Origin: Anaerolineae bacterium
GTDB taxonomy: Bacteria; Chloroflexota; Anaerolineae; Aggregatilineales; UBA3940
DNA length: 61,242 bases
Direction: 5' to 3'
NCBI GenBank assembly: GCA_016928235.1
Contig: JAFGLD010000007.1
Location: 1-61,242, forward strand
The notes under the pieces are model-generated. The model ran no database searches, was not told the DNA's origin, and saw only the letters and a program-made list of their open reading frames with translations. Made by a program: the position numbers and the translations under genes. This document shows, in pieces, positions 1 to 61,242 of this stretch (its first letter is position 1; each line of letters starts with the position of its first letter).

Positions 1-1
1 C

Positions 2-94
2 GCCAACCGGATCACGCGCATCGATGCGGATGCGAGCGGCGTGCGCGATGGCTCCGAGACCACCTGGGAATACGATACATTCAGCAACCATTAG
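2..94 (+). CDS. C-terminal end of an unidentified protein (partial)
   Basis: The frame open from the left edge runs 30 codons to a TAG at 92-94. The residues visible are mostly polar (Arg, Asp, Thr, Ser) and end in Phe-Ser-Asn-His. No motif is recognisable and the rest of the gene lies outside the window. It could be the tail of a secreted protein, but nothing here proves it. The stop is followed by repeat-rich non-coding DNA, so this is a true gene end. Confidence 0.4.
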   Translation, partial: ANRITRIDADASGVRDGSETTWEYDTFSNH

Positions 95-426
95 TGTAAA
101 CTTAAGCACAAACTCGATCTGTTTGGTTCTACACTTTCGGTTATTGGTTCCTGGTTATTAGTCTTTGGTATACAGCCAAGAGCCTGTCATTGCGAACAAA
201 AAAACTGATCACTGAAAACTGATCACCGATCACCAGGCAATGTCAAAAACTCGATCATCGAGTGAAAGCTGACCGCTGAGAGCTGATAGCTGAGTAGCAT
301 CAATATGATCTCAATCAGATCTTTAAATTTCCTACACACTTCCCTGGTATCCTGTATTCAGATGGGATGGTCAGTTCGGCCATGCATAAAAGATGTTCTA
401 CCTGTACAGAAAGGAAGTAATAGGCT
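95..426. other. Intergenic stretch with heptamer-period repeats
   Basis: No gene is seen. The stretch holds three blocks of 7-bp-period sequence (139-159, 204-234, 268-295), annotated separately. The last 120 bases precede the 427 gene and contain its AGGAAG ribosome-binding site at about 412-417. Confidence 0.6.
139..295. repeat. Three degenerate 7-bp-period repeat blocks
   Basis: Block 139-159 reads as three units of GGTTNNT type, block 204-234 as four units of ACTGATC/ACTGAAA type, and block 268-295 as four units beginning GCTGA. Each block keeps an exact 7-bp spacing while the unit sequence differs between blocks. The middle part (about 186-264) recurs in inverted orientation at 13881-13957. 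Confidence 0.8.
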
Positions 427-1128
427 ATGGATAAACGGATCAAGTGGGTGTTCTTCATTGCCGGTGGGATCTTCGCGCTGGCGCTTGTCGTCGGTGTGCT
501 GCTCCTATCGACAGGGACAGCTGCTGCATTTACTGCTGAAGCAACGCCAGCTGCCACACCATTCCACCGGGGACGCCAACCGGGCTCGATGCCGTTTTGG
601 AATGGCAGGGGCGGTTTTAAAGGCAATGGGTTTATGACAGGCTACGAGGAAAATCTTGCCGAGGCCCTTGGCATCACCGTCGAAGAGTTGAACACTGCAA
701 GAGAAGAGGCCTTCAATGTTACCATCGAAGATGCTGTGGCAGATGGTCGCGTCACTCAGGAGCAAGCTGACCAGATACAGGCTTATCGCGCTTTGCGAGG
801 CTATATCGATAAGCAGGCCCTGATAGCTGAGACTCTCGGTATCTCGGCTGCCGATCTACAAGCTGCCCTTGATGCTGATCAGTCCATCAAGGATCTAATG
901 GAGGAGGCTGGCCTGGATCGGAAGACTTTCCAGGAAAAGTATCAGGATACCTACAAGGCCGCCGTTCAACAGGCCGTCGATGATGGCGTCATCACTCAGG
1001 AGCAAGCCGACCAGGTACTGAGCAGATCCGGTAAAGGAATGAGTGCTTGGCCTGGTGGAAATCGTCCCAGTCGTGGTCGTCCCGGCCACGGATATCCCAA
1101 AGATGGCACAGGAGATACTGAGGAATAG
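427..1128 (+). CDS. Secreted protein with two helical ITQEQAD-type repeats
   Basis: This 233-residue protein begins with a short basic start and a hydrophobic segment (about residues 7-33), so it is exported or anchored by an uncleaved signal. After a Pro/Gly-rich linker it carries two copies of a helical module. Each has a LGI...EL segment, an alanine/acidic helix and the motif G-V-I/R-V-T-Q-E-Q-A-D-Q, at about residues 75-125 and 135-200. The pattern resembles the YckD/DUF2680 type of small exported proteins, whose function is unknown. The C-terminus is Gly/Arg/Pro-rich. It sits 425 bp upstream of the ABC-export operon on the same strand but is probably transcribed separately, as a hairpin lies downstream. 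The start has an AGGAAG site at good spacing. Confidence 0.7.
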   Translation: MDKRIKWVFFIAGGIFALALVVGVLLLSTGTAAAFTAEATPAATPFHRGRQPGSMPFWNGRGGFKGNGFMTGYEENLAEALGITVEELNTAREEAFNVTIEDAVADGRVTQEQADQIQAYRALRGYIDKQALIAETLGISAADLQAALDADQSIKDLMEEAGLDRKTFQEKYQDTYKAAVQQAVDDGVITQEQADQVLSRSGKGMSAWPGGNRPSRGRPGHGYPKDGTGDTEE

Positions 1129-1553
1129 GCATTTTGCTATCTAACTCCGGTTACGCCTAACAATCTATCCGAAAACCGACTGGTAGGGGCATCCCTTTCG
1201 AGTACCCGGAGCAGGAACAAATATCGCCCCTACTATTGGTGGAAGGGAGGCAGAGCAGCGCCTCCTTTCTATCTTAATGTTCGGTTGTGTTGCTCATGCT
1301 CTGCGTGAAATGATGTCACCACCCTGGGATGTAGAGCATCCTCCTACGCATTCCTGCGCAGACGAACCTTTATTTTCTAATCCGGGTACTCTGCCTCAAC
1401 ACCGGCGGTTCCCCGCGTATGCGAGGGCTGTCATTCCCGCGAATAACGAGCATCTTCATAATTTCTTGAGATTCTCTCAACCGGTTATTGAAAACTAATT
1501 GCTACACTAAGCAAGGTAAATCTGCTTGTTGCTCCTGAAAGAGAGAAAACCCG
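1129..1553. other. Intergenic stretch with inverted repeats
   Basis: No gene is convincing; a short open frame at 1277-1498 has no domain or ribosome-binding site. Visible features are an 8-bp inverted repeat (GTAGGGGC at 1183-1190, GCCCCTAC at 1226-1233), a GGGAGGC/GCCTCC hairpin at 1243-1267 and a decayed ATTCCCGCGAAT motif near 1432. Confidence 0.5.
1243..1267 (+). terminator. Possible terminator hairpin
   Basis: Arms AAGGGAGGC and GCCTCCTT flank an 8-base loop, followed by TTCTATCTT rather than a clean T run. It may end the transcript of the 427-1128 gene, but it lies 115 bp beyond the stop. Confidence 0.35.
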
Positions 1554-2372
1554 GTGAGTGATGTCCTTGTCGTGACAACCGAGCCCCAGCCCGATGAGTA
1601 TGCCGAACAACAGCCGGAGAAGCCGGCTGTCGTCAGCCTGCTGGCAGGCATAGTGATACACCCCCAAGCTACCTTCAAAAACCTGCGTGAAATGGAGAAG
1701 GGGTACTGGTGGCTGGTTTTCCTGATCACCATCGCTGCTGTGATTCTCTATACAGTGGTGTCAACCGGTGTGTCGGCCAACACTATGTCTCGTGCCATGC
1801 AAAATTTGCCGGAGGGTGTTGCGGCCGATAATGCCGGCGCCAACATGCCCCAGGTTACACAATCTTCATCCCTCCTCACGGTTGTCGTTCCGCTGCTCTC
1901 GGGGATCATCATGATATTGCTTGGGTACGCTTTTCGCGGCCTGATTGCTTTCGGTGGAAGCATGGTCATGGGCGGTAACGCGACCTTCAAGCAAACCTTT
2001 CGCATGGCGGTCTGGTCGACCATACCAGCGATCTTTCGCAATATTGTGCGGTCTATAGCGGTGGTTGCTTCGCAGGGCCGCATTATCGAAGGGCTGACCG
2101 GCGTGATGACCACTCTGGAAGCTCGCACACTGCCGGTTCTGAACTTGCTGCTGGGGCAGGTCGATTTCTACGCCGTGTGGAGCATGGTTCTCCTGGGGAT
2201 TGGCATTGCCGTAACCACCAGGCTTGGCAAGAATAAGAGCATCGTGGCCGTGTTGGTTTACATTGTGATTGCCATCGGCGGCCTTTTGCTCTACTACGTC
2301 ATCAGTAACGCGATAGGTGGTCTCGCCGGCAGCCAGCAGAGTCCCGGCATGATGCGCGGCCCAAGAGGATAG
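1554..2372 (+). CDS. Yip1-domain integral membrane protein
   Basis: A 272-residue protein with a GTG start. A polar N-terminus of about 25 residues precedes a conserved-looking entry segment (HPQATFKNLREMEKGYWWL), then five to six hydrophobic helices. This is the shape of Yip1/YIF1-family membrane proteins, which in bacteria often sit beside ABC exporters and whose role is poorly defined. A loop at about residues 80-100 is polar and probably extracytoplasmic. The gene ends 12 bp before the ABC ATPase and reads as the first gene of a five-gene run (1554-7231). The Yip1 assignment rests on general pattern, not on a catalytic motif; its function as a scaffold or partner of the exporter is inferred. 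Confidence 0.7.
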   Translation: MSDVLVVTTEPQPDEYAEQQPEKPAVVSLLAGIVIHPQATFKNLREMEKGYWWLVFLITIAAVILYTVVSTGVSANTMSRAMQNLPEGVAADNAGANMPQVTQSSSLLTVVVPLLSGIIMILLGYAFRGLIAFGGSMVMGGNATFKQTFRMAVWSTIPAIFRNIVRSIAVVASQGRIIEGLTGVMTTLEARTLPVLNLLLGQVDFYAVWSMVLLGIGIAVTTRLGKNKSIVAVLVYIVIAIGGLLLYYVISNAIGGLAGSQQSPGMMRGPRG

Positions 2373-2384
2373 CGGGGGAATATC

Positions 2385-3068
2385 GTGGCATTCATCTCGA
2401 TCAGGGGTCTGCGGCGGCGGTATGTGATGGGCGAGGTCATCGTCAAGGCGCTCGATGGCGTCGACCTGGAGGTGGAGGAGGGTGAGTTCTTGTGTCTGAT
2501 GGGGCCGAGCGGTTCCGGCAAGAGCACGTTGCTCAATTTGCTGGGCGGGCTGGACAGCCCTGATGAGGGAAGCATCGTGGTCAATGGACAAGAGATCACA
2601 AAACTGGACCAAAATGGGCTATCTCTCTACCGACAGCGCCAGATTGGGTACATCTTCCAATCTTTCAACCTCATCGCAACCATGACCACGTTACAGAACG
2701 TCGAGTTCCCGATGATGTTTTCAGGCGTGTCGCGCCCTGATCGCCGCCGCCGGGCCACCGAGGCGCTCATCAAGGTAGGTCTGGGTGACCGGATACGCCA
2801 CCGGCCTACTGAGCTGTCCGGCGGTCAGCAGCAGCGGGTGGCTGTGGCGCGAGGCTTGATCAACAACCCGACTATCTTGCTCGGTGACGAGCCTACCGGC
2901 AACCTCGACTCGAAGATGAGCGAAGAAATCCTTAACATGTTGGTCGAAGTCAACCGGAATGGTCAGACATTGGTGGTCGTCACCCACGATCCGCGCGTGT
3001 CCGGCTATGCCGGGCGAATCATTCATATGTTGGATGGCCGCATCGTCAGCGACGACGGAAAGCATTGA
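2385..3068 (+). CDS. ABC transporter ATP-binding protein, MacB/LolD type
   Basis: A 227-residue nucleotide-binding subunit. Walker A GPSGSGKST lies at about residues 42-50, the Q-loop follows (YIFQSFNL), the signature is LSGGQQQRVAVARGL at about 140-154, and Walker B ILLGDEPTGNLDS comes after it with the H-loop in VVTHD. The NLDS after Walker B and the compact length fit the MacB/LolD/FtsE family, which powers mechanotransmission-type export rather than import. The partner permease is at 4988-6388 in the same run. A GTG start at 2385 is used, 12 bp after the Yip1 stop. In monoderm-like Chloroflexota these systems are thought to export lipoproteins, peptides or antibiotics; the substrate here is unknown. 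Confidence 0.93.
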   Translation: MAFISIRGLRRRYVMGEVIVKALDGVDLEVEEGEFLCLMGPSGSGKSTLLNLLGGLDSPDEGSIVVNGQEITKLDQNGLSLYRQRQIGYIFQSFNLIATMTTLQNVEFPMMFSGVSRPDRRRRATEALIKVGLGDRIRHRPTELSGGQQQRVAVARGLINNPTILLGDEPTGNLDSKMSEEILNMLVEVNRNGQTLVVVTHDPRVSGYAGRIIHMLDGRIVSDDGKH

Positions 3069-3203
3069 GCGATTGACGACCGAAGGTCGTTGGTGGTTGA
3101 CGACCAAATGGCAAGTCGCTGTGACAACTGAATGACAACCGGTTTAGCGCGGAATAGTGAGAGCAAGTTAAATCCTATATACGACCCACGGAAAATAAAC
3201 ATT

Positions 3204-4991
3204 ATGCGGAAACAAATGCGTTGGATTGTAGGTCTAGTGTTGAGTCTGGTAGCAGCCTGCTTTGCCATGAGCGGGCTGTTGTCTGAACGAGCGAGCCCAG
3301 CGTATGCACAGTCGGCAAGCTGTCCTGTTGTCGATCCGGCTGTGGATATTACAGGGATTGATCCTGCCTCGATCAATAATGCTGCGGCCGCAACAATCAC
3401 AATAGATGGTCATGCCGGCAGTTTTCAAGACGGCGCAACGGTTGTTCTGGGGAGCTACAGTGCGCTACCATCGGCTTTTATCAGTGACGCACAGATTACC
3501 GTGATGATCCCTGCCGGCATACCGGGCAGTATTGCTGGTACGGTGTACAATGTTACCGTCATCAATCCGGGCGGTGCTTGCAATGTGTCTCCTGAGGACT
3601 TGACCGTCTACGGCCCCAATCCAACCGCGGCGCCTGCGGCTACTGCTACACATGTACCCACCACCGCGCCGACCGCGTTCATACGCCCCCTGGTGAGCGT
3701 GCTTTCTTATGGCGCCAGCTCCACGGTGCTGTATCCCGGACAGAATATTGATTTCGAGCTCACGCTTCAGAACACAGGGCCGATCGTTGCGAAGAATGTG
3801 ATTGTCGAGTTCAGCGGCAACGATTTGCTGCCGCGCGATACGGGTGGGCTGCGCGCGCCGGGCGACATTGCGGCGGGCGGGACGGTACGCTTCTTCCAGC
3901 CTATGCGCGTAGACAGTGGGCTCGGCGGCTATGAGGCTGTCATTACCATCAAAATCAGCTATACAGATGAATATGGGGCCAAGTACAGCGACAGCTCGAC
4001 CCTGAGCTTCAATGCAGGCCAGTACGCGGCTGCCACAGCGACCCTGAGCCTGAGCCCGCAGCTTATTTTGAGCTCCTACCAGACCACGCCTGCCGTGCTC
4101 TCGCCCGGCACTGTCTTCCGGCTCGACCTGAACCTGGCCAATGTCAGCGGCAAAGCCGCCCACCAGATCACGGTCGACCTGGGTACCGGATCCTCCGGCT
4201 CCGGCTCGTCCACAGCGTCGGCCTCTTCGGCTCCGGTGGCGCCTCAGAACAGCAGCGACTTGCGCTATATCGAGGAGATGCAGCCTGGCCAACAGGAGCG
4301 TCTCAGCTTCGATCTGGCTGTCAGCGGCGATGCTGCCAGTGAGCTGGCCAACCTGGATCTGGCTATTTCCTACATCGATGACAGCAACGAGCAGCACTCC
4401 CAAACCGAGACCATCAGTCTGCGGATCGAGACCCAGGCGCTGTTGCTGATTCACTTCTACAACGAGCTGCCTGATCTGCTGACCGTGGGTGACATCATCG
4501 AGCTTCCGATTGAGGTCATCAACATCGGCGAGAACGATCTCAACGTCAGCATCATCGAAGTGACCAGCGATCAGATGACGATCACCGGGGGAAGGGTTTA
4601 CTTTGGGCCGTTGAGCGGCGGGACTTCCGGCACGGTGATCGCCGAGGCGCAGTTGTCTCAGGCAGGCCCAGCCACGATCACCGTCGCGGTTAATTACCTG
4701 GATGATTTCCAACAACCGCAAGTCATCACTGAGGAAATGATACTCGAAATCGAAGCGAAAGATATGACGCCGGAGAGCCGCGGGACAGGAACCGGATCCG
4801 GGGCCGCCAGTGTGGGCGCTCCGGGGACGGATTTCGGCGGACTGACGCTGTGGCAGCGAATATTGCGGATGATCCTTGGCTTTTTTGGCATTGGCACGCA
4901 GAGTATGAGCGGAGGTGGCGGCGTAATGCCCGGCGGCAATTTCGATAGGGGCGCAGTCACACCCCAGTTTTCCGAAGGCGGCACACCGTGA
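3204..4991 (+). CDS. Large exported protein with IPT/TIG and CARDB-like repeats
   Basis: About 595 residues from the ATG at 3204, which starts a standard signal peptide (MRKQMRWIVGL... ending near AYAQ). Upstream in-frame ATG 3132 would add 24 polar residues before the signal and is rejected. After the signal comes an IPT/TIG-like beta module (residues about 45-125, ending in NPGG), a Thr/Ala/Pro linker, and then three successive beta-rich modules with patterns like LTLQNTG and LNLANVSGKA, typical of CARDB/COG1361 surface proteins. The tail has one amphipathic or membrane stretch (WQRILRMILGFFGIG) and a Gly-rich end. Its stop overlaps the permease start by 4 bp, so the two are translationally coupled. 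It is probably the extracytoplasmic adaptor or cargo-handling part of the exporter; this is inference. Confidence 0.75.
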   Translation: MRKQMRWIVGLVLSLVAACFAMSGLLSERASPAYAQSASCPVVDPAVDITGIDPASINNAAAATITIDGHAGSFQDGATVVLGSYSALPSAFISDAQITVMIPAGIPGSIAGTVYNVTVINPGGACNVSPEDLTVYGPNPTAAPAATATHVPTTAPTAFIRPLVSVLSYGASSTVLYPGQNIDFELTLQNTGPIVAKNVIVEFSGNDLLPRDTGGLRAPGDIAAGGTVRFFQPMRVDSGLGGYEAVITIKISYTDEYGAKYSDSSTLSFNAGQYAAATATLSLSPQLILSSYQTTPAVLSPGTVFRLDLNLANVSGKAAHQITVDLGTGSSGSGSSTASASSAPVAPQNSSDLRYIEEMQPGQQERLSFDLAVSGDAASELANLDLAISYIDDSNEQHSQTETISLRIETQALLLIHFYNELPDLLTVGDIIELPIEVINIGENDLNVSIIEVTSDQMTITGGRVYFGPLSGGTSGTVIAEAQLSQAGPATITVAVNYLDDFQQPQVITEEMILEIEAKDMTPESRGTGTGSGAASVGAPGTDFGGLTLWQRILRMILGFFGIGTQSMSGGGGVMPGGNFDRGAVTPQFSEGGTP

Positions 4992-6388
4992 GGTTGTTAG
5001 ACCTTGTCACCCTGGTGCTGTCCAATCTAAACCGGATGCGCGGACGGGTCGTCATGACGGCCATGGGGGTGGTGATTGGTACATCGGCTATTGTCGTGTT
5101 GATTGCGCTCTCGACCGGGTTGAAGCAGCAGACTGTCGATAACTTCTCCTCTTTTGGCACGCTTAACCAGATTACCGTGTTTTCCCGCTCGCGCTTTGGC
5201 GGTAGCTCAGACGAAGATACTGTTAGCCTGACACCGGAAATCATCAAAGAGATCAGCCAGATCGAGGGTGTGGTTGCCGTCACTCCCTATGAGCAGTTCA
5301 GCGGCCAGACGACTTTGCGGCTCAACCGGATGCAGGGATTTGGCAGCTTGTATGGCATTGACCCCTCGGTTGTGCCCTACATGGGATTCGAACTGGCTGA
5401 GGGTGATGCCCTGCTGAGCCGGAACACCGTCATCATTGGCGCATCAGTGGGCGATGGTTTCAGCGAGGTTACCACGAGCACGCGATCTACCTCGGGTGGT
5501 GGGGACCGCGGCGGTCCCGGTGGTAACAGAAATGGTGGTATGCCTCCTGGTGGCGGCGGGATAGAAGGTATGTTATTTGGGATGGGAGGAGGCAGGTCTG
5601 AGGAAGAATCGACCGAAGAAGAATCGACCCTTGATCTCTATGGCCGGACACTGCTGCTGGATATGACACGCAGCAATGACGGTGAGACTGATACCCGCAC
5701 TGTGCGACTGCGGGTTGGCAGCGTACTGGAATCCACCGGCGGCAATGAGGATTACAACATTTACATGTCGATGGGCGATCTGGAATCGCTGGTGACCTGG
5801 AGCAACGGCAAACGGCCGACCTGGAATTCGTCCGGGTATACCCAGTTGCTCGTGATCGCCGAGCAGGACGCGCAGATAACGCTTGATGTCACCAAGGAGA
5901 TCACCGATCGGGGCTTCAATGCCATGTCAACCACGTCGGTTGTCGAGAGCCTTTCTTCGACCTTCTCGCTCATCCAGGCCGTGCTGGGAGGCATTGCGTC
6001 CATCGCGCTGTTGGTGGCGGCCATTGGCATTGCCAATACCATGGTCATGGCGGTACTGGAGCGTACCCGGGAGATCGGGCTGATGAAGGCCATCGGCGCA
6101 CGCAACCGGGACATCCTTTCCGTGTTCATCACCGAAGCAACGGCTATAGGGCTGCTGGGTGGGCTCATGGGCGTCCTGATCGGTGCTGGGGTGGCACAGA
6201 TTGTCGATCTCTTCGCTGCCGGCTATCTGTCGTCGAGTGGCTCTGAGGCATCGAGCGTGGTCGTGATCCCGCTGTGGCTGCCTGTTTTTGCCATCGGGTT
6301 TTCGATGTTCATCGGCATGGCGGCGGGTATTTATCCTGCCTTCCGCGCTGTCCAATTGGATCCGGTCAATGCTTTGAAGTACGAATGA
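4988..6388 (+). CDS. ABC transporter permease, MacB/FtsX family
   Basis: A 466-residue permease. The N-terminal helix (about residues 18-42, GRVVMTAMGVVIGTSAIVVL) is followed by a MacB-type periplasmic core domain, and three C-terminal helices (about 320-460) form the FtsX domain with the usual ERTREIGLMKAIGA cytoplasmic motif and a terminal PVNALKYE. The periplasmic domain carries an unusual low-complexity insertion at about residues 165-218, rich in Gly, Pro and Glu (GGGDRGGPGGN and EEESTEEEST). The GTG start overlaps the preceding stop as GTGA. It should pair with the ATPase at 2385-3068. Confidence 0.9.
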   Translation: MRLLDLVTLVLSNLNRMRGRVVMTAMGVVIGTSAIVVLIALSTGLKQQTVDNFSSFGTLNQITVFSRSRFGGSSDEDTVSLTPEIIKEISQIEGVVAVTPYEQFSGQTTLRLNRMQGFGSLYGIDPSVVPYMGFELAEGDALLSRNTVIIGASVGDGFSEVTTSTRSTSGGGDRGGPGGNRNGGMPPGGGGIEGMLFGMGGGRSEEESTEEESTLDLYGRTLLLDMTRSNDGETDTRTVRLRVGSVLESTGGNEDYNIYMSMGDLESLVTWSNGKRPTWNSSGYTQLLVIAEQDAQITLDVTKEITDRGFNAMSTTSVVESLSSTFSLIQAVLGGIASIALLVAAIGIANTMVMAVLERTREIGLMKAIGARNRDILSVFITEATAIGLLGGLMGVLIGAGVAQIVDLFAAGYLSSSGSEASSVVVIPLWLPVFAIGFSMFIGMAAGIYPAFRAVQLDPVNALKYE

Positions 6389-6460
6389 TCGACATTCTGA
6401 TTGAAGACCAGAGGCATCGTGGCGTAAATCACTGTTTCTTGATAAGGAGAATGTTGAACA

Positions 6461-7231
6461 ATGAAATACCTGAATGCTGTAGTCTGCTGCTTTGGCGCTG
6501 TTCTGATACTGGCCGGATGCCGCATCGATGAATCGTCCTCGTCCGATCGGCAAGCCGCCACCGAGGTGCCTGCTGTTGTGGCAGGGCAAGGAGAACACAG
6601 CGCCCCGACTGGTGGGGAAGGCGCCGGCCCGAATGGTCAGATGAGCGGGATGTACACACAACTGACCCAACTTGCAATAGGTATCCTATACCTGCAAGAA
6701 ACCGAGCACCCTATTACACCTGACCAGGCAGTGACCTTGCTGCCTCTCTGGCAGTCTCTTTCCATGCTGCCGGCTCAACCTGCCGATGAGGTAAATGGCA
6801 CACCAGAGGCACCAACGATAGACAACACCCAGATTGCTTCAACATTGGACAACATTAAAGCAGCTCTGACGGCAGAGCAGATCGGCATCATTGATACCCT
6901 GACTCAGGAACAGTTGTGGGCCTGGGCGCAGGAGCAAGGCCTGATGGGAACCGGGTTTGGCGGCCCTCCCGGAGAGCAGGGAACACCAGGTGAAAGGCCT
7001 GGCGGCGGACGGGGAGAGGGATTACCAGGCGCAGGGCCTGGGGGGAGTCAGGAAGGACAGCCAGGAGATGTCACGCCTGGCGTAAGATCTGGCGGCAGTC
7101 CCGGAGAGGCACCGGCAGACTTCACGCCGCCGGCCGATTTTACCCCTGGCGCCAGAAGAGGCAATCGAGGCGATGTTGGTGGAAACCCTTTGATCGATGC
7201 CGTGATCAGTATGTTGGAGGAACTTGTATAG
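6461..7231 (+). CDS. Lipoprotein with Gly/Pro-rich C-terminal half
   Basis: A 256-residue lipoprotein: signal peptide with lipobox LAGC (Cys at residue 20), an AAGGAGA ribosome-binding site, then a helical middle (about residues 60-155) with the segment LTAEQIGIIDTLTQEQLWAWAQEQGL. The last third is low complexity, built from PGE/GG repeats similar in composition to the Gly-rich insertion in the permease just upstream. It is the last gene of the exporter run, 72 bp after the permease. No family is recognised. A substrate, chaperone or partner of the exporter is plausible but unproven. Confidence 0.7.
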   Translation: MKYLNAVVCCFGAVLILAGCRIDESSSSDRQAATEVPAVVAGQGEHSAPTGGEGAGPNGQMSGMYTQLTQLAIGILYLQETEHPITPDQAVTLLPLWQSLSMLPAQPADEVNGTPEAPTIDNTQIASTLDNIKAALTAEQIGIIDTLTQEQLWAWAQEQGLMGTGFGGPPGEQGTPGERPGGGRGEGLPGAGPGGSQEGQPGDVTPGVRSGGSPGEAPADFTPPADFTPGARRGNRGDVGGNPLIDAVISMLEELV

Positions 7232-7276
7232 TTGCCCAGATAAGTCTTTGCAGCGGGTGAGCAAGGGACAAGAAAA

Positions 7277-7345
7277 GGTAAAAGGTGAAAGGTAAACGGG
7301 TAAAGTGACGCAGCACACGATGCGCACCATTACCCATTTACCTTT
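7277..7345. repeat. 7-bp-period block with inverted partner
   Basis: 7277-7305 reads as four 7-bp units of GGTAAAA/GGTGAAA type. A further GGTAAACGGGTAA is matched 12 of 13 by the reverse complement of TTACCCATTTACC at about 7329-7341, so the block can fold into a hairpin. It lies between the lipoprotein stop and the broken transposase. Confidence 0.7.
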
Positions 7346-7380
7346 TGCGAATGGGTGAAACTTTTCTGGAGGACTATATC

Positions 7381-7575
7381 TTACGCAAAGTAATCCCGAA
7401 CGCCATCAGCAACGGGATAAGGGGTGCAGTAGTTCATCTCATACAGCTCTTTGAACCGGTAAAAGCTCTCTCGCGAATAGCCCATCACTCGACACGCCTG
7501 GCTCACAATCCCCAATGTCTCGGCCAGTCTGAGCAACCCCACTTTGTTCTTGATGATTTTCTCTTCTGTTGTCAT
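7381..7575 (-). pseudogene. Truncated IS481-type transposase (N-terminal HTH only)
   Basis: Sixty-four residues remain. The first 45 match the N-terminal helix-turn-helix of IS481-family transposases (LRLAETLGIVSQACRVMGYS, then RESFYRFKELYE), after which the reading departs from the family and stops. The DDE catalytic core is absent and no continuation is seen in other frames. The start has an AAGGGTG site and lies just inside AGTCAAGACTTAATCTGACA-like sequence (reverse strand) that may be the remaining IS end. The right border abuts the WD40 remnant at 7681, so the insertion probably disrupted that gene. Confidence 0.75.
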
Positions 7576-7662
7576 CTTGACACCCTTTCGACTTCCCCTA
7601 CAATTTACCTCAGGTGTCAGATTAAGTCTTGACTACTTCAAACATAGCCACGGTCAGCAAGA

Positions 7663-7752
7663 ACGTTGTCGCACTCACCGATGAGTTCGCGTTTGAGCGC
7701 AGCCACCGGCTCAATTGGCGGCACGGTAATTCTATGGGATGTTAGCCTGTGA
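7663..7752 (+). pseudogene. Remnant of a WD40-repeat gene
   Basis: The last 24 codons before TGA 7750-7752 read SSRLSAATGSIGG then TVILWDVSL, the end of a WD40 blade (canonical ...LA.GS.DGTV.LWD). Nothing recognisable is in frame upstream, where the transposase fragment begins. The intact WD40 gene starts 27 bp downstream, so this is either the tail of a duplicated neighbour or of a gene cut by the insertion. Confidence 0.6.
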
Positions 7753-7778
7753 TTGTTGCGAAAAGAAAGGATGTCGGA

Positions 7779-9821
7779 ATGCATCAGCGAATACGATTAC
7801 TTGCAACCCTATACATTACTATTGGACTGGTCCTGGCTACATGCGGGTCTGGCGGCGCGACAACTGCCACATCAACTGCATCGCCCGATGAGGATCATCT
7901 TGCCACCGCCCATGCCTTGCTACTTACTCAAGGGCCTAATTCGACTACTAAGCCGCCAATGCCCACACCCACCACCCAGCCAACATCCACTGGCTCGTCA
8001 CCGTCTTTGTCACCCATCCCTGAGATCGATCTCGACATCGATTTGCCCTATCTCCAGGATGGTGGCGCATTGCCTCCAGGTGCCATGGCACGAATCGGCA
8101 TAGGAGAGATTGTCGCAGCAGAGGTTTACCCAGATCGCTCGGCCATCCTGTTGGGGACCAGCACAGGCCTCTATGTATATCGCCTCGATACCTTTGAGCG
8201 CATCTGGCGCAAATACCTGGAGCGGCCTCTCTCCAATGTCAGTCTTTCTGGGGATGGCAGCCGTATTGTGATAGAGTTCGGATCAAACTTCACTCCCCTG
8301 TTGTATGATGCTCAAACCGGCGACCGCCTAACAAATCTTCCCGGTTGGCACGAGACCCAGTGGGCACCTGATGGTCGTTTGCTGGCGATGGAAGCAGTTC
8401 CCGGTTCCTATGACCAGACCTTTGGGTGGATCAGAATATATGATAGCAGCAGTGGGCAACCATTGCGCACGGTTGAAGCGCCAATCAGTAGCTTCTGGGG
8501 TGCCGTGTTCAGCGTCATCCGGTGGTCACCTGATGGAAAATACCTTGCAGCGTGCGGAGATGAAGCTGTGTTCATCTGGGATACATCGACGGGCGAGATC
8601 GTCTATACCATCAATGCCGATTCGACCACCGGTGGCTTGTACCTTCGGTACTGTGCAATGCAATTTAGCCCTGATGGCAAATATCTGGGCATCCATGACT
8701 CCGAACACACGGTTGTGGTCGATATGACATCGGGTGAAGATGTCTTTGAGCCGGATGATGCTGTCTATGGGGCTCGATGGACATCAGACAGCCTCTATCT
8801 GGCGTACAAAGATAGCCTCAAAGTCTTCGATGTCAGCACCTGGAGCCTGCGATATCAGAGGGAGGAGAATGTGGAGGATTTTGCTGTGTCGCCCGATGGA
8901 AAGTACCTGGCGCTTGCCGGGTCCAATGTTACCGTCTTGGACACCGCCTCCTTTGACATCGAATATACAATCCCATTGTTGGCTTACAATAGTGTTAGCT
9001 GGTCGCCCGACGGTCGTTGGCTAATCCAGTATGATGTAGACATATTCGACTTTGGGAAAGATGAATACACCTTTTTTGATGAGGGCAAGGCTTCCGGCTC
9101 ATTGAAAGTCCAGAATTGGATGGCATTTATCGATGACCAGACTGTACTTGCTGTTGATGGTTATCGGGTGATGCTGGTCGATCTTCCGACAAACAAAATC
9201 TCGAGCGGGGTGTGCACTGGATTGGAGGTCGGCCATTTGGGGTGGTCTCAGGATGGGAATACTCTTGTGCTATCAACACCGGATGGGGATTGGTATTGGT
9301 CAGAATCTAGCGGGCAAGTTGGCCCAGCGCTGCCAGACAGTACTACCTTCATCCCTGCCACGCAGCCGGAGGGAGTAACGTTCTTCACGGAAGGAGCAGA
9401 ACCGGAAATCCCATTGAACTTGACATCACCCGACGGGAAATTCCGCGCTGCGATAACAGATCTCCATTACGGAGATTTCGATGGGGCATGGGGGAGCGCT
9501 TCCGGCATATTCAGCGGACAAGTGGGCATATTTGAAAACAACAGCGAGTACCCTTTCAAGACGCTCACATTCTCTGGTCCCGGGCCAACCGCACTGGCCT
9601 GGTCGGCGGATAGCAGGTTGTTGGCGATTGGACTTGGGTCGGCTTTCAAGTCTATCCATAATAGTCGTGTCATTGTGCTCGACGTCCATACCGGCCAGGA
9701 GTTGTTCTCACTGGAAGGTCACCTGTCCGACATCATGCATCTTGCCTTCTCCCCCAACGGGATGCGGCTAGCCTCGGCATCGGATGACGGCACCGTGATC
9801 GTGTGGAATACGGGGCATTAG
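7779..9821 (+). CDS. WD40 beta-propeller lipoprotein
   Basis: About 680 residues from ATG 7779, chosen because AGAAAGG lies 8 bases upstream; an upstream GTG at 7749 gives no useful extra sequence. The N-terminus is a signal peptide ending LVLATC, an imperfect lipobox with Thr before Cys. A Thr/Pro/Ser-rich stalk follows (residues about 25-75). The rest is a WD40-like propeller. Blades are marked by WSPDGKYLA, FSPDGKYLG, SPDGKYLAL, WSPDGRWL, WSQDGNTLVL, WSADSRLLAI and the final canonical blade FSPNGMRLASASDDGTVIVWN. It is likely a surface-exposed scaffold for protein binding. No enzymatic domain is visible. Downstream lies tRNA-Asn. Confidence 0.85.
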   Translation: MHQRIRLLATLYITIGLVLATCGSGGATTATSTASPDEDHLATAHALLLTQGPNSTTKPPMPTPTTQPTSTGSSPSLSPIPEIDLDIDLPYLQDGGALPPGAMARIGIGEIVAAEVYPDRSAILLGTSTGLYVYRLDTFERIWRKYLERPLSNVSLSGDGSRIVIEFGSNFTPLLYDAQTGDRLTNLPGWHETQWAPDGRLLAMEAVPGSYDQTFGWIRIYDSSSGQPLRTVEAPISSFWGAVFSVIRWSPDGKYLAACGDEAVFIWDTSTGEIVYTINADSTTGGLYLRYCAMQFSPDGKYLGIHDSEHTVVVDMTSGEDVFEPDDAVYGARWTSDSLYLAYKDSLKVFDVSTWSLRYQREENVEDFAVSPDGKYLALAGSNVTVLDTASFDIEYTIPLLAYNSVSWSPDGRWLIQYDVDIFDFGKDEYTFFDEGKASGSLKVQNWMAFIDDQTVLAVDGYRVMLVDLPTNKISSGVCTGLEVGHLGWSQDGNTLVLSTPDGDWYWSESSGQVGPALPDSTTFIPATQPEGVTFFTEGAEPEIPLNLTSPDGKFRAAITDLHYGDFDGAWGSASGIFSGQVGIFENNSEYPFKTLTFSGPGPTALAWSADSRLLAIGLGSAFKSIHNSRVIVLDVHTGQELFSLEGHLSDIMHLAFSPNGMRLASASDDGTVIVWNTGH

Positions 9822-10008
9822 GAGCGCCAGATCCTAAGCCTATTTTCGACACCTTAACAATCGAATAGACGAACAGGAGACAGGTGATGCCACTATCGTC
9901 AAAGGGAAAGCGTCCCCATAGCTAGAGAGATGGAGCCGGGGTTCGGGCAGTCGGGTAGCCAGGGGGCATTACTGCCCCCCAGCCCCCAGGAAAGGAAACT
10001 ATTCTTAG

Positions 10009-10037
10009 TTGACGTCGTAGAATGAGCACGTTATAAT
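10009..10037 (+). promoter_or_regulatory. Sigma-70-type promoter of tRNA-Asn
   Basis: TTGACG (10009-10014) and TATAAT (10032-10037) are separated by exactly 17 bases. The expected start of transcription is just upstream of the tRNA at 10050. This is the best promoter match seen in the window. Confidence 0.85.
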
Positions 10038-10049
10038 TTCCACCATCGT

Positions 10050-10121
10050 TCCTGCGTAGCTCAACGGCAGAGCATCCGGCTGTTAACCGGAGGGTTGTTG
10101 GTTCGAATCCAGCCGCAGGAG
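10050..10121 (+). tRNA. tRNA-Asn (anticodon GTT)
   Basis: A complete cloverleaf can be drawn: 7-bp acceptor stem TCCTGCG/CGCAGGA, D-arm GCTC/GAGC, anticodon stem TCCGG/CCGGA around the loop CTGTTAA (anticodon GTT at 10082-10084), 5-base variable region, and T-arm GTTGG/CCAGC with loop TTCGAAT. The discriminator base is G at 10121. The 3' CCA is not encoded (GCCT follows). Confidence 0.95.
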
Positions 10122-10131
10122 CCTGGTAGAG

Positions 10132-10165
10132 CCATCTTGATGTGGAAAACTCAAGATGGTTTTTT
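10132..10165 (+). terminator. Rho-independent terminator after tRNA-Asn
   Basis: Perfect 9-bp stem CCATCTTGA/TCAAGATGG with a 10-base loop, followed directly by TTTTTT. It ends the single-gene tRNA transcript. Confidence 0.9.
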
Positions 10166-10278
10166 GTCTTTTGGGCTGCTGATATTTATACTGAAAAGGG
10201 ATACTCCGCCATGCGGAAATGTCAACAGACCCGGCTAAGTTGCCAAGTCGTGTTAACCGGCGTATAGTGTTGCCAGGT

Positions 10279-10503
10279 CTAGCGTTCTGCGGCACCAGTG
10301 AACACATCATCGTGGTTGTGCTGCGAAACACTGAAGAAGTTGAGCGTAAAGGGTTTCTTTAACTCTGGGCCTGTTTGCGCCCAACTGCACTAGTATTTCG
10401 GGGCATAAGTAAACCCATAGGTATGGCTTGCTCCAAAATACTTAAACAGTTGGGCATGAAAGGCATCTCTAAACACAGGTTTATTTGCGCCCAACTGCAC
10501 TAG
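10279..10503. repeat. Tandem pair of a ~110-bp repeat unit
   Basis: Two diverged units, 10279-10389 and 10390-10499, each start with CTAG and end with GCGCCCAACTGCA before the next CTAG. Shared blocks include a TTCNGCGGC-like start, an AA(A/C)ACT(T/G)AA segment, an AGTTG(G/A)GC block and the 3' 20-mer around GCGCCCAACTGCACTAG. A third unit lies inverted at 48248-48371. CAGTTGGGC and GCCCAACTG within a unit are complementary, so each can fold. Its place between tRNA-Asn and the 10535 gene suggests an inserted non-coding element. Confidence 0.75.
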
Positions 10504-10534
10504 CATGTTAGTTCAACCAGGAGAAAGTAGAGTT

Positions 10535-10978
10535 ATGTTTTCTGATAACAATCCGGAAGATCTGGAAAAAACAACTAAGATGGACGAAGAATCTATTCCA
10601 AAACCGCCTGAAAAGTCAGATGAGTGGATTACGGCGCCGATGCCTGCTGCCAAGCCACAGGCTCAACCTAAACCACAGGCTCAGCCCAAGCCACAGGCTC
10701 AACCTGTGCCATCTTCTGGAGAAGCCGTCACTCAACCGCCGACTGCGCAACCGGCTGTTACGGCCTCATCTGCCAGCTCTGAAATGCCCCCGTTGCCATC
10801 AAAGGGTGGGGCCGGATCGTTCCTGTCGAATTTCGGCATCGAGGATCCCAAAACCCAGAAAATTGTGCTGATTGTGGGCATTGCAGCAATTGCGTTGTGT
10901 TGTGGGTGCGTATGCCTGGCATTTAGCTCGCCATTTATAATGGCTTTCATGGAAGGTTTCTTCTCGGCCTTGTACTGA
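10535..10978 (+). CDS. Small tail-anchored protein with PQAQPK repeats
   Basis: About 147 residues from ATG 10535, which has AGGAGAAAG upstream. An earlier in-frame ATG at 10505 lies inside the repeat unit and is not preferred. The acidic N-terminus (residues 1-40) is followed by three copies of an 18-bp/6-residue repeat, PQAQPK (10655-10708), a Pro/Ala/Ser-rich linker, and one hydrophobic helix close to the C-terminus with paired cysteines (ALCCGCVCLAF). The order, a cytosolic disordered region then a membrane anchor, fits a tethered adaptor, but no family is known. It converges with the FHA gene, which has a similar cysteine-containing C-terminal membrane helix. Confidence 0.6.
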   Translation: MFSDNNPEDLEKTTKMDEESIPKPPEKSDEWITAPMPAAKPQAQPKPQAQPKPQAQPVPSSGEAVTQPPTAQPAVTASSASSEMPPLPSKGGAGSFLSNFGIEDPKTQKIVLIVGIAAIALCCGCVCLAFSSPFIMAFMEGFFSALY

Positions 10979-10997
10979 GCCGGCTAAGTGGATCATC

Positions 10998-11036
10998 AAA
11001 AGAGAGGCTATCTTGTAATGAGATGGCCTCTCTTTT
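10998..11036. terminator. Bidirectional terminator
   Basis: AAAAGAGAGGC (10998-11008) pairs with GCCTCTCTTTT (11026-11036), with further pairing inside (TATCT/AGATG). An A run on the left and a T run on the right let it serve both the plus gene at 10535 and the minus gene at 11056. Confidence 0.85.
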
Positions 11037-11055
11037 CTTCGGTGTTGTGCTGAGA

Positions 11056-11661
11056 CTATGGACAGTTAAATATCTGGGGGCCCATAGGCAATGAACAATA
11101 CAGCTCGTATTGATCTATGATGATGACGCCGGCCAGCAAGGCGCAGCAGAATGCCACTGTCAATACGGCACAACCGATCACAATCCAACGGTTGCGATCC
11201 GGTTGGAACTCATCCTCATCGGCCATAGGCATGTGTTGTGCTGCCGGCGCGGACGCATATCCGCCAGGCGGCGGACCTGCCACAGCAGGCGGCATGGGTT
11301 GAGCTTGTTGTGGCCCACTTCCAGACGCAACCATCGTTGAAGCAACGGCTTCAGAGGTCGCTTCAAATGCCAGGGTGACTGTTTCACCAAGCCCGATAGT
11401 ATCCCCGTTGGAAAGTTGGGTGGGCGCGCCGATCCGCTGCCGGTTGACAAATGTGCCATTGGTGCTGCGAAGATCTTCAAGCATATAGCCTGTTGGTGTG
11501 CGGATCAAACGCGAATGATGACGCGAGATTTCAGGGTCATTGATCACGATGTCATTGGTGATGTCTCGACCGATGGTCACAGTTTCACGGGTTAGAAGAA
11601 ACTGCTGATTCGGTTGAGGCCCGCGACGCACAACAAGGCGGAAGCTGGGGCCTGATTGCAT
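11056..11661 (-). CDS. FHA-domain protein with C-terminal membrane helix
   Basis: A 201-residue protein. An N-terminal forkhead-associated domain (about residues 8-95) shows the phospho-Thr-binding signature: IGRD, then SRHHSRL, then LEDLRSTNGTFVN. A Pro/Ala/Gly linker follows, then a single hydrophobic helix at about residues 160-185 (WIVIGCAVLTVAFCCALLAG). The FHA domain therefore faces the cytoplasm at the membrane. FHA proteins bind partners phosphorylated by Ser/Thr kinases; a receptor-like kinase is encoded at 32117-33838, although a direct link is only inference. The start has AGGAGG at good spacing. Confidence 0.9.
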   Translation of the reverse strand: MQSGPSFRLVVRRGPQPNQQFLLTRETVTIGRDITNDIVINDPEISRHHSRLIRTPTGYMLEDLRSTNGTFVNRQRIGAPTQLSNGDTIGLGETVTLAFEATSEAVASTMVASGSGPQQAQPMPPAVAGPPPGGYASAPAAQHMPMADEDEFQPDRNRWIVIGCAVLTVAFCCALLAGVIIIDQYELYCSLPMGPQIFNCP

Positions 11662-11747
11662 AGAGTAAGCCTCCTAATGACTACTGGAGCACTGGAATAT
11701 TGTGCCAACGACGTTATGATAGGAGTTTTTCTCCTTTGTGTCAAACA

Positions 11748-13109
11748 CTACTCAGCACTATCTTGAGTTGCAGATGGTGACTGCAAATTCCTCTCTTTAC
11801 GACGTACACGCAGCCACATCCCTCGTACTTCTACAACTTCGACGTCAGACCCTACCGGGATCGATTGCTCGTCGATGGCCTCTGCCTGCCACCGCTCGCC
11901 CCAAATGAGGATTTTCCCTTCAGGGGTCAGATCCTGCGTTACCCGGCCGATCTCACCAATCAGCCCTTCGCTGCCGGTTGTTGGACGACGTTTCTGGGCG
12001 CGGATAGCCATCATGACCATAAAGAAGAAAATCCCTCCCAGCAGTACCGACCAGCCAATGACTAATGGGATAGACAGTGTACCGAAGGGAGCCATTTGCG
12101 GCTGACCAAAGAGGATAAAGGCACCGGCAGACAGACTGGCGATAGCCGCAATGGTCAACGCCCCATGAGTTGGTGTTTTGACCTCCAGCAAGAACAGGAC
12201 GAAGGCCAGGATGATAAAGATAATCCCTAGCCAGTTGACCGGCAGTACGCCTATCCCGTAAAAGGCCAGCCCCAGGCAGACCACGCCGGCTGCCCCGGCG
12301 GCCCAACCACCCGGGCTCCAGGCTTCAATGATAATCAGCGTTGTTCCCAGGCTCATCAATACAAAGACAATATTAGGATCGGTCAGGACTGAAAGGATTT
12401 GTTCTAAAAGTGTCATGTCAATGTGAAACAGCGAAGCTCCTTTGGTCTGGATCGTGCGTGGTTTGCCGTTGACCTCAACCTTAAAGCCGTCAATCTGGTC
12501 AAGCAGCTCATCCGGATTCTCGACGACCAGATCGATCAAGTTGGCCTCGAGTGCCTCACGCGCGGTGACGGCTCGAGCGTCGAAGACGGCTTCCTCAGTC
12601 AGGGCGATTGCATCAGCACCTCGCCGCTCAGCCAGGCTGCGGCCCTGAGCGCCGAGATATTGCTCCTCTTTTTGTTGAATCGTTTCTCCCAGATCTTCTC
12701 CCTGTGCTCCGACAGGACTGCTCGCGCCGATAGCTGTATCAGGAGCCATAACGGCCGCATGGCCAGCTAATGTGATCAGCAGACCGGCCGAGGCAGCCTT
12801 GGCGCCTCGCGGCCCAACAAAGACGATCACCGGTACATCACTGTTGCGAATGGTTTGGACAATATCCATCGTCACACTGACGCTGCCGCCTGGTGTATCT
12901 AACATAATGATAGCCGCTTCAGCGTTCCGCTCATCTGCTTCTTCAAGTCCTCTGGTGATGTAATTAGCCATTGTGGGAGCTACCGGTCCGCCGGCTTTCA
13001 ACACAACAACCTCATGGGCAACATCTTGTGCTTGTGCTGAAAGGTTCCCCAATATGCATAGAGCGAGCACCAGAAAGGCTACCTTCCAGCCCTTCAATAA
13101 AATGTGCAT
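11748..13109 (-). CDS. NfeD-family membrane serine protease (ClpP class)
   Basis: A 453-residue long-type NfeD protein: signal peptide (residues 1-27), ClpP-fold protease domain (about 30-230) with the nucleophile region AASAGLLI (Ser107) followed by MAPDTAIGASSPVG, four to five membrane helices (about 240-375) and a C-terminal NfeD beta-barrel domain (about 385-440). The lysine of the Ser-Lys dyad known from archaeal 1510-N is not obvious: the aligned stretch reads TEEAVFDARAVTAREAL with no Lys. Long NfeDs usually sit beside a stomatin; here the upstream neighbour is a different small membrane protein. The likely role is membrane protein quality control. Confidence 0.85.
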   Translation of the reverse strand: MHILLKGWKVAFLVLALCILGNLSAQAQDVAHEVVVLKAGGPVAPTMANYITRGLEEADERNAEAAIIMLDTPGGSVSVTMDIVQTIRNSDVPVIVFVGPRGAKAASAGLLITLAGHAAVMAPDTAIGASSPVGAQGEDLGETIQQKEEQYLGAQGRSLAERRGADAIALTEEAVFDARAVTAREALEANLIDLVVENPDELLDQIDGFKVEVNGKPRTIQTKGASLFHIDMTLLEQILSVLTDPNIVFVLMSLGTTLIIIEAWSPGGWAAGAAGVVCLGLAFYGIGVLPVNWLGIIFIILAFVLFLLEVKTPTHGALTIAAIASLSAGAFILFGQPQMAPFGTLSIPLVIGWSVLLGGIFFFMVMMAIRAQKRRPTTGSEGLIGEIGRVTQDLTPEGKILIWGERWQAEAIDEQSIPVGSDVEVVEVRGMWLRVRRKERNLQSPSATQDSAE

Positions 13110-13181
13110 GACATATCCTTTGAAAAATAGAGCTAAGGCTCAAATGCTGAGAGCCGCGTCTAAAGCTGCTTTGTCTTCCTC

Positions 13182-13586
13182 TTAAAGCTGCGATGACCCG
13201 ACATTAAATTTATCAACAGACTCCCGAATCGCGTTTCGGATGCGCTCGTCAACGATGTCATCAATGGTATCATATTGATGTTTGTTGACCCAGATATCAA
13301 GTGTCCCATCTGCGACGGTTCCAAAATCGATCACCGTTTCAGACAGATCGGGATATCCGGATAGTTTTTGCTTGACCATTTCTTCGATCTGCTCTGCTAC
13401 GATGCTGGAAGGACGCTCAAAGGCCTCGATTCTCGCATCGGTCACCATGGCCTGGACTTCCTTTGACGGCCCTCTGAGCTGGGATCGACGGGTGACCACA
13501 AACCAGGCCAGCAGTGCAAGCACAAGCAATGTGGCAACAACGAGCAAAACCCCTAATTGATTGAGCAATGAGATGTCTGGTGACAC
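13182..13586 (-). CDS. Small membrane-anchored protein upstream of NfeD
   Basis: About 134 residues using the GTG at 13586, which has GAGGGA six to seven bases upstream. A longer open frame to 13733 exists, but its extra residues look non-coding. One hydrophobic helix (about residues 10-30, GVLLVVATLLVLALLAWFVV) is followed by a soluble acidic region with several predicted helices, ending FNVGSSQL. No family is recognised. It is 72 bp upstream of the NfeD gene on the same strand, so it may be a partner or regulator of that protease. It is not an SPFH/stomatin protein. Confidence 0.6.
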   Translation of the reverse strand: MSPDISLLNQLGVLLVVATLLVLALLAWFVVTRRSQLRGPSKEVQAMVTDARIEAFERPSSIVAEQIEEMVKQKLSGYPDLSETVIDFGTVADGTLDIWVNKHQYDTIDDIVDERIRNAIRESVDKFNVGSSQL

Positions 13587-13880
13587 AACTCTTCCCTCTT
13601 TTTTAGCAGAGACCAGGATGACCGTCAGTGTTCCTCGCCAATTGAGATCGTTTCGAAAGCGGTCTCTTAGGTTTTTGGTGACCCAATTCTGAGACCACAC
13701 AAGGTTCAGCCATTGATAAACTGCGGCAATCAACGACGGCTTGTGCTTTCTCCATCTACCTCAATAAGTCCAGGAACACGACCAACTAATAGAATTATAC
13801 TCAATCCTGCAAAGCGCGCTGGTGTACCACTCGGCTGTTCGTAGAGAGAAATGTATCTTCTCAATAACTTGGGGCAGTTT

Positions 13881-14018
13881 TTACTCGATGACTAAGTTTT
13901 TAACATTGCCTGGTGATCAGTTTTCAGTGATCAGTTTTTGTTCGCCATGATTGGCTAACGGCGATTGGAAAGAGCCTGAAAACCAGGGACTAAAAGCTAA
14001 GAGCTAACAGCCAACAGC
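13881..14018. repeat. 7-bp-period repeats; inverted copy of 186-264
   Basis: The reverse complement of 13881-13957 aligns to 186-264 along its whole length, differing mainly by absence of one GATCACC heptamer and two A residues. A separate heptamer block at 13995-14018 reads AGCTAAG, AGCTAAC, AGCCAAC. Confidence 0.8.
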
Positions 14019-14226
14019 ATATCGAGTTTAGGTTACCGGCTATGCTCCCCCCGGATTATTGAGAAGATACAGAGAAATTGTTTGACGGTGAAAAAGGCGA
14101 AAGTCCGATTCATAGAACGTGCTGACATAGATGGATGCTCCAGGTTCTGTTGACATTTGTACTCAAAACCCGCGCCCTAAATATAGATCTCCAGGAAGGT
14201 TTTCGACTGGCAATCATATGGGGCGC

Positions 14227-14320
14227 GTAAATATGTAAATATGTGAATATGTAATCGATTGCCGGCAAGCAGCTATTTGCCAGGGCCTTACGTTTTACAT
14301 ATTTACATATTCACGTTTTA
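14227..14320. repeat. 8-bp-period AT-rich inverted repeat
   Basis: 14227-14250 is three units of GTAAATAT/GTGAATAT. About 40 bases on, 14295-14313 carries TACATATT units in the opposite sense, with 15 contiguous complementary bases. The pair can form a long hairpin. Confidence 0.7.
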
Positions 14321-14392
14321 TGTTTTTCACGATATTGCACTCATCCGGCAAAAACTTATCTGGACAACTATATACAGAAATATCAACAGAGC

Positions 14393-14839
14393 CTAACTGA
14401 TGTTGGAACCAGCTTCCGCGCCGATTACCAGGAACTGCAGCTCTTCCAGATAGAAGACTTCTCCACCGATATCCTCAGGAGTTATATTTCCCCAATCTTC
14501 CGGCTCGATTGCCTGATCGCCATCCCAGCAGGCAAATAACTCGATAGGTCCGTTTGCGGCAACAGCCTCGGCCAGGTACTGTGAGAGTCTGGCTACCGAT
14601 TCCCGCTTGTCTCTCTCTTCGTTGGCGTCATCTTCGAAACCCGGATATTGCCCATACAAGAACCCACATCCACACCCTTGATGAGAACCGACATAATACA
14701 CATATGGCTTGGAGAACTGGACCCGAACCTGTTCGTCTTGCGGACGTGGCAATTCGGTAACATAGAACGCGGGACATTGGTCGTTCCAGGCGATCAGAGG
14801 AAGTGGCGATTCTGAAGCAATATAAACCATCATGCACAT
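14393..14839 (-). CDS. Conserved-looking small protein with GCGCGF motif
   Basis: About 148 residues. The ATG at 14839 is chosen because TAGGAAAC lies at good spacing; a longer open frame overlaps the AmrS gene and is rejected. The start is 10 bp after the AmrS stop, so the two are cotranscribed. The notable motif is YVGSHQGCGCGFLYGQYPGF at about residues 50-69, with paired cysteines that could bind a metal or be modified. The C-terminal half is acidic and ends with a Leu/Glu-rich strand-like segment. No family is recognised. Its tie to the radical-SAM protein suggests a partner or substrate, which is inference. Confidence 0.6.
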   Translation of the reverse strand: MCMMVYIASESPLPLIAWNDQCPAFYVTELPRPQDEQVRVQFSKPYVYYVGSHQGCGCGFLYGQYPGFEDDANEERDKRESVARLSQYLAEAVAANGPIELFACWDGDQAIEPEDWGNITPEDIGGEVFYLEELQFLVIGAEAGSNIS

Positions 14840-14849
14840 TGTGTGTTTC

Positions 14850-16067
14850 CTAACGAACCCGGCGTGGCGCGCGGGAAAAGAGATCGGCAATTGTTCCAAT
14901 ACGGACATCTTGTCTGGATTTCGGCCACAGCCCGGCAATTGCCGTCCCGCATTGCGAACATGTTCCTTCCGGCGTAATCTGGTAGTCCAACACCACATAG
15001 CCTAGACGTTTGATCAGCGTCGCGCGGCACTTGGGGCAGTAGGTGTGTTCGTGCGATTCGACGCGGCCGGGCACGTTGCCGGCGTAGACGTAATGGAGCC
15101 CCTCGGCATACCCGATCTCCGCCGCGTGGATCAGCGTGCGGACATCTGTGTTGTCGGGGTCATGCATTCGATAATCTTTGTGGAATGCCGTTACATGCCA
15201 GGGAATGTCAGCCGATACTGACCGGATGAATTGAGCGGCCGCGCGCAGCTCGTCAACGGAATCGTTGAGCCCCGGCACGACCAGCGTCACGATCTCCACC
15301 CAGAAGCCCATCTCGTGGGCCATGCGCACACCATCCAGTACATTATCGAGCACCGCGCCCAATTCGCGATAATGCTGATCGTCCATCGACTTAAGATCGA
15401 TCTTGATAGCTGCAACATAGGGCCGGATGTACTCTAAAACCTCGCGGGAGGCATTGCCGTTCGAGACGTACTGGCAGCTTAGGCCAAGCGTCTGAGCCTC
15501 CTTGAAGATCGCGACGGCCCATTCGGAGGTAATCAGCGGTTCGTTGTAAGAGCTGGTGATGGACTTGGCGCCGTAGCGCGTTGCCAGTTGGGCCACAACC
15601 TGTGGCTCAACCTGCTCTGGTGGGCGCCCGGCATCGGCATCGCGCAGTGCCTGTGAGATATCCCAATTCTGGCAGTAGCTGCAATGCATATCACAGCCAA
15701 GCATCCCAAAGGTGAGCGTATCAGAGCCGGGATAGACATGGTTGAACGGCTTCTTCTCGATGGGGTCGGACTGGAGCCCTGATACATATCCCCAGGGCAC
15801 GTATAATGTGCCATCCAGGTTGTAGCGCACCTGGCAGATGCCTCGACCACCCGGCTTGATGACGCATCGATGCGCGCAGGCGTAGCACTGCACACCACCA
15901 TCGGGCAGGCGAGTGTAAAGTTCCCCTTCCCTGGTCAGCGGATCGAGAAAGTGGGACAGCGGCACATCTCCGGCCGAAGGCTTGCGCAACGCTTTCAGAT
16001 GATCGGCATCCGGGCCGTGGCCTCCGGATTGAGTATCCTGGTTCTCCTGCGATTGGTGAGTATCCAT
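14850..16067 (-). CDS. amrS: AmmeMemoRadiSam-system radical SAM enzyme
   Basis: About 405 residues from the ATG at 16067, preceded by GGGGTGAT; in-frame ATGs upstream reach 16148 without a better site. The order is that of AmrS: an N-terminal Cys-rich module with CYACAHRCVIKPGGRGICQ, then the radical-SAM cluster motif CDMHCSYCQNWD (CxxxCxxC), then the TIM-barrel region with YNEPLI and the SAM-binding segments. Near the C-terminus is a four-Cys zinc-ribbon-like pair (CPKCRATL and CSQCGTAI). AmrS commonly sits with AmmeMemoRadiSam system proteins A and B; neither is present here. The physiological reaction is still poorly defined. Confidence 0.9.
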   Translation of the reverse strand: MDTHQSQENQDTQSGGHGPDADHLKALRKPSAGDVPLSHFLDPLTREGELYTRLPDGGVQCYACAHRCVIKPGGRGICQVRYNLDGTLYVPWGYVSGLQSDPIEKKPFNHVYPGSDTLTFGMLGCDMHCSYCQNWDISQALRDADAGRPPEQVEPQVVAQLATRYGAKSITSSYNEPLITSEWAVAIFKEAQTLGLSCQYVSNGNASREVLEYIRPYVAAIKIDLKSMDDQHYRELGAVLDNVLDGVRMAHEMGFWVEIVTLVVPGLNDSVDELRAAAQFIRSVSADIPWHVTAFHKDYRMHDPDNTDVRTLIHAAEIGYAEGLHYVYAGNVPGRVESHEHTYCPKCRATLIKRLGYVVLDYQITPEGTCSQCGTAIAGLWPKSRQDVRIGTIADLFSRAPRRVR

Positions 16068-16165
16068 ATTATCACCCCATGGGCCTGTGTCTTGATAACT
16101 GCTTTTCATTGTAGCACATAGCACAGCGCAGATGCTTGACAGGTTCATGGGAAAGTCGTAGTATC

Positions 16166-16185
16166 ATATATAAATATTTATATAT
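16166..16185. promoter_or_regulatory. 20-bp AT palindrome, candidate PadR operator
   Basis: ATATATAAAT followed by its exact reverse complement ATTTATATAT, 41 bp upstream of the ferredoxin-nitroreductase gene. PadR regulators bind AT-rich dyads, and the second gene of this operon encodes one, so autoregulation is plausible. Confidence 0.6.
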
Positions 16186-16226
16186 AATTCCCAACCCGAT
16201 AAGCGGTAAACAATCAGGAGTAGCCC

Positions 16227-17114
16227 ATGGAAGAGTCCTGGATCATCGATGCAGCAACCTGTAAGGCCTGTGGGCTGTGCGGCGATGTATGTCCAAATCG
16301 AAGCATACACAAGGATGCCTCCGGCAAGATGGTTTTTCGATCCGATCGACTGGCAACATGCATTCGTTGCGGACAGTGCATGGCTGTTTGTCCAACACAA
16401 TCGATGCATGTGCCGGGATTTTCCTACGAGCGGGATTTCATCGACCTGCCAAAGCAAACCGGCAGCGAATCCCTCTTCTTCGATCTGATCACCAGCCGCC
16501 GGGCGGTACGCAACTTCCAGGATAAGCCCGTGCCCAGGGAACTGTTGGAGAAGATCGTCAGGGCGATCGCATTTGCGCCGCCCAGCTTTACGCCCATTAA
16601 GACTGAGCTGGTAGTCGTTCAGAACACCGAGTTGATCCGCCGGGCACTCCCTCACATGATCGCGTTCTTCGATTTTATGGTGGGGGCCATGAAGAATCCG
16701 GTGATGCAACTGATGATCAGCCGGCGGGCGGGGCGAGAGAAGTTCAACGTTATCAGGCAGCACATGGTTCCCCTGATGAAGACCCGGCTGCCCGATCTGA
16801 AAGCGGGAACCGAGGACACCATCACGCGAGGAGCCCCGGCCATGATCCTCTTCCACGCCAATCGGGACGCTGAGAATTACCGGGCTGATGCTTACATTGC
16901 TCTCACCTATGGCTTTCTGGCGGCCCACGCGCTTGGGCTGGGCGGCTCGGCAATGGACATCATCCCCCCGGCCATCGAGCGGAGCAAGGAGCTGCGTGCC
17001 ATGTTTGCTATTCCTGATACCAACGAAGTGGTGGCTTCGATGATCGTGGGCTATCCTAAGTATCGTTACCAGAGGGCTATCAAGAGGGATCTACATAGTG
17101 TCACATGGCTCTGA
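16227..17114 (+). CDS. Ferredoxin-nitroreductase fusion protein
   Basis: A 295-residue two-domain protein. Residues about 8-60 are a dicluster [4Fe-4S] ferredoxin with CKACGLCGDVCPN and CIRCGQCMAVCPT. Residues about 80-285 are an FMN nitroreductase-fold domain, starting with the typical SRRAVRNFQDKPVP and containing a C-terminal GLGGSAMDIIPPA segment. Such fusions pass electrons from ferredoxin-level donors to FMN and on to nitro, quinone or enone substrates; the natural substrate is unknown. The PadR gene follows 67 bp downstream on the same strand, and an AT palindrome lies upstream. Confidence 0.9.
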   Translation: MEESWIIDAATCKACGLCGDVCPNRSIHKDASGKMVFRSDRLATCIRCGQCMAVCPTQSMHVPGFSYERDFIDLPKQTGSESLFFDLITSRRAVRNFQDKPVPRELLEKIVRAIAFAPPSFTPIKTELVVVQNTELIRRALPHMIAFFDFMVGAMKNPVMQLMISRRAGREKFNVIRQHMVPLMKTRLPDLKAGTEDTITRGAPAMILFHANRDAENYRADAYIALTYGFLAAHALGLGGSAMDIIPPAIERSKELRAMFAIPDTNEVVASMIVGYPKYRYQRAIKRDLHSVTWL

Positions 17115-17181
17115 ATTGCGGGGATCGGAATCAGAGAACGGAGATTTCAGGAGAGAACAGCTTGCCTGATTGGAGAAACCG

Positions 17182-17739
17182 ATGCTCAAATTCGCCTTGC
17201 TGGGCTTCCTGAATTACTACCCAATGACCGGCTACGACCTCAAACAGGCGATGGACCGATCGACCACCCATTTCTGGCATGCCAGGCTCAGCCAGATCTA
17301 CACGACGCTCAAGACCCTCGAAGGGGAGGGCTGTGTGGCATCGACGCTGGAGGCGCAGCAGGAACGCCCCGATCGCCGTGTGTACGCCATCACCGATCGA
17401 GGCCGGGAGGCCTTGCAGCAGTGGCTGGCCCAGACGGAAACGGAGCTGAGCCCTAAAAAAGAAACGCTGGTGCTCAAGCTGTTCTTCTCGGCCCGGCTCG
17501 ATCGGCAGACCGTGCTGACCCAGCTTCGCCTTCAACGAGATTTGCATCATCGACAGATGCTTTATTATCGAGAAGGTGTCTCGCGGGACATCGAACAGGA
17601 GGCAAAGGAGCATCCGGAGCTGGCTCAAGATGCCGTACTCTGGGAAGCCACCCGCCGATTCGGCGAGATGTACGAAGAACTCTATGTTCGCTGGCTGGAA
17701 GAGACCATCCATCTGGTCGAAGAACAGCCTGCCTCCTGA
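17182..17739 (+). CDS. PadR-family transcriptional regulator
   Basis: About 185 residues from ATG 17182, with TGGAGA just upstream; the TTG at 17170 would sit in that site. The N-terminal winged helix (residues about 1-85) shows the PadR pattern LLGFLNYYPMTGYDLKQ, then HFWHARLSQIYTTLKTLE and a basic wing with DRRVYAITDRGREAL. The C-terminal helical domain is the dimerisation part. A paralogue at 25799-26356 shares the same pattern. It probably represses the upstream ferredoxin-nitroreductase gene, with release by an aromatic or redox-active compound as for other PadR proteins. Confidence 0.92.
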   Translation: MLKFALLGFLNYYPMTGYDLKQAMDRSTTHFWHARLSQIYTTLKTLEGEGCVASTLEAQQERPDRRVYAITDRGREALQQWLAQTETELSPKKETLVLKLFFSARLDRQTVLTQLRLQRDLHHRQMLYYREGVSRDIEQEAKEHPELAQDAVLWEATRRFGEMYEELYVRWLEETIHLVEEQPAS

Positions 17740-17839
17740 CACGATCTTGACACAAATGTGTGGTATGCTCACTCTACGTTTTGAACCTGCGACTTTTCTG
17801 TAGACTGAGCCCCGATCGCCCGAAACGGACCCTTGCCAC

Positions 17840-18544
17840 ATGTCCCATCGCATCCTCGTCGTCGATGACGAACCCGCTGTGACCGATCTATTGGCCTACA
17901 ACCTGCGTAAGGCCCATTATGATGTGCTGATCGCTGCCGATGGGCACACGGCGCTGCGCCTGGCCCGTGAATCGACCCCCGACCTGATCCTGCTCGACCT
18001 GATGATCCCTGAAGTCGATGGGCTGGACGTGTGCCGTGAGCTGCGCAAAACCAGCGGCGTCCCCATCATTATGATCACCGCCCGCGGCGAGGAAATCGAC
18101 CGGGTGATTGGCCTTGAGCTGGGCGCCGATGACTATGTGTGCAAGCCGTTCAGCGTGCGCGAGCTGCTGGCGCGGATCAAGGCCGTCCTGCGCCGCGTTC
18201 AGCCGGATGACACTGAAGCTCAATCGACCGGCATTTTACATGGCCCCGGCGAGCTGGGGCTGGACATCGAGCGCCGCGAGGTGACTATTGGCGAGGCCAC
18301 GCTTGACTTGACCCGGCTGGAATTCGATCTGCTGCATTATCTGCTGCTGAATGCCGGGCGTGTGCTCACGCGAGAGCGCCTGTTGGAGCTGGTCTGGGGC
18401 TACGACTTCGCCGGCGACACACGGGCCGTCGACAGCACGGTCAAGCGGCTGCGCGCCAAGCTGCGCGCCCATTCCTCCGCGGCCGATGCCGTCGAAGCGG
18501 TACGCGGCGTTGGGTATCGGCTCAAAGCGGACACTGAACAATAG
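17840..18544 (+). CDS. OmpR/PhoB-family response regulator
   Basis: A 234-residue protein. The receiver domain (residues 4-118) has the acidic pair DDE, phospho-acceptor Asp53 in LLDLMIPEVDG, and the KPF lysine at the end of beta-5. The C-terminal winged helix (about 135-230) has LTRLEFDLLHYLLLNAG and ends GVGYRLK. It is a DNA-binding output partner for the histidine kinase at 19292-20746. A lipoprotein gene separates the two, which is unusual for a regulator-kinase pair. Confidence 0.95.
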   Translation: MSHRILVVDDEPAVTDLLAYNLRKAHYDVLIAADGHTALRLARESTPDLILLDLMIPEVDGLDVCRELRKTSGVPIIMITARGEEIDRVIGLELGADDYVCKPFSVRELLARIKAVLRRVQPDDTEAQSTGILHGPGELGLDIERREVTIGEATLDLTRLEFDLLHYLLLNAGRVLTRERLLELVWGYDFAGDTRAVDSTVKRLRAKLRAHSSAADAVEAVRGVGYRLKADTEQ

Positions 18545-18562
18545 GGGACATGACATACCATC

Positions 18563-19258
18563 ATGAAGACAGACTGTTTTGCGGTTCTCGCTTGCGGCTT
18601 TCTTAGTCTGGTAGGTGTTGGGTGCCAACCCGCCGCTATCACCACACAGGAACCAATCGATGCCTCGAAGATGTACGCGCCAAACAGTGTGTACACACCG
18701 AACAGTGTGTCTGACAGGCCTGATGAGTTTGCCGGTCAAGTCACTAGAGGACAGACATTCGAGCACGAGATAAGCCCATCGCTTGTCTTTTACCTTTGCC
18801 CAATCCAACATGCCGAGTACGGTGACATAGGCTGGCAGATTACCATCAGCAACCAACCACAGAACGGCTGTGATCCTGACTCGCCGGATTATGCCGGGAT
18901 TGTCACGCCTCCTTTTCGAGGCCTCAATTCAAGAGACATTGTGGGGTGGCACTTCAGGAATGAGGATAACACAGGGCCCAACCAGGGCAGTGTCAACGCC
19001 CCTCAAGAAAATCGACTGTTCAATTTTGTCCTTGACCATGACGGCTATCAGGCAGCCCTTACCGTTCATGACTGCCTTTGGCGGCAGATGTGTGCCGGTC
19101 TGGATCAAGGCGAAATGCCAGACATAATCGCGGAAATTCCTCAATCATCCGGCAGTATGCTTATCACCCACCTCGAATTAGGCCATCTGGTACCCGGTGA
19201 ACAGGCATGGATTGAGCAAATGGAATTTGGTGTTAAGTTGTATCTGCCGGAAGATTAA
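18563..19258 (+). CDS. Lipoprotein between response regulator and kinase
   Basis: A 231-residue protein with a signal peptide and lipobox VGVGC (Cys at residue 21). A short duplicated segment PNSVYTPNSV is seen at about residues 36-45. The mature part looks beta-rich with several cysteines and aromatic residues (FVLDHDGYQAALTVHDC). No family is recognised. It lies 19 bp after the response regulator and 34 bp before the kinase, all co-directional, so it is probably an accessory sensor or an output of this two-component system. Confidence 0.65.
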   Translation: MKTDCFAVLACGFLSLVGVGCQPAAITTQEPIDASKMYAPNSVYTPNSVSDRPDEFAGQVTRGQTFEHEISPSLVFYLCPIQHAEYGDIGWQITISNQPQNGCDPDSPDYAGIVTPPFRGLNSRDIVGWHFRNEDNTGPNQGSVNAPQENRLFNFVLDHDGYQAALTVHDCLWRQMCAGLDQGEMPDIIAEIPQSSGSMLITHLELGHLVPGEQAWIEQMEFGVKLYLPED

Positions 19259-19291
19259 CAGTGCCCGGCTCGATGTACAGGCCATGGTTAC

Positions 19292-20746
19292 ATGATGCGT
19301 CTACCCATTCACCTTCATCTATCCCTGGGTTATCTCGCTGTGCTGCTAATCGGCATGAGCCTGGCGGCCACACTGTCCTGGCTGGCCGTCGAACAGCTTT
19401 ACCTGGATACCCAGCGCGAGAACCTGCTTGCCCAGGCCAACCTGACCGCCGCCGCGCTGAGCGGCTCCCCTCTCCCTATCAACGAACCTGAGCCCTACTC
19501 CCAGACCCTCAACACCATGCCCGGCATCCATACCCACATCCTCGATGAGCAGGACGCGGTTATCGTCGATCTCCCCCTCCCATCGCTCGCTTCCCAGGTG
19601 CGGGTTCCCCGCGCCGAAATCACCAGCACGATCTCATCTGAAGAGCTGATGTATCGCTCTGAGATCCGGCAGGCTTTGCAAGGGCAGTCGGCCACGGCCA
19701 TCCGGCATGTCCCCGCTGCCGGCAACAGCCGCGTCCTGTACGCAGCCGCGCCCATTTTCGGGGTTGACGGCAATCCGGCAGGCATTGTCTACCTGGCCAT
19801 GCCCCTTCCATCTGCCGGTCTGCCGCCCGACACCATCCTTCAGTTTGCCGGCGCAGTGCTCATCGCGGCTCTGCTGGCCGGCGCTGCCGGGATGCTGCTG
19901 GCCCGCCGCATCTCGCGCCCTCTCGAAGAGCTGGCCCAGGCTGCCAGGTTGGTGGCAGCCGGCAATTTGGATCAACAGGTCTCCACTCAGAACAGCATCG
20001 CCGAACTGCACAGCCTGAGCCGGGACTTCAATACTATGACCGCCGGCCTGCGCCAATCTGACCAGGCCAAGAACGCTTTCATCGCCGATGTTACGCATGA
20101 GCTGCGGACGCCGCTCACCGTCATCAAAGGCACCATCGAAACCCTGGAGGATGGCGCGCTCGATGATCTGGCCGGGCGTGGCCCCTTACTGACATCGATG
20201 CACCAGGAGACCAATCGATTGATCCGGATGGTGAACGACCTGCTGGTGCTCACGCGCGCCGATGCCGGGGCGCTGCATCTGCGCGTCGAGCTGCTCGACG
20301 TGGGTGAGGTAGCTCGCTCTCGCTGCGAGCGCCTGGCGCCCCTGACCGCGCGTCGCCACATCGATCTCCGTGTGATTGTCGAAGATACTGCTGACCTGCG
20401 TGCGCCGGGTGACCCTGACCGCCTGGCTCAGGTGATTGACAATCTGGTCGATAACGCCATCCGCCACGCGCCTGATGGCTCAGAAGTCACAGTCAGCGTT
20501 GCCAGGGAGCATAGCGATGTTCGATGCGCCGTCAGCGATCACGGTCCCGGTATTCCTGCCCAACACCTGCCGTTGATCTTCGAACGCTTCTACCGGGTCG
20601 ATGCCTCTCGCGGTCGCCACACCGGAGGCGCCGGTTTGGGGCTCGCCATCGTTCGGGCTCTGGTGCTGGCCCAGGGAGGCCAGGTCTCTGCCCACAGCAT
20701 CGAAGGCGAGGGAACGACCATCACCTTCCGGCTGCCGTCCAACTGA
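19292..20746 (+). CDS. Membrane histidine kinase (HAMP-HisKA-HATPase)
   Basis: A 484-residue sensor kinase. Helix 1 is at about residues 8-32, an extracytoplasmic sensor domain of about 150 residues follows, and helix 2 lies at about 185-207. HAMP is at about 208-262 and HisKA holds the phospho-acceptor His269 in THELRTPLTVIKG. The HATPase domain has N-box NLVDNAIRHAP, G1 SDHGPGIP and G2 GGAGLGLAIV. It should phosphorylate the regulator at 17840-18544. Two adjacent ATG codons (19292, 19295) are possible starts; no strong ribosome-binding site is seen. Confidence 0.93.
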   Translation: MMRLPIHLHLSLGYLAVLLIGMSLAATLSWLAVEQLYLDTQRENLLAQANLTAAALSGSPLPINEPEPYSQTLNTMPGIHTHILDEQDAVIVDLPLPSLASQVRVPRAEITSTISSEELMYRSEIRQALQGQSATAIRHVPAAGNSRVLYAAAPIFGVDGNPAGIVYLAMPLPSAGLPPDTILQFAGAVLIAALLAGAAGMLLARRISRPLEELAQAARLVAAGNLDQQVSTQNSIAELHSLSRDFNTMTAGLRQSDQAKNAFIADVTHELRTPLTVIKGTIETLEDGALDDLAGRGPLLTSMHQETNRLIRMVNDLLVLTRADAGALHLRVELLDVGEVARSRCERLAPLTARRHIDLRVIVEDTADLRAPGDPDRLAQVIDNLVDNAIRHAPDGSEVTVSVAREHSDVRCAVSDHGPGIPAQHLPLIFERFYRVDASRGRHTGGAGLGLAIVRALVLAQGGQVSAHSIEGEGTTITFRLPSN

Positions 20747-20805
20747 CCGGGAATTGACACCATCTTGACCCGGCGTAGCGATAAGATAGCTGTGAACAGC
20801 TTTTG

Positions 20806-20826
20806 ACTCGTCACTCTTCACTCAAA
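20806..20826. repeat. 7-bp-period repeat, three units
   Basis: ACTCGTC, ACTCTTC, ACTCAAA in register, between the kinase and the SIMPL gene. It belongs to the same period-7 class seen across the window. Confidence 0.6.
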
Positions 20827-20868
20827 CGGCTGCAAGTCGTCTATCACTCTTTTCAAAGGAAGGTTCTC

Positions 20869-21678
20869 ATGAAGCAGTTCTCGATTTCTCGGGACACAGT
20901 GTTGATCGGATTTCTCATCGTCATCGTGCTTATCCTGGTTGTCCCTGCCGCCAGACCACAGACATCTCATCTCGCCCTGGCGGCCCAGGAGCCGCCGGCC
21001 GGCTGTGATCCGGGCCGCAGTGTGCAAGTCAGCGGCACAGCTGTCGTCAACGTCGTCCCGGACCGGGCGCTGATCCAGCTTGGCGTCCAATCTCTCGATT
21101 CGTCTCTAGACAAGGTGCGGGCAGCCAATGATACATCGATCAGAAAGGTCATCAATGCCCTCAAGGCACTCAATATTGAGGACAAGGATATCGCGACCGA
21201 TCGTTATGTCATCATGCCGGTCAAGGACTACGACTCGGTGGTTATCAAGGGATATCGCATCAATAACATCGTCGCCGTCACCTTGCGCGATGTCAGCAAG
21301 ACCAGCGATGTCATAGCCGCCGCTCTGAACGCCGGCGCCAACGAGGTGGTCAATGTCGAGCTTTACACGAGCGAGTTGCGGAAATATCGCGACCAGGCCC
21401 GCGATCTGGCAGTGAAAGCCGCCACCGAAAAGGCCCAGGCACTGGCAGGCGCGGCAGGAGCCAAAACCGGTTGTGTCCTGAGCATCAATGAGAATACCTG
21501 GTCATACTATAACGGTTGGTGGTACGGGCGCGACAACAGCAATGTGTGGACACAAAATGTGGTGCAAAACGCCGCTCCATCAGGGGGGGAAGGAATTCCA
21601 ACAAGCGAGGATGGGCCGGTGAACTTGGGCCAGATATCGATACGGGCTGAGGTGAGTGCCTCGTTTAGCCTGAAGTAA
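20869..21678 (+). CDS. SIMPL-domain (DUF541) exported protein
   Basis: About 269 residues from ATG 20869, which has AAAGGAAGG upstream; the frame extends to 20803 but the added residues cover a repeat block. A signal or anchor segment (about residues 10-35) precedes a SIMPL domain (about 50-265). The domain pattern is visible in VQVSGTAVVNVVPDRALIQL, GYRINNIVAVTLRD and RDLAVKAATEKAQALAGAAG. Such proteins are exported and of uncertain role, often linked to the cell envelope. It follows the kinase by 122 bp and may be part of that system's output. A tryptophan/tyrosine-rich patch (WSYYNGWWYGRD) near residue 215 is distinctive. Confidence 0.85.
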   Translation: MKQFSISRDTVLIGFLIVIVLILVVPAARPQTSHLALAAQEPPAGCDPGRSVQVSGTAVVNVVPDRALIQLGVQSLDSSLDKVRAANDTSIRKVINALKALNIEDKDIATDRYVIMPVKDYDSVVIKGYRINNIVAVTLRDVSKTSDVIAAALNAGANEVVNVELYTSELRKYRDQARDLAVKAATEKAQALAGAAGAKTGCVLSINENTWSYYNGWWYGRDNSNVWTQNVVQNAAPSGGEGIPTSEDGPVNLGQISIRAEVSASFSLK

Positions 21679-21685
21679 TCGCGTA

Positions 21686-21709
21686 TGTCCCCGGCGAATA
21701 CCGGGGACA
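21686..21709 (+). terminator. GC-rich hairpin after the SIMPL gene
   Basis: Nine-bp perfect stem TGTCCCCGG/CCGGGGACA with the 6-base loop CGAATA, 8 bases after the stop codon. There is no T run, so it may be a 3'-end stabiliser rather than a true intrinsic terminator. Confidence 0.5.
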
Positions 21710-21790
21710 CCGCTATAGGTTCCGGATGCCATGCCAGGTGGCGAATATATCGCCCGACGGGGGTGCTTTTCACGCCTGAGCCCATCGTCC

Positions 21791-21931
21791 GATCGGGTAG
21801 GATGTGTGATGTGACGTCTTACACCCACAGGCAGCCCTGAAGTGCTGCTGGTGGAGGAATGGTACCAGGGGCCGGACGCCGGGACTTCCCCAAAGGCATG
21901 CAGAAGCCTGGAAGGATCTCAGGGCGAGACC
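21791..21931 (+). pseudogene. Decayed NUDIX-hydrolase fragment
   Basis: Translated from 21806 this stretch aligns without gaps to residues 13-54 of the intact NUDIX protein at 22291: RLTPTGSPEVLLVEE against RLVPGGRFEVLLVGG, and later PDAGTSPK against PDYWGFPK. An in-frame TGA lies at 21812-21814 and the NUDIX box itself is lost. At DNA level 27 of the first 42 bases match. It is the remains of a tandem duplicate, ending at an 11-bp minisatellite. Confidence 0.7.
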
Positions 21932-21937
21932 ACAGGA

Positions 21938-22025
21938 GGAGTATGGCAGGAGTATCGTAGGAGTATGGCAGCAGTATAGCAGCAGTATAGCAGCAGTATG
22001 GTAGCAGGTTCGTAGCAGATTGGGA
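21938..22025. repeat. 11-bp minisatellite, eight units
   Basis: Consecutive units of G(G/C)AGTATGGCA type keep an exact 11-bp spacing: three start GGAGTAT and five start GCAG, the last three drifting. The array is directly downstream of the NUDIX remnant. Confidence 0.85.
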
Positions 22026-22240
22026 GCGATAGAAGCAGCACATGCCCTGCTCACACCCTCCTTGAGGGTGGCTGACGCTGAGCTTCCGGGAAGGGTCTAC
22101 ATCGTCCACCCATGAAGATAAAAGAACACCAGCACCGGTTGCCCGGCTCATGACCTCGCGTTGAACGCCAGTTTTCAAATGGCTGTAGACTAGGGGGAGG
22201 CGCAGGTAGCTGGTGGGGTGGCGTGTGCCGCGTCTCTGGG

Positions 22241-22258
22241 TTCCCACTTTCGCGGGAA
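22241..22258. repeat. Dispersed ATTCCC...GGGAAT-type hairpin
   Basis: TTCCCACTTTCGCGGGAA followed by TGACA. It lies inside the open frame upstream of the NUDIX start, where its translation gives the artefact WVPTFAGMT. Sister copies are at 25674, 34749 and 48165. Confidence 0.75.
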
Positions 22259-22290
22259 TGACAGCAACCGATTGGGTGGAGGTGATATTC

Positions 22291-22752
22291 GTGGCTAACA
22301 TGACGACGCAATCGGCGGGAGGGGTGGTGTGCCGGCTGGTGCCCGGCGGCAGGTTCGAGGTGCTGCTGGTGGGGGGATCGCGGCGTGAGCCGGACTACTG
22401 GGGGTTTCCAAAGGGCACACAAGAAGCTGGGGAAGCCATCGAGGCGACGGCTATCCGCGAGGTGCGGGAGGAGACGGGTGTGTGCATCGAGCTGCTGGCG
22501 CTGGCCGGGATCACCGAGTACACGTTCACTCATTCCAACGGGACAACCGTCGATAAAACGGTCCGGTTGTACGTGGCGTACCCCATTGGCCGGAGTTCGG
22601 ATGCCGAAGGTGTTGAGTATCGAGAGGTTGCATGGCTGCCATCCGACCAGGCGCACCAGCGGCTGACCTACGACTCCGACCGCGAAGTGCTGTCGAGCGC
22701 GCTGCGGCTCGTCGAGCAGAATCCATTGTACCAGAAGCTGATTGCCGGATAG
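22291..22752 (+). CDS. NUDIX hydrolase
   Basis: About 153 residues from GTG 22291, chosen because GGAGGTGAT lies at ideal spacing; the longer frame to 22213 translates a dispersed repeat and is not coding. The NUDIX box GTQEAGEAIEATAIREVREE then TGV fits Gx5Ex7REUxEExGU at about residues 46-68. The protein should hydrolyse a nucleoside diphosphate linked to another moiety with Mg2+. The PKGTQEAGE form resembles diadenosine-polyphosphate or (d)NTP hydrolases of the MutT/Ap4A group, but the substrate cannot be set from sequence. A broken copy lies 360 bp upstream. Confidence 0.9.
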   Translation: MANMTTQSAGGVVCRLVPGGRFEVLLVGGSRREPDYWGFPKGTQEAGEAIEATAIREVREETGVCIELLALAGITEYTFTHSNGTTVDKTVRLYVAYPIGRSSDAEGVEYREVAWLPSDQAHQRLTYDSDREVLSSALRLVEQNPLYQKLIAG

Positions 22753-22838
22753 TGTGTCGGCTGGATTCATTTACTTCTCATCTGCGAGTAGGCTGTGGTC
22801 TATTGGGCAGGCAGGCTCCCAACCTCTACTGGAAATTG

Positions 22839-23285
22839 TCACAGGTTTTGAATGCCGTGCCAGGTGTGCAGGATGGTAAACACCATCGAGATGAGCCCAT
22901 AGGGCCAGGCATGACCGATCAGGGCGATGCCCAGGAACGGCAGGAATGGCATCAGCCGCGGCGCTAACAGGCCGGTGGCGCTGTTACTCCAGGCCGAGCC
23001 GGGGGCCAGCATCAGCGGGAGCCAGGAAGTGAAATAGACCAGTGTTCCGACAATGTAGATAGCCAATCCGGCCTTGCTCCACGTGTCACTCAGTTGAAGT
23101 GGCAACAGCAGCGGCAGGGCAAAAACGAAAATCCGCAGGACATTTTCGCCGATGAGCAGCCATTGAGGTGAATGGGCATCGGAGGCAATGCGCGGATCGG
23201 TCAGCCTGGGGCCCAGAACGATGTTCCAGGCCAGGAGTGGGACAATCAACAAGAGGCAGTTCAGCAAGCGTAACTCGATTTTCAA
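22839..23285 (-). CDS. Small four-helix membrane protein
   Basis: A 148-residue hydrophobic protein using TTG 23285 with a GGAG site upstream. About four membrane helices are visible (about residues 5-24, 43-63, 72-92 and 110-140). A polar loop after helix 1 contains LTDPRIASDAHSPQW. No family is recognised. Its start overlaps the stop of the broken alpha/beta-hydrolase (TTGA), so it was the next gene of that operon. That operon begins with a NapH-like protein at 25572. Confidence 0.6.
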   Translation of the reverse strand: MKIELRLLNCLLLIVPLLAWNIVLGPRLTDPRIASDAHSPQWLLIGENVLRIFVFALPLLLPLQLSDTWSKAGLAIYIVGTLVYFTSWLPLMLAPGSAWSNSATGLLAPRLMPFLPFLGIALIGHAWPYGLISMVFTILHTWHGIQNL

Positions 23286-23516
23286 GGTTGGTTCTCCAGG
23301 ATAGCGAGTGTCTCTGCTGTGACTTTCTCCGGCTCATCGAAGAGCAGGTCATGCGCAGAGCCTTCAAACCGGACCAGGTGCTTTCCGGCCGGAGCATCCA
23401 AATGCTCGAAATAGGCTTCGGTCCTGCGCGGGGCCGGACCAGAGGACCAATGGAACCAGCAAAACGACGATTGCCAGAATGACCCACAACATCTTTTTCT
23501 CCCGCGTCTTTACCAT
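23282..23516 (-). pseudogene. Alpha/beta-hydrolase with internal deletion and frameshift
   Basis: The N-terminal part from ATG 23516 reads VKTREKKMLWVILAIVVLLV, a basic start plus membrane anchor, up to LVLWS. From about 23430 a different frame encodes YFEHLDAPAGKHLVRFEGSA then HDLLFDEPEKVTAETLAIL, a typical end of an alpha/beta-hydrolase with the catalytic His in SAHDLLFDEP. The core with the nucleophile is missing, and the two parts are out of frame (235 bases). It is therefore a deletion remnant. The stop overlaps the next gene's TTG. Confidence 0.75.
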
Positions 23517-23535
23517 TTGCCGTCCGCCTATACGC

Positions 23536-24804
23536 TCACACTTGCTCTTCGAACGGCCGGGCGAATCGCTGCCGGTAGACGCCATTCTGTTTGAGCATGC
23601 CATCGAAGTAGGAATGGCCAACCGGCAGGCGAAAGAAGACCTGGAGGACCGGCCCCAGGATGGTAGGAAATCGCTCGGTATCGGCAATCCGGCGCAGGAT
23701 TTCGGCATCCAATCTCCCGTTCTCGGCAAAGAACCGTCCGAGAGCCTGCAAATTCTCGAACCATTGTCGGGTGGATTCGGGTGGCATGACGCGCACGACC
23801 TCGCTGTTGCCCTTAACGATAGTTCCCAGGTACGGCGAGCCCAGCCGGGCGGCCAACCGTTCCAGGTAACGCTCGACATAGCGCGAGTGCAGTGATTCAG
23901 GGAACCCGGACTGCACCAGGAAGCCGATCGGCGGGTTGCCCTTGCGGCCGGCCAACGGCTGGAGGGCTTCGATGAAGTGCTTGACGATCCCCGGCATGGC
24001 ATCGATGTAGAGCGGGAAGCCGAGCCAGGCGCATTCGGCCTCGGCGAAGGCATCGACGAACTGCCCGGTGTCTTTCACGCGGTTGATGTGATAGACGGTG
24101 TGCTCGCCGCCAAAGCCCTTCATGAACTCGCCGAGCAGGATGGGCGTGTTGCCCCGTCGACCACGCGGCGAGCCGTTGAAGACTGTCAGGTGGGCGGGTG
24201 GCTCGATGGCAATGCCCGTGGTGGGAGAAAGGCGCCCAGGCAGGGGAAGCGGGCGTGCAGCCTTATCAACAATACGCTGGGCGATTTCGGCGGGCGAGTT
24301 ATCGGTGGTCAGGCTGAAGGCCAGCCGTGTCTTGAAGTTGAGCGCCGACCGGCACATGATATCGGTGACGATTTGCAGATCGCGATCATCAGTGCCGGGC
24401 TCTTTCTCAACCAACAGACCGACGCGCGGGGATCGGGGATAGCGTCGAAGGTGATGGGTCTCACCCTGATCCACCACCATGTAAGGGTGGATGAGCGGCA
24501 GATGCTTGTCCACCGCCATCTTCAGGAGCGCCGATGGGAACCCCATCTTCATCGGCGCAGCCCACAGGACGAAATCGGCGTTGATGACTGCCCGGTCGAT
24601 ATCAAGCGAGGCATCGCGCGCGACGCATTGGCCGGGTGTCTTGACCCAACAGCCGAAGCAGCCCACGCAGTAGCGCAGGGGAATTTCTCTCAGGTCGATT
24701 TGTGTGACCATGTGCCTGTCTGCCTCCAGCGCGGATTTCAACTGCGCCAGATAGGCATCGAAGGGAGATGAAGCAGGATTGCCGTTCAGAATGGTGATTT
24801 TCAT
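23536..24804 (-). CDS. Tandem NAD(P)H-dependent FMN-reductase-like flavoprotein
   Basis: A 422-residue protein made of two flavodoxin-fold modules. Module 1 (about residues 1-195) starts MKITILNGNPASSPFDAYL. It has a Cys-rich stretch YCVGCFGCWVKTPGQC typical of multimeric flavodoxin WrbA/iron-sulfur flavoprotein relatives, then WAAPMKMGFPSALLKMAVDK. Module 2 (about 205-420) restarts with LTVFNGSPRGRRGNTPILL and has LGFPLYIDAMPGIVKHFIEA but no Cys motif. The start has AGGAAAG. It lies 6 bp after the NapH-like gene, indicating coupling. It probably moves electrons between iron-sulfur centres and small oxidants under control of the nearby PadR protein. Confidence 0.85.
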   Translation of the reverse strand: MKITILNGNPASSPFDAYLAQLKSALEADRHMVTQIDLREIPLRYCVGCFGCWVKTPGQCVARDASLDIDRAVINADFVLWAAPMKMGFPSALLKMAVDKHLPLIHPYMVVDQGETHHLRRYPRSPRVGLLVEKEPGTDDRDLQIVTDIMCRSALNFKTRLAFSLTTDNSPAEIAQRIVDKAARPLPLPGRLSPTTGIAIEPPAHLTVFNGSPRGRRGNTPILLGEFMKGFGGEHTVYHINRVKDTGQFVDAFAEAECAWLGFPLYIDAMPGIVKHFIEALQPLAGRKGNPPIGFLVQSGFPESLHSRYVERYLERLAARLGSPYLGTIVKGNSEVVRVMPPESTRQWFENLQALGRFFAENGRLDAEILRRIADTERFPTILGPVLQVFFRLPVGHSYFDGMLKQNGVYRQRFARPFEEQV

Positions 24805-24810
24805 GTTGTT

Positions 24811-25572
24811 CTACTTTCCTGAGCTAAAAGAATAACGGATGGCATTCTGTGCGCAGTTATCTACACAAGTGCCACACAGAATGCATTCCGAGTTTTCCAT
24901 CTTCCCCATCTGCACCATGGCGTTGACATCCAGGCTCATCGGGCAGTTGTCGGTGCACCTCTTGCAGTCCGCGCACAGTGACGCATCGGCCACCAGCCGC
25001 AAGGATGGCCAGCCGGCGCGGTTGCGCAGCCGGCGGCCGATCATCATGAAAGGCGCCATCCAACAGATGGTATGGCACCCGGCCCGGCGCCCAACGAAGA
25101 TCGCCAGTCCGACGAACAGGCCGATGACGGCATAGTAAATGATGTAGGCGATGAAAATGGGGCGTTCGGGCGATCCGGCTACCGAGATGCCGTTCTGAGT
25201 GTGCAGCAGAAGGTCGATGCGTTGGTAGCCGCCGGCACGCACTACCAACCAGACAATGAGCGTCACCCAGGGGATCCAGATCAGCCATTTGATCCAGTCG
25301 AGCTTGCGACCATCGACCGGCCTGTTGGTGACCGGCTCGATGATCTCCTGCATCCCCCCGCCGGGACAGACCCAGCCACACCAGGCCCGGCCAAGGAAGA
25401 GAGAGGAAACGAACATCAGCCCAAACATGACCAGGCTCCCGTTGACGATCCCGTTCATGGCCCCATCGATGATGACATAGGGCGAGAGGTAATTCATCGT
25501 CAGCGGAAACGAGAGAAAAGCCAGAATAACGAGGGCTTTGCGAATGCGTTGGCGTAAGGGAAGCTGTTTCAT
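24811..25572 (-). CDS. NapH/CcoG-like membrane polyferredoxin
   Basis: A 253-residue membrane iron-sulfur protein. Helices are visible at about residues 12-32, 38-60, 92-112 and 140-165. A CGWVCPGGGMQE motif follows helix 2 and a CHTICWMAP motif follows helix 4, the usual 4Fe-4S-binding-domain pair of NapH-type proteins. The C-terminus (about 195-250) is a dicluster ferredoxin, CADCKRCTDNCP and CILCGTCVDNCAQ. Such proteins pass electrons from the quinone pool to a cytoplasmic or surface partner. The next gene, 6 bp away, is a double FMN-reductase-like protein, its likely electron partner. Confidence 0.88.
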   Translation of the reverse strand: MKQLPLRQRIRKALVILAFLSFPLTMNYLSPYVIIDGAMNGIVNGSLVMFGLMFVSSLFLGRAWCGWVCPGGGMQEIIEPVTNRPVDGRKLDWIKWLIWIPWVTLIVWLVVRAGGYQRIDLLLHTQNGISVAGSPERPIFIAYIIYYAVIGLFVGLAIFVGRRAGCHTICWMAPFMMIGRRLRNRAGWPSLRLVADASLCADCKRCTDNCPMSLDVNAMVQMGKMENSECILCGTCVDNCAQNAIRYSFSSGK

Positions 25573-25588
25573 CGATATCTCCAGTCAA

Positions 25589-25623
25589 GTGATGGGTAAT
25601 GAGTGACGGGTGACGAGTCAAAA
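25589..25623. repeat. 7-bp-period repeat, five units
   Basis: GTGATGG, GTAATGA, GTGACGG, GTGACGA, GTCAAAA in exact register, just upstream of the NapH-like gene. Almost the same array lies at 34578-34605. Confidence 0.8.
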
Positions 25624-25673
25624 AGCTGTTTTTACAATAGCGCATAACACGCTATGAGGACACAGGCTTTGTC

Positions 25674-25693
25674 ATTCCCGCTCTCGCGGGAAT
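25674..25693. repeat. Dispersed ATTCCCGC...GCGGGAAT hairpin
   Basis: Perfect 8-bp stem ATTCCCGC/GCGGGAAT around TCTC. Best-preserved copy of this family in the window. Confidence 0.8.
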
Positions 25694-25798
25694 AACAATA
25701 GGGATGAGGCGCCATTCACACAAGACGCCGGCAAGCACATAGCAAGTTTCGCGATGCTGCCTGTTTTCATCGCGCATTTTGCTCACGAGCTACTCCCT

Positions 25799-26356
25799 TT
25801 ACGCTTTAGGAACCTGCCCGTTCTTGATCTGCTCGATGACGCTCTCGGCCCATTCCAGGTTGGCCCGCATGGTGCGGATGCCGAGATCGAGTGTCAGCAG
25901 CCAGAAGTAACGCTCACGCGGGGAGGCAATCTCCGGCGCATGAATATCGATTTGACCGGGGATCTGGTCATAACGCTTCAGGATCTCGCGCATCAAATCG
26001 GCGACATACTCGAACTTGGCCAACACATCATCGTCCGGCAGTTGACCGCAAAAGAAGACCTGGATCAACGGGGCGCTGCGATTTGCCTGCATTGGTGGTG
26101 GCTCAGACAGCCAGTCGAGCAACGCGGCGCGGCCTGCCTCGGTGACATGGTAAACCTTCCGATCAGGACGGTCATCTTGAGCGATCTTCTCTACGTCGAC
26201 CAGCCCTTGCTCCGTCATCCGGGCCAGGGTGCGATAGATCTGGCTCTGGTCGGCTGACCAGAAGTGCTGGACAGTGGTATCAAAGATTTTCTTCAGGTCG
26301 TAACCGGAGTAAGGATGATAGTTGAGAAAACCAAGAATGGCATAATCAAGAGACAT
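25799..26356 (-). CDS. PadR-family transcriptional regulator
   Basis: A 185-residue protein with the N-terminal winged helix pattern LGFLNYHPYSGYDLKK, HFWSADQSQIYRTLARM and the wing DRPDRKVYHVTEAGRAAL. The C-terminal helical domain includes RERYFWLLTLDLGIRTM. It closely resembles the PadR protein at 17182-17739 and is the first gene of the minus-strand redox operon. An AT-rich dyad lies about 40 bp upstream of its start, so it probably represses itself and the operon. Confidence 0.92.
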   Translation of the reverse strand: MSLDYAILGFLNYHPYSGYDLKKIFDTTVQHFWSADQSQIYRTLARMTEQGLVDVEKIAQDDRPDRKVYHVTEAGRAALLDWLSEPPPMQANRSAPLIQVFFCGQLPDDDVLAKFEYVADLMREILKRYDQIPGQIDIHAPEIASPRERYFWLLTLDLGIRTMRANLEWAESVIEQIKNGQVPKA

Positions 26357-26392
26357 ATTGGATATCGCCTATATATGCATCGTCCTATATGA

Positions 26393-26405
26393 TATACGTC
26401 GTATA
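26393..26405. promoter_or_regulatory. Candidate PadR operator dyad
   Basis: TATACG-T-CGTATA, a symmetric 13-bp dyad 37 bp upstream of the PadR start, next to two CCTATAT direct repeats (26368, 26384). Comparable in position to the AT palindrome of the other PadR locus. Confidence 0.5.
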
Positions 26406-26476
26406 CTAACAGGAAGTTTCACATCGATCAACAATTCGAGATGCAGTCGGGAATGCTCGATGCCCGGTAGTTCGAA

Positions 26477-28771
26477 TCAGTCACACAGGTTTTCTCTGAC
26501 ATCGATCTCTAAGCCGGGCCTTTGGCACAACTCCGGTGAAAGCGATGTCAGCCGGTTGCCGTCCAGATATAGAAACCGGAGATGGGTCATCTGGTTTATT
26601 CCTGGGGGCAATGTTGTGAGCTGGTTGCTGGACACATATAGCGTTTCCAGATTGGTCAGCCGGTCAATTTCCGGCGGCAGCCCGGTCAACCGGTTGTCGG
26701 ATAGAGATAGCCTTACGAGGCTGCTCAATTCGCAGATTGAGGGAGGCCAATGATCAAACTGATTGTTGTTTAGGATCAGGTCCTGGAGACCGGTCAACCG
26801 GCCAAACTCCGGCGGCAGCTCAGTGAGCTGATTGCCGGGCATATACAACGCCTTCAGGGAAGTAAGTTGGACGAGCACGGGCGGCAATAACGTGAAATCG
26901 TTGTAGCCCATGTCCAGCCACGAGAGATTGGCCAGCCGGCTGATCTCCGGCGGCAGCTCGGAGAGTTGATTACCAAACAAAGACAACTCTTTGAGATTGG
27001 CCAGTTGACCGATCTCCGGTGGCAGTTCGGTCAGCCGGTTGTTGGAGAGATACAACCTCTGGAGGCTGCTCAATTCGAGGATGGGAGGAGGCAAACGAGT
27101 GAATTGGTTGTCGCTCAGTTTTAGCTCCTGGAGGCCGGCCAACCGGCCAATCTCTGGTGGCAGCTCGGCGAGCTGGTTGCAGGACAGGTATAGTTCCTCC
27201 AGGTTGGTCAGCAAGCCAATCTCCGGTGGCAGCTCGGTGAGCCGGTTGTGGCTCAACTCTAGCCATTGGAGGTTTCCCAGCCGGCCGATCTCCGGCGGCA
27301 GCGTCGAAAGCCGGTTGCCATATAGGCCTAAAGCCTGGAGATCTGTCAGGCGTCCGATCTCCGGGGGCAGCTCGGTGATTTCATTGGTATGCAGGTTGAG
27401 CCGCTGAAGGCCGGTCAACTGCCAGATCTGTGGCGGAAATTCGGCGATCGGGTTGTTGCCCATCTGTAAATCCCGGAGATTGACCAACTTTCCAAAATTC
27501 GGTGGCAGCTTGGAAAGTTGATTATCAGACAGAGACAGATCTTCAAGGTTGGTGAGCTGCCCGAACGACGGCGGCAGCTCCTCGATCAGATTACCGCCTA
27601 GATACAACTCCTGGAGATCTGCCATCTGCCCAATCTCCGGGGGCAATTGTGAAAGCCGGTTATCGAATAGATTGAGTGTCTGGAGGCTGTTCAGGTAAAC
27701 GATCTCCGGTGGTAGTTCTGAAATCTGATTTCCCCTCATCTGCAAATAACGGAGGTGGGTTAACAGGCCGATCTCCGGCGGCAGTTTACCCTGTAGGTTG
27801 TTGCTCTCAAGCTTAAGCTCGATGACCCGATCACAGTAACAGCGGACGCCATACCACGAGCACACCGGTTGATCGCTCAGCCAGTGATCGCTCTGCGTCC
27901 AATGCTCACCATCTGTCGATTGGTACACTGCCGTCAATGCCTGACGCTCCCTGGCGCCGATCCGGCCGGCGTCGCTCAGCCATATCCCCAGCGCCAGTCC
28001 AACAACCACCACACTGCCAAGCGCCTCCAGCCAGGGGTGTCCATGATCCTCGCCTCTTCGCCAGGGGATCAAACTCGCGGCACAGCCGGCCAGGATTGGC
28101 AGGACGGCTGAAACGATGATCGACAGCGGGCCATGCCATCCCCACCGAAGCAGTAAGATGCCCAGGCGGAGCTGAGCCGGTGTCAGTCGAGCCACTGGAC
28201 AGCCCGTGATGAGCGGCAAGATGAGTATGTTCAGCGTCGGCAGCAGCGCCAGCACCAGCGCGCACACCAGGACGATCAACAAGACACCCAACCTCTGTTG
28301 TCCCCATCGAAGCATCAGCACCGTGCCGAGAATCGACGCGGCCAGGTGCAGCCCGGCCAGGCACAGTGCCGTCGACGCGCTGCCCAGGGGGGTATCATCG
28401 ATCAGAATGGGCAGCAGACCAAAGGACAACACCAACATGACGCGCAACAGATAAAGTGTGCTGAGCCCCAATCCCCAGGTTATTTGAGCATCAAGCAGCG
28501 GCGATTGCTTGATGAGTTGAAACCTCTCGGAGCGAAGCCGGCGGGCGGTTGACGCAGCAGCAACAGCCATCGTGACGAGCGGCAGCAGCCACAGCAAGAG
28601 CAGCAGCACAGCGCGGACTTCGGCGGGCGCGCGCCCAATCAGCCAGCCTCGGCTCGCCATCGAGCCGGTAAGCAGCGCGATCAGCAGAACAGTCGTCACC
28701 CGTAACGGGGGCCATCGTCCGGCTCGCAGAGTCTGATCGAGCAGGGGGTTGGAGTAGATTGATTTGGTCAT
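26477..28771 (-). CDS. Membrane protein with 19 leucine-rich repeats
   Basis: A 764-residue protein. Residues about 25-270 hold roughly seven hydrophobic helices. Residues about 278-318 form an LRR N-cap of the plant-like type (YQSTDGEHWTQSDHWLSDQP then CSWYGVRC). From about 318 to 755 run 19 regular 23-residue LRRs of form NLQxLxLxxNxLxxLPPEIG, with a short final half-repeat. The repeats are highly uniform, the SDS22/Ras-like bacterial LRR class. A soluble LRR solenoid on a polytopic anchor suggests recognition or adhesion. No kinase or protease domain is present. No clear ribosome-binding site is seen at the ATG. Confidence 0.88.
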   Translation of the reverse strand: MTKSIYSNPLLDQTLRAGRWPPLRVTTVLLIALLTGSMASRGWLIGRAPAEVRAVLLLLLWLLPLVTMAVAAASTARRLRSERFQLIKQSPLLDAQITWGLGLSTLYLLRVMLVLSFGLLPILIDDTPLGSASTALCLAGLHLAASILGTVLMLRWGQQRLGVLLIVLVCALVLALLPTLNILILPLITGCPVARLTPAQLRLGILLLRWGWHGPLSIIVSAVLPILAGCAASLIPWRRGEDHGHPWLEALGSVVVVGLALGIWLSDAGRIGARERQALTAVYQSTDGEHWTQSDHWLSDQPVCSWYGVRCYCDRVIELKLESNNLQGKLPPEIGLLTHLRYLQMRGNQISELPPEIVYLNSLQTLNLFDNRLSQLPPEIGQMADLQELYLGGNLIEELPPSFGQLTNLEDLSLSDNQLSKLPPNFGKLVNLRDLQMGNNPIAEFPPQIWQLTGLQRLNLHTNEITELPPEIGRLTDLQALGLYGNRLSTLPPEIGRLGNLQWLELSHNRLTELPPEIGLLTNLEELYLSCNQLAELPPEIGRLAGLQELKLSDNQFTRLPPPILELSSLQRLYLSNNRLTELPPEIGQLANLKELSLFGNQLSELPPEISRLANLSWLDMGYNDFTLLPPVLVQLTSLKALYMPGNQLTELPPEFGRLTGLQDLILNNNQFDHWPPSICELSSLVRLSLSDNRLTGLPPEIDRLTNLETLYVSSNQLTTLPPGINQMTHLRFLYLDGNRLTSLSPELCQRPGLEIDVRENLCD

Positions 28772-28989
28772 CGGTGACGTATTTGGTCAATTGTACAGGT
28801 TGATATAGCTATGAATGGAAGCCCGGCTCAAACATGTCATAACCGCTAATCACAAGGTTAGCAGTATATTCAGACATAAACAAGGCTGTCGGAGCTGTCG
28901 GGGGGGTGATGGTCAATCCTTGCCCAATACGCTACAATAAGAAGCGTGAGACCATATTGGACCACACTGGTGAGGAAGATTGCCTGCGA

Positions 28990-30564
28990 ATGAATCGAAA
29001 ACCCAATATCATCTTGCTGGTTCTGGACACACATCGCGCTGAGCGTATGTCGCTCTATGGGTACCATAAAAATACGACACCGGTACTGGACTCACTGGCA
29101 CAAACTGCGACTGTCTTCGATTGGGCTATTGCGCCCGGTCAATGGACGATACCTTCCCATGCCTCCATGTTCACCGGGCTGTATCCCACTGTTCACCAGA
29201 CCAACCAATCGTATGCCAGCCTGCCTGAAAGCACGCCTACCCTGGCGGAGATACTTCGGAAGGGTGGTTACAAGACAGTGGGGTTCTGTAACAACCCATT
29301 GGTGGGTGTACTCGAAAATGGTCTCAGGCGTGGCTTTGATCAGTTTTATAACTATGGGACAACCTTCCCTGATGTTCCAAAGATAGGCAAAGATAGAGGA
29401 CTGCGTAAGTTGCAGCGCATCCTGACTGATGGGTTGCTTAAAAAGATATCGACGCCGATTGAGCGCCAGTTTGGCCGGTCGCCGCTGTTGCTTAAATTGG
29501 CAACCCTGCCGGTTTTCGTTCCTCTGTGGGCGCGAGTGATCAGTTTTAAGGGCAATACAACTCAGTCTCTGCAAGATATCACAGATTATCTACGTTATCA
29601 CCATAACTCATCTTCTGACCAGCCCCTCTTTGTCTTTGTCAACATGATGGAGACTCATCTGCCTTATCACCCACCCCCGAAAGTTATGGATCACTGGGTC
29701 CCGTACTTTAAGCGGGACCGTGAGGCACGCGAGTTCTTGAGGACATTCAACACACAGAGCTATCGATGGATGGCCCCGGTCACCGAGCCTCTCACCGACT
29801 GGCAGCATCAGGTGCTGGTTGATACATACGATGCTGAAGTGGCTTACCAGGACCGGTTGCTGCGTAAAACTTTCCGCTATCTCAAACGTTCCGGCCAGCT
29901 TGAAAATACGATGCTCATTGTCGTCTCCGATCATGGTGAGAGCCATGGCGATCACAATTTCATGGGCCACGCTTTTTCGATCTACAATGAGTTGGTTCGT
30001 GTCCCGCTGATCATCCATTACCCAGAGATGTATCCCAAGGACAGGCGTGTAACTCACCCGGTCTCAACCCGACGTGTCTTTCACGCTATTTTGGAGGCGG
30101 CCGGAATCGAGCACGACGCCTATGGCAATACGGTGGAAGAACTGAGCCTGGCTCGTTCGGCAGCAGGCTCCGATCAAGAGCCGGATGGTGAATACGTTGT
30201 TTCAGAAGCCTATCCACCGCTTAACTTCATCAATGTGATGGAAATGAGCACCCCAGAGGCCATCGATAAGTTCCGGGTTCGAATGATGCGCCGGGCGATC
30301 TACGAAGACAGCAGCAAGCTTATGATGGTCGATGAGCGCACTGATGAGTTTTTTGATGTGAACAGCGATCCATTGGAGTTGGACAACTTATTGGACAGCC
30401 CACAAGGTTACGAAAACAAGATCCTTCAACTCGAACATAAGATTGAGGACTTTGTTACCCTCATGGAGGCGCATCGCAGCGGAACAGTCAGTGGTGAGCG
30501 GCTCGATTACAGCGATAACCCCGAAATTCTGGAACGTCTTCGCGGATTGGGGTATATTGAATAG
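28990..30564 (+). CDS. Sulfatase/alkaline-phosphatase-fold hydrolase
   Basis: About 524 residues from ATG 28990, which follows GAGGAAG; the frame upstream to 28906 adds residues unlike the family. The N-terminal core is typical: NIILLVLDTHRAERMSLYGY with metal-binding Asp, then WTIPSHASMFTGLYPT where the formylglycine Cys/Ser is replaced by Thr. Later come VVSDHGESHGDHNFMGHA (metal-binding Asp-His) and a C-terminal DFF-like YDLxxDP relative, FFDVNSDPLELDNLL. The Thr nucleophile form is common in phosphoglycerol-transferase or phosphoester-type members, so true sulfatase activity is doubtful. No signal peptide is seen, so it is probably cytoplasmic. Confidence 0.85.
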   Translation: MNRKPNIILLVLDTHRAERMSLYGYHKNTTPVLDSLAQTATVFDWAIAPGQWTIPSHASMFTGLYPTVHQTNQSYASLPESTPTLAEILRKGGYKTVGFCNNPLVGVLENGLRRGFDQFYNYGTTFPDVPKIGKDRGLRKLQRILTDGLLKKISTPIERQFGRSPLLLKLATLPVFVPLWARVISFKGNTTQSLQDITDYLRYHHNSSSDQPLFVFVNMMETHLPYHPPPKVMDHWVPYFKRDREAREFLRTFNTQSYRWMAPVTEPLTDWQHQVLVDTYDAEVAYQDRLLRKTFRYLKRSGQLENTMLIVVSDHGESHGDHNFMGHAFSIYNELVRVPLIIHYPEMYPKDRRVTHPVSTRRVFHAILEAAGIEHDAYGNTVEELSLARSAAGSDQEPDGEYVVSEAYPPLNFINVMEMSTPEAIDKFRVRMMRRAIYEDSSKLMMVDERTDEFFDVNSDPLELDNLLDSPQGYENKILQLEHKIEDFVTLMEAHRSGTVSGERLDYSDNPEILERLRGLGYIE

Positions 30565-30922
30565 TCGATGACACTTGGTTGTCATTTGCCTATTGCCGGG
30601 ATCTTGTCGGCGAATCATCAAAACACCTCATAGCAGCGGGTATCAAAGCTGCTCAACTGGTGGAACCGAGTCTATTCGCCGACGGCATCCTGCCGTGGAG
30701 CGAGAACAAGGGCTTGTCAGTATTCCATCTGAGCCGGTTTGCTGTTCAAGGCCAGGGAAAGTTATGTCATTCTCGTTTCTAAGCTGTTGCCCAGCACGCT
30801 GGGCCCCCGTGTCACACTCTTCTTCTTGGGTGAAGAAGATATTCCTATCTTTTAGCCGGAGGCTGGAGATATAATCTCTTAACCTTCCGGCCTGCATTTG
30901 TGTTGTGGAGAGAATAGAATCT
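30565..30922. other. Intergenic stretch with two small hairpins
   Basis: No gene is supported. Hairpins GCCCAG/CTGGGC (30789-30804) and TCTTCTT/AAGAAGA (30821-30839) precede lgt, the second followed by TATTCCTATCTTTTA; either might end the sulfatase transcript. Confidence 0.45.
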
Positions 30923-32011
30923 ATGTGGGAGCAACTCCTTCAATGTTCAGCGTCCGGTCATGTTGCTTTTTGCATCCCATGGCCTATTTTTTTAGGTGGG
31001 CCGACGCTGGCGATCTATTGGTATGGTATCCTGGCCGCCACAGGCATTTTCCTGGGCGCTCTTTATGCTGCTAAACATGTTGATTGGGAGGGGGAAAACC
31101 CGGATATTATCTGGGATGCCTTCTTCTGGGTACTGCTTGCTGCCCTCGTTGGGGCCCGTCTGTGGTATGTCCTCCAGGCTGTGATTGGCGGAACCGGCGA
31201 ATACTCGTTTGCGCGTCCTCTCGATATTATTAACACACGCCAGGGGGGGATGAATATCTTTGGCGGCGCGTTCTTTGGCGCCATTGCCATCATCATTTAC
31301 GCGCGGGCCAAGAGATTAGACGGTTGGTTGCTGACCGATGCCGGGCTGATGGGATTGCTCATTGGGCAGGGGATTGGGCGAATCGGTAACTTCATCAATG
31401 CCGAGCTGTACGGACCGCCAACCGGATCATCCTGGTTTGGCATGTTTGTTCCCGAAGGACAGCGTATCGGCCTCTACAGAGATCTGGCAATGTATCCCCT
31501 GGATACACGTTTCCACCCTACCATGTTTTATGAAGCAGCCTGGTTATTCTTGACCTTTGGCGTCCTATTTTTCATCTTCCGTCGCAACCAGGAGCAGATC
31601 GTACACGGGCGTCTGACCGGCGCTTATCTGATAGCAGCAGGGGTAGGTCGCTTCGTCATCGAATTCTTCCGGCTTGACCAGCCCAAGATGCCCGGATCGA
31701 TATTCAGCTATTCCCAGCTTGCCTCGGTTTTATATCTTGTTGTTGGCGTAATCGTCTTGCTGGACAGGATGGGGCACTTCAGAATCCCCTGGATTGCCCG
31801 GCCACAAAATGCGCGTCAGCGCCAGCAAGCCTACCAGTCAATTCTTGAGAATCGACGCAAGCGTGAGCTTTCCTTACTGCGCAGCAAAGAGCGTGAAAGG
31901 CGCCGTAAACAGCGCGAACTGATCGCTAAGGAGAAAGCTGCGGCGAAGGCCCAAGGCACTCCCTTAGAAGAAGCAGAGAATGCTGACCGGCCGGTGGCTG
32001 AGAAGTCATGA
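30923..32011 (+). CDS. lgt: Prolipoprotein diacylglyceryl transferase
   Basis: About 362 residues from ATG 30923 with GGAGAG upstream; a GTG at 30905 is the alternative. Seven hydrophobic helices and the Lgt signature GRIGNFINAELYG (about residues 155-167) are present, with the conserved GGMNIFGGAFFGA and a late YLIAAGVGRFVIEFFR segment. The enzyme transfers diacylglyceryl from phosphatidylglycerol to lipobox cysteines, which fits the several lipoproteins in this window. An unusual basic, coiled-coil-like C-terminal tail of about 60 residues, rich in Arg, Lys and Glu (RRKRELSLLRSKERERRRK), extends beyond the usual family end. A strong terminator follows. Confidence 0.95.
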   Translation: MWEQLLQCSASGHVAFCIPWPIFLGGPTLAIYWYGILAATGIFLGALYAAKHVDWEGENPDIIWDAFFWVLLAALVGARLWYVLQAVIGGTGEYSFARPLDIINTRQGGMNIFGGAFFGAIAIIIYARAKRLDGWLLTDAGLMGLLIGQGIGRIGNFINAELYGPPTGSSWFGMFVPEGQRIGLYRDLAMYPLDTRFHPTMFYEAAWLFLTFGVLFFIFRRNQEQIVHGRLTGAYLIAAGVGRFVIEFFRLDQPKMPGSIFSYSQLASVLYLVVGVIVLLDRMGHFRIPWIARPQNARQRQQAYQSILENRRKRELSLLRSKERERRRKQRELIAKEKAAAKAQGTPLEEAENADRPVAEKS

Positions 32012-32024
32012 CTGTCAGGCATTT

Positions 32025-32056
32025 ACAAAGGCGCGGGAAACCGTGCCTTTGTTTTT
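32025..32056 (+). terminator. Rho-independent terminator after lgt
   Basis: A 12-bp stem ACAAAGGCGCGG/CCGTGCCTTTGT (one G-T pair) capped by a GAAA tetraloop and followed by TTTT. Confidence 0.9.
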
Positions 32057-32116
32057 GAAATCAGGTGCCGCATCATCACAGCCATGCCAGAGCCGTTCAT
32101 TCCATTGAAAACAAAG

Positions 32117-33838
32117 TCATGGGCTAAGGGCTGTAGGTGTGTTCCCCACATAGATGTCAAACCAGATCAGCGGTGAGAGCCGCTCCCACCTTCCACTCGA
32201 CGTATTACAGACTTGCAGTTTGTCGTAACAGATGATCAATTTCGCCCCGTAGGACCCTGGTGAGCTGATCGAAAAGCTGTCGGTGTAAGTCAGCACCTGC
32301 CCTGGAGACAAAGCCCCGTCTTCAAAACTTGTGTGAATGAAGAATAGTGCTGCGTCTGCGTAATAGACCTCAACTCCCAACAGCCCATATTCCACAGCGT
32401 AGGAATTGCTGTTGGTCAGCGAAAAATCGAATTTGATTGCCTCGTTGGTGGCAATGTATGTCTTGTGCAGCACAAACTGAATATCGATCAGACCATGATC
32501 CAGGCCAGGCGGCGTGAGAGGGGTGTAAGTCGGTGCTGGCGTGAAGGTAGTGGTGAGGGTGGCTGTGGCTGTCATTGTTGCCGTATCAGTCGGCGACGGC
32601 CGGACAATCGGAAGGCTGGTGGCAGTCAATGTGTTGGTAGGAGAAGGGGACTGGGTAGGAGTCAGGGTTGGCGTGTCTGTCGGCAAGGGTAGTCTGGTTG
32701 CTACTTTAGTATGTCCTCCCAAAACCGGGAAATCCGGCGTTTGGGAAGCTCTACCCAGGGCAGCCGGAAGGCCATCGAGGACGCCCAACGATGCCAGAAT
32801 GAGGCAGGCAAGTATCGTTGCCGCGGCCGATCCACCCAGCCAGGCTCCTATCACTTTCCATTGATGTTTGCTGCGAGGAATCTTTCCGGGCCGGGAGAGC
32901 ACAGGAGGGCGAATCTGCTCGACGGAAGGAACCGGCAGTGGTGTTCGTCTGGTTGCTCCTCTAGACACCGTTGCCATAGTGTCGTTATACAGGGATGCCT
33001 TGAGAGTCTCCGCAATGCTGCTGCTCTGGGTTGCTTCGTGAAGATCGCTAGCCAGCTCATCGGCTCTCTGGTAGCGATCGGCTGGATCCTTGGCCATCAC
33101 CCGCTCGATGATTGGCCGGCAGCTCGGTGACAGATTGGGATTGGCTTCCAGAATATTGGGAACAGGATCAGTGACATGAGCGGTGAGATACCCAATTGAT
33201 GAATTGGCTTCGTAGGGCAGCCTGGCCGTGAGCATCTGAAAAACAATCACGCCCAGTGAATAGATATCTGCCCGTCCATCGATTTCACTGCTGTCCCGTG
33301 CCTGCTCCGGACTCATATAGGCAGGCGTGCCGACGACGACGTTGCTGGCGGTCAGATCGACGGTTGTTTCTACCAATCTGGCAATGCCAAAGTCGGTGAT
33401 GTAGGCCTCTCCCTCTCCATCGAACAGGATGTTGGCGGGTTTCAGGTCGCGGTGAATGACACCTAAGCTATGTGCCCTGTCGAGACCTGGGGCCAATCGA
33501 TGGATGATATGCGCGACATCGGCCAGCGACATTGGCCCATGCTGGAGCCGGGCGGCCAGTGAGCCGCCGGTCATATAGCGCATTACCAGGTACATTTGCC
33601 CCTGTTCTTCGCCAAAGTCATAGACCGGCACAATAGCCGGGTGTTCCAGCATAGCCACCGCTTGAGCTTCGCGCTGGAAACGGGCACGGAAGGTTCGATC
33701 GTGGAGAAACTGGTGTGGCAAAACCTTGATGGCTACATCACGATCAAAGTTGGGGTCATGGGCGTGGTAGACAATAGCCATGCCACCACGATCAAGCTCA
33801 GAGTAGATGAGATAGCGGCTGATAGTTTGCTGACTCAC
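32117..33838 (-). CDS. Receptor-type Ser/Thr protein kinase
   Basis: A 573-residue protein starting with GTG. The kinase domain (about residues 8-275) is complete: glycine loop LDRGGMAIVYHA, VAIK lysine, HRDLKPANIL catalytic loop, DFG, then activation segment GTPAYMSPEQ. A basic juxtamembrane segment leads to one helix (about 332-352). Outside is a Thr/Pro/Ser-rich stalk of about 70 residues with TPT repeats, then a beta-rich domain (about 455-570) starting LIDIQFVLHKTYIATNEAIK. There are no PASTA repeats. The sensor domain is unlike that of PknB-type kinases. The FHA protein at 11056 is a conceivable reader of such phosphorylation. Confidence 0.93.
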   Translation of the reverse strand: MSQQTISRYLIYSELDRGGMAIVYHAHDPNFDRDVAIKVLPHQFLHDRTFRARFQREAQAVAMLEHPAIVPVYDFGEEQGQMYLVMRYMTGGSLAARLQHGPMSLADVAHIIHRLAPGLDRAHSLGVIHRDLKPANILFDGEGEAYITDFGIARLVETTVDLTASNVVVGTPAYMSPEQARDSSEIDGRADIYSLGVIVFQMLTARLPYEANSSIGYLTAHVTDPVPNILEANPNLSPSCRPIIERVMAKDPADRYQRADELASDLHEATQSSSIAETLKASLYNDTMATVSRGATRRTPLPVPSVEQIRPPVLSRPGKIPRSKHQWKVIGAWLGGSAAATILACLILASLGVLDGLPAALGRASQTPDFPVLGGHTKVATRLPLPTDTPTLTPTQSPSPTNTLTATSLPIVRPSPTDTATMTATATLTTTFTPAPTYTPLTPPGLDHGLIDIQFVLHKTYIATNEAIKFDFSLTNSNSYAVEYGLLGVEVYYADAALFFIHTSFEDGALSPGQVLTYTDSFSISSPGSYGAKLIICYDKLQVCNTSSGRWERLSPLIWFDIYVGNTPTALSP

Positions 33839-34121
33839 AATATGTTGCTCCAGCCTGATGGGCGAAAAAGCTTATTCTTTGTGTGGATCATTCTGCCAAA
33901 GGATGATTGCCATACTGAGTGGTAGAATAATCGTTAGATTGAAAACTGTCAACGGTTAATTGGAGAACCCCCTGGTTTCCCGACTGTTTTTCGATGTACG
34001 AAGGCCGGGGAAGCGAATGGCGCTCAGTTTAGCGATCTGCGCCACAAATTGTTACACTTTGCTTGCTGTAGATAGTCCATCCATATCACCATTTTCCATC
34101 ACTTAGAGGAGTAGATACACG

Positions 34122-34571
34122 ATGTCGAAATCAGCCAGAAAAAAGAGGGCAGAGGTACGCGCCCACCGCAAGGCATCGCAAACCAAAACAGGAATCGTAA
34201 TAGGTTCGATTGTGATTGTGTTGGTGATAGCAGCTGTTGTGGCTCTGGTTACTGGTGGCGCAGGGCAAATCTCAGTTGCTGAGGCATCAGAAAAACAAGA
34301 CCAGGGCGCGTTTATCCTGGATGTACGGGAGCCGGATGAATGGGAGGAATATCATATCCCAGGCTCGACGCTGATTCCGCTGGAAGAGCTGGCAGCAAGA
34401 ATCGGCGAGGTCCCAAGCGATCAGGAGGTCGTTGTTGTTTGTCGAACAGGAAACCGCAGCCGGCAGGGACGCGAGATCTTGAATCGCGCCGGGTTCACAA
34501 ATGTGTCAAGTATGAGAGGTGGGCTACAAGTATGGGCAGCCCAGGGTTACCCAACAGTCAGTGGGCCCTGA
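34122..34571 (+). CDS. Membrane-anchored rhodanese-domain protein
   Basis: A 149-residue protein. A very basic N-terminus (SKSARKKRAEVRAHRKASQ) precedes one helix (about residues 24-44), then a single rhodanese domain (about 50-145) with FILDVREPDEWEEYHIPGS and the active-site loop CRTGNRS (Cys about 106). The basic side suggests the domain is extracytoplasmic (positive-inside rule). Such proteins take part in sulfane-sulfur transfer. The start has AGAGGAG. It stands alone between divergent and convergent neighbours. Confidence 0.88.
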   Translation: MSKSARKKRAEVRAHRKASQTKTGIVIGSIVIVLVIAAVVALVTGGAGQISVAEASEKQDQGAFILDVREPDEWEEYHIPGSTLIPLEELAARIGEVPSDQEVVVVCRTGNRSRQGREILNRAGFTNVSSMRGGLQVWAAQGYPTVSGP

Positions 34572-34577
34572 AACACA

Positions 34578-34605
34578 GTGACGGGTGATGGGTGATGAGT
34601 TAAAA
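34578..34605. repeat. 7-bp-period repeat, four units
   Basis: GTGACGG, GTGATGG, GTGATGA, GTTAAAA in register, followed by AGC. Nearly the same order as at 25589-25623. Confidence 0.8.
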
Positions 34606-34748
34606 AGCATTTTCGTCTTGTTGTGGTGGGGATGATCTCCAGACCTATCTCTGTCCAATAGCCGGATGACCACCCATCGCCAATTCTGTTCTCAACCCCC
34701 ATGTTTAGCTCGACTTTGCGAATCGACGGCTCTATGTGTGGCAAGTAG

Positions 34749-34775
34749 ATTCCTGCCCCACGCTTTCGCGGGAAT
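34749..34775. repeat. Dispersed ATTCC...GGAAT hairpin
   Basis: ATTCCTGCCCCACG then CTTTCGCGGGAAT, followed by GACAG; a longer-looped copy of the family at 22241, 25674 and 48165. Confidence 0.65.
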
Positions 34776-34894
34776 GACAGCGTTGAGATGAGCGAGATTT
34801 TTTGAATGTCGCTGCTTGACCATTCTGTCAGGAAAATACTGTCTCCTCTGCGTCATCCTTCGTAAACATTCAGCTGTGTATGTGTAAAGTCGAG

Positions 34895-36172
34895 CTAAGG
34901 AAACAAGCCACGTGTCTGAATGGCGCTTGCCACGCGATCGACAGCGACCATGAAGGCTGCCTCACGCATCCCGATCTGATGACTTTGACTGATTGCCCAC
35001 ACGGTATCGAACGATTCTTGCATCACTTCGAGCAGACGCTCACGAACATCCGCCAGCCGCCACTTTTGGAATTGCAGGCCCTGCACCCATTCAAAATAAG
35101 AGACGGTGACGCCGCCGGCGTTGGCCAGGATATCGGGAATCGTCATGATGCCGCGTTGGTTGAGAATTTCATCTCCCTCGGCCGTGGTAGGCCCATTGGC
35201 CCCTTCGACAATCAGTCTGGCCTTGATATCCCCGGCATTGCGTGCGGTAATCTGGCCTTCAAGCGCGCAGGGTGCCAGGATGTCGACATCAAGCGTCAGA
35301 AGCTGCTCATTTGTGATAAGTCTGGCCTGTGGGTTGTGAGTCTCGTAGCCTTGCAACAACCCGCCATGAGACCGGGCCCATTCGCCGAGATCTTGAGTGT
35401 CAAATCCGTCGGGGCAATACCAGGCTCCTGTCACATCACCAACTGCCACGATCTGACAGCCGTACTCATTTTGCAGAATCTCAGCGCCAGATCGACCAAC
35501 TTTACCGTAACCCTGCACAGCTACCGTGACCCTGGCCGGATCAATAGCCAGCTTTTCGAGAGCAAATCCAGCGCATTGTGCCAGCCCGCGACCGGTAGCC
35601 TCTTCCCTCCCCAACGATCCACCCAGGCCAAGTGGCTTGCCGGTGACGACGGCCGGATCGGCGTAACCGTGAAACATCGCCAGCGTGTCATCGAACCAGG
35701 CCATAATTTGGGCATCGGTGTCGACATCCGGAGCGGGGATGTCACGCCGCGAGCCGATGATCGACATAATACTGGCGGCATAACGACGGGTGAGGCGTTC
35801 CAGCTCGCCCCGGGAGAGAGACTTCACGCTGACGGCAACACCCCCTTTTCCGCCACCGAAGGGAATACCCACAACACTGCATTTCCAGGTCATCAACGTT
35901 GCCAGAGCCTGGACTTCTTCGAATGTTACGCTGGAGTGATACCGGATGCCGCCCTTGGAGGGCCCACGTGCCGTCGAGTGTTGGACACGGTAGCCCGAGA
36001 AAACCTGGAGTGAGCCGTCATCCATCTTGATCGGTAGCGACACTTCGAGCTTGCGCTCCGGAGTACGCAGCAAAGCTTGCATCCCAGCATCCAGACCAAG
36101 CCGCACAGCGGCTTTCTCGAGTTGTGTATTGGCCATGGCCAACATCGGATCCTGGTAGGCTTGTGCATTCAT
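34895..36172 (-). CDS. gdhA: Glutamate dehydrogenase (Glu/Leu/Phe/Val family)
   Basis: A 425-residue enzyme of standard length. The N-terminal catalytic domain has GPSKGGIRYH, the catalytic-lysine segment PFGGGKGGVAV and APDVDTDAQIMAWF. The Rossmann domain has VAVQGYGKVGRSGAEIL and APCALEGQIT. It interconverts glutamate and 2-oxoglutarate plus ammonia with NAD(P). It starts with AGGAGT at good spacing and is transcribed alone. The cofactor preference is not clear from sequence. Confidence 0.95.
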   Translation of the reverse strand: MNAQAYQDPMLAMANTQLEKAAVRLGLDAGMQALLRTPERKLEVSLPIKMDDGSLQVFSGYRVQHSTARGPSKGGIRYHSSVTFEEVQALATLMTWKCSVVGIPFGGGKGGVAVSVKSLSRGELERLTRRYAASIMSIIGSRRDIPAPDVDTDAQIMAWFDDTLAMFHGYADPAVVTGKPLGLGGSLGREEATGRGLAQCAGFALEKLAIDPARVTVAVQGYGKVGRSGAEILQNEYGCQIVAVGDVTGAWYCPDGFDTQDLGEWARSHGGLLQGYETHNPQARLITNEQLLTLDVDILAPCALEGQITARNAGDIKARLIVEGANGPTTAEGDEILNQRGIMTIPDILANAGGVTVSYFEWVQGLQFQKWRLADVRERLLEVMQESFDTVWAISQSHQIGMREAAFMVAVDRVASAIQTRGLFP

Positions 36173-36245
36173 GGGGTAACTCCTGTTAAGATAGTAGACA
36201 TTATCACAGTATAGACAGCGTCTCGCAATTTTAGATTATGCGGGC

Positions 36246-36644
36246 TTAATCCTTTGTCTTTAGTTCGGCAGTGGCGCGTTCTTTGAGATATTGGACGGCC
36301 GTTTCCTGAGATTCTTCGAAGCGCATCCAGTCACGATCACCAACCGCAACCGCGCCTAACTTCCCCATGGCCGCGGCGACCGTGCTCTGAGTCACCATAA
36401 CAATCACGACAATCTGGTTTCGATAGCCGCCCATTTTCATGAACTGAGGGGTGCCCAGAATGGCTGCTCCGCTCTGGCTCCACCGGCTGATATCGAACAA
36501 GCCGTAGAGTTGGGAGGGGGCGGCATCCATAAACTGGAAGAAGGTTTCGAAGAAAAGTCCTTGATCGGCTTGATCGAATGGATCGGAGAGGACGATATTG
36601 TAGATGTGCAGTTTTTCGTCGAGCCAGCCTATTTGAAAAGGCAT
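36246..36644 (-). CDS. Hypothetical small soluble protein
   Basis: A 132-residue protein with alternating strand/helix pattern (YGLFDISRWSQSG, NQIVVIVMVTQSTVAAAMG, DRDWMRFEESQETAVQYL). The overall shape recalls SpoIIAA/STAS-like small alpha-beta proteins, but no signature is convincing. It lies upstream of gdhA on the same strand, 73 bp away, and may be cotranscribed. The ribosome-binding site is weak. Confidence 0.55.
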   Translation of the reverse strand: MPFQIGWLDEKLHIYNIVLSDPFDQADQGLFFETFFQFMDAAPSQLYGLFDISRWSQSGAAILGTPQFMKMGGYRNQIVVIVMVTQSTVAAAMGKLGAVAVGDRDWMRFEESQETAVQYLKERATAELKTKD

Positions 36645-36996
36645 ATCTGTAGCTCTGTGTATGGAAGGAATATTTCTCGCAGGAATTATCTCATTATATC
36701 ATCATTGGTCGGATAATTTATCCGCATGCCGAATCTCACCCATCTGAAGCCCGGAAAGCATCGTCCGGTGGTGAAAAAGTCTACCTGACGTCTCTCGTCT
36801 CTCCTTTTGGTGGGGTATGTCCTGTTTGTCTAATGTCCAACGTACTGTCAATTGTACTGTTTTATTTGATACAATTGTCACAATATAGATATGACAGATT
36901 GCATTATGTTGTCGACAATGATTTCGGTATCATCATGATACAAAGTGGTAAATTCATGAAAAATCATTTTCGGGTGTTCTCAAAGGCAGAGCTTTC
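36645..36996. other. AT-rich regulatory gap before the formate dehydrogenase cluster
   Basis: No gene is supported. It contains an 11-bp inverted repeat (36846-36880) and must carry the promoter of the regulator gene at 36997, though no clean -35/-10 pair could be chosen. Confidence 0.5.
36846..36880. promoter_or_regulatory. Inverted repeat, candidate operator of the fdh cluster
   Basis: TGTCAATTGTA (36846-36856) and TACAATTGTCA (36870-36880) are complementary at 10 of 11 positions, with a 13-bp spacer, about 120 bp upstream of the GntR-type regulator gene. GntR proteins bind such dyads. Confidence 0.5.
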
Positions 36997-38091
36997 ATGG
37001 GGAAAAGGTTGCTATACCAGGAAATAGTCGAATCGATCTGCCAGGAAATTCGGTACGGCATCCTCAAACCCAATGCCGAGCTGCCGACTGTGCGAGAGAT
37101 GGCCGACAGGTGGTGCTGCGCGCCCGGTACCGTCTTGCATGCTTATCAGGACCTGGCGCAGCAGGGGCTGGTCATCAGTCGCCAGGGCGCGGGGACGCGG
37201 GTGGCGCCACAACCTCCATGCCGATCTCAAAGCCCGCTCCGAAAAGCCACCCTCATGAATCAGGCGGAGTTGTTTTTGTTGAGCGCGCTTACATCCGGAC
37301 ATACGGTGGAAGAGATCGATTGTGCTGTACGCGCCGCGCTGGATCGCTGGCGTACGCTTGTTCAGGAACCCGAAGCCCCTCCCTGCCGGGTACTTCGATT
37401 TGTTGGCAGTCACGATCTGGCCTTGTCTTTGCTGGCCGCCCGCTTGGCCGAGCGAATGCCGGGGCATACACTCCATCTCTCGTTTGTGGGCAGTTTGGGT
37501 GGGCTGATCGCGCTGGCGCGGCGTGAGGCTGATATCGCCGGCGTCCATCTGTGGGATGAAGAGACCAATAGCTACAATCGACCTTTTGTCCGCCGCCTGC
37601 TGCCGGGCCGACGGGTCGCGCTGGTCAACTTGGCTAACCGGCAGATTGGCTTGATCGTCGCGCCGGGGAACCCGCTCGATGTAGCTGCTCTGGCCGATCT
37701 GCCGCGTGGAAATGTTCGCTTTATCAACCGGCAGGCGGGCGCGGGAACGCGCGTCTGGCTCGATGCGCAGTTGTGCCGGATGAACATCGAGGCCGGTAAG
37801 ATCGAGGGTTACGGTGACGAAGCCCTGACGCATTCAGAGGTCGCCGGAGCCATCACCGAGGGTCGCGCCAACGTCGGACTGGGGATCGAAGCCGCCGCTC
37901 TGGCTTATGGGCTTGACTTTGTCCCACTAACTTCCGAGTGCTACGACCTGGTTGTCCCAATCGAGCAGTGGGAGACAGAACCCATGCAGGCACTGGTGGC
38001 CGGCCTGTCTTCCGATGAAACCAAAACTGCCATCAGCCAATTAGGCGGTTACGATACCACCCGCACAGGTAGTGTGGAATGGGTGTCATGA
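36997..38091 (+). CDS. GntR-type HTH regulator with PBP-like ligand domain
   Basis: A 364-residue regulator. The N-terminal winged helix (about residues 5-72) is GntR-like: EIRYGILKPNAELPTVREMA then VLHAYQDLAQQGLV. From about 120 to 355 runs a periplasmic-binding-protein-like domain (RFVGSHDLALSLLAARLAER, INRQAGAGTRVWLDAQL, GRANVGLGIEAAA). This class of PBP domain is found in molybdate-linked proteins such as MoeA-associated and ModE-like regulators, which fits a cluster for a Mo/W enzyme. It overlaps fdhD by 4 bp (ATGA) and is likely the local regulator, sensing an oxyanion or cofactor signal; the ligand is inferred. Confidence 0.85.
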   Translation: MGKRLLYQEIVESICQEIRYGILKPNAELPTVREMADRWCCAPGTVLHAYQDLAQQGLVISRQGAGTRVAPQPPCRSQSPLRKATLMNQAELFLLSALTSGHTVEEIDCAVRAALDRWRTLVQEPEAPPCRVLRFVGSHDLALSLLAARLAERMPGHTLHLSFVGSLGGLIALARREADIAGVHLWDEETNSYNRPFVRRLLPGRRVALVNLANRQIGLIVAPGNPLDVAALADLPRGNVRFINRQAGAGTRVWLDAQLCRMNIEAGKIEGYGDEALTHSEVAGAITEGRANVGLGIEAAALAYGLDFVPLTSECYDLVVPIEQWETEPMQALVAGLSSDETKTAISQLGGYDTTRTGSVEWVS

Positions 38092-38891
38092 CGGATAAGA
38101 TAACGACAAGCCACCTGTATGAGGAACGCGACTTAGTGACGTTTCAAGACGGCCGGAAAAGCAGCAACCGGCAGCCGATTGTCACAGAAATGCCGCTGAC
38201 TATTATCCTGAATGGCGATGAACTGGCTACTTTGGTATGTTCCCCGCACTCGTTTGATTTGTTGGCGATTGGTTTTTTGGTGAGCGAGGGTATCCTGCAA
38301 AGGCATGACGACCTGAAAGCCGTATCGTGCCGGCAGGAACAGGGTGTTGTCTGGGTTGATACCATCGACGGGGTTGTGCCCACTGACGGCTTTTTGCAGA
38401 GGAACTTTACCAGTTGCTGTGGAAAGGGACGACCATCACTGCCTTTTTTGAATGATTATCGGCAAATACAACCCATCACTCATACATCGAGCTTTACGGC
38501 CACAGAACTGTTGGATTTCGTGTCACTGCTCGATAGGGAAGCACAAACCTACAGGCTCACGGGTGGCGTTCACGAAGCAGCTTTGGCGCGCAAAGGTGGT
38601 TTTGTCACCAGCTATGAGGATATCGGCCGCCATAACGCTCTTGACCGCATACTGGGTTACACGTTTTTGAATGACATCGACACGTCTGATAAAGCCGTTG
38701 TATTAAGCGGTCGTATCGCTTCGGAGATGTTGACCAAGGCCGCGCGTATCGGCGTGCCGGTTGTAGTTTCCAGAGCCGCGCCGACGTGTCTGTCGATCGA
38801 CCTGGCCGAGCAGTTGGGGATAACCGTTGTTGGGTTTGCTCGTGGTAGCAGCCTGAATGTTTATACACATCCCGAAAGGGTGATGGAATGA
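38088..38891 (+). CDS. fdhD: Formate dehydrogenase accessory sulfurtransferase FdhD
   Basis: About 267 residues from ATG 38088, overlapping the previous stop (ATGA); ATG 38079 is an alternative. FdhD hallmarks are the N-terminal RQPIVTEMPLTIILNG, the reactive loop NFTSCCGKG (Cys110, Cys111), the GGVHEAAL segment and EDIGRHNALDRILG. FdhD moves sulfur from a cysteine desulfurase to the molybdenum centre of formate dehydrogenase before insertion. Its presence upstream supports assembly of the FdhA protein encoded at 45069-47756. Confidence 0.95.
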   Translation: MTDKITTSHLYEERDLVTFQDGRKSSNRQPIVTEMPLTIILNGDELATLVCSPHSFDLLAIGFLVSEGILQRHDDLKAVSCRQEQGVVWVDTIDGVVPTDGFLQRNFTSCCGKGRPSLPFLNDYRQIQPITHTSSFTATELLDFVSLLDREAQTYRLTGGVHEAALARKGGFVTSYEDIGRHNALDRILGYTFLNDIDTSDKAVVLSGRIASEMLTKAARIGVPVVVSRAAPTCLSIDLAEQLGITVVGFARGSSLNVYTHPERVME

Positions 38892-38972
38892 GCTGCCTGT
38901 TTGTATCGAAAGCTGATCCTTACCAATCACACCAAACGAATCATCAGAAGTCATTCTTTGAGGAGGTAACCA

Positions 38973-39815
38973 TTGTTTCACGCGCTTGTCAGCATTAAGC
39001 AGGTGCCGGATACAACCAACATTCGGATCGATCCTGAGACCGGCAATCTCATCCGGCAGGGCGTTCCTACTATTCTTAACCCCTATGATGCCCACGCAGT
39101 GGCTTCGGCGGTGGAGTGGAAACGTAAGCTAGGCGGTAAAGTCACCGTCATTTCGATGGGGCCACCTGCCGCGGTATCATCGATTCGTGAATGTATCGAG
39201 ATGGGGGCTGACCGCGGTATCTTGCTCTCGGCTCGCCAGTTTTCGGGGGCCGATACGCTGGCTACGTCTTACGTGCTGGCTTCTACCATCGAAGCCGTCC
39301 ATGCGGAAGACCCTATCGACCTGGTCTTTTTTGGCAAGCAGGCCATCGATGGCGATACCGCGCAGGTGGGTCCCGGTGTGGCATCGCGCCTGAATATGCC
39401 GATGGTCACATACGCGATCGCCATCCGCGAAGTAAACACCGATGAGCGTTACGCCGTCATCGAGCGCAAGACCGAGACCCGCAACGAGAGCATCAAGGCC
39501 AGCTTGCCCGCCGCGCTGACCTGTGAGAAGGATATCGCCGAGATCCCCTTTGCCTCTTTACCTGATCTGATCGCCTCTCTGCGCTACGAGCCGGAAGTCT
39601 GGACGGCGGAAAGTCCGATTGCCTTTGACCCGGCGCAGATCGGGCTGAAAGGCTCGCCGACAACAGTCTTCAAGACCGGTACGCCGGAGAAGCATGTTGC
39701 GGGTGAAGTCGTCAAGACGGTCGATGTTGGCGTCGAAACGGCTGTCAAGATGGTGCTCGACAGGCTGGCCATGATGGCCGATGGGAACACGATCCTGGGG
39801 ATGGTGAGGCAATGA
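38973..39815 (+). CDS. fixA: Electron transfer flavoprotein beta subunit (FixA)
   Basis: A 280-residue protein starting with TTG at 38973, directly after GAGGAGGT. EtfB features are HALVSIKQVPDTTNIRIDP, NPYDAHAVASAVEWK and the GDTAQVGPGVASRLNMPMVT flavin/AMP-binding stretch. The subunit binds FAD together with EtfA. In FixAB-type complexes this FAD splits electrons between a low-potential and a high-potential path. The stop overlaps fixB by 4 bp. It is assigned FixA rather than plain EtfB because FixB, FixC and FixX follow in order. Confidence 0.92.
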   Translation: MFHALVSIKQVPDTTNIRIDPETGNLIRQGVPTILNPYDAHAVASAVEWKRKLGGKVTVISMGPPAAVSSIRECIEMGADRGILLSARQFSGADTLATSYVLASTIEAVHAEDPIDLVFFGKQAIDGDTAQVGPGVASRLNMPMVTYAIAIREVNTDERYAVIERKTETRNESIKASLPAALTCEKDIAEIPFASLPDLIASLRYEPEVWTAESPIAFDPAQIGLKGSPTTVFKTGTPEKHVAGEVVKTVDVGVETAVKMVLDRLAMMADGNTILGMVRQ

Positions 39816-40855
39816 TCAGACGATTCTGGGTATACATCGAACAAGAAGACGGCAAGATCCACCCGGTAGCGTGGGAATTGCTCGGAGTAGCGCGTCGTCT
39901 GGCAACAGAAATCCAGGATGAGCTTGAGCAGACGGGTGACCAGGCCTGCGTCGAGGGGGTTTTGATCGGCGAGAATGTCGAAGGGCTGGCAGCCGAAGTC
40001 TTCCAGTACGGCGCCGATCGGGTCTATGTGGCGGACGCGCCGGTTTTCAAACATTATCTCAACAACATCTACACGACCGCGCTGGTCTCGATGGCGCAGA
40101 AGCACCAGCCGGAAGTCCTTCTGATCGGCGCTACCACGCTGGGACGTGACCTGGCGGGATCGGTGGCGACCACTCTACGCACCGGCCTGACCGCCGACTG
40201 CACGCAGCTGCAAATGGGTGTGGGTCGGGATAGCACCCGCAAATTACTGCTCATGACGCGGCCTGCGTTTGGCGGCAACGTGATCGCTACCATCATCTGC
40301 AAGAACCACCTACCCCAGATGGCAACAGTACGTCCGCGGGTGTTTCCCGCTGCGTTGCCGGAGCCTGGGCGGAAGGGCGAGATCATCCGGGAGACGATTT
40401 CCATTGCCGAAGAAGCAATCAACGCTCAGATTCTGGCGTTCATCCCCAACGACTCGTCCGGGGTCAAGATCGAATATGCCGATGTCATCGTAGCCGGCGG
40501 GCGCGGCGTGGGAGGGTCGGCGGGGTTCGCCTTGCTCAAAGAGCTGGCCGATGAGCTGGGAGGGGTGGTCGGCGCCAGCCGCCCCTGTGTCGATGCCGGC
40601 TGGATATCATACGATCATCAGGTCGGCCAGACCGGCAAGACGGTACGTCCCAAGCTGTACATCGCTGCCGGCATTTCCGGCGCCATCCAGCACAAAGTTG
40701 GGATGCAGGACGCTGATTTCGTTCTGGCAATCAACCGGGATGCCCATGCCCCCATCTTCGAGACGGCTACTGCCGGGATCGTAGGCGATCTTTTCGAAGT
40801 CGTTCCCAACATGATTCAGCAAATCCGGGTGCTTAAAGAGGCCGACAATGACTAG
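39812..40855 (+). CDS. fixB: Electron transfer flavoprotein alpha subunit (FixB)
   Basis: A 347-residue protein. The N-terminal half (EQEDGKIHPVAWELLGVARR, VLLIGATTLGRDLAGSVATT) and the C-terminal FAD-binding domain (ADVIVAGGRGVGG, ASRPCVDAGWISYDHQVGQTG then KTVRPKLYIAAGISGAIQH) are complete. It overlaps fixA by 4 bp and fixC by 8 bp, so fixABC are translationally coupled. With FixA it forms the flavin-bifurcating core that can take electrons from NADH. Confidence 0.94.
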   Translation: MIRRFWVYIEQEDGKIHPVAWELLGVARRLATEIQDELEQTGDQACVEGVLIGENVEGLAAEVFQYGADRVYVADAPVFKHYLNNIYTTALVSMAQKHQPEVLLIGATTLGRDLAGSVATTLRTGLTADCTQLQMGVGRDSTRKLLLMTRPAFGGNVIATIICKNHLPQMATVRPRVFPAALPEPGRKGEIIRETISIAEEAINAQILAFIPNDSSGVKIEYADVIVAGGRGVGGSAGFALLKELADELGGVVGASRPCVDAGWISYDHQVGQTGKTVRPKLYIAAGISGAIQHKVGMQDADFVLAINRDAHAPIFETATAGIVGDLFEVVPNMIQQIRVLKEADND

Positions 40856-42185
40856 CAAGCAAACACAAAACGGTAAAATCCAATTCGATGTGATTGTCGT
40901 CGGGGCCGGGCTGGCAGGCTCGGCGGCCGCCGCGGTGACCGCGCAAGGTGGCCTGAGTGTAGCTCTCATCGAGCGCGGCCAGGCCCCCGGTGCCAAGAAC
41001 TCCTTTGGCGGCGCGCTCTACACCCACTCACTGGAAGAGATCTACCCCGATTTTTGGGATCGGAAACCACCGCTTGAGCGGCCGGTCACCGAGGCCGGCT
41101 TCTGGTTCCTTTCCAAAGACGGCCTGGTTAACATGACCGTCCGCGGTGGAGCGCTTGGCCGCCAACCTGCCGATGCCTATGTGGCGCTGCGTGCTAAGTT
41201 CGATCTGTGGTGGGCCGAGCAAGCCGCCCAGTCAGGCGCTTTCATCATCCCCAAGACGACGGTGACCGACTTCATCCGCGATTCGAGCGGCAAGATCGTA
41301 GGCGTCGACACTGACCGCGCTCAGGGCCGGATTTATGCCCCGGTGGTGATTGTGTGTGAAGGCGTCAACAATCTGCTTACCCTGAAGGCCGGTCTGAGTA
41401 AAAGCGATCTGAAACCCAAAGCTGTGGCGCTGGGAGTCAAACAGCTGATCGCGCTACCGGCAGACACCATCAACGCCCGCTTTGGACTGCCTGATAACTC
41501 ACACGGGCTCGCCGTCACCGTGGCAGGCGATGTATCGATGGGGCTGACCGGCATGGGATTTGTCTACACAGGCAACGACTGTGTCTCGATCGGTCTGGGG
41601 GTCACCCTGGAAGAGTTGGCGAAGGCAAAGATACGACCGTATGCGCTCTTGCAGCGCTATCTCAACCACCCTGCGATTGCGCCGCTGGTTGCCGGCGGTC
41701 GGTTGATGGAGTATGGCGCTCACCTGATCCCCGAAGGCGGCTGGAATGACATGCCCAAGCTATATACTGATGGCGTGATGGTAGCCGGCGATGCTGCCAC
41801 GATGGTTAATGCCCTGCACTGGGAAGGTACCAACATGGCCATCATCGCCGGTAAAGAGGCCGCCGAGACTGCCATCAAGGCCCACCGGCGCCAGGACTTC
41901 TCAGGTAAGTCTCTCTCGGAGTATCGAGAGCGGCTGAGCAAACGGTTTATCCTCAAGGACCTGCGCCAGTATCGCAATTTGTCCCGGTTCCTGGAAAACC
42001 ACCCGACCTTTATGGATGTCTATCCCAACTTTCTAAACGATGCCCTGGGGATGTTCTTTACCGGGTACGGCAAAACTAAGAAAGACTTGTATGGGGATAT
42101 TGTACGCTCGCTGACCCGTCGCAGGCCCTTGATCAAGGTGGTTGGTGATATGCTCGCCTTTGGTAAGGCGGTTATGGGTATTTAG
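40848..42185 (+). CDS. fixC: FixC-type flavoprotein dehydrogenase
   Basis: A 445-residue FAD protein related to ETF-quinone oxidoreductase but without its own iron-sulfur domain, as in FixC. The N-terminal dinucleotide fold FDVIVVGAGLAGSAAA is followed by LIERGQAPGAKNSFGGALYT. A C-terminal FAD segment reads TDGVMVAGDAATMVNALHWE then GTNMAIIAGKEAAETA. The missing cluster is supplied by FixX, encoded 28 bp downstream. FixCX passes the high-potential electron of the FixAB flavin to quinone. The start overlaps fixB by 8 bp. Confidence 0.94.
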   Translation: MTSKQTQNGKIQFDVIVVGAGLAGSAAAAVTAQGGLSVALIERGQAPGAKNSFGGALYTHSLEEIYPDFWDRKPPLERPVTEAGFWFLSKDGLVNMTVRGGALGRQPADAYVALRAKFDLWWAEQAAQSGAFIIPKTTVTDFIRDSSGKIVGVDTDRAQGRIYAPVVIVCEGVNNLLTLKAGLSKSDLKPKAVALGVKQLIALPADTINARFGLPDNSHGLAVTVAGDVSMGLTGMGFVYTGNDCVSIGLGVTLEELAKAKIRPYALLQRYLNHPAIAPLVAGGRLMEYGAHLIPEGGWNDMPKLYTDGVMVAGDAATMVNALHWEGTNMAIIAGKEAAETAIKAHRRQDFSGKSLSEYRERLSKRFILKDLRQYRNLSRFLENHPTFMDVYPNFLNDALGMFFTGYGKTKKDLYGDIVRSLTRRRPLIKVVGDMLAFGKAVMGI

Positions 42186-42213
42186 GTTCGTGTGAAAGGT
42201 AAGAGGTAAATCC

Positions 42214-42546
42214 ATGAGCACAAAAAGTGATGAAGTGGTTGGAACTCAGGGAAAAGAGGATCTGCCGGAAGTCTATGTTGACGATCTGTTGATGTCGATC
42301 AAGTATTTCACCGATGAGAACGAAGTCCATTTGCAACTCATCGATCCGGAGACTTGTGTTGCGTGTGACAAGCCCTGTGTATCCTTTTGTCCGGTAGGAG
42401 CCTATCAGGTGCAGGAGGATGGACATGTGACCATCGCCTTCCAAAGCTGTATCGAGTGCGGGAGCTGCCGTGTGATGTGCCCGCATAATAATATCGAGTG
42501 GAAGTATCCACGCGGCGGTTTTGGGGTGTCTTACAAATTCGGATAG
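42214..42546 (+). CDS. fixX: FixX ferredoxin-like protein
   Basis: A 110-residue protein. Two Cys groups lie at about residues 46-58 (TCVACDKPCVSFCPVGAY) and 78-88 (CIECGSCRVMCPHNNIEW), giving ferredoxin-like clusters, with the FixX ending KYPRGGFGVSYKFG. It supplies the iron-sulfur centre lacking in FixC. It is preceded by AGAGGTAAAT. A GC-rich hairpin (42566-42591) follows. Confidence 0.93.
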   Translation: MSTKSDEVVGTQGKEDLPEVYVDDLLMSIKYFTDENEVHLQLIDPETCVACDKPCVSFCPVGAYQVQEDGHVTIAFQSCIECGSCRVMCPHNNIEWKYPRGGFGVSYKFG

Positions 42547-42565
42547 ATGGTTGGTGAATCTCGGC

Positions 42566-42591
42566 GGCAGGGGCAGTTGCCGGCCCCTGTC
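42566..42591 (+). terminator. Hairpin inside the operon after fixX
   Basis: GGCAGGGGC pairs with GCCCCTGTC around an 8-base loop. The following ATTTTGTC is only partly T-rich, so it may be an attenuator or processing site between the fix and fdh halves. Confidence 0.45.
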
Positions 42592-42632
42592 GGACTATTT
42601 TGTCATACTAACGATAGCAAGAAAGAAGCAAT

Positions 42633-43229
42633 ATGCTGAACCAGCCCAACATCCGGCAGATGGACACCATCTGCCGGTATACCGTCGATGAGTACATCGA
42701 CATGCTCATCCAATTCCACGGCAACTTTGCCCCAGGCCTCCTGATCGGTGGTTTCATGGTCGATGCTGCCGTACAACAGATGACCCCCTATGAATTTTTC
42801 GATGCCATCTGCGAATCGACCTCATGCCTTCCCGATGCTATCCAGATGCTCACCCCGTGCACTGTCGGTAACGGCTGGCTCAAGATCGTCAATACGGGCC
42901 GATTTGCCATTGCTCTGTACGAGAAACGAAGCGGAGACGGCGTCCGCGTCAGTATGGATGTATCGAAGCTAGACCAGTGCCCGGAAATCAGAAACTGGTT
43001 TATGCGTCTCATATCCAAGCATGATCAAGATAAAAATGCGCTGCTGAGCGAGATCAAGACGGCGGGGCGGGATATCCTCTCGATCCGACCTGTTAAGATT
43101 TCATCGAAGCTACTCGGCAAGCGCCCCAGAGATCCGATTGCCTTGTGCGAGTCATGCGGCGAAGCATTTCCAACCAACGGCAGCGTGCTGTGCCCGGCCT
43201 GTAAGGGAGTGGATTTATTTGAGATTTGA
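42633..43229 (+). CDS. FmdE-like protein with C-terminal zinc ribbon
   Basis: A 198-residue protein resembling FmdE, first known beside formylmethanofuran dehydrogenase and often found near formate dehydrogenase genes. The core is seen in STSCLPDAIQMLTPCTVGNG (about residues 68-87) and RFAIALYEKRSGDGVRVSMD. A C-terminal zinc ribbon is CESCGEAF...CPACKG. The usual N-terminal HGHxCPG is replaced by HGNFAPG (about residues 29-35), so the metal or thiol site there is probably lost. It is an assembly or redox accessory protein by context; its real function is unknown. Confidence 0.8.
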   Translation: MLNQPNIRQMDTICRYTVDEYIDMLIQFHGNFAPGLLIGGFMVDAAVQQMTPYEFFDAICESTSCLPDAIQMLTPCTVGNGWLKIVNTGRFAIALYEKRSGDGVRVSMDVSKLDQCPEIRNWFMRLISKHDQDKNALLSEIKTAGRDILSIRPVKISSKLLGKRPRDPIALCESCGEAFPTNGSVLCPACKGVDLFEI

Positions 43230-43339
43230 CATTTGGCTCGTGATGCGTGATCTGGGAGCGACATTGCCTATGGCCTTGTGACAACAGCTTCTAGCTCATC
43301 ACCCATCACCCATCCATTACTATTCTTTACGGAGGTGTC
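43230..43339. repeat. 7-bp-period repeat between FmdE-like and NuoEF genes
   Basis: GCTCATC, ACCCATC, ACCCATC (43294-43314) in register, with a weaker CGTGATGCGTGATC pair at about 43237-43250 on the opposite sense. These complementary arrays interrupt an otherwise compact operon. Confidence 0.65.
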
Positions 43340-45058
43340 ATGAGAGAAGGAAACCAAGAGAACGTCGAGAGCATCATCGAGAAATACCCAAAAAAGGAAT
43401 CGGCTGCCCTGCCTGTCATGCAGTTGATCCAGGAAGAAAATGGGAACCAATTGGATGCCGCCGGTGTGGAGGAAGCTGCCAGGGCGCTCGGTATGAGCAA
43501 GAGCCGCATCTACGGCATCGCCACCTACTACACAATGTTCAATACCCGGCCAGTGGGAAAATATCACCTCCAGGTAGATACCTGTGTCCCTGGTTTTCTT
43601 CATGGGGCGGATGAGATCGTCAAGCATCTCGAGCAGACACTCGGCATTTCCGTCGGTGAAACAACAGCAGATGATCTGTTTACCCTGTCTACCGTGCAAG
43701 ATCTGGCCTCTTGCGCCACAGGCCCGGTCATCCAGGTCAACGACCGATATTTTGAGAACATGACCATCGAAAAGACCGACGAGCTTATCGAGGCGCTGAG
43801 GCAGGGGAAAGAGCCCGACAATGACACGTCGATGACCGTTGTGTCTGAGTGTGGGATACTGCTTAATGATCGAACTCAGGCTGACTGCCGCACACTCGAT
43901 TTCTACAAACGGAACGGCGGCTACCAGGCGCTGGCAAAAGCCCTATCAATGCAGCCGGCGGATATCGTGAATGAAGTGAAAGACGCACAAATTCGAGGCC
44001 GCGGCGGTGCGGGATTCCCGGCTGGGGCAAAGTGGTCATTCCTTCCCAAAGACGATCCCCGGCCTGTCTACTTGATCTGTAATGCCGATGAAGGTGAGCC
44101 GGGCACTTTCAAAGACAGGCAGATCATGGAATTCAACCCGCATCTGGTCATCGAAGGCATTGCCATTAGTGCTTATGCCATTGGCGCGGCTCAGGCCTTC
44201 ATCTACATCCGCGGTGAGTTCACCTGGATCGCCGACATCCTCGAAGCGGCCATCGAAGCGGCTAAGGCGGATGGTCAGCTCGACCACGTGGACATCATCG
44301 TCCACCGGGGGGCCGGATCTTATGTTTGCGGTGAAGAGACCGCCCTGATCGAATCAATCGAGGGCAAACGAGGCAATCCAAGATCGAAACCACCCTTTCC
44401 TGCTAACATCGGACTGTACGGATGCCCGACCGTCGTCAACAATGTCGAGACGCTGGCCAGTGTGCCCTACATCGTCCGGCACGGTGCCGAAACCTTCAAG
44501 CAGATCGGTATCCCCAACAATTACGGACCCAAGATATTTGGCGTGTCGGGTCATGTGAACACGCCCGGTGTCTTCGAGTATCCGCTCGGCACGCCGCTCA
44601 AGACCATCCTTGATGCCGCGGGGGGAGTCAAGGGAAAAATGAAGGGAGTGATCGTCGGCGGGTTGTCCGTGCCGATCCTTACGGCCGCGGAAGCCGAAGG
44701 TCTGTCCCTCGATTATGACTCATGCCAGAAAGCGGGGACGTCGCTGGGATCGGGAGGCATCATCGTGGTCAACGACAGCGTGTCGATCCCGGAGCTCGCG
44801 CTGAGAACGATCGAGTTCTACCATCATGAATCATGCGGCCAGTGTGTGCCATGCCGGGAAGGCTCTCTCGTCGTCGAGAGCAAGCTCCGCGCGCTGGTCG
44901 AAGGGAGAGGGACACGCGAGGATATCGACTTAGTCCTTCAGTTGTGCGGAACCATCCGAGGACTTACGCTATGCCCTACCGGCGAGGCATTTTCGATGCC
45001 GATACAAGCAATGGTCACCAAGTTCAGACCGGAATTCGAAGCACTCATCCAACAATAG
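43340..45058 (+). CDS. NuoE-NuoF fusion, formate dehydrogenase beta subunit
   Basis: A 572-residue fusion. Residues about 1-155 are a NuoE (24-kDa) thioredoxin-fold domain, about 165-572 a NuoF (51-kDa) domain. NuoF is intact: RGRGGAGFPAGAKWSF for NADH, NADEGEPGTFKDRQIME for FMN, YVCGEETALIESIEGKRGNP, and the [4Fe-4S] ligands ESCGQCVPCREG plus TLCPTGEA. In NuoE the pattern C-x4-C reads CVPGFL and C-x3-C reads DLASC, so two of four [2Fe-2S] ligands are gone. The protein is the NAD(H)-reactive subunit. It lies 10 bp before fdhA and has GGAGGTG at its start. Confidence 0.92.
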   Translation: MREGNQENVESIIEKYPKKESAALPVMQLIQEENGNQLDAAGVEEAARALGMSKSRIYGIATYYTMFNTRPVGKYHLQVDTCVPGFLHGADEIVKHLEQTLGISVGETTADDLFTLSTVQDLASCATGPVIQVNDRYFENMTIEKTDELIEALRQGKEPDNDTSMTVVSECGILLNDRTQADCRTLDFYKRNGGYQALAKALSMQPADIVNEVKDAQIRGRGGAGFPAGAKWSFLPKDDPRPVYLICNADEGEPGTFKDRQIMEFNPHLVIEGIAISAYAIGAAQAFIYIRGEFTWIADILEAAIEAAKADGQLDHVDIIVHRGAGSYVCGEETALIESIEGKRGNPRSKPPFPANIGLYGCPTVVNNVETLASVPYIVRHGAETFKQIGIPNNYGPKIFGVSGHVNTPGVFEYPLGTPLKTILDAAGGVKGKMKGVIVGGLSVPILTAAEAEGLSLDYDSCQKAGTSLGSGGIIVVNDSVSIPELALRTIEFYHHESCGQCVPCREGSLVVESKLRALVEGRGTREDIDLVLQLCGTIRGLTLCPTGEAFSMPIQAMVTKFRPEFEALIQQ

Positions 45059-45068
45059 GGGAAAAGCT

Positions 45069-47756
45069 ATGAAAAAAACGATTTTTATTGATGGGATGGC
45101 GGTGGCCTTCGACGGGGAAAAGACCGTGCTCCAGATTGCCAGGGAAAACGGTATTTACATCCCCACTCTGTGCTATCACCCAAAGCTCGGACCGGCCGGC
45201 ATGTGCCGCGTCTGCGTGGTGGAAGTTGATGGGATGCGCGCGCTTCAAACATCATGCTCTTTGATGGCAACAGATGGGATGCGCATCCAAACGGCTTCTC
45301 CGGGGGTAATCGAAGCCCGCAAGATGGTGGTCAACCTGCTGCTGGCCAACGGGAACCATGACTGCCTCTCCTGCGAGGTCAACGGTGACTGTGAGCTTCA
45401 GGATGCGGCCTACCACCTGGGTATTGAAAGGCCTGCTTTCCTGGTCGAAGAGCAGGCGGAAAGAGACACATCAGCTGCCTTTATCATGCGCGACCCCAAC
45501 AAGTGTATCCTGTGCGGCCGGTGCATTGAGGGCTGCAACCGCATGGTCGTCAACGAGGTGCTCGATTTCGGTCTCAGGGGCGGGCACACGAAGGTGATCT
45601 GTGACGCGGATGTCCCGATGGGCCAATCGACCTGTGTCCAGTGCGGCGAGTGCGTCCAGCTCTGCCCGGTGGGCGCGCTGATCGACAAGAAGGGGATCGG
45701 CCAGGCCCGCGCCTGGGAAGTCGAGAAGGTCAGGACGACCTGCCCTTACTGCGGTGTCGGCTGCCAGCTTGAGCTGCACGTCAAGGGTGACCAGATTATC
45801 CGTGTCACGGGCATCGATGGGGCCCAGCCCAACCAGGGCCACCTGTGTGTCAAGGGGCGCTACGGCTACGACTTCATCTATTCGGATGACCGGCTCACCA
45901 CGCCGCTGATCCGGGAGGCCGATGGCTTCCGCGAGGCGACCTGGGATGAGGCGCTTGACCTGGTTGCCGACAAGTTCAGCCAGATCATCGCCGAGTCCGG
46001 ACCCGATGCCATCGCCGGCGTCAGCTGCGCCAGAAGCACCAACGAAGACTCGTACAACATGCAGAAACTGATGAGGGGGGTAATCGGCACAAACAACATC
46101 GACCATTGTGCCCGTACCTGACACGCTCCCACTGTTGCCGGTCTGGCAACCTCATTTGGGTCAGGCGCAATGACAAACTCGTTCAGCGAATTTGAAAAAG
46201 CTAAACTCTTCTTCCTGATCGGTACCAACATGACCGAGGCTCATCCCGTGGCGTCCTATTTTGTCAAGCGCGCCGTTTTGAAGGGGGCCACGCTCATCGT
46301 TGCCGATCCCAGAAAGCATGCACTTGCCAGGAAGGCCGATATCTTTGCCCAGCTCAAGGTTGGCTCGGATGTCGCTTTCCTCAATGGCATCATGTATGTA
46401 CTGATTACCGAAGACCTGTATGACAAAGCATTTGTCGAGGCCAACTGTGTCGACTTCGATGACCTGAAAGCGAAGGTCATGGAGTATCCTCCTGAGAGAG
46501 CGTCGGAGATCTCCGGTGTCCCGGTCGAGACCATCCGGGAGATCGCCCGTACCATGGCTTCGATCAAGCCGGGGATGCTCTGCTACACACTTGGCATCAC
46601 GGAACACACCTGCGGCAAGAACAACGTGATGTCGGTCGCCAATCTCCAGATGCTGCTTGGCAACATGGGAGTGGAAAGTGGCGGTGTGAACCCGCTGCGC
46701 GGTCAGAACAACGTCCAGGGCGCCTGCGATATGGGCGCTCTGCCCGGAACCTATCCCGGCTACCAGAGTGTCACCAATCCGGAGAGCAATGCCAAGTTTG
46801 CCGAGGCCTGGGGCGTCGACAGCCTGCCCGACAAGTTTGGATTGATGATACCGGACATGATGGCCGGTCTGGCGACGGGAAAAGTCAGAGGGTTCTACAT
46901 CTTCGGCGAGAACCTGGCCAACTCGGAGCCGAACATCGCTCACGTCGAACATGAGTTGGCTTCCGCCGAGTTCATCGTCTGCAATGACATCTTCCCGACC
47001 GAGACCACCCGATTTGCCCATGTCATTCTTCCATCAGCGGCCTGGTGCGAAGATGATGGGACATATACCAACAGCGAGCGCCGGGTCAACCGCGTGCGCA
47101 AGATCAAGGACGCCCCCGGCCAGGCTAAGCCGAACTGGTGGATCTTCAAAGAGATTGCCAGGCGGATGGGCCAGGAGTGGCCATCGAATAGTCCGCAGGA
47201 GATCTGGGACAACGAGGTATCGATGCTCGTTCCGGCCTATGCCGGGATCAAGTATGCACGCATCGAGCAGGATGGGCTGCAATGGCCCTGCCCAAGCATC
47301 GACCACCCCGGGACAAAGTTCCTCCATAAGGACGGGAAGTTCGCGCGAGGCCAGGGACTGTTCAAGGGGATCGAGTGGACGCCTCCGGCGGAGGTCGAGG
47401 ATGAGGAATATCCATTTGTCCTCAGCACCGGGCGGCGGCTGTTTCACTATCACACGAGGACGCAAACCATGAGAGCCGGTCTCGACCAGATACTTCCGGA
47501 GGAGACGGCGGACATCTCACCCGTCGACGCGACCCGGCTGGACATCGCCGACAGCGAAACCATCAAGGTCAGCTCACGCCGCGGATCGGTAAAGGTCAAG
47601 GCCAGAGTAACCGATCAGATCCCCGCGGGATTGGTGTGGATGGCCTTCCACTTCCGTGACGGCAACGCCAACTGGCTGACCAACAATGTGTTCGACCCCG
47701 ACACCAAGACGGCAGAATACAAAGCCTGTGCCGTCAAGATCGAGAAGATTGTATAA
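45069..47756 (+). CDS. fdhA: Selenocysteine formate dehydrogenase catalytic subunit
   Basis: An 895-residue protein read through the in-frame TGA at 46119-46121 (selenocysteine 351). Domain order: [2Fe-2S] domain with Cys35, Cys46, Cys49 and Cys63; His/Cys cluster HDCLSCEVNGDC; two [4Fe-4S] sets CILCGRCIEGC and CVQCGECVQLCP; Mo/W-bis-MGD domain with CPYCGVGC. The active site reads DHCART-U-HAPTVAGLATSFG, the FdhF pattern. Conserved C-terminal parts include GGVNPLRGQNNVQGACDMGA and NAFVCND-like DIFPTETTRFA, and the MopB C-terminal barrel. It should oxidise formate or reduce CO2, exchanging electrons with the NuoEF protein 10 bp upstream. Confidence 0.96.
46119..46150 (+). promoter_or_regulatory. 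Bacterial SECIS element at the fdhA UGA
   Basis: After TGA come 12 bases, then a perfect 6-bp stem GTTGCC/GGCAAC with the loop GGTCT (46134-46150). The 12-base offset and the GGUCU loop match the E. coli fdhF element recognised by SelB. Confidence 0.93.
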
Positions 47757-47764
47757 AACAAAGA

Positions 47765-47795
47765 CAATCCCAGGCGGTTTCTTGGCCTGGGATTG
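47765..47795 (+). terminator. Terminator after fdhA
   Basis: CAATCCCAGGC/GCCTGGGATTG, a perfect 11-bp stem with a 9-base loop, followed by TTGCTTTATT. It ends the fdh cluster. Confidence 0.85.
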
Positions 47796-47857
47796 TTGCT
47801 TTATTGCCCCGCTAATTCTGTTTATTGCTGTCGACGATCACGATACTTTAACGCTCT

Positions 47858-47886
47858 GCGCGTAAAATTTGCGTTATTTTATGCGC
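47858..47886. repeat. Hairpin GCGCGTAAAAT/ATTTTATGCGC
   Basis: Arms 47858-47868 and 47876-47886 pair at 10 of 11 positions, abutting the 27-bp repeat at 47887. Confidence 0.5.
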
Positions 47887-47913
47887 AACTCAGTTATTTT
47901 CGATAAAGCCTAC
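47887..47913. repeat. 27-bp repeat, inverted partner at 49087-49113
   Basis: Its reverse complement matches 49087-49113 at 26 of 27 bases. The two flank about 1.2 kb containing the methyltransferase remnant, one ~110-bp repeat and the DsbA-like gene. A weaker third copy lies near 50337-50360. Confidence 0.8.
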
Positions 47914-48107
47914 TGCTTTGTGTAAAGGTACGTTGTACCGAAGTGTTCGCTGTACTCAGCCACGTCGATGCTCAAACCAGCCTGCCTGAGCATCCCCGGA
48001 GGGAAAACAGCATCGAACAGGTGGAAGAGTCCGCCGGGCTTGAGGCATGGCTGCCACACGATGAAGGCGCTGGAGAAAGGTGTTCGGATATTGGACATAG
48101 TCACCAA
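47910..48107 (-). pseudogene. C-terminal remnant of a class I methyltransferase
   Basis: Sixty-five residues. LKPGGLFHLFDAVFPPG (the motif after the SAM-binding core) and the ending GLSIDVAEYSEHFGTTYLYT look like the last third of a small-molecule SAM methyltransferase. The N-terminal SAM-binding motif I is absent. The stop TAG is the first codon of the 27-bp repeat. Confidence 0.55.
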
Positions 48108-48164
48108 ATGATGTGCTCAAGTGTCATTTCTGTGTCAGTAGGAGTCGTCGAACGCGATAGGTGG

Positions 48165-48184
48165 ATTCCCACGAAAGCGGGAAT
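48165..48184. repeat. Dispersed ATTCCC...GGGAAT hairpin
   Basis: ATTCCC at 48165-48170 and GGGAAT at 48179-48184, followed by GACAC. Same family as 22241, 25674 and 34749. Confidence 0.75.
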
Positions 48185-48247
48185 GACACCCTCACGTGTA
48201 TAGGAATGGGCAAAGGGATTGAGACAAGGCAATTGGTGTATAACCAC

Positions 48248-48371
48248 ATCTCTACTGGTACAGTTGGGCGGAAATAGCCCGGCAGTAAAGAAGTCCTTCA
48301 TACCCAACTGTTTAAGTGTTTCGCATGTGGCCATAACCGACGGCTTACTTATGCCGCGAAATACTAGTTAC
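48248..48371. repeat. Inverted third copy of the ~110-bp repeat
   Basis: The reverse complement aligns with both units at 10279-10503, including ACTAGTATTTCG, GCATAAGTAA, ACTTAAACAGTTGGG and CGCCCAACTGTAC. Its left edge in that sense coincides with the stop codon of the DsbA-like gene. Confidence 0.75.
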
Positions 48372-49062
48372 CCAATTCCTGATCGATGATCCTTTTGAAT
48401 TCTGCAAGAGGCTGCGCACCTACCAACCTCTGGCCATTGACAAAGAAAGTCGGTGTGCCGCTAACCCCATAAGACACGCCGCTTTGCATATCTGCCAATA
48501 CTTCCTCAGCATACTTGTCGCTGTCCAGACAGTTGGTGAATTTGTCCATATCCAACCCGATATCTTCGGCAAGCTCCTCGTAAAGTTTTACATTGAGCGA
48601 TTCCTGGTTCGCGTAGAGCAGATCGTGCATCTCCCAGAACTTTCCCTGCTCGTTGGCACACTCGGCAGCCTCGGCAGACTTCTGTGCCTCAGGGTGCATC
48701 GATGATAGCGGATAGTCACGGTAGACAAAGCGAATCTTGTTGCCATATTCGTTAATCAGCGCGTCGAGGGTCTCATCACGAAACCGCTTACAGTAAAAAC
48801 ACTGAAAATCACTAAACGAAACAATTGTTACCCTGGCATTGTTCGGCCCAATCTGGGGATCACCGTCTGTCTCGATCTTAGCAGGCTTAGGCTCCTGAAC
48901 GCCCATCTCCACCAAAGCGTGATCGAAGGCCATCTTCGCGAGAAAATAGCCTCCCAGCCCACCGAGGACAAAAATCAGTATGGCTACTCCCACAGCAATC
49001 ACCGTCCATTTATTCAAGACGATCACATCCTCATTGTGAACGTTCCGCTCCTCTTTACTCAT
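48364..49062 (-). CDS. DsbA-like membrane-anchored thiol oxidoreductase
   Basis: A 232-residue protein. A polar N-terminus is followed by one helix (about residues 19-44), then a thioredoxin_4/DsbA domain (about 62-230) with active site FQCFYCKRF (CxxC at about 88-91) and cis-Pro loop SGTPTFFVNG. It should form or shuffle disulfides outside the membrane. AGGGG precedes the start. The stop codon TAG lies exactly at the edge of the inverted ~110-bp repeat, so the C-terminal end could have been set by its insertion, though the length is normal. Confidence 0.92.
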   Translation of the reverse strand: MSKEERNVHNEDVIVLNKWTVIAVGVAILIFVLGGLGGYFLAKMAFDHALVEMGVQEPKPAKIETDGDPQIGPNNARVTIVSFSDFQCFYCKRFRDETLDALINEYGNKIRFVYRDYPLSSMHPEAQKSAEAAECANEQGKFWEMHDLLYANQESLNVKLYEELAEDIGLDMDKFTNCLDSDKYAEEVLADMQSGVSYGVSGTPTFFVNGQRLVGAQPLAEFKRIIDQELGN

Positions 49063-49086
49063 TGGCTAAATCCCCTTGTTGGAAGA

Positions 49087-49168
49087 GTAGACTTTATCGA
49101 AAATAACTGAGTTAAGCATGAAATAAGCCGGATTTCATGTATAGTACGCCTGTTGCCGATAAAGTCTA
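49087..49168. repeat. 81-bp MITE-like element with nested hairpin
   Basis: TAGACTTTATCG (49088-49099) and CGATAAAGTCTA (49157-49168) are perfect 12-bp terminal inverted repeats. Inside lies CATGAAAT/ATTTCATG around AAGCCGG. The left 27 bases are the partner of 47887-47913. It lies just upstream of the DsbA-like gene. Confidence 0.7.
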
Positions 49169-49232
49169 TTAAATATATTCAATCGTACCAGATTAACCTG
49201 CATCGGCAAATGGTGGAAATATCCGGCATACT

Positions 49233-50261
49233 TCATCCCTGATGCTTAGTCGTCACGACATTCTTGAGATCGATCGTAACCTCAGCAGCACATCCACCCA
49301 GCCGCTCCCACTCGCTGACGTTGGCCAGGGTTGTCTCGGCGATGGCCCTGATAGCCGTCTCCGTAAAGAAAGCCTGATGACCGGTCACGATCACATTTGG
49401 GAAAGTCAGTAACCGGGCGAACACATCATCCTGGATAACTGTATTCGAGAGATCCTCGAAGAACAAATCAGACTCTTCCTCGTAAACATCCAGACCCAGA
49501 TAGCCGACCTGCCCTGATTTCAATGCCTCGATGATGACTTCTGTATCGAGCAACGCGCCTCTGCTGGTGTTGATTACCATAACACCACGCTTCATCTGTG
49601 AGATCGCGGTTGCGTTGATCAGGTGATGGGTTTCCGGCGTGAGTGGAACGTGCAGCGTGATAATGTCTGATTGGGTGAGCAGTTCGGGTAAGTCGACATA
49701 GCGACCGCCCATTTCTTCGATCTCGGCATGAGGATAGGGATCATAGGCCAGGATGTGACAGCCGAAGCCTACCAGGATGCGAGCAACGATTCGACCAATC
49801 TTACCGGTTCCAATCACGCCTACCGTCCGGCCATGCATATCAAAGCCCAGCAGGCCCTCTAGCGCAAAGTTACCCTCCCGTACTCGCGCATAAGAACGAT
49901 GGATTTTGCGGTTAAGCACCAGCATCAAACCCACAGTATGTTCGGCAACTGCATCAGGAGAATAGGCCGGAACACGTACCACGGTCATGCCAAGCCGGTC
50001 AGCCGTAACCAGGTCGACATTGTTGAAACCGGCAGCCCGCAGCGCAATCAGGCAGGTTCCCTGCTCGCTAAGCTTTTCGAGGACATCAGCATTAAGTTCA
50101 TCATTCACAAAAACGCACACAGCCGGACAGCCCTCTGCGAGTGTCACGGTTTTGGTAGTCAGGCGTGGTTCCAGGAAAATCAATTCGTGGTTATAGTTGC
50201 GATTGGCCTCAAGCAGAAAATGCTCATCGTAAGGCTTGGTGCTGAATACTGCGATCCGCAT
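49233..50261 (-). CDS. D-isomer-specific 2-hydroxyacid dehydrogenase
   Basis: About 342 residues from ATG 50261, after GGAGGAT; the frame extends further but without support. The family order is present: N-terminal [19 protein letters not shown], Rossmann motif [14 protein letters not shown] at about residues 148-161, the catalytic Arg in [10 protein letters not shown], then Glu in GLDVYEEES and His in [13 protein letters not shown]. The region [19 protein letters not shown] is typical of D-lactate dehydrogenase (LdhA) members, so NADH-linked pyruvate/D-lactate conversion is the best guess. It stands alone on the minus strand. Confidence 0.9.
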
Positions 50262-50504
50262 AAGATAATCCTCCACTGGAAAAAACATGAGCGACGAGTA
50301 GGTTTTAACGGCAATAAACACGCAACTGCATGTGCATCTCAGTCATTTTCGATCAGGGCTAACCGTTGAGATGTGTGAAAAGCATTTCTATAGTATTGAC
50401 ATACTTGCCATAGGATTGTCTTACATCCTGATCCCTTAGCCCATAATACAAACCATTATCCGGATATCTCTTACTCGATGACAAAAGTGTCCGGTTGCCA
50501 CCCA

Positions 50505-51626
50505 CTAGATCCGATCTGCCACCGCTTCTGCCATCTGCGTCGATGTGTGACTGCCGCCCATATCATAGGTGCGTGTCTTGCCTTCGGCAATAACACCTGC
50601 AATGGCATGTTCCAGAGCATCCGCCTTTTCCTTCTCACTCAGCCAATCGAGCATCAGCTTAGCTGCCAGGAAAGTGGCAATTGGGTTGACCTTATTCTGC
50701 CCGGCATACTTGGGAGCCGAGCCGTGGGTCGGCTCAAAGACGGCGAAGTCATCGCCGATGTTACCGCTGGAGGCAAACCCAAGCCCACCGACTAACTGGG
50801 CGGCCAGATCAGATAGGATATCGCCGAACATGTTGGTGGTGACCATCACGCCATAATCGAGCGGGTTCTTGATCAGCCACATCATCATGGCATCGACATT
50901 GGCCTCCCACAGGGGGATGGTGGGGAACTCATCGGCGGCGATCTTGCGTGCCTCACGCGTGATCAGCCCGGAGGTCTCTCGTATCACGTTGGGCTTTTCG
51001 ACCAGCGTAACAGCTTTGTAGCCGTGCTGTTGAGCATACTCGAAGGCCTTGCGTACGATGCGCCGGCTGCCCCGGCGAGTAACGACGCGGCACGAGATGG
51101 CGATATCCTCCGACGAATCCTCTTTGAAGGCTTTCATGCCAGGGCTGTGTGCTTCGAGTGCCGCGCGCAGATCGAGGGGCAGGGGATGGAACTCGACGCC
51201 CGAATAGAGGTCTTCGGTGTTCTCACGGAAGACAACCAGGTCGATGCCCTCCCGATAGTTCAGCGGGTTGCCCGGATAAGCTTTACAAGGGCGCAGATTG
51301 ACGTACAGGTCGAAGAGTTGGCGCAATCGCACAATTGGACTGCGGTACACCAATCCCCGGCTCTGCAAGTCGGGGCTCAGTTCAGCATCAGCTTCCTGCT
51401 TGGGCTTAGAAGTAATCGCGCCAAACAGGGCGCAATCACAATCCTTCATGATATCGATGGTCCGCTGGGGCAGGGGATCGCCTTCGGAACACCAGAATTC
51501 CCAGCCGATGTCGGCTGGGATGTATTCAGCGTCGAGCGCCAGCTTATCCAACACAATACGTGTCGCATTCATCACGTCATGGCCGATGCCGTCTCCGGGC
51601 ATCCAGGCAATGCGGTAGTGGGTCAT
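50505..51626 (-). CDS. Isocitrate/isopropylmalate dehydrogenase family protein
   Basis: A 373-residue enzyme. GDGIGHDVM at the N-terminus, [27 protein letters not shown], the metal site [20 protein letters not shown] and the NAD loop [20 protein letters not shown] are all present. The loop with GSAPKYAG fits NAD-dependent members. The ENTEDLYSG motif is that of isocitrate dehydrogenase rather than isopropylmalate dehydrogenase (which has RELTGGIYFG), so an NAD-linked isocitrate or related 2-R-hydroxyacid dehydrogenase is likeliest. GGAGG lies just before the start. A divergent paralogue begins at 51932. Confidence 0.9.
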
Positions 51627-51931
51627 TGATCCTCCAAAATTACTTCAAGCGCAGCCACACAACACAGGTTGTGTCTTTGGCCGGATATCATACCCGACTA
51701 TGCCAAATCAATCACCCTACCGTATTCATCAATCTGTAGTAGGTGCACGATACATCGTGCACCTACCAACGGACAGAGATATCCGTCATCCATACGACCT
51801 CCGATGTGCCGATGTGACATTATCAAGTTTGGCTAACATGGGATATCCCCAGTTACAATCGCAGATATCGAGAATCACTGTATGGTAACGTTCTATTCGG
51901 AGAAGATTTTACAGAAAGGGGAATTCGATCT
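51627..51931. other. Divergent intergenic region with a perfect palindrome
   Basis: No gene. Contains the ACACAAC/GTTGTGT dyad (about 51658-51674) and the 28-bp palindrome at 51739-51766 between two divergent dehydrogenase genes. Confidence 0.5.
51739..51766. repeat. 28-bp palindrome GTAGGTGCACGAT-AC-ATCGTGCACCTAC
   Basis: Perfect 13-bp arms with a 2-base centre. It could be an operator of the divergent dehydrogenase genes or a copy of a dispersed palindromic repeat; no second copy is in the window. Confidence 0.7.
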
Positions 51932-53017
51932 GTGGGCAAGCCAACTATTGTTGTGATGAAAGGCGATCAGACCGGCCAGGAGTTGTTAGAAGAATCGCTG
52001 CGCGTGCTGGCGCCGGATGTGATCCGCTGCGATCTGGCTTTCGAAACGTACGATCTTTCGCTGGCGAACCGCCGCATTACCAGGAATGTCGTCATTCACG
52101 AGGCTGCCGAGCGAGTCAAGCAGACCGGACTGGGCATTAAGGCAGCAACCATCACGCCCGGCGATCAGGACGATGTCGGCAGCCCCAACGCGCTGCTGCG
52201 AGAGCTGATCGGTGCGCAGGTGATTCTCCGAACCGGGCGACGCATCCCGTCGATCCGGCCGGTGGGCGGCGTCCACGCGCCGATTGCTGTTGTGCGGATG
52301 GCAGTCGAGGACGCCTATGGCGCCAAAGAATGGCGTGAGGGCGAAGGGCTGGATGAGGTGGCCTGGAGTACCCGGAAGCTCTCCCGACGCACCTGCCGCG
52401 CAGTGGCCGAGTTTGCGTTTACATATGCATGCAAAGCGGGGGCCAAGGTTTTCGGTGGGCCGAAGTACACCGTCAGTCCAGTATATGAAGGTATATTCAA
52501 AGAAGAATTGGATGCTGCTCACGAGCGGCACCCGAATGTTCGCTACGATCCTCAGCTTATCGATGCAACCTATGCGCTGCTCCTGGAAACTACCGGCGAG
52601 CCATTGGTCATCCCGGCTCTCAACCGTGACGGCGATACCCTCTCTGACCTGGTGCTCAAGCTCTATGGAACCATCGCCGGTGCCGAATCGGTGATCCTGA
52701 GTATGGATGAGGAGCAAGATTTCCAGGTCAAAGTTGCTCTCACCGAAGCTCCTCATGGTACTGCGCCTAGTCTGGAAGGGAAGAATATTGCCAACCCCAT
52801 GGCAATGATACTGGCCGGAGGCGCGCTGTTGCGTTATGTCGACAACCCACAGACCAGCAATGCCGGCCGCGCTATCTACGAATCGATCTTCGAGGCTGTT
52901 TACGATGGTATCAAGACAACCGATCTGGGCGGGAGCGCCACGACCTCGGAGTATACCGATGAGGTGATCCGCCGGGTGCGGGGCAAGCTCGAAGTTTGGG
53001 ATGCGCTGGGATCGTAG
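51932..53017 (+). CDS. Isocitrate/isopropylmalate dehydrogenase family paralogue
   Basis: A 361-residue protein starting with GTG after AAAGGGG. It is a diverged member of the same fold: MKGDQTGQELLEESL in place of GDGIG, metal site ALNRDGDTLSDLVLKLYG in place of NMFGDILSD, and TEAPHGTAPSLEGKNIANPM in place of the NAD loop. The variants at the Mg2+ and cofactor sites suggest a changed substrate. LRTGRRIPSIRPVGGVHAPI recalls the R-rich substrate loop of isocitrate dehydrogenase. It lies divergent from the orthodox paralogue. Confidence 0.82.
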   Translation: MGKPTIVVMKGDQTGQELLEESLRVLAPDVIRCDLAFETYDLSLANRRITRNVVIHEAAERVKQTGLGIKAATITPGDQDDVGSPNALLRELIGAQVILRTGRRIPSIRPVGGVHAPIAVVRMAVEDAYGAKEWREGEGLDEVAWSTRKLSRRTCRAVAEFAFTYACKAGAKVFGGPKYTVSPVYEGIFKEELDAAHERHPNVRYDPQLIDATYALLLETTGEPLVIPALNRDGDTLSDLVLKLYGTIAGAESVILSMDEEQDFQVKVALTEAPHGTAPSLEGKNIANPMAMILAGGALLRYVDNPQTSNAGRAIYESIFEAVYDGIKTTDLGGSATTSEYTDEVIRRVRGKLEVWDALGS

Positions 53018-53493
53018 TCTGTCCGCAATGCTTGTTTGAGGATCCGGAGTTTCACCCGAAAAGGGTAAACATTGGCATCCTGGGGAGAATCAGCAAGACA
53101 ATCCCGGAGAAAACCAATTCTCCCCACTATTCTACTCACTTTTTGGTCTTGACAATGGGGGTCAACTTAAGCAGCCTGGTGATTTATGACCATGTCTCAA
53201 GTAGACAGGCGCAAAATCGAGATCATCACTCATCACGATTTTCAGAGGAGGCACACGAAACCTTGCCAAATGGCGGTAATGTGAGTAGACTGTCTTTGCT
53301 TGATGGTTGTATTGGGACAATAAGGTGTTACTGTGGGGTGATTCTGCGGATTCATAGTTTAAGCTTTATGTTGTTGTTCACACAAAAGGTACAGTAACTA
53401 CTCGTTTACCTGGCACTGTCCGTTGCAGCTTCGAGTTAGCCATCGGGCATAAATCAAGAGCGAAAAGTTGGACGCTCACCTAATAAAAGATTG
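53018..53493. other. Intergenic stretch without recognised content
   Basis: No gene, repeat or clear hairpin is seen. An open frame across 52996-53397 has no ribosome-binding site or domain. Confidence 0.45.
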
Positions 53494-54417
53494 ATGCGAG
53501 GTCGTGTGAAGGATCTATTCTCAAAAACACATTTGAGCTTGGGGACGCTGCTCTTCAGTCTTCTTCTAACCAGTTGTCATGGGACAGCTACAATATCCCC
53601 ATCCCCTGATGTTGCTGTACAGCCTGAGCAACAAGCACCATCGACAGTTATCGTTACAGTTAACGGCCAACCCATTACCATGGAAGCCTTCCAGCGGGAA
53701 CTGGCTCGCTTTGAGGCCGGCCAGGCATCACTGGGCTTGCAGGTTGCAGATCAGAAAGCTTACAAGCAGCAGGTGCTGGAACAGCTCGTTGAGCAAGAGC
53801 TGCTCAGACAATTGGCCACCAGCAAAGGTATCATTATCTCTGATGAGACTGTTAATGCTGAATTGAGCGCCATGACTGAACAAAACGGTCAGGAGTACTT
53901 CGAAGCCTGGCTAAAGAGCAATTATTATACACTGGCGGAATTCCGCGAGGTGATCCGTTTGCAGTTGATGACCAACCAGTTGACGACACCTGTGGTGGAA
54001 GCGGTGCCGACAGTGACTGAGCAGGTTCATGCTCGTCATATTCTGGTTAACACCCAGGCTGAGGCGGAACAATTACTGGCTCGCATTCAGGCTGGGGAGG
54101 AATTTGGGGAGCTGGCAGCTCAGTATTCACTCGATGTTACGACGAAGGCTCATGAGGGTGATCTGGGCTGGTTCCCACGCGGCGGGCTGTTAGTCCCTGA
54201 AGTGGAAGATGCCGCCTTCAGCATGTCGCCAGGACAGACTGCCAGCATTGTGGTCAGCGCCTGGGGAGCCCATATTATCCAGACGATCGAGATCGATCCC
54301 GGTCGTCCAGTTGAGCCGGAGACCCATGACCGGCTTGTTCAGAAAGCTATCGAAGATTGGCGGTTGGGGCTGCGCTCCGGCGCGGATATCCAACAGCTTG
54401 TCGCCATTACGTCGTAG
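53494..54417 (+). CDS. PpiC-type peptidyl-prolyl isomerase lipoprotein
   Basis: About 307 residues from ATG 53494; GTG 53506, just after GAGG, is an alternative. A signal peptide with lipobox LLTSC is followed by a SurA/PrsA-like helical N-domain (about residues 40-165, with VNGQPITMEAFQRELARFEA). The parvulin domain (about 175-270) shows HARHILVNTQAEAEQLLARI, FGELAAQYSLD, GDLGWFPRGG and the C-terminal VSAWGAHIIQ. It folds exported proteins at the outer face of the membrane, as PrsA does. Two surface-protein genes follow on the same strand. Confidence 0.92.
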   Translation: MRGRVKDLFSKTHLSLGTLLFSLLLTSCHGTATISPSPDVAVQPEQQAPSTVIVTVNGQPITMEAFQRELARFEAGQASLGLQVADQKAYKQQVLEQLVEQELLRQLATSKGIIISDETVNAELSAMTEQNGQEYFEAWLKSNYYTLAEFREVIRLQLMTNQLTTPVVEAVPTVTEQVHARHILVNTQAEAEQLLARIQAGEEFGELAAQYSLDVTTKAHEGDLGWFPRGGLLVPEVEDAAFSMSPGQTASIVVSAWGAHIIQTIEIDPGRPVEPETHDRLVQKAIEDWRLGLRSGADIQQLVAITS

Positions 54418-54482
54418 GTCAACACATTGCAATCACGTCGAGACTCTTTTTGTTCGTAGCCTCTCCAAAGAAGGGGGATGGT

Positions 54483-55253
54483 ATGACACGGAAATCATCG
54501 GCTCAAGGGACTGGTCTTCTCTACAATCTGATTACAGCGGTCTTGTTGGTTCTCACGGGTTTGGTTGCCTGTGGGGTGATCGCTACGTTGGCCAATCGAC
54601 CCGGCACTCCCTCAAGCGTCGCTGCCGAGCCAACGTTGTTTACCTTTCCATCGGAAACTCCGACCTTGCCCGGCCCGACACCCAATGCCACATGGACGGT
54701 GACGCCATCGCCAACGGTAACCATGACCCTTACGCCAACGTTGACGTTAACTCCCACAGTGACCTCGACACCGACCAATACGTCGACAGCAACCGAGACG
54801 ATGACGCCGACCAACACGCCGACAATCACGCCAACCTTTACTGCTACGTTTACTCCGACGCGATCGCCACATGACTTCAGCTATGCAGTTGAGTATAAGC
54901 CTAACAATAAATCTACAACGGGCAATAGCGCAGGCTGCCAATGGCTGGCTATCGGGGGGGTGGTCTTGAATATGTCAAATGGGCATCAAACAGGGATGCG
55001 TGTCCGGCTTACTGGCGGCCTGGCTAATGTGGATTTGGTGGCAAAGAGCGTAACAGCCTATGGATCGAGCGGATGGGAGTTTTATCTGAACGCGAATCCA
55101 TCGGGGACATCGGCGGAAACATTTACGATCTGGCTTGAGTACAGTGACGGCACGCAGGCTTCAAATAAACATTCTATTACAACTAAGCCGAATAATTGTA
55201 ATACGAATCTGGCTTATGTGACGTTCAAACAGTTACAAGCCCGCTCTCAGTAG
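54483..55253 (+). CDS. Membrane-anchored surface protein with Thr/Pro stalk
   Basis: About 256 residues from ATG 54483, preceded by AAGGGGGATGG. One helix (about residues 15-38) is followed by a low-complexity Thr/Pro/Ser stalk of about 90 residues (TPTLTLTPTVTSTPT-like). The C-terminal domain (about 135-250) has AGCQWLAIGGVVLNMSNG and ends with PNNCNTNLAYVTF. The same domain, with its two cysteines in the same places, ends the next protein (55479). A disulfide and a binding function are inferred. No family is known. Confidence 0.7.
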   Translation: MTRKSSAQGTGLLYNLITAVLLVLTGLVACGVIATLANRPGTPSSVAAEPTLFTFPSETPTLPGPTPNATWTVTPSPTVTMTLTPTLTLTPTVTSTPTNTSTATETMTPTNTPTITPTFTATFTPTRSPHDFSYAVEYKPNNKSTTGNSAGCQWLAIGGVVLNMSNGHQTGMRVRLTGGLANVDLVAKSVTAYGSSGWEFYLNANPSGTSAETFTIWLEYSDGTQASNKHSITTKPNNCNTNLAYVTFKQLQARSQ

Positions 55254-55478
55254 CCTGTTGTCAGTCATGTCATGTATAGCCATCGTCTGCCTCATGGTAA
55301 GATCTTGCCGGCGAATCGCGTGGGGCGGGGCCGAGCCTATGTGCCAACAGCATAATAACAAGTGCAAGAGCGGTGTCGGACAGAAGCCTGGCGCGGAATG
55401 TAAGGCATTGAGTGGTGACGGGGTGTTGCCTCTGCGCTTCTTGCTTTGTGCTGCATCAACGATATCAGGAGAGTTTTG

Positions 55479-56306
55479 TTGAGCAATTACGATCTCTTTG
55501 GCGATTATGAGCCTGAACAACCAGCTACTTTAGAAGAGGATAGGCCAGAACTGGAGCCCGATCGGCAATCCTCGCCGCGGCCACGACGTAAACGTTCAGG
55601 TAAAGGCGGTGGCTTTTACAATTTCGTTTCACTGCTTTTCCTGGCCGCAACGATAGGTGTTTGTATCCTGGCAGTTCTGCTGATCCAAAACCCGATGCTG
55701 CCCTTTAATCCCTTCCCACCTGTAGCACCTTATCCGACCCCCACATTGTTTCTGGTCAACAGAGGGGAGAATGTCGGAAGCCTCAGCCTGCCGACGTCTA
55801 CACCTACAACAGCCAGCACTCGTGTGCCGACCACTCTACCCCGTGGCACGGAACTGCCGGATGCTGCCACTCCTACTTTGGATTTGTTAGAAGGCACCGA
55901 AAGCCCCACAACACTACAGCCTGCTGCCACCAACACAATTTCGATCGAGCCGTTTACCCTTCAGAACGAGGCAGTTACATACACACAACATACATCAGGA
56001 TGTAGCGGATTGTGGGTTGTCGGCCAGGTGTTCGATATGGAACAGAAGCCGCTCAAGGGGCTTGCAGTCATTGCTCGCTGGGAGAGCAACAGCGCGTTGG
56101 GATGGAGCGGCTATGCCACACAGTGGGGGGAATCGGGTTACGAGATCACCATTAACAACAAGCCGGTTGAGATCGAAGTCGAGATACAATTGTTGGCCGG
56201 CACAGGACAGGCGCTCTCTGAACCGGTAGTTGTCAGGACGCTCGATACATGTGATCGCAATGTTGCCATAGCCAACTTCATTCAAAATCATCCCTTCTCA
56301 CCCTGA
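55479..56306 (+). CDS. Membrane-anchored surface protein, paralogue of 54483
   Basis: About 275 residues from TTG 55479, with AGGAGAG six bases upstream; the frame opens at 55446 but without a site. An acidic then basic cytoplasmic part (about residues 1-45) precedes one helix (about 48-72), a Thr/Pro/Ser stalk (about 75-165) and a C-terminal domain (about 170-272). The domain contains SGCSGLWVVGQVFDMEQKPL and LDTCDRNVAIANF, matching the 54483 protein in order and Cys positions. It ends 7 bp before rsmI. Confidence 0.7.
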   Translation: MSNYDLFGDYEPEQPATLEEDRPELEPDRQSSPRPRRKRSGKGGGFYNFVSLLFLAATIGVCILAVLLIQNPMLPFNPFPPVAPYPTPTLFLVNRGENVGSLSLPTSTPTTASTRVPTTLPRGTELPDAATPTLDLLEGTESPTTLQPAATNTISIEPFTLQNEAVTYTQHTSGCSGLWVVGQVFDMEQKPLKGLAVIARWESNSALGWSGYATQWGESGYEITINNKPVEIEVEIQLLAGTGQALSEPVVVRTLDTCDRNVAIANFIQNHPFSP

Positions 56307-56313
56307 CAGATGG

Positions 56314-57150
56314 ATGGTCTCATCCTTTCAAATGGGTAATCTTTACATTGTTTCGACACCGATTGGGAACCTGGAAGATATCACGTTGCGGGCGCTACGT
56401 GTCCTGCGCGATGTGTCGTTGATCGCAGCCGAAGACACCCGAACGACCAGACGGTTGTTAACCCACTTCGATATCAAAACCCCCCTGACCAGTTACCACG
56501 AGCATAACAAACTCTCCAAATTGGACGGCATTCTGTCCGCGCTCCAGGCCGGCGATGTCGCTCTGGTGTCTGATGCCGGCACACCTGGCCTCTCCGATCC
56601 CGGCTACGAGCTGATCCGGGCAGCCATCGACCATGCTGTGCCGGTGATCCCTCTGCCGGGGCCCAGCGCACTGCTCCCGGCCCTGGTTGCATCAGGGCTG
56701 CCAACCGACAGCTTCCTCTATCTGGGATTTCTGCCTCGTAAGTCATCGGCGCGTCGGGCAGTGCTCCAGACAGTTGCCGGCCTGCCCTATACGCTTGTGT
56801 GCTACGAAGCACCCCACCGGCTGCTCGATACACTGGCCGATGTATCTGCCGTCCTGGGCATGCGCCCGATCACTGTGGCACGTGAGCTAACCAAGCTGTA
56901 TGAACAGATCTGGCGTGGATCGGTCGATGAAGCCCTGGAGGCTTTTGGTCAGAGCGAGCCACGCGGCGAATTCACACTGGTGATCGCCGGGGCGTTGCCC
57001 CAATCCGAAGCTGTCTGGACGGAGGAACAGGTAAGACAGGCCCTGGCAATGCGACTGGCTGCCGGAGAGCCGCGCAGCATTGCCGCCAAGGCCATCGCTG
57101 AGGAGGCAGGTTGGCCGCGTCGAGCTGTCTATAACCTGGATGTGGAATGA
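56314..57150 (+). CDS. rsmI: 16S rRNA 2'-O-ribose C1402 methyltransferase RsmI
   Basis: A 278-residue SAM-dependent methyltransferase of the tetrapyrrole-methylase fold. LYIVSTPIGNLEDITLRALR at the N-terminus, AAEDTRTTRRLL, VSDAGTPGLSDPG and LPGPSALLPALVASGLP are the RsmI signatures. It modifies C1402 of 16S rRNA in the decoding centre. ATG 56332 is an equally possible start, as family members begin near MGNLYIV. The last 40 residues form the usual C-terminal helical domain. Confidence 0.96.
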   Translation: MVSSFQMGNLYIVSTPIGNLEDITLRALRVLRDVSLIAAEDTRTTRRLLTHFDIKTPLTSYHEHNKLSKLDGILSALQAGDVALVSDAGTPGLSDPGYELIRAAIDHAVPVIPLPGPSALLPALVASGLPTDSFLYLGFLPRKSSARRAVLQTVAGLPYTLVCYEAPHRLLDTLADVSAVLGMRPITVARELTKLYEQIWRGSVDEALEAFGQSEPRGEFTLVIAGALPQSEAVWTEEQVRQALAMRLAAGEPRSIAAKAIAEEAGWPRRAVYNLDVE

Positions 57151-57310
57151 AGGGTTGGACTGCCGGCACATATCTGCCCGGCATCGACGGCGGATCGAAA
57201 CCTTCCGGGTAGAGGATCGAAGACCTCCGGGCAGTGATGCTTATCACAACGTAACTATTCAGTTATTGGTGCCGGCTGCTTGACCGTTTTGAGTGATGAG
57301 TTTTAGTCTA

Positions 57311-57324
57311 CAGCTAACAGCTAA
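57311..57324. repeat. Short 7-bp-period repeat
   Basis: Two identical CAGCTAA units in tandem, then ATAG, between the convergent ends of rsmI and uvrC. Confidence 0.45.
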
Positions 57325-57333
57325 ATAGTTACA

Positions 57334-59205
57334 TCACAACTCTGACTTGATCACTACTGCTAATTGACGGCCGATCCCCGGCACTGCGGCGACATCCTCC
57401 TCGCGCGCGTTACGGATACCTTCAACCGAGCCGAATGTCTTGAGCAGAGCGCGTCGACGCGCCGGGCCAACCCCTGGAATGCTGTCGAGCTGAGAGGCCA
57501 TGCCCAGTTTGGCGCGGCGCTTGCGGTGGCTGGTAATGGCAAATCGATGGGCCTCATCGCGGACACGCTGCACCAGGTACAGCCCCTGGGAGCGCAGCGG
57601 CAGCAGCACCGGCCGGCGGCGGCCAGGCAGGAAAAGCTCCTCGTTCTGTTTGGCCAACCCCACGACCGTCAGCTGATCGGTCAGGCCGAACTGCTCTAGA
57701 ACATCAACCGCTACACCCAGCTGCCCCTTGCCACCATCGATGATCAAGAGGTCGGGCAACACAGCCCAGGCCGGATCGGGTTGTTGACCGGGAATATCCT
57801 GGGCATCTTGGGCGTCTTGCCAACGCCTGAATCGCCGGCTGAGCGCTTCGCGCATCGATGCATAATCATCTGGCCGGCTGGTGACTGTGCGGATATTGAA
57901 CTTGCGATATTCCTTCTTATACGGCACGCCCTGAGCGAAAACAACCCGGCTGGCTGTGATAGCCGTGCCCTGCGTATTGCTGATATCGAAGCACTCGATC
58001 CGGTTAGGCGGGGCTGCCATATTGAGAGCCTTCTGGATCTCTTGCAGGGCAGTCTCCTGTTTATGCGTATCGGCCTCCCATTGGGCTCGTAACATGGCCA
58101 GGGTCTCAGTGGCATTCTCGGTGGCCAGCTTGATCAGATCGTGCTTCTGTCCCCGTCGGGGCACGGTCAGGGCGACCTTTTGCCCACGTCTGTTCCTCAG
58201 CCAGCTTTCGATGATCTCGGCTTCCTCGATCTCGTGTGGAAGCAGCACTTCGTCAGGGATCTCGGCGGCTTGATCGTAGAACTGCTTGAGAAAGCCGGTC
58301 ATGATCGTTATCGTATCCTCGTCGGCTGTGCCCTCCAGGACATAATGATCGCGCCCGATGATCTTGCCGGAGCGGATGAAGAAAATCTGAACGCAGGCAT
58401 CGCTGTTCTCGCGGGCAAAGGCAATGACATCCTGGTTGGTAGCCAGCGTCGAGACGACTTTCTGGCGCTCGCTGATCCGCTCCAGGGCTTGAAGCTGATC
58501 GCGCAGCCGGGCTGCCTGCTCATAGCGCATGTCTTCCGATGCTGCTTGCATCTGTGCTTGCAGTGTCTCGACAACCGTATCTGAACGCCCTTGCAGGAAA
58601 TCCATCAACCCCTGGATGGTGGCTCGATATTCCTCCCGGCTTGCCGCGCCGATGCAGGGAGCGTTGCATAATTTTATGTCGTAATACAGACAGGCTCGAT
58701 CATCCTGGCCGGTAATGTCTCGGTCGCAGGTCAAGAATGGGAAAGCCCGTCGCAGCGCATCGACAGACTGGTGGACGGCCGTCATGCTGGTGTAAGGACC
58801 AAAGTAGCGGGAGCCATCCTGCACCATTCGGCGGGTAATGGTGACCTTGGGATATGGGTTAGCCCAATGGACTTTGATGTACGGATAGTGTTTATCGTCC
58901 TTCAGACGAACGTTAAAACGCGGCTGATGGGCTTTGATCAGGTTGATCTCGGTTAGCAGCGCCTCAAGCTCGGAGGCCACAACGATGAACTCGATGTCGG
59001 CGACTTGCTGAACCAGTTGGATCGTCTTGTTGTATTGAGAACCTTCGACCACCTTCTTGTGGAAATACGAGCGTACGCGGTTGCGCAGGTTGACTGCTTT
59101 GCCAACGTAGATGATCTCACCCTGGGCATTTTTCATCAAGTAAACGCCGGGGCGCGCAGGTAGATTGGATAGGATTTCTTTGATGTGTAGGGCTGCTTCG
59201 CTCAT
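57334..59205 (-). CDS. uvrC: Excinuclease ABC subunit C
   Basis: About 623 residues from ATG 59205 (AGG site); the frame continues to a TTG at 59244 without a ribosome-binding site. GIY-YIG nuclease domain at the N-terminus (RPGVYLMKNAQGEIIYVGKA), UVR motif (MRYEQAARLRDQLQALERIS), RNase-H-like C-terminal nuclease domain (FDISNTQGTAI, LLIIDGGKGQLGVA) and a final helix-hairpin-helix pair (LDSIPGVGPARRRALLKTFG, VAAVPGIGRQLA). It makes the dual incisions of nucleotide excision repair with UvrA and UvrB. The small gene at 59251 lies just upstream. Confidence 0.97.
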   Translation of the reverse strand: MSEAALHIKEILSNLPARPGVYLMKNAQGEIIYVGKAVNLRNRVRSYFHKKVVEGSQYNKTIQLVQQVADIEFIVVASELEALLTEINLIKAHQPRFNVRLKDDKHYPYIKVHWANPYPKVTITRRMVQDGSRYFGPYTSMTAVHQSVDALRRAFPFLTCDRDITGQDDRACLYYDIKLCNAPCIGAASREEYRATIQGLMDFLQGRSDTVVETLQAQMQAASEDMRYEQAARLRDQLQALERISERQKVVSTLATNQDVIAFARENSDACVQIFFIRSGKIIGRDHYVLEGTADEDTITIMTGFLKQFYDQAAEIPDEVLLPHEIEEAEIIESWLRNRRGQKVALTVPRRGQKHDLIKLATENATETLAMLRAQWEADTHKQETALQEIQKALNMAAPPNRIECFDISNTQGTAITASRVVFAQGVPYKKEYRKFNIRTVTSRPDDYASMREALSRRFRRWQDAQDAQDIPGQQPDPAWAVLPDLLIIDGGKGQLGVAVDVLEQFGLTDQLTVVGLAKQNEELFLPGRRRPVLLPLRSQGLYLVQRVRDEAHRFAITSHRKRRAKLGMASQLDSIPGVGPARRRALLKTFGSVEGIRNAREEDVAAVPGIGRQLAVVIKSEL

Positions 59206-59250
59206 CTTGCCTGGGGTTTCTAAAGCCTGTTTCCAATCACTCAAATGCTG

Positions 59251-59553
59251 TTAGACGATGAACCATGCGTGAGCACCATCGATATGAATGGTGGGGTTGG
59301 TATAACTCTCACCGTCGTCGGCGGCAATGGTCAGGTTCATCAGGGTGATTTGCTGGTAGACGCTCTTCCAGCCGTCCTCGTCACCCGATTTGTGTGCCTG
59401 AACAGCCTGTAAAAACCAGGGCGCGAAGTTTCCCCAGGCATCACCTGACGTAAAGTCGGCATAATACCATTGGTTATCGGCGCCGGTTGGGGTCAGCGTA
59501 CCGATCCAGGATTGGCCGATATAAACATTCCAGACTTTATCAGTAATAGCCAC
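59251..59553 (-). CDS. Small hypothetical protein upstream of uvrC
   Basis: A 100-residue protein starting with GTG after GGAG. It is rich in Trp and Tyr with an alternating pattern (VWNVYIGQSWIGTLTPTG, NFAPWFLQAVQAHKSGDEDG). No family is recognised. It ends 45 bp before the uvrC ATG on the same strand, so the two are probably cotranscribed. Confidence 0.55.
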   Translation of the reverse strand: MAITDKVWNVYIGQSWIGTLTPTGADNQWYYADFTSGDAWGNFAPWFLQAVQAHKSGDEDGWKSVYQQITLMNLTIAADDGESYTNPTIHIDGAHAWFIV

Positions 59554-60013
59554 GATAGTTTCTCCATCTCAGAGGTCTTGAATATCTCACCAAAAAAGTT
59601 CCGACCAGCAGCGATCCAAGTCGCATGCGAGAATAGCAGGGTATGGTTTACTTTTACGGTCATTTCACGCTCGTGCCACCACCTAGCCTGCACAAACAGG
59701 CATCAATCTCGCTCTTGACCAGGCCCGATCATGCCATTTCCAGGCCGCACCCAACCAACGTATCTTTGACCAGATTGCTGAGATAATGCTACAAGATGCC
59801 AAACAGATCGACAAGTTTTCCGTTGATGAGTATTGTTGATGCTCCTTTTGTCGTTGCCGATGTCTACTATTGCCCAGCGATATGTATACGCTTGTGCCTC
59901 TTTGACTTGACGGGGTACAGAGCACGCGCTACTATCCGATGTGGACGACCAAAAACAGCTGTGATGTCCAGTAGATACCATCCTGGACATCACGGTTGCA
60001 CGAGGTGATTTTT
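59554..60013. other. Intergenic stretch ending in an 11-bp dyad
   Basis: No gene is supported; short open frames here lack domains. The 3' end holds the inverted repeat 59961-59993 and the ribosome-binding site of the next gene. Confidence 0.45.
59961..59993. promoter_or_regulatory. Perfect 11-bp inverted repeat before the M23 peptidase
   Basis: GTGATGTCCAG and CTGGACATCAC flank 11 bases, ending 20 bp before the ATG at 60014 and just before its GAGGTGAT site. The symmetric arms and the 22-bp centre-to-centre distance suit an operator, or a hairpin affecting translation. Confidence 0.55.
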
Positions 60014-61147
60014 ATGAGACAGCCGGGTGAGATATTCATTCCGCGCCGGAAAACATTATTGGCCGGAACAACTCTAAAAAGCGTATTCGAACGCTATCTG
60101 ACTTTGATTTCCATTGCCGTAACATTTATTGGAATTGTACTGGTTGTGATTGGACCGGTGCGCGCAGTATTGGGGTCCGGTGACTCTTTAGCTGCGGATG
60201 GGAATACGCCATCAACCGGTCCATCAACGGTTGGAATGGCCAGCCTGTCAGGCGTGGGACTACTGGATCCGGTCGAGTTTTCCCGGCCAATGGTTGCTTT
60301 CACCATCATCCCTGAGCGTCCACGCAGATCAGTGGGCAGTTACACGGTACAGGCAGGCGATACTCTTTTTGCGATTGCCCATAGGTTTAGCATCGACCCC
60401 AAGACAATTTTTTGGTCTAACGCAGTACTGGAGGATGATGTTCACCTGCTCCAGCCCGGCATGGAGCTGGCTATCCCGCCGGAGGATGGCGTCTTTTACA
60501 CAGCCGATGGCGCCAGTACGCTGCAATGGGCTGCCGATTACTACAAGGGTGATGTCAACGCTATTATCGATTCGCCATATAACGAGCTGGCCGGTTACAC
60601 CTCTACTGACGTCCCTCCTTGGGGTATGAAAATTTTGGTGCCCGGCGGAGAGCGGGAACTCATCTGGAAAAACCCTGTCGTTCAAACCACCGATAAAGTG
60701 ACAGGCAAGGTGATGACGGGCTTTATGCCGGGGATGGGCGGATCGTGTCCGTCGGGAACCAGTGGTGGGGGCGGCTCGGGCTCCTTTGTGCGGCCAGTCA
60801 ATGACTACATGGTCACCCAGACTTTTGGACCCGGACATAGCGGCATCGACCTGGGAGCGCCAGTGGGAACACCTGTCTATGCTGCCGACAGCGGTGTGGT
60901 TATTTTCTCCGGCTGGAACAACTGGGGATATGGCATCCTGGTCGTGCTCGATCACAGCGGTCCGGGGGGGTGGACATCCTATTATGCCCACCTGAACTCC
61001 AAGGCTGTCGGCTGCGGGCAGATGGTCTCACGCGGGCAGTATATCGGCCAGGTGGGGTCGACCGGCAACAGTAGTGGCGCACACCTGCACTTCGAGCTTC
61101 GCTGGAACCATGCACCCTCCAATCCGGCTGGGATGATCGGCTTCTAG
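60014..61147 (+). CDS. LysM-M23 peptidoglycan peptidase
   Basis: About 377 residues from ATG 60014, with GAGGTGAT upstream. One helix (about residues 26-52) anchors the protein, followed by a Ser/Thr/Pro linker. A LysM domain lies at about 108-155 (SYTVQAGDTLFAIAHRFSID), a second LysM-like segment at about 165-215, and a Gly-rich linker. The M23/LytM domain (about 260-375) has zinc ligands in GHSGIDLGAP (HxxxD) and AHLHFE (HxH), so it is probably active. It should cleave peptide cross-links or side chains of cell-wall peptidoglycan. The gene is transcribed alone. Confidence 0.93.
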   Translation: MRQPGEIFIPRRKTLLAGTTLKSVFERYLTLISIAVTFIGIVLVVIGPVRAVLGSGDSLAADGNTPSTGPSTVGMASLSGVGLLDPVEFSRPMVAFTIIPERPRRSVGSYTVQAGDTLFAIAHRFSIDPKTIFWSNAVLEDDVHLLQPGMELAIPPEDGVFYTADGASTLQWAADYYKGDVNAIIDSPYNELAGYTSTDVPPWGMKILVPGGERELIWKNPVVQTTDKVTGKVMTGFMPGMGGSCPSGTSGGGGSGSFVRPVNDYMVTQTFGPGHSGIDLGAPVGTPVYAADSGVVIFSGWNNWGYGILVVLDHSGPGGWTSYYAHLNSKAVGCGQMVSRGQYIGQVGSTGNSSGAHLHFELRWNHAPSNPAGMIGF

Positions 61148-61242
61148 CAACTTTAGGGCTCAACGCAGAATTGTGGGGGAAAGTCAGCCATAGCCGCATT
61201 CCACGAGGACTTGTAAACGGAAATTGTCAAAGTTACGAAAGC

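Follow-up and report, generated by a model that had tools for sequence, protein, structure and literature searches.

The role of the N1a cluster, the [2Fe-2S] centre associated with the NuoE domain, is unsettled, with proposals that it limits the production of reactive oxygen species, that it gates the release of NAD+, that it serves stability only or, in the form of the C1 cluster of HydC, that it takes part in electron bifurcation. A gene within a 61,242-nucleotide stretch of DNA from an Anaerolineae bacterium (the whole of which is referred to here as the window) brings this question into focus, as it encodes a fused NuoE-NuoF subunit in which the NuoE ligands to the cluster appear to have been replaced. 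Is the cluster indeed gone, has another centre taken its place, and what does the change imply for the enzyme and for the FixABCX complex which is encoded just upstream?

Ligand positions in the fused subunit

The features of the gene, from the ORF list, Pfam, NCBIfam and comparison with known NuoE and NuoF sequences, are as follows.

43340..45058, + strand: diaphorase subunit of a formate dehydrogenase, a NuoE-NuoF fusion of 572 aa (ORF list, Pfam, NCBIfam, NuoF comparison)
43340..43834, + strand: NuoE (24-kDa, thioredoxin-like) domain, three of the four [2Fe-2S] ligands replaced (Pfam PF01257, 146 bits, with ligand comparison)
43577..43579, + strand: Asp80 codon, ligand position 1 (Cys in 75/75 other NuoE domains)
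43583..43585, + strand: Cys82 codon, out of register (17/17 main-subclade members have Cys here, the sister subclade Asn)
43592..43594, + strand: Gly85 codon, ligand position 2 (Gly or Ala across the clade)
43700..43702, + strand: Asp121 codon, ligand position 3
43712..43714, + strand: Cys125 codon, ligand position 4, the sole canonical ligand retained
43835..45058, + strand: NuoF domain, which retains the N3-type [4Fe-4S] ligands as well as the motifs for FMN and NAD and has no additional C-terminal ferredoxin domain (Pfam)

The NuoE domain occupies residues 10-153 of the fusion, where the Pfam score stands against a cut-off of 24.8 bits, and it matches human NDUFV2 at 1.9e-39. The segments VDTCVPGFLHGAD and VQDLASCATGPVIQVND, to which the sequence-only reading of this locus had drawn attention, are present in ORF 43340-45058. 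When the domain is set against NDUFV2 in an ungapped alignment, HVQVCTTTPCMLRN pairs with HLQVDTCVPGFLHG and VECLGAC pairs with VQDLASC, the flanking motifs GKYHxQV and GETTxDxLFTL being in register. In other words, where the family has the four cysteines of C-x4-C and C-x3-C, this domain has Asp80, Gly85, Asp121 and Cys125. The sequence-only reading had put the loss at two ligands of four, with the cysteine of the first pair taken as ligand 1. That residue is Cys82, which lies out of register, two residues downstream of ligand 1, and has Asn as its counterpart in the sister group of sequences; three ligands are therefore gone rather than two. The loss itself was thus correctly recognised and, if anything, understated. 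Its corollary, that the 24-kDa cluster is missing, now has clearer support than was originally claimed, and, judged from the ligands alone, the cluster is very probably absent from the protein. There is a warning here for annotation, in that both Pfam and NCBIfam label this putatively cluster-less domain a [2Fe-2S] ferredoxin.

The NuoF half of the subunit is conventional in its motifs, retaining that for the [4Fe-4S] cluster (ESCGQCVPCREG...LC) along with those for FMN and NAD. Its nearest matches are the NuoF of complex I (4e-119) and then the bifurcating HydB (4e-99). Pfam finds no Fe-S domain beyond the expected ones in the NuoE-NuoF subunit, the NuoF part consisting of Nuo51, SLBB and NADH_4Fe-4S only. 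An AlphaFold model of the subunit, built from 18 sequences, is of moderate quality (pLDDT 75); its best Foldseek match is the fused HoxF (5xfa/5xf9), and the VIA-align comparison of the model covered residues 160-572, that is, the NuoF part only.

Conservation and descent of the replaced residues

Whether these replacements belong to a lineage or to a single genome was addressed by scanning 84,980 named genomes for two peptide patterns, YYTMFNT and DRYFENM, neither of which touches the ligands. The scan returned 16 orthologs, whose NuoE domains are 54-81% identical to that of the query, together with two distant four-Cys homologs, and whole-genome searches added three further members of the clade (G337, G868 and G1297). 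With the query included, all 20 distinct clade members carry D-(G/A)-D-C at the ligand columns. The combination occurs in 0 of 75 NuoE domains from outside the clade, which were drawn from Chloroflexota, Spirochaetota, the phylum of locus L051 and other groups; every one of these reads C-C-C-C. Asp80 and Asp121 are each present in 20/20 of the clade and in 0/73 four-Cys domains, and Cys125 is likewise found in 20/20.

The clade forms a single branch of the tree (support 100/99), and when the ligand columns are left out, a quick tree still accounts for the loss by a single change (SH-aLRT 93). Its reading frames are full-length, at about 572 aa, with the NuoF motifs kept. Among clade members dN is 0.12-0.27 against a dS of 1.2 or more, with synonymous sites near saturation, and both GAT and GAC are used for the Asp residues at the ligand columns. 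Since these codons vary synonymously and dN lies far below dS, the residues are held by selection. The replacement of ligands 1-3 by Asp, Gly/Ala and Asp thus goes back to a single event in the clade's ancestor, since when selection has maintained the two Asp residues.

These data also bear on the most mundane explanation of the locus, namely that the ligand change is a sequencing or assembly error or that the gene is a decaying pseudogene. The one point in its favour is that the assembly behind the window is a draft, in 372 contigs. Against this, the same residues recur in 20 genomes with different codons, which excludes an error at the ligand codons, the eventuality that the sequence-only reading had named as fatal to its claim; moreover, the frames are open and under strong purifying selection. 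The explanation is accordingly rejected on the orthologs, its probability being close to nil.

The members come from Chloroflexota, Spirochaetota, deltaproteobacterial lineages and Krumholzibacteria, and Chloroflexota are intermixed with Spirochaetota in the tree, which points to a probable transfer of the gene between phyla. The binning of metagenome-assembled genomes is a caveat to this, although several of the loci lie on contigs of more than 100 kb.

A second potential objection was that nearby Cys or His residues stand in for the missing ligands. The alignment offers no such stand-in, Cys or His, that all 20 clade members share. His88 was considered and rejected, since one member has Gln at this position and the sister subclade has Met or Ala; His76 was rejected as well, being common also in four-Cys domains.

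This does not mean that the pocket is plainly empty: two Asp residues and Cys125 are invariant, and an extra Cys lies near by in each subclade. The site may then have been rebuilt, either as an Asp/Cys-ligated [2Fe-2S] cluster or as a single-metal centre, with Asp80, Asp121, Cys125 and one of Cys82 or Cys128 as ligands. Such a reading is encouraged by the invariance of the first three residues and by the presence in each subclade of exactly one extra local cysteine (Cys82 in 17/17 or Cys128 in 3/3), which is absent from the 73 four-Cys domains. The second cysteine is, however, placed differently in the two subclades, such that there is no clade-wide set of four ligands. Furthermore, ligand position 2 is Gly or Ala, and with only two subclades, one of them having three members, the exchange of cysteines may be due to chance. 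A rebuilt site is, on balance, unlikely; an Asp2Cys2 site would be a centre not described for the NuoE/HydC/FdsG family, one that would tune or sense the FMN of a formate dehydrogenase.

In the sister subclade (L051 10001-11455, L052 10001-11695 and L087), where Cys82 is missing, the new Cys128 gives the former ligand-4 loop a C-x-x-C motif (CGTC). Beside the Krumholzibacteriia member of the clade, at L052 6208-9863, inspection by eye shows divergently oriented HdrA-like and HdrB/C-like (heterodisulfide reductase) genes.

Gene neighbourhood and the proposed electron route

The genes around the fusion in the window are as follows.

38079..38891, + strand: fdhD, formate dehydrogenase accessory sulfurtransferase
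38973..42546, + strand: fixA, fixB, fixC and fixX (EtfABCX-type complex), adjoining the gene only in the window genome
42565..42592, + strand: terminator-like hairpin between fixX and fmdE (z -1.95, weak evidence)
42633..43229, + strand: FmdE-domain zinc-finger protein (Pfam PF02663), the upstream neighbour in 10/18 clade loci, perhaps with a part in maturation or regulation
45069..47756, + strand: FdhA, NuoG-like Fe-S head and molybdopterin formate dehydrogenase domain (TIGR01591, 827 bits against a cut-off of 666)
46119-46121, + strand: putative selenocysteine TGA of FdhA, in frame at the active-site position DHCART-U-HAPT

The partner of the fusion is FdhA, which is found with an in-frame TGA 3' of NuoEF at every readable junction, these being 12 loci of other genomes, that of G337 and the window. 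As the genome of the window encodes both tRNA-Sec and SelB, each above its curated cut-off, the TGA is most likely read as selenocysteine; a standard ORF list shows FdhA as two ORFs at this codon. A His ligand in FdhA that was suspected to be odd proved ordinary, the same H-x-C spacing occurring in HoxU of C. necator. Taken together, the formate dehydrogenase alpha domain, the predicted active-site Sec and the NuoF-type FMN/NAD domain with its [4Fe-4S] ligands are the marks of the NAD-linked, metal-dependent class of formate dehydrogenases.

Several other features accompany these genes. The gene at 36997-38091, which overlaps fdhD, encodes a GntR-type regulator with a fused PBP-like domain akin to proteins of molybdopterin biosynthesis; this regulator is a candidate molybdate or cofactor sensor for the gene cluster. 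Further away, at 26477-28771 on the - strand, lies a gene for a long leucine-rich-repeat protein with N-terminal membrane segments, as judged by eye. The same genome has a second NuoE-NuoF fusion on another contig (C107; L037 1-15558), with all four Cys ligands, beside two further FdhA genes. In G337 (L035 420-10451) the cluster-less type of formate dehydrogenase directly adjoins a second NuoEF-FdhA set, the NuoE part of which shows four Cys (CTGPVC and CAGRC).

The sequence-only reading placed the cluster loss in the same operon as FixABCX, and it envisaged that the two might go together. The fix genes are indeed on the same strand and just upstream, but they need not be transcribed together with fmdE and the fusion: a GC-rich hairpin of 10 pairs with a T-rich tail lies between fixX and fmdE, weak as this evidence is (such sites are no commoner in the region than in shuffles). 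Across the clade the association fails. No fix gene was found next to any other clade member, among them 13 whose loci extend 5 kb or more upstream, and a FixC-like protein is absent at E 1e-20 from 13 of 18 genomes, the five with FixC including the window's own. The nearest ortholog (81%) has the arrangement fdhD-fmdE-nuoEF with no fix genes between, the fixCX-like genes of that genome (L038) sitting on another contig. FixABCX is a separate and incidental neighbour in one genome.

It is in this context that the idea of bifurcation must be judged, according to which the enzyme still bifurcates or confurcates with ferredoxin, its branching altered by the cluster loss and FixABCX acting as its partner. 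The proximity of FixABCX in the window genome invites the idea, as does the proposal, made from domain annotation, that heterodimeric Chloroflexi FdhAB of similar domain make-up are bifurcating (PMC5736913). The known Bfu enzymes, which comprise HydABC, NfnABC and HylCBA-FdhA, resemble the present enzyme in having NuoE- and NuoF-like modules around an FMN. They have six conserved Fe-S clusters in BfuBC, among them the HydC-type C1, and the family needs both this cluster and the extra clusters of BfuB (PMC9304861); a central role in bifurcation has been proposed for the C1 of HydABC-type enzymes (PMC9304861; PMC9499530). Here, by contrast, the C1 ligands are lost from the NuoE/HydC part in 20/20 members, and Pfam finds in the NuoF/HydB part neither the extra N-terminal [2Fe-2S] nor the C-terminal ferredoxin domains. 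In addition, NuoF is closer to that of complex I than to HydB, and the fix genes, as seen above, do not accompany other members. Bifurcation is therefore very improbable, and for the D-(G/A)-D-C clade a list of domains is not by itself a safe basis for predicting it. The suggestion that electron branching is changed by the loss fares no better, given that in MeFDH1 the equivalent cluster is outside the electron path (PMC10869683) and that the present enzyme lacks bifurcation hardware by the published definitions (PMC9304861, PMC7311640).

The reading that we prefer, and in which we have good confidence, is that FdhA and the NuoE-NuoF fusion form a soluble, NAD-linked, Sec-containing and non-bifurcating formate dehydrogenase in which NuoE is a cluster-free scaffold. 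By homology, electrons would pass from the Mo/W site through the Fe-S clusters of FdhA to the [4Fe-4S] cluster of NuoF, and thence via FMN to NAD+, with no coupling to ferredoxin. NuoE would retain its fold and still sit next to the FMN, but without the off-path [2Fe-2S] cluster (the N1a equivalent, known as G7 in RcFDH and B2 in MeFDH1), and would now serve as a structural part of the diaphorase. In MeFDH1, B2 lies more than 15 Å away and off the electron path (PMC10869683), and, because the equivalent cluster is off the path in solved relatives, transfer from formate to NAD+ should remain intact. It is also on record that complex I variants in which N1a is irreducible by NADH show unchanged production of reactive oxygen (PMC3898324). 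What speaks against the scaffold is that both Asp residues are conserved more strongly than a mere scaffold would need.

Comparison with known systems

In the open-access literature no published N1a-less formate dehydrogenase was found, which is not proof of absence. Among characterised enzymes, the FdsABGD formate dehydrogenases of Rhodobacter capsulatus and C. necator are likewise NAD-linked, metal-containing and made up of NuoE-, NuoF- and NuoG-like modules. Their NuoE-like FdsG is, however, a separate subunit, and it binds the N1a-equivalent cluster, as seen in RcFDH (PMC7171172).

Closer in architecture is formate dehydrogenase 1 of Methylobacterium extorquens (MeFDH1), a heterodimer in which FdhA is paired with a beta subunit that is a NuoE-NuoF-like fusion; it is the best solved match to the FdhA of the window. 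There are three differences. The beta subunit of MeFDH1 keeps its [2Fe-2S] cluster B2 (PMC10869683); its FdhA is without one cluster whose Cys ligands are present in the window FdhA; and it has Cys at the metal where the window FdhA has the predicted Sec.

The nearest parallel for the loss itself is HoxF of the NAD-reducing [NiFe]-hydrogenases, which is also a NuoE-NuoF fusion without N1a (PMC3189943) and belongs to NAD-linked enzymes that do not react with ferredoxin (PMC11647496). Its partner is a hydrogenase, whereas here the downstream gene is FdhA and there are no HoxUYH partner genes. Moreover, HoxF of C. necator aligns as C-A-C-S at the ligand columns, against D-G-D-C here, and HoxF stands far from the clade in the tree, on a long branch. 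Given these different residues and this distant position, the two lineages probably lost N1a independently. A formate dehydrogenase lineage in which the loss is fixed, the domain is kept and two cysteines have become invariant Asp residues thus provides, beside HoxF, a natural experiment on the role of N1a.
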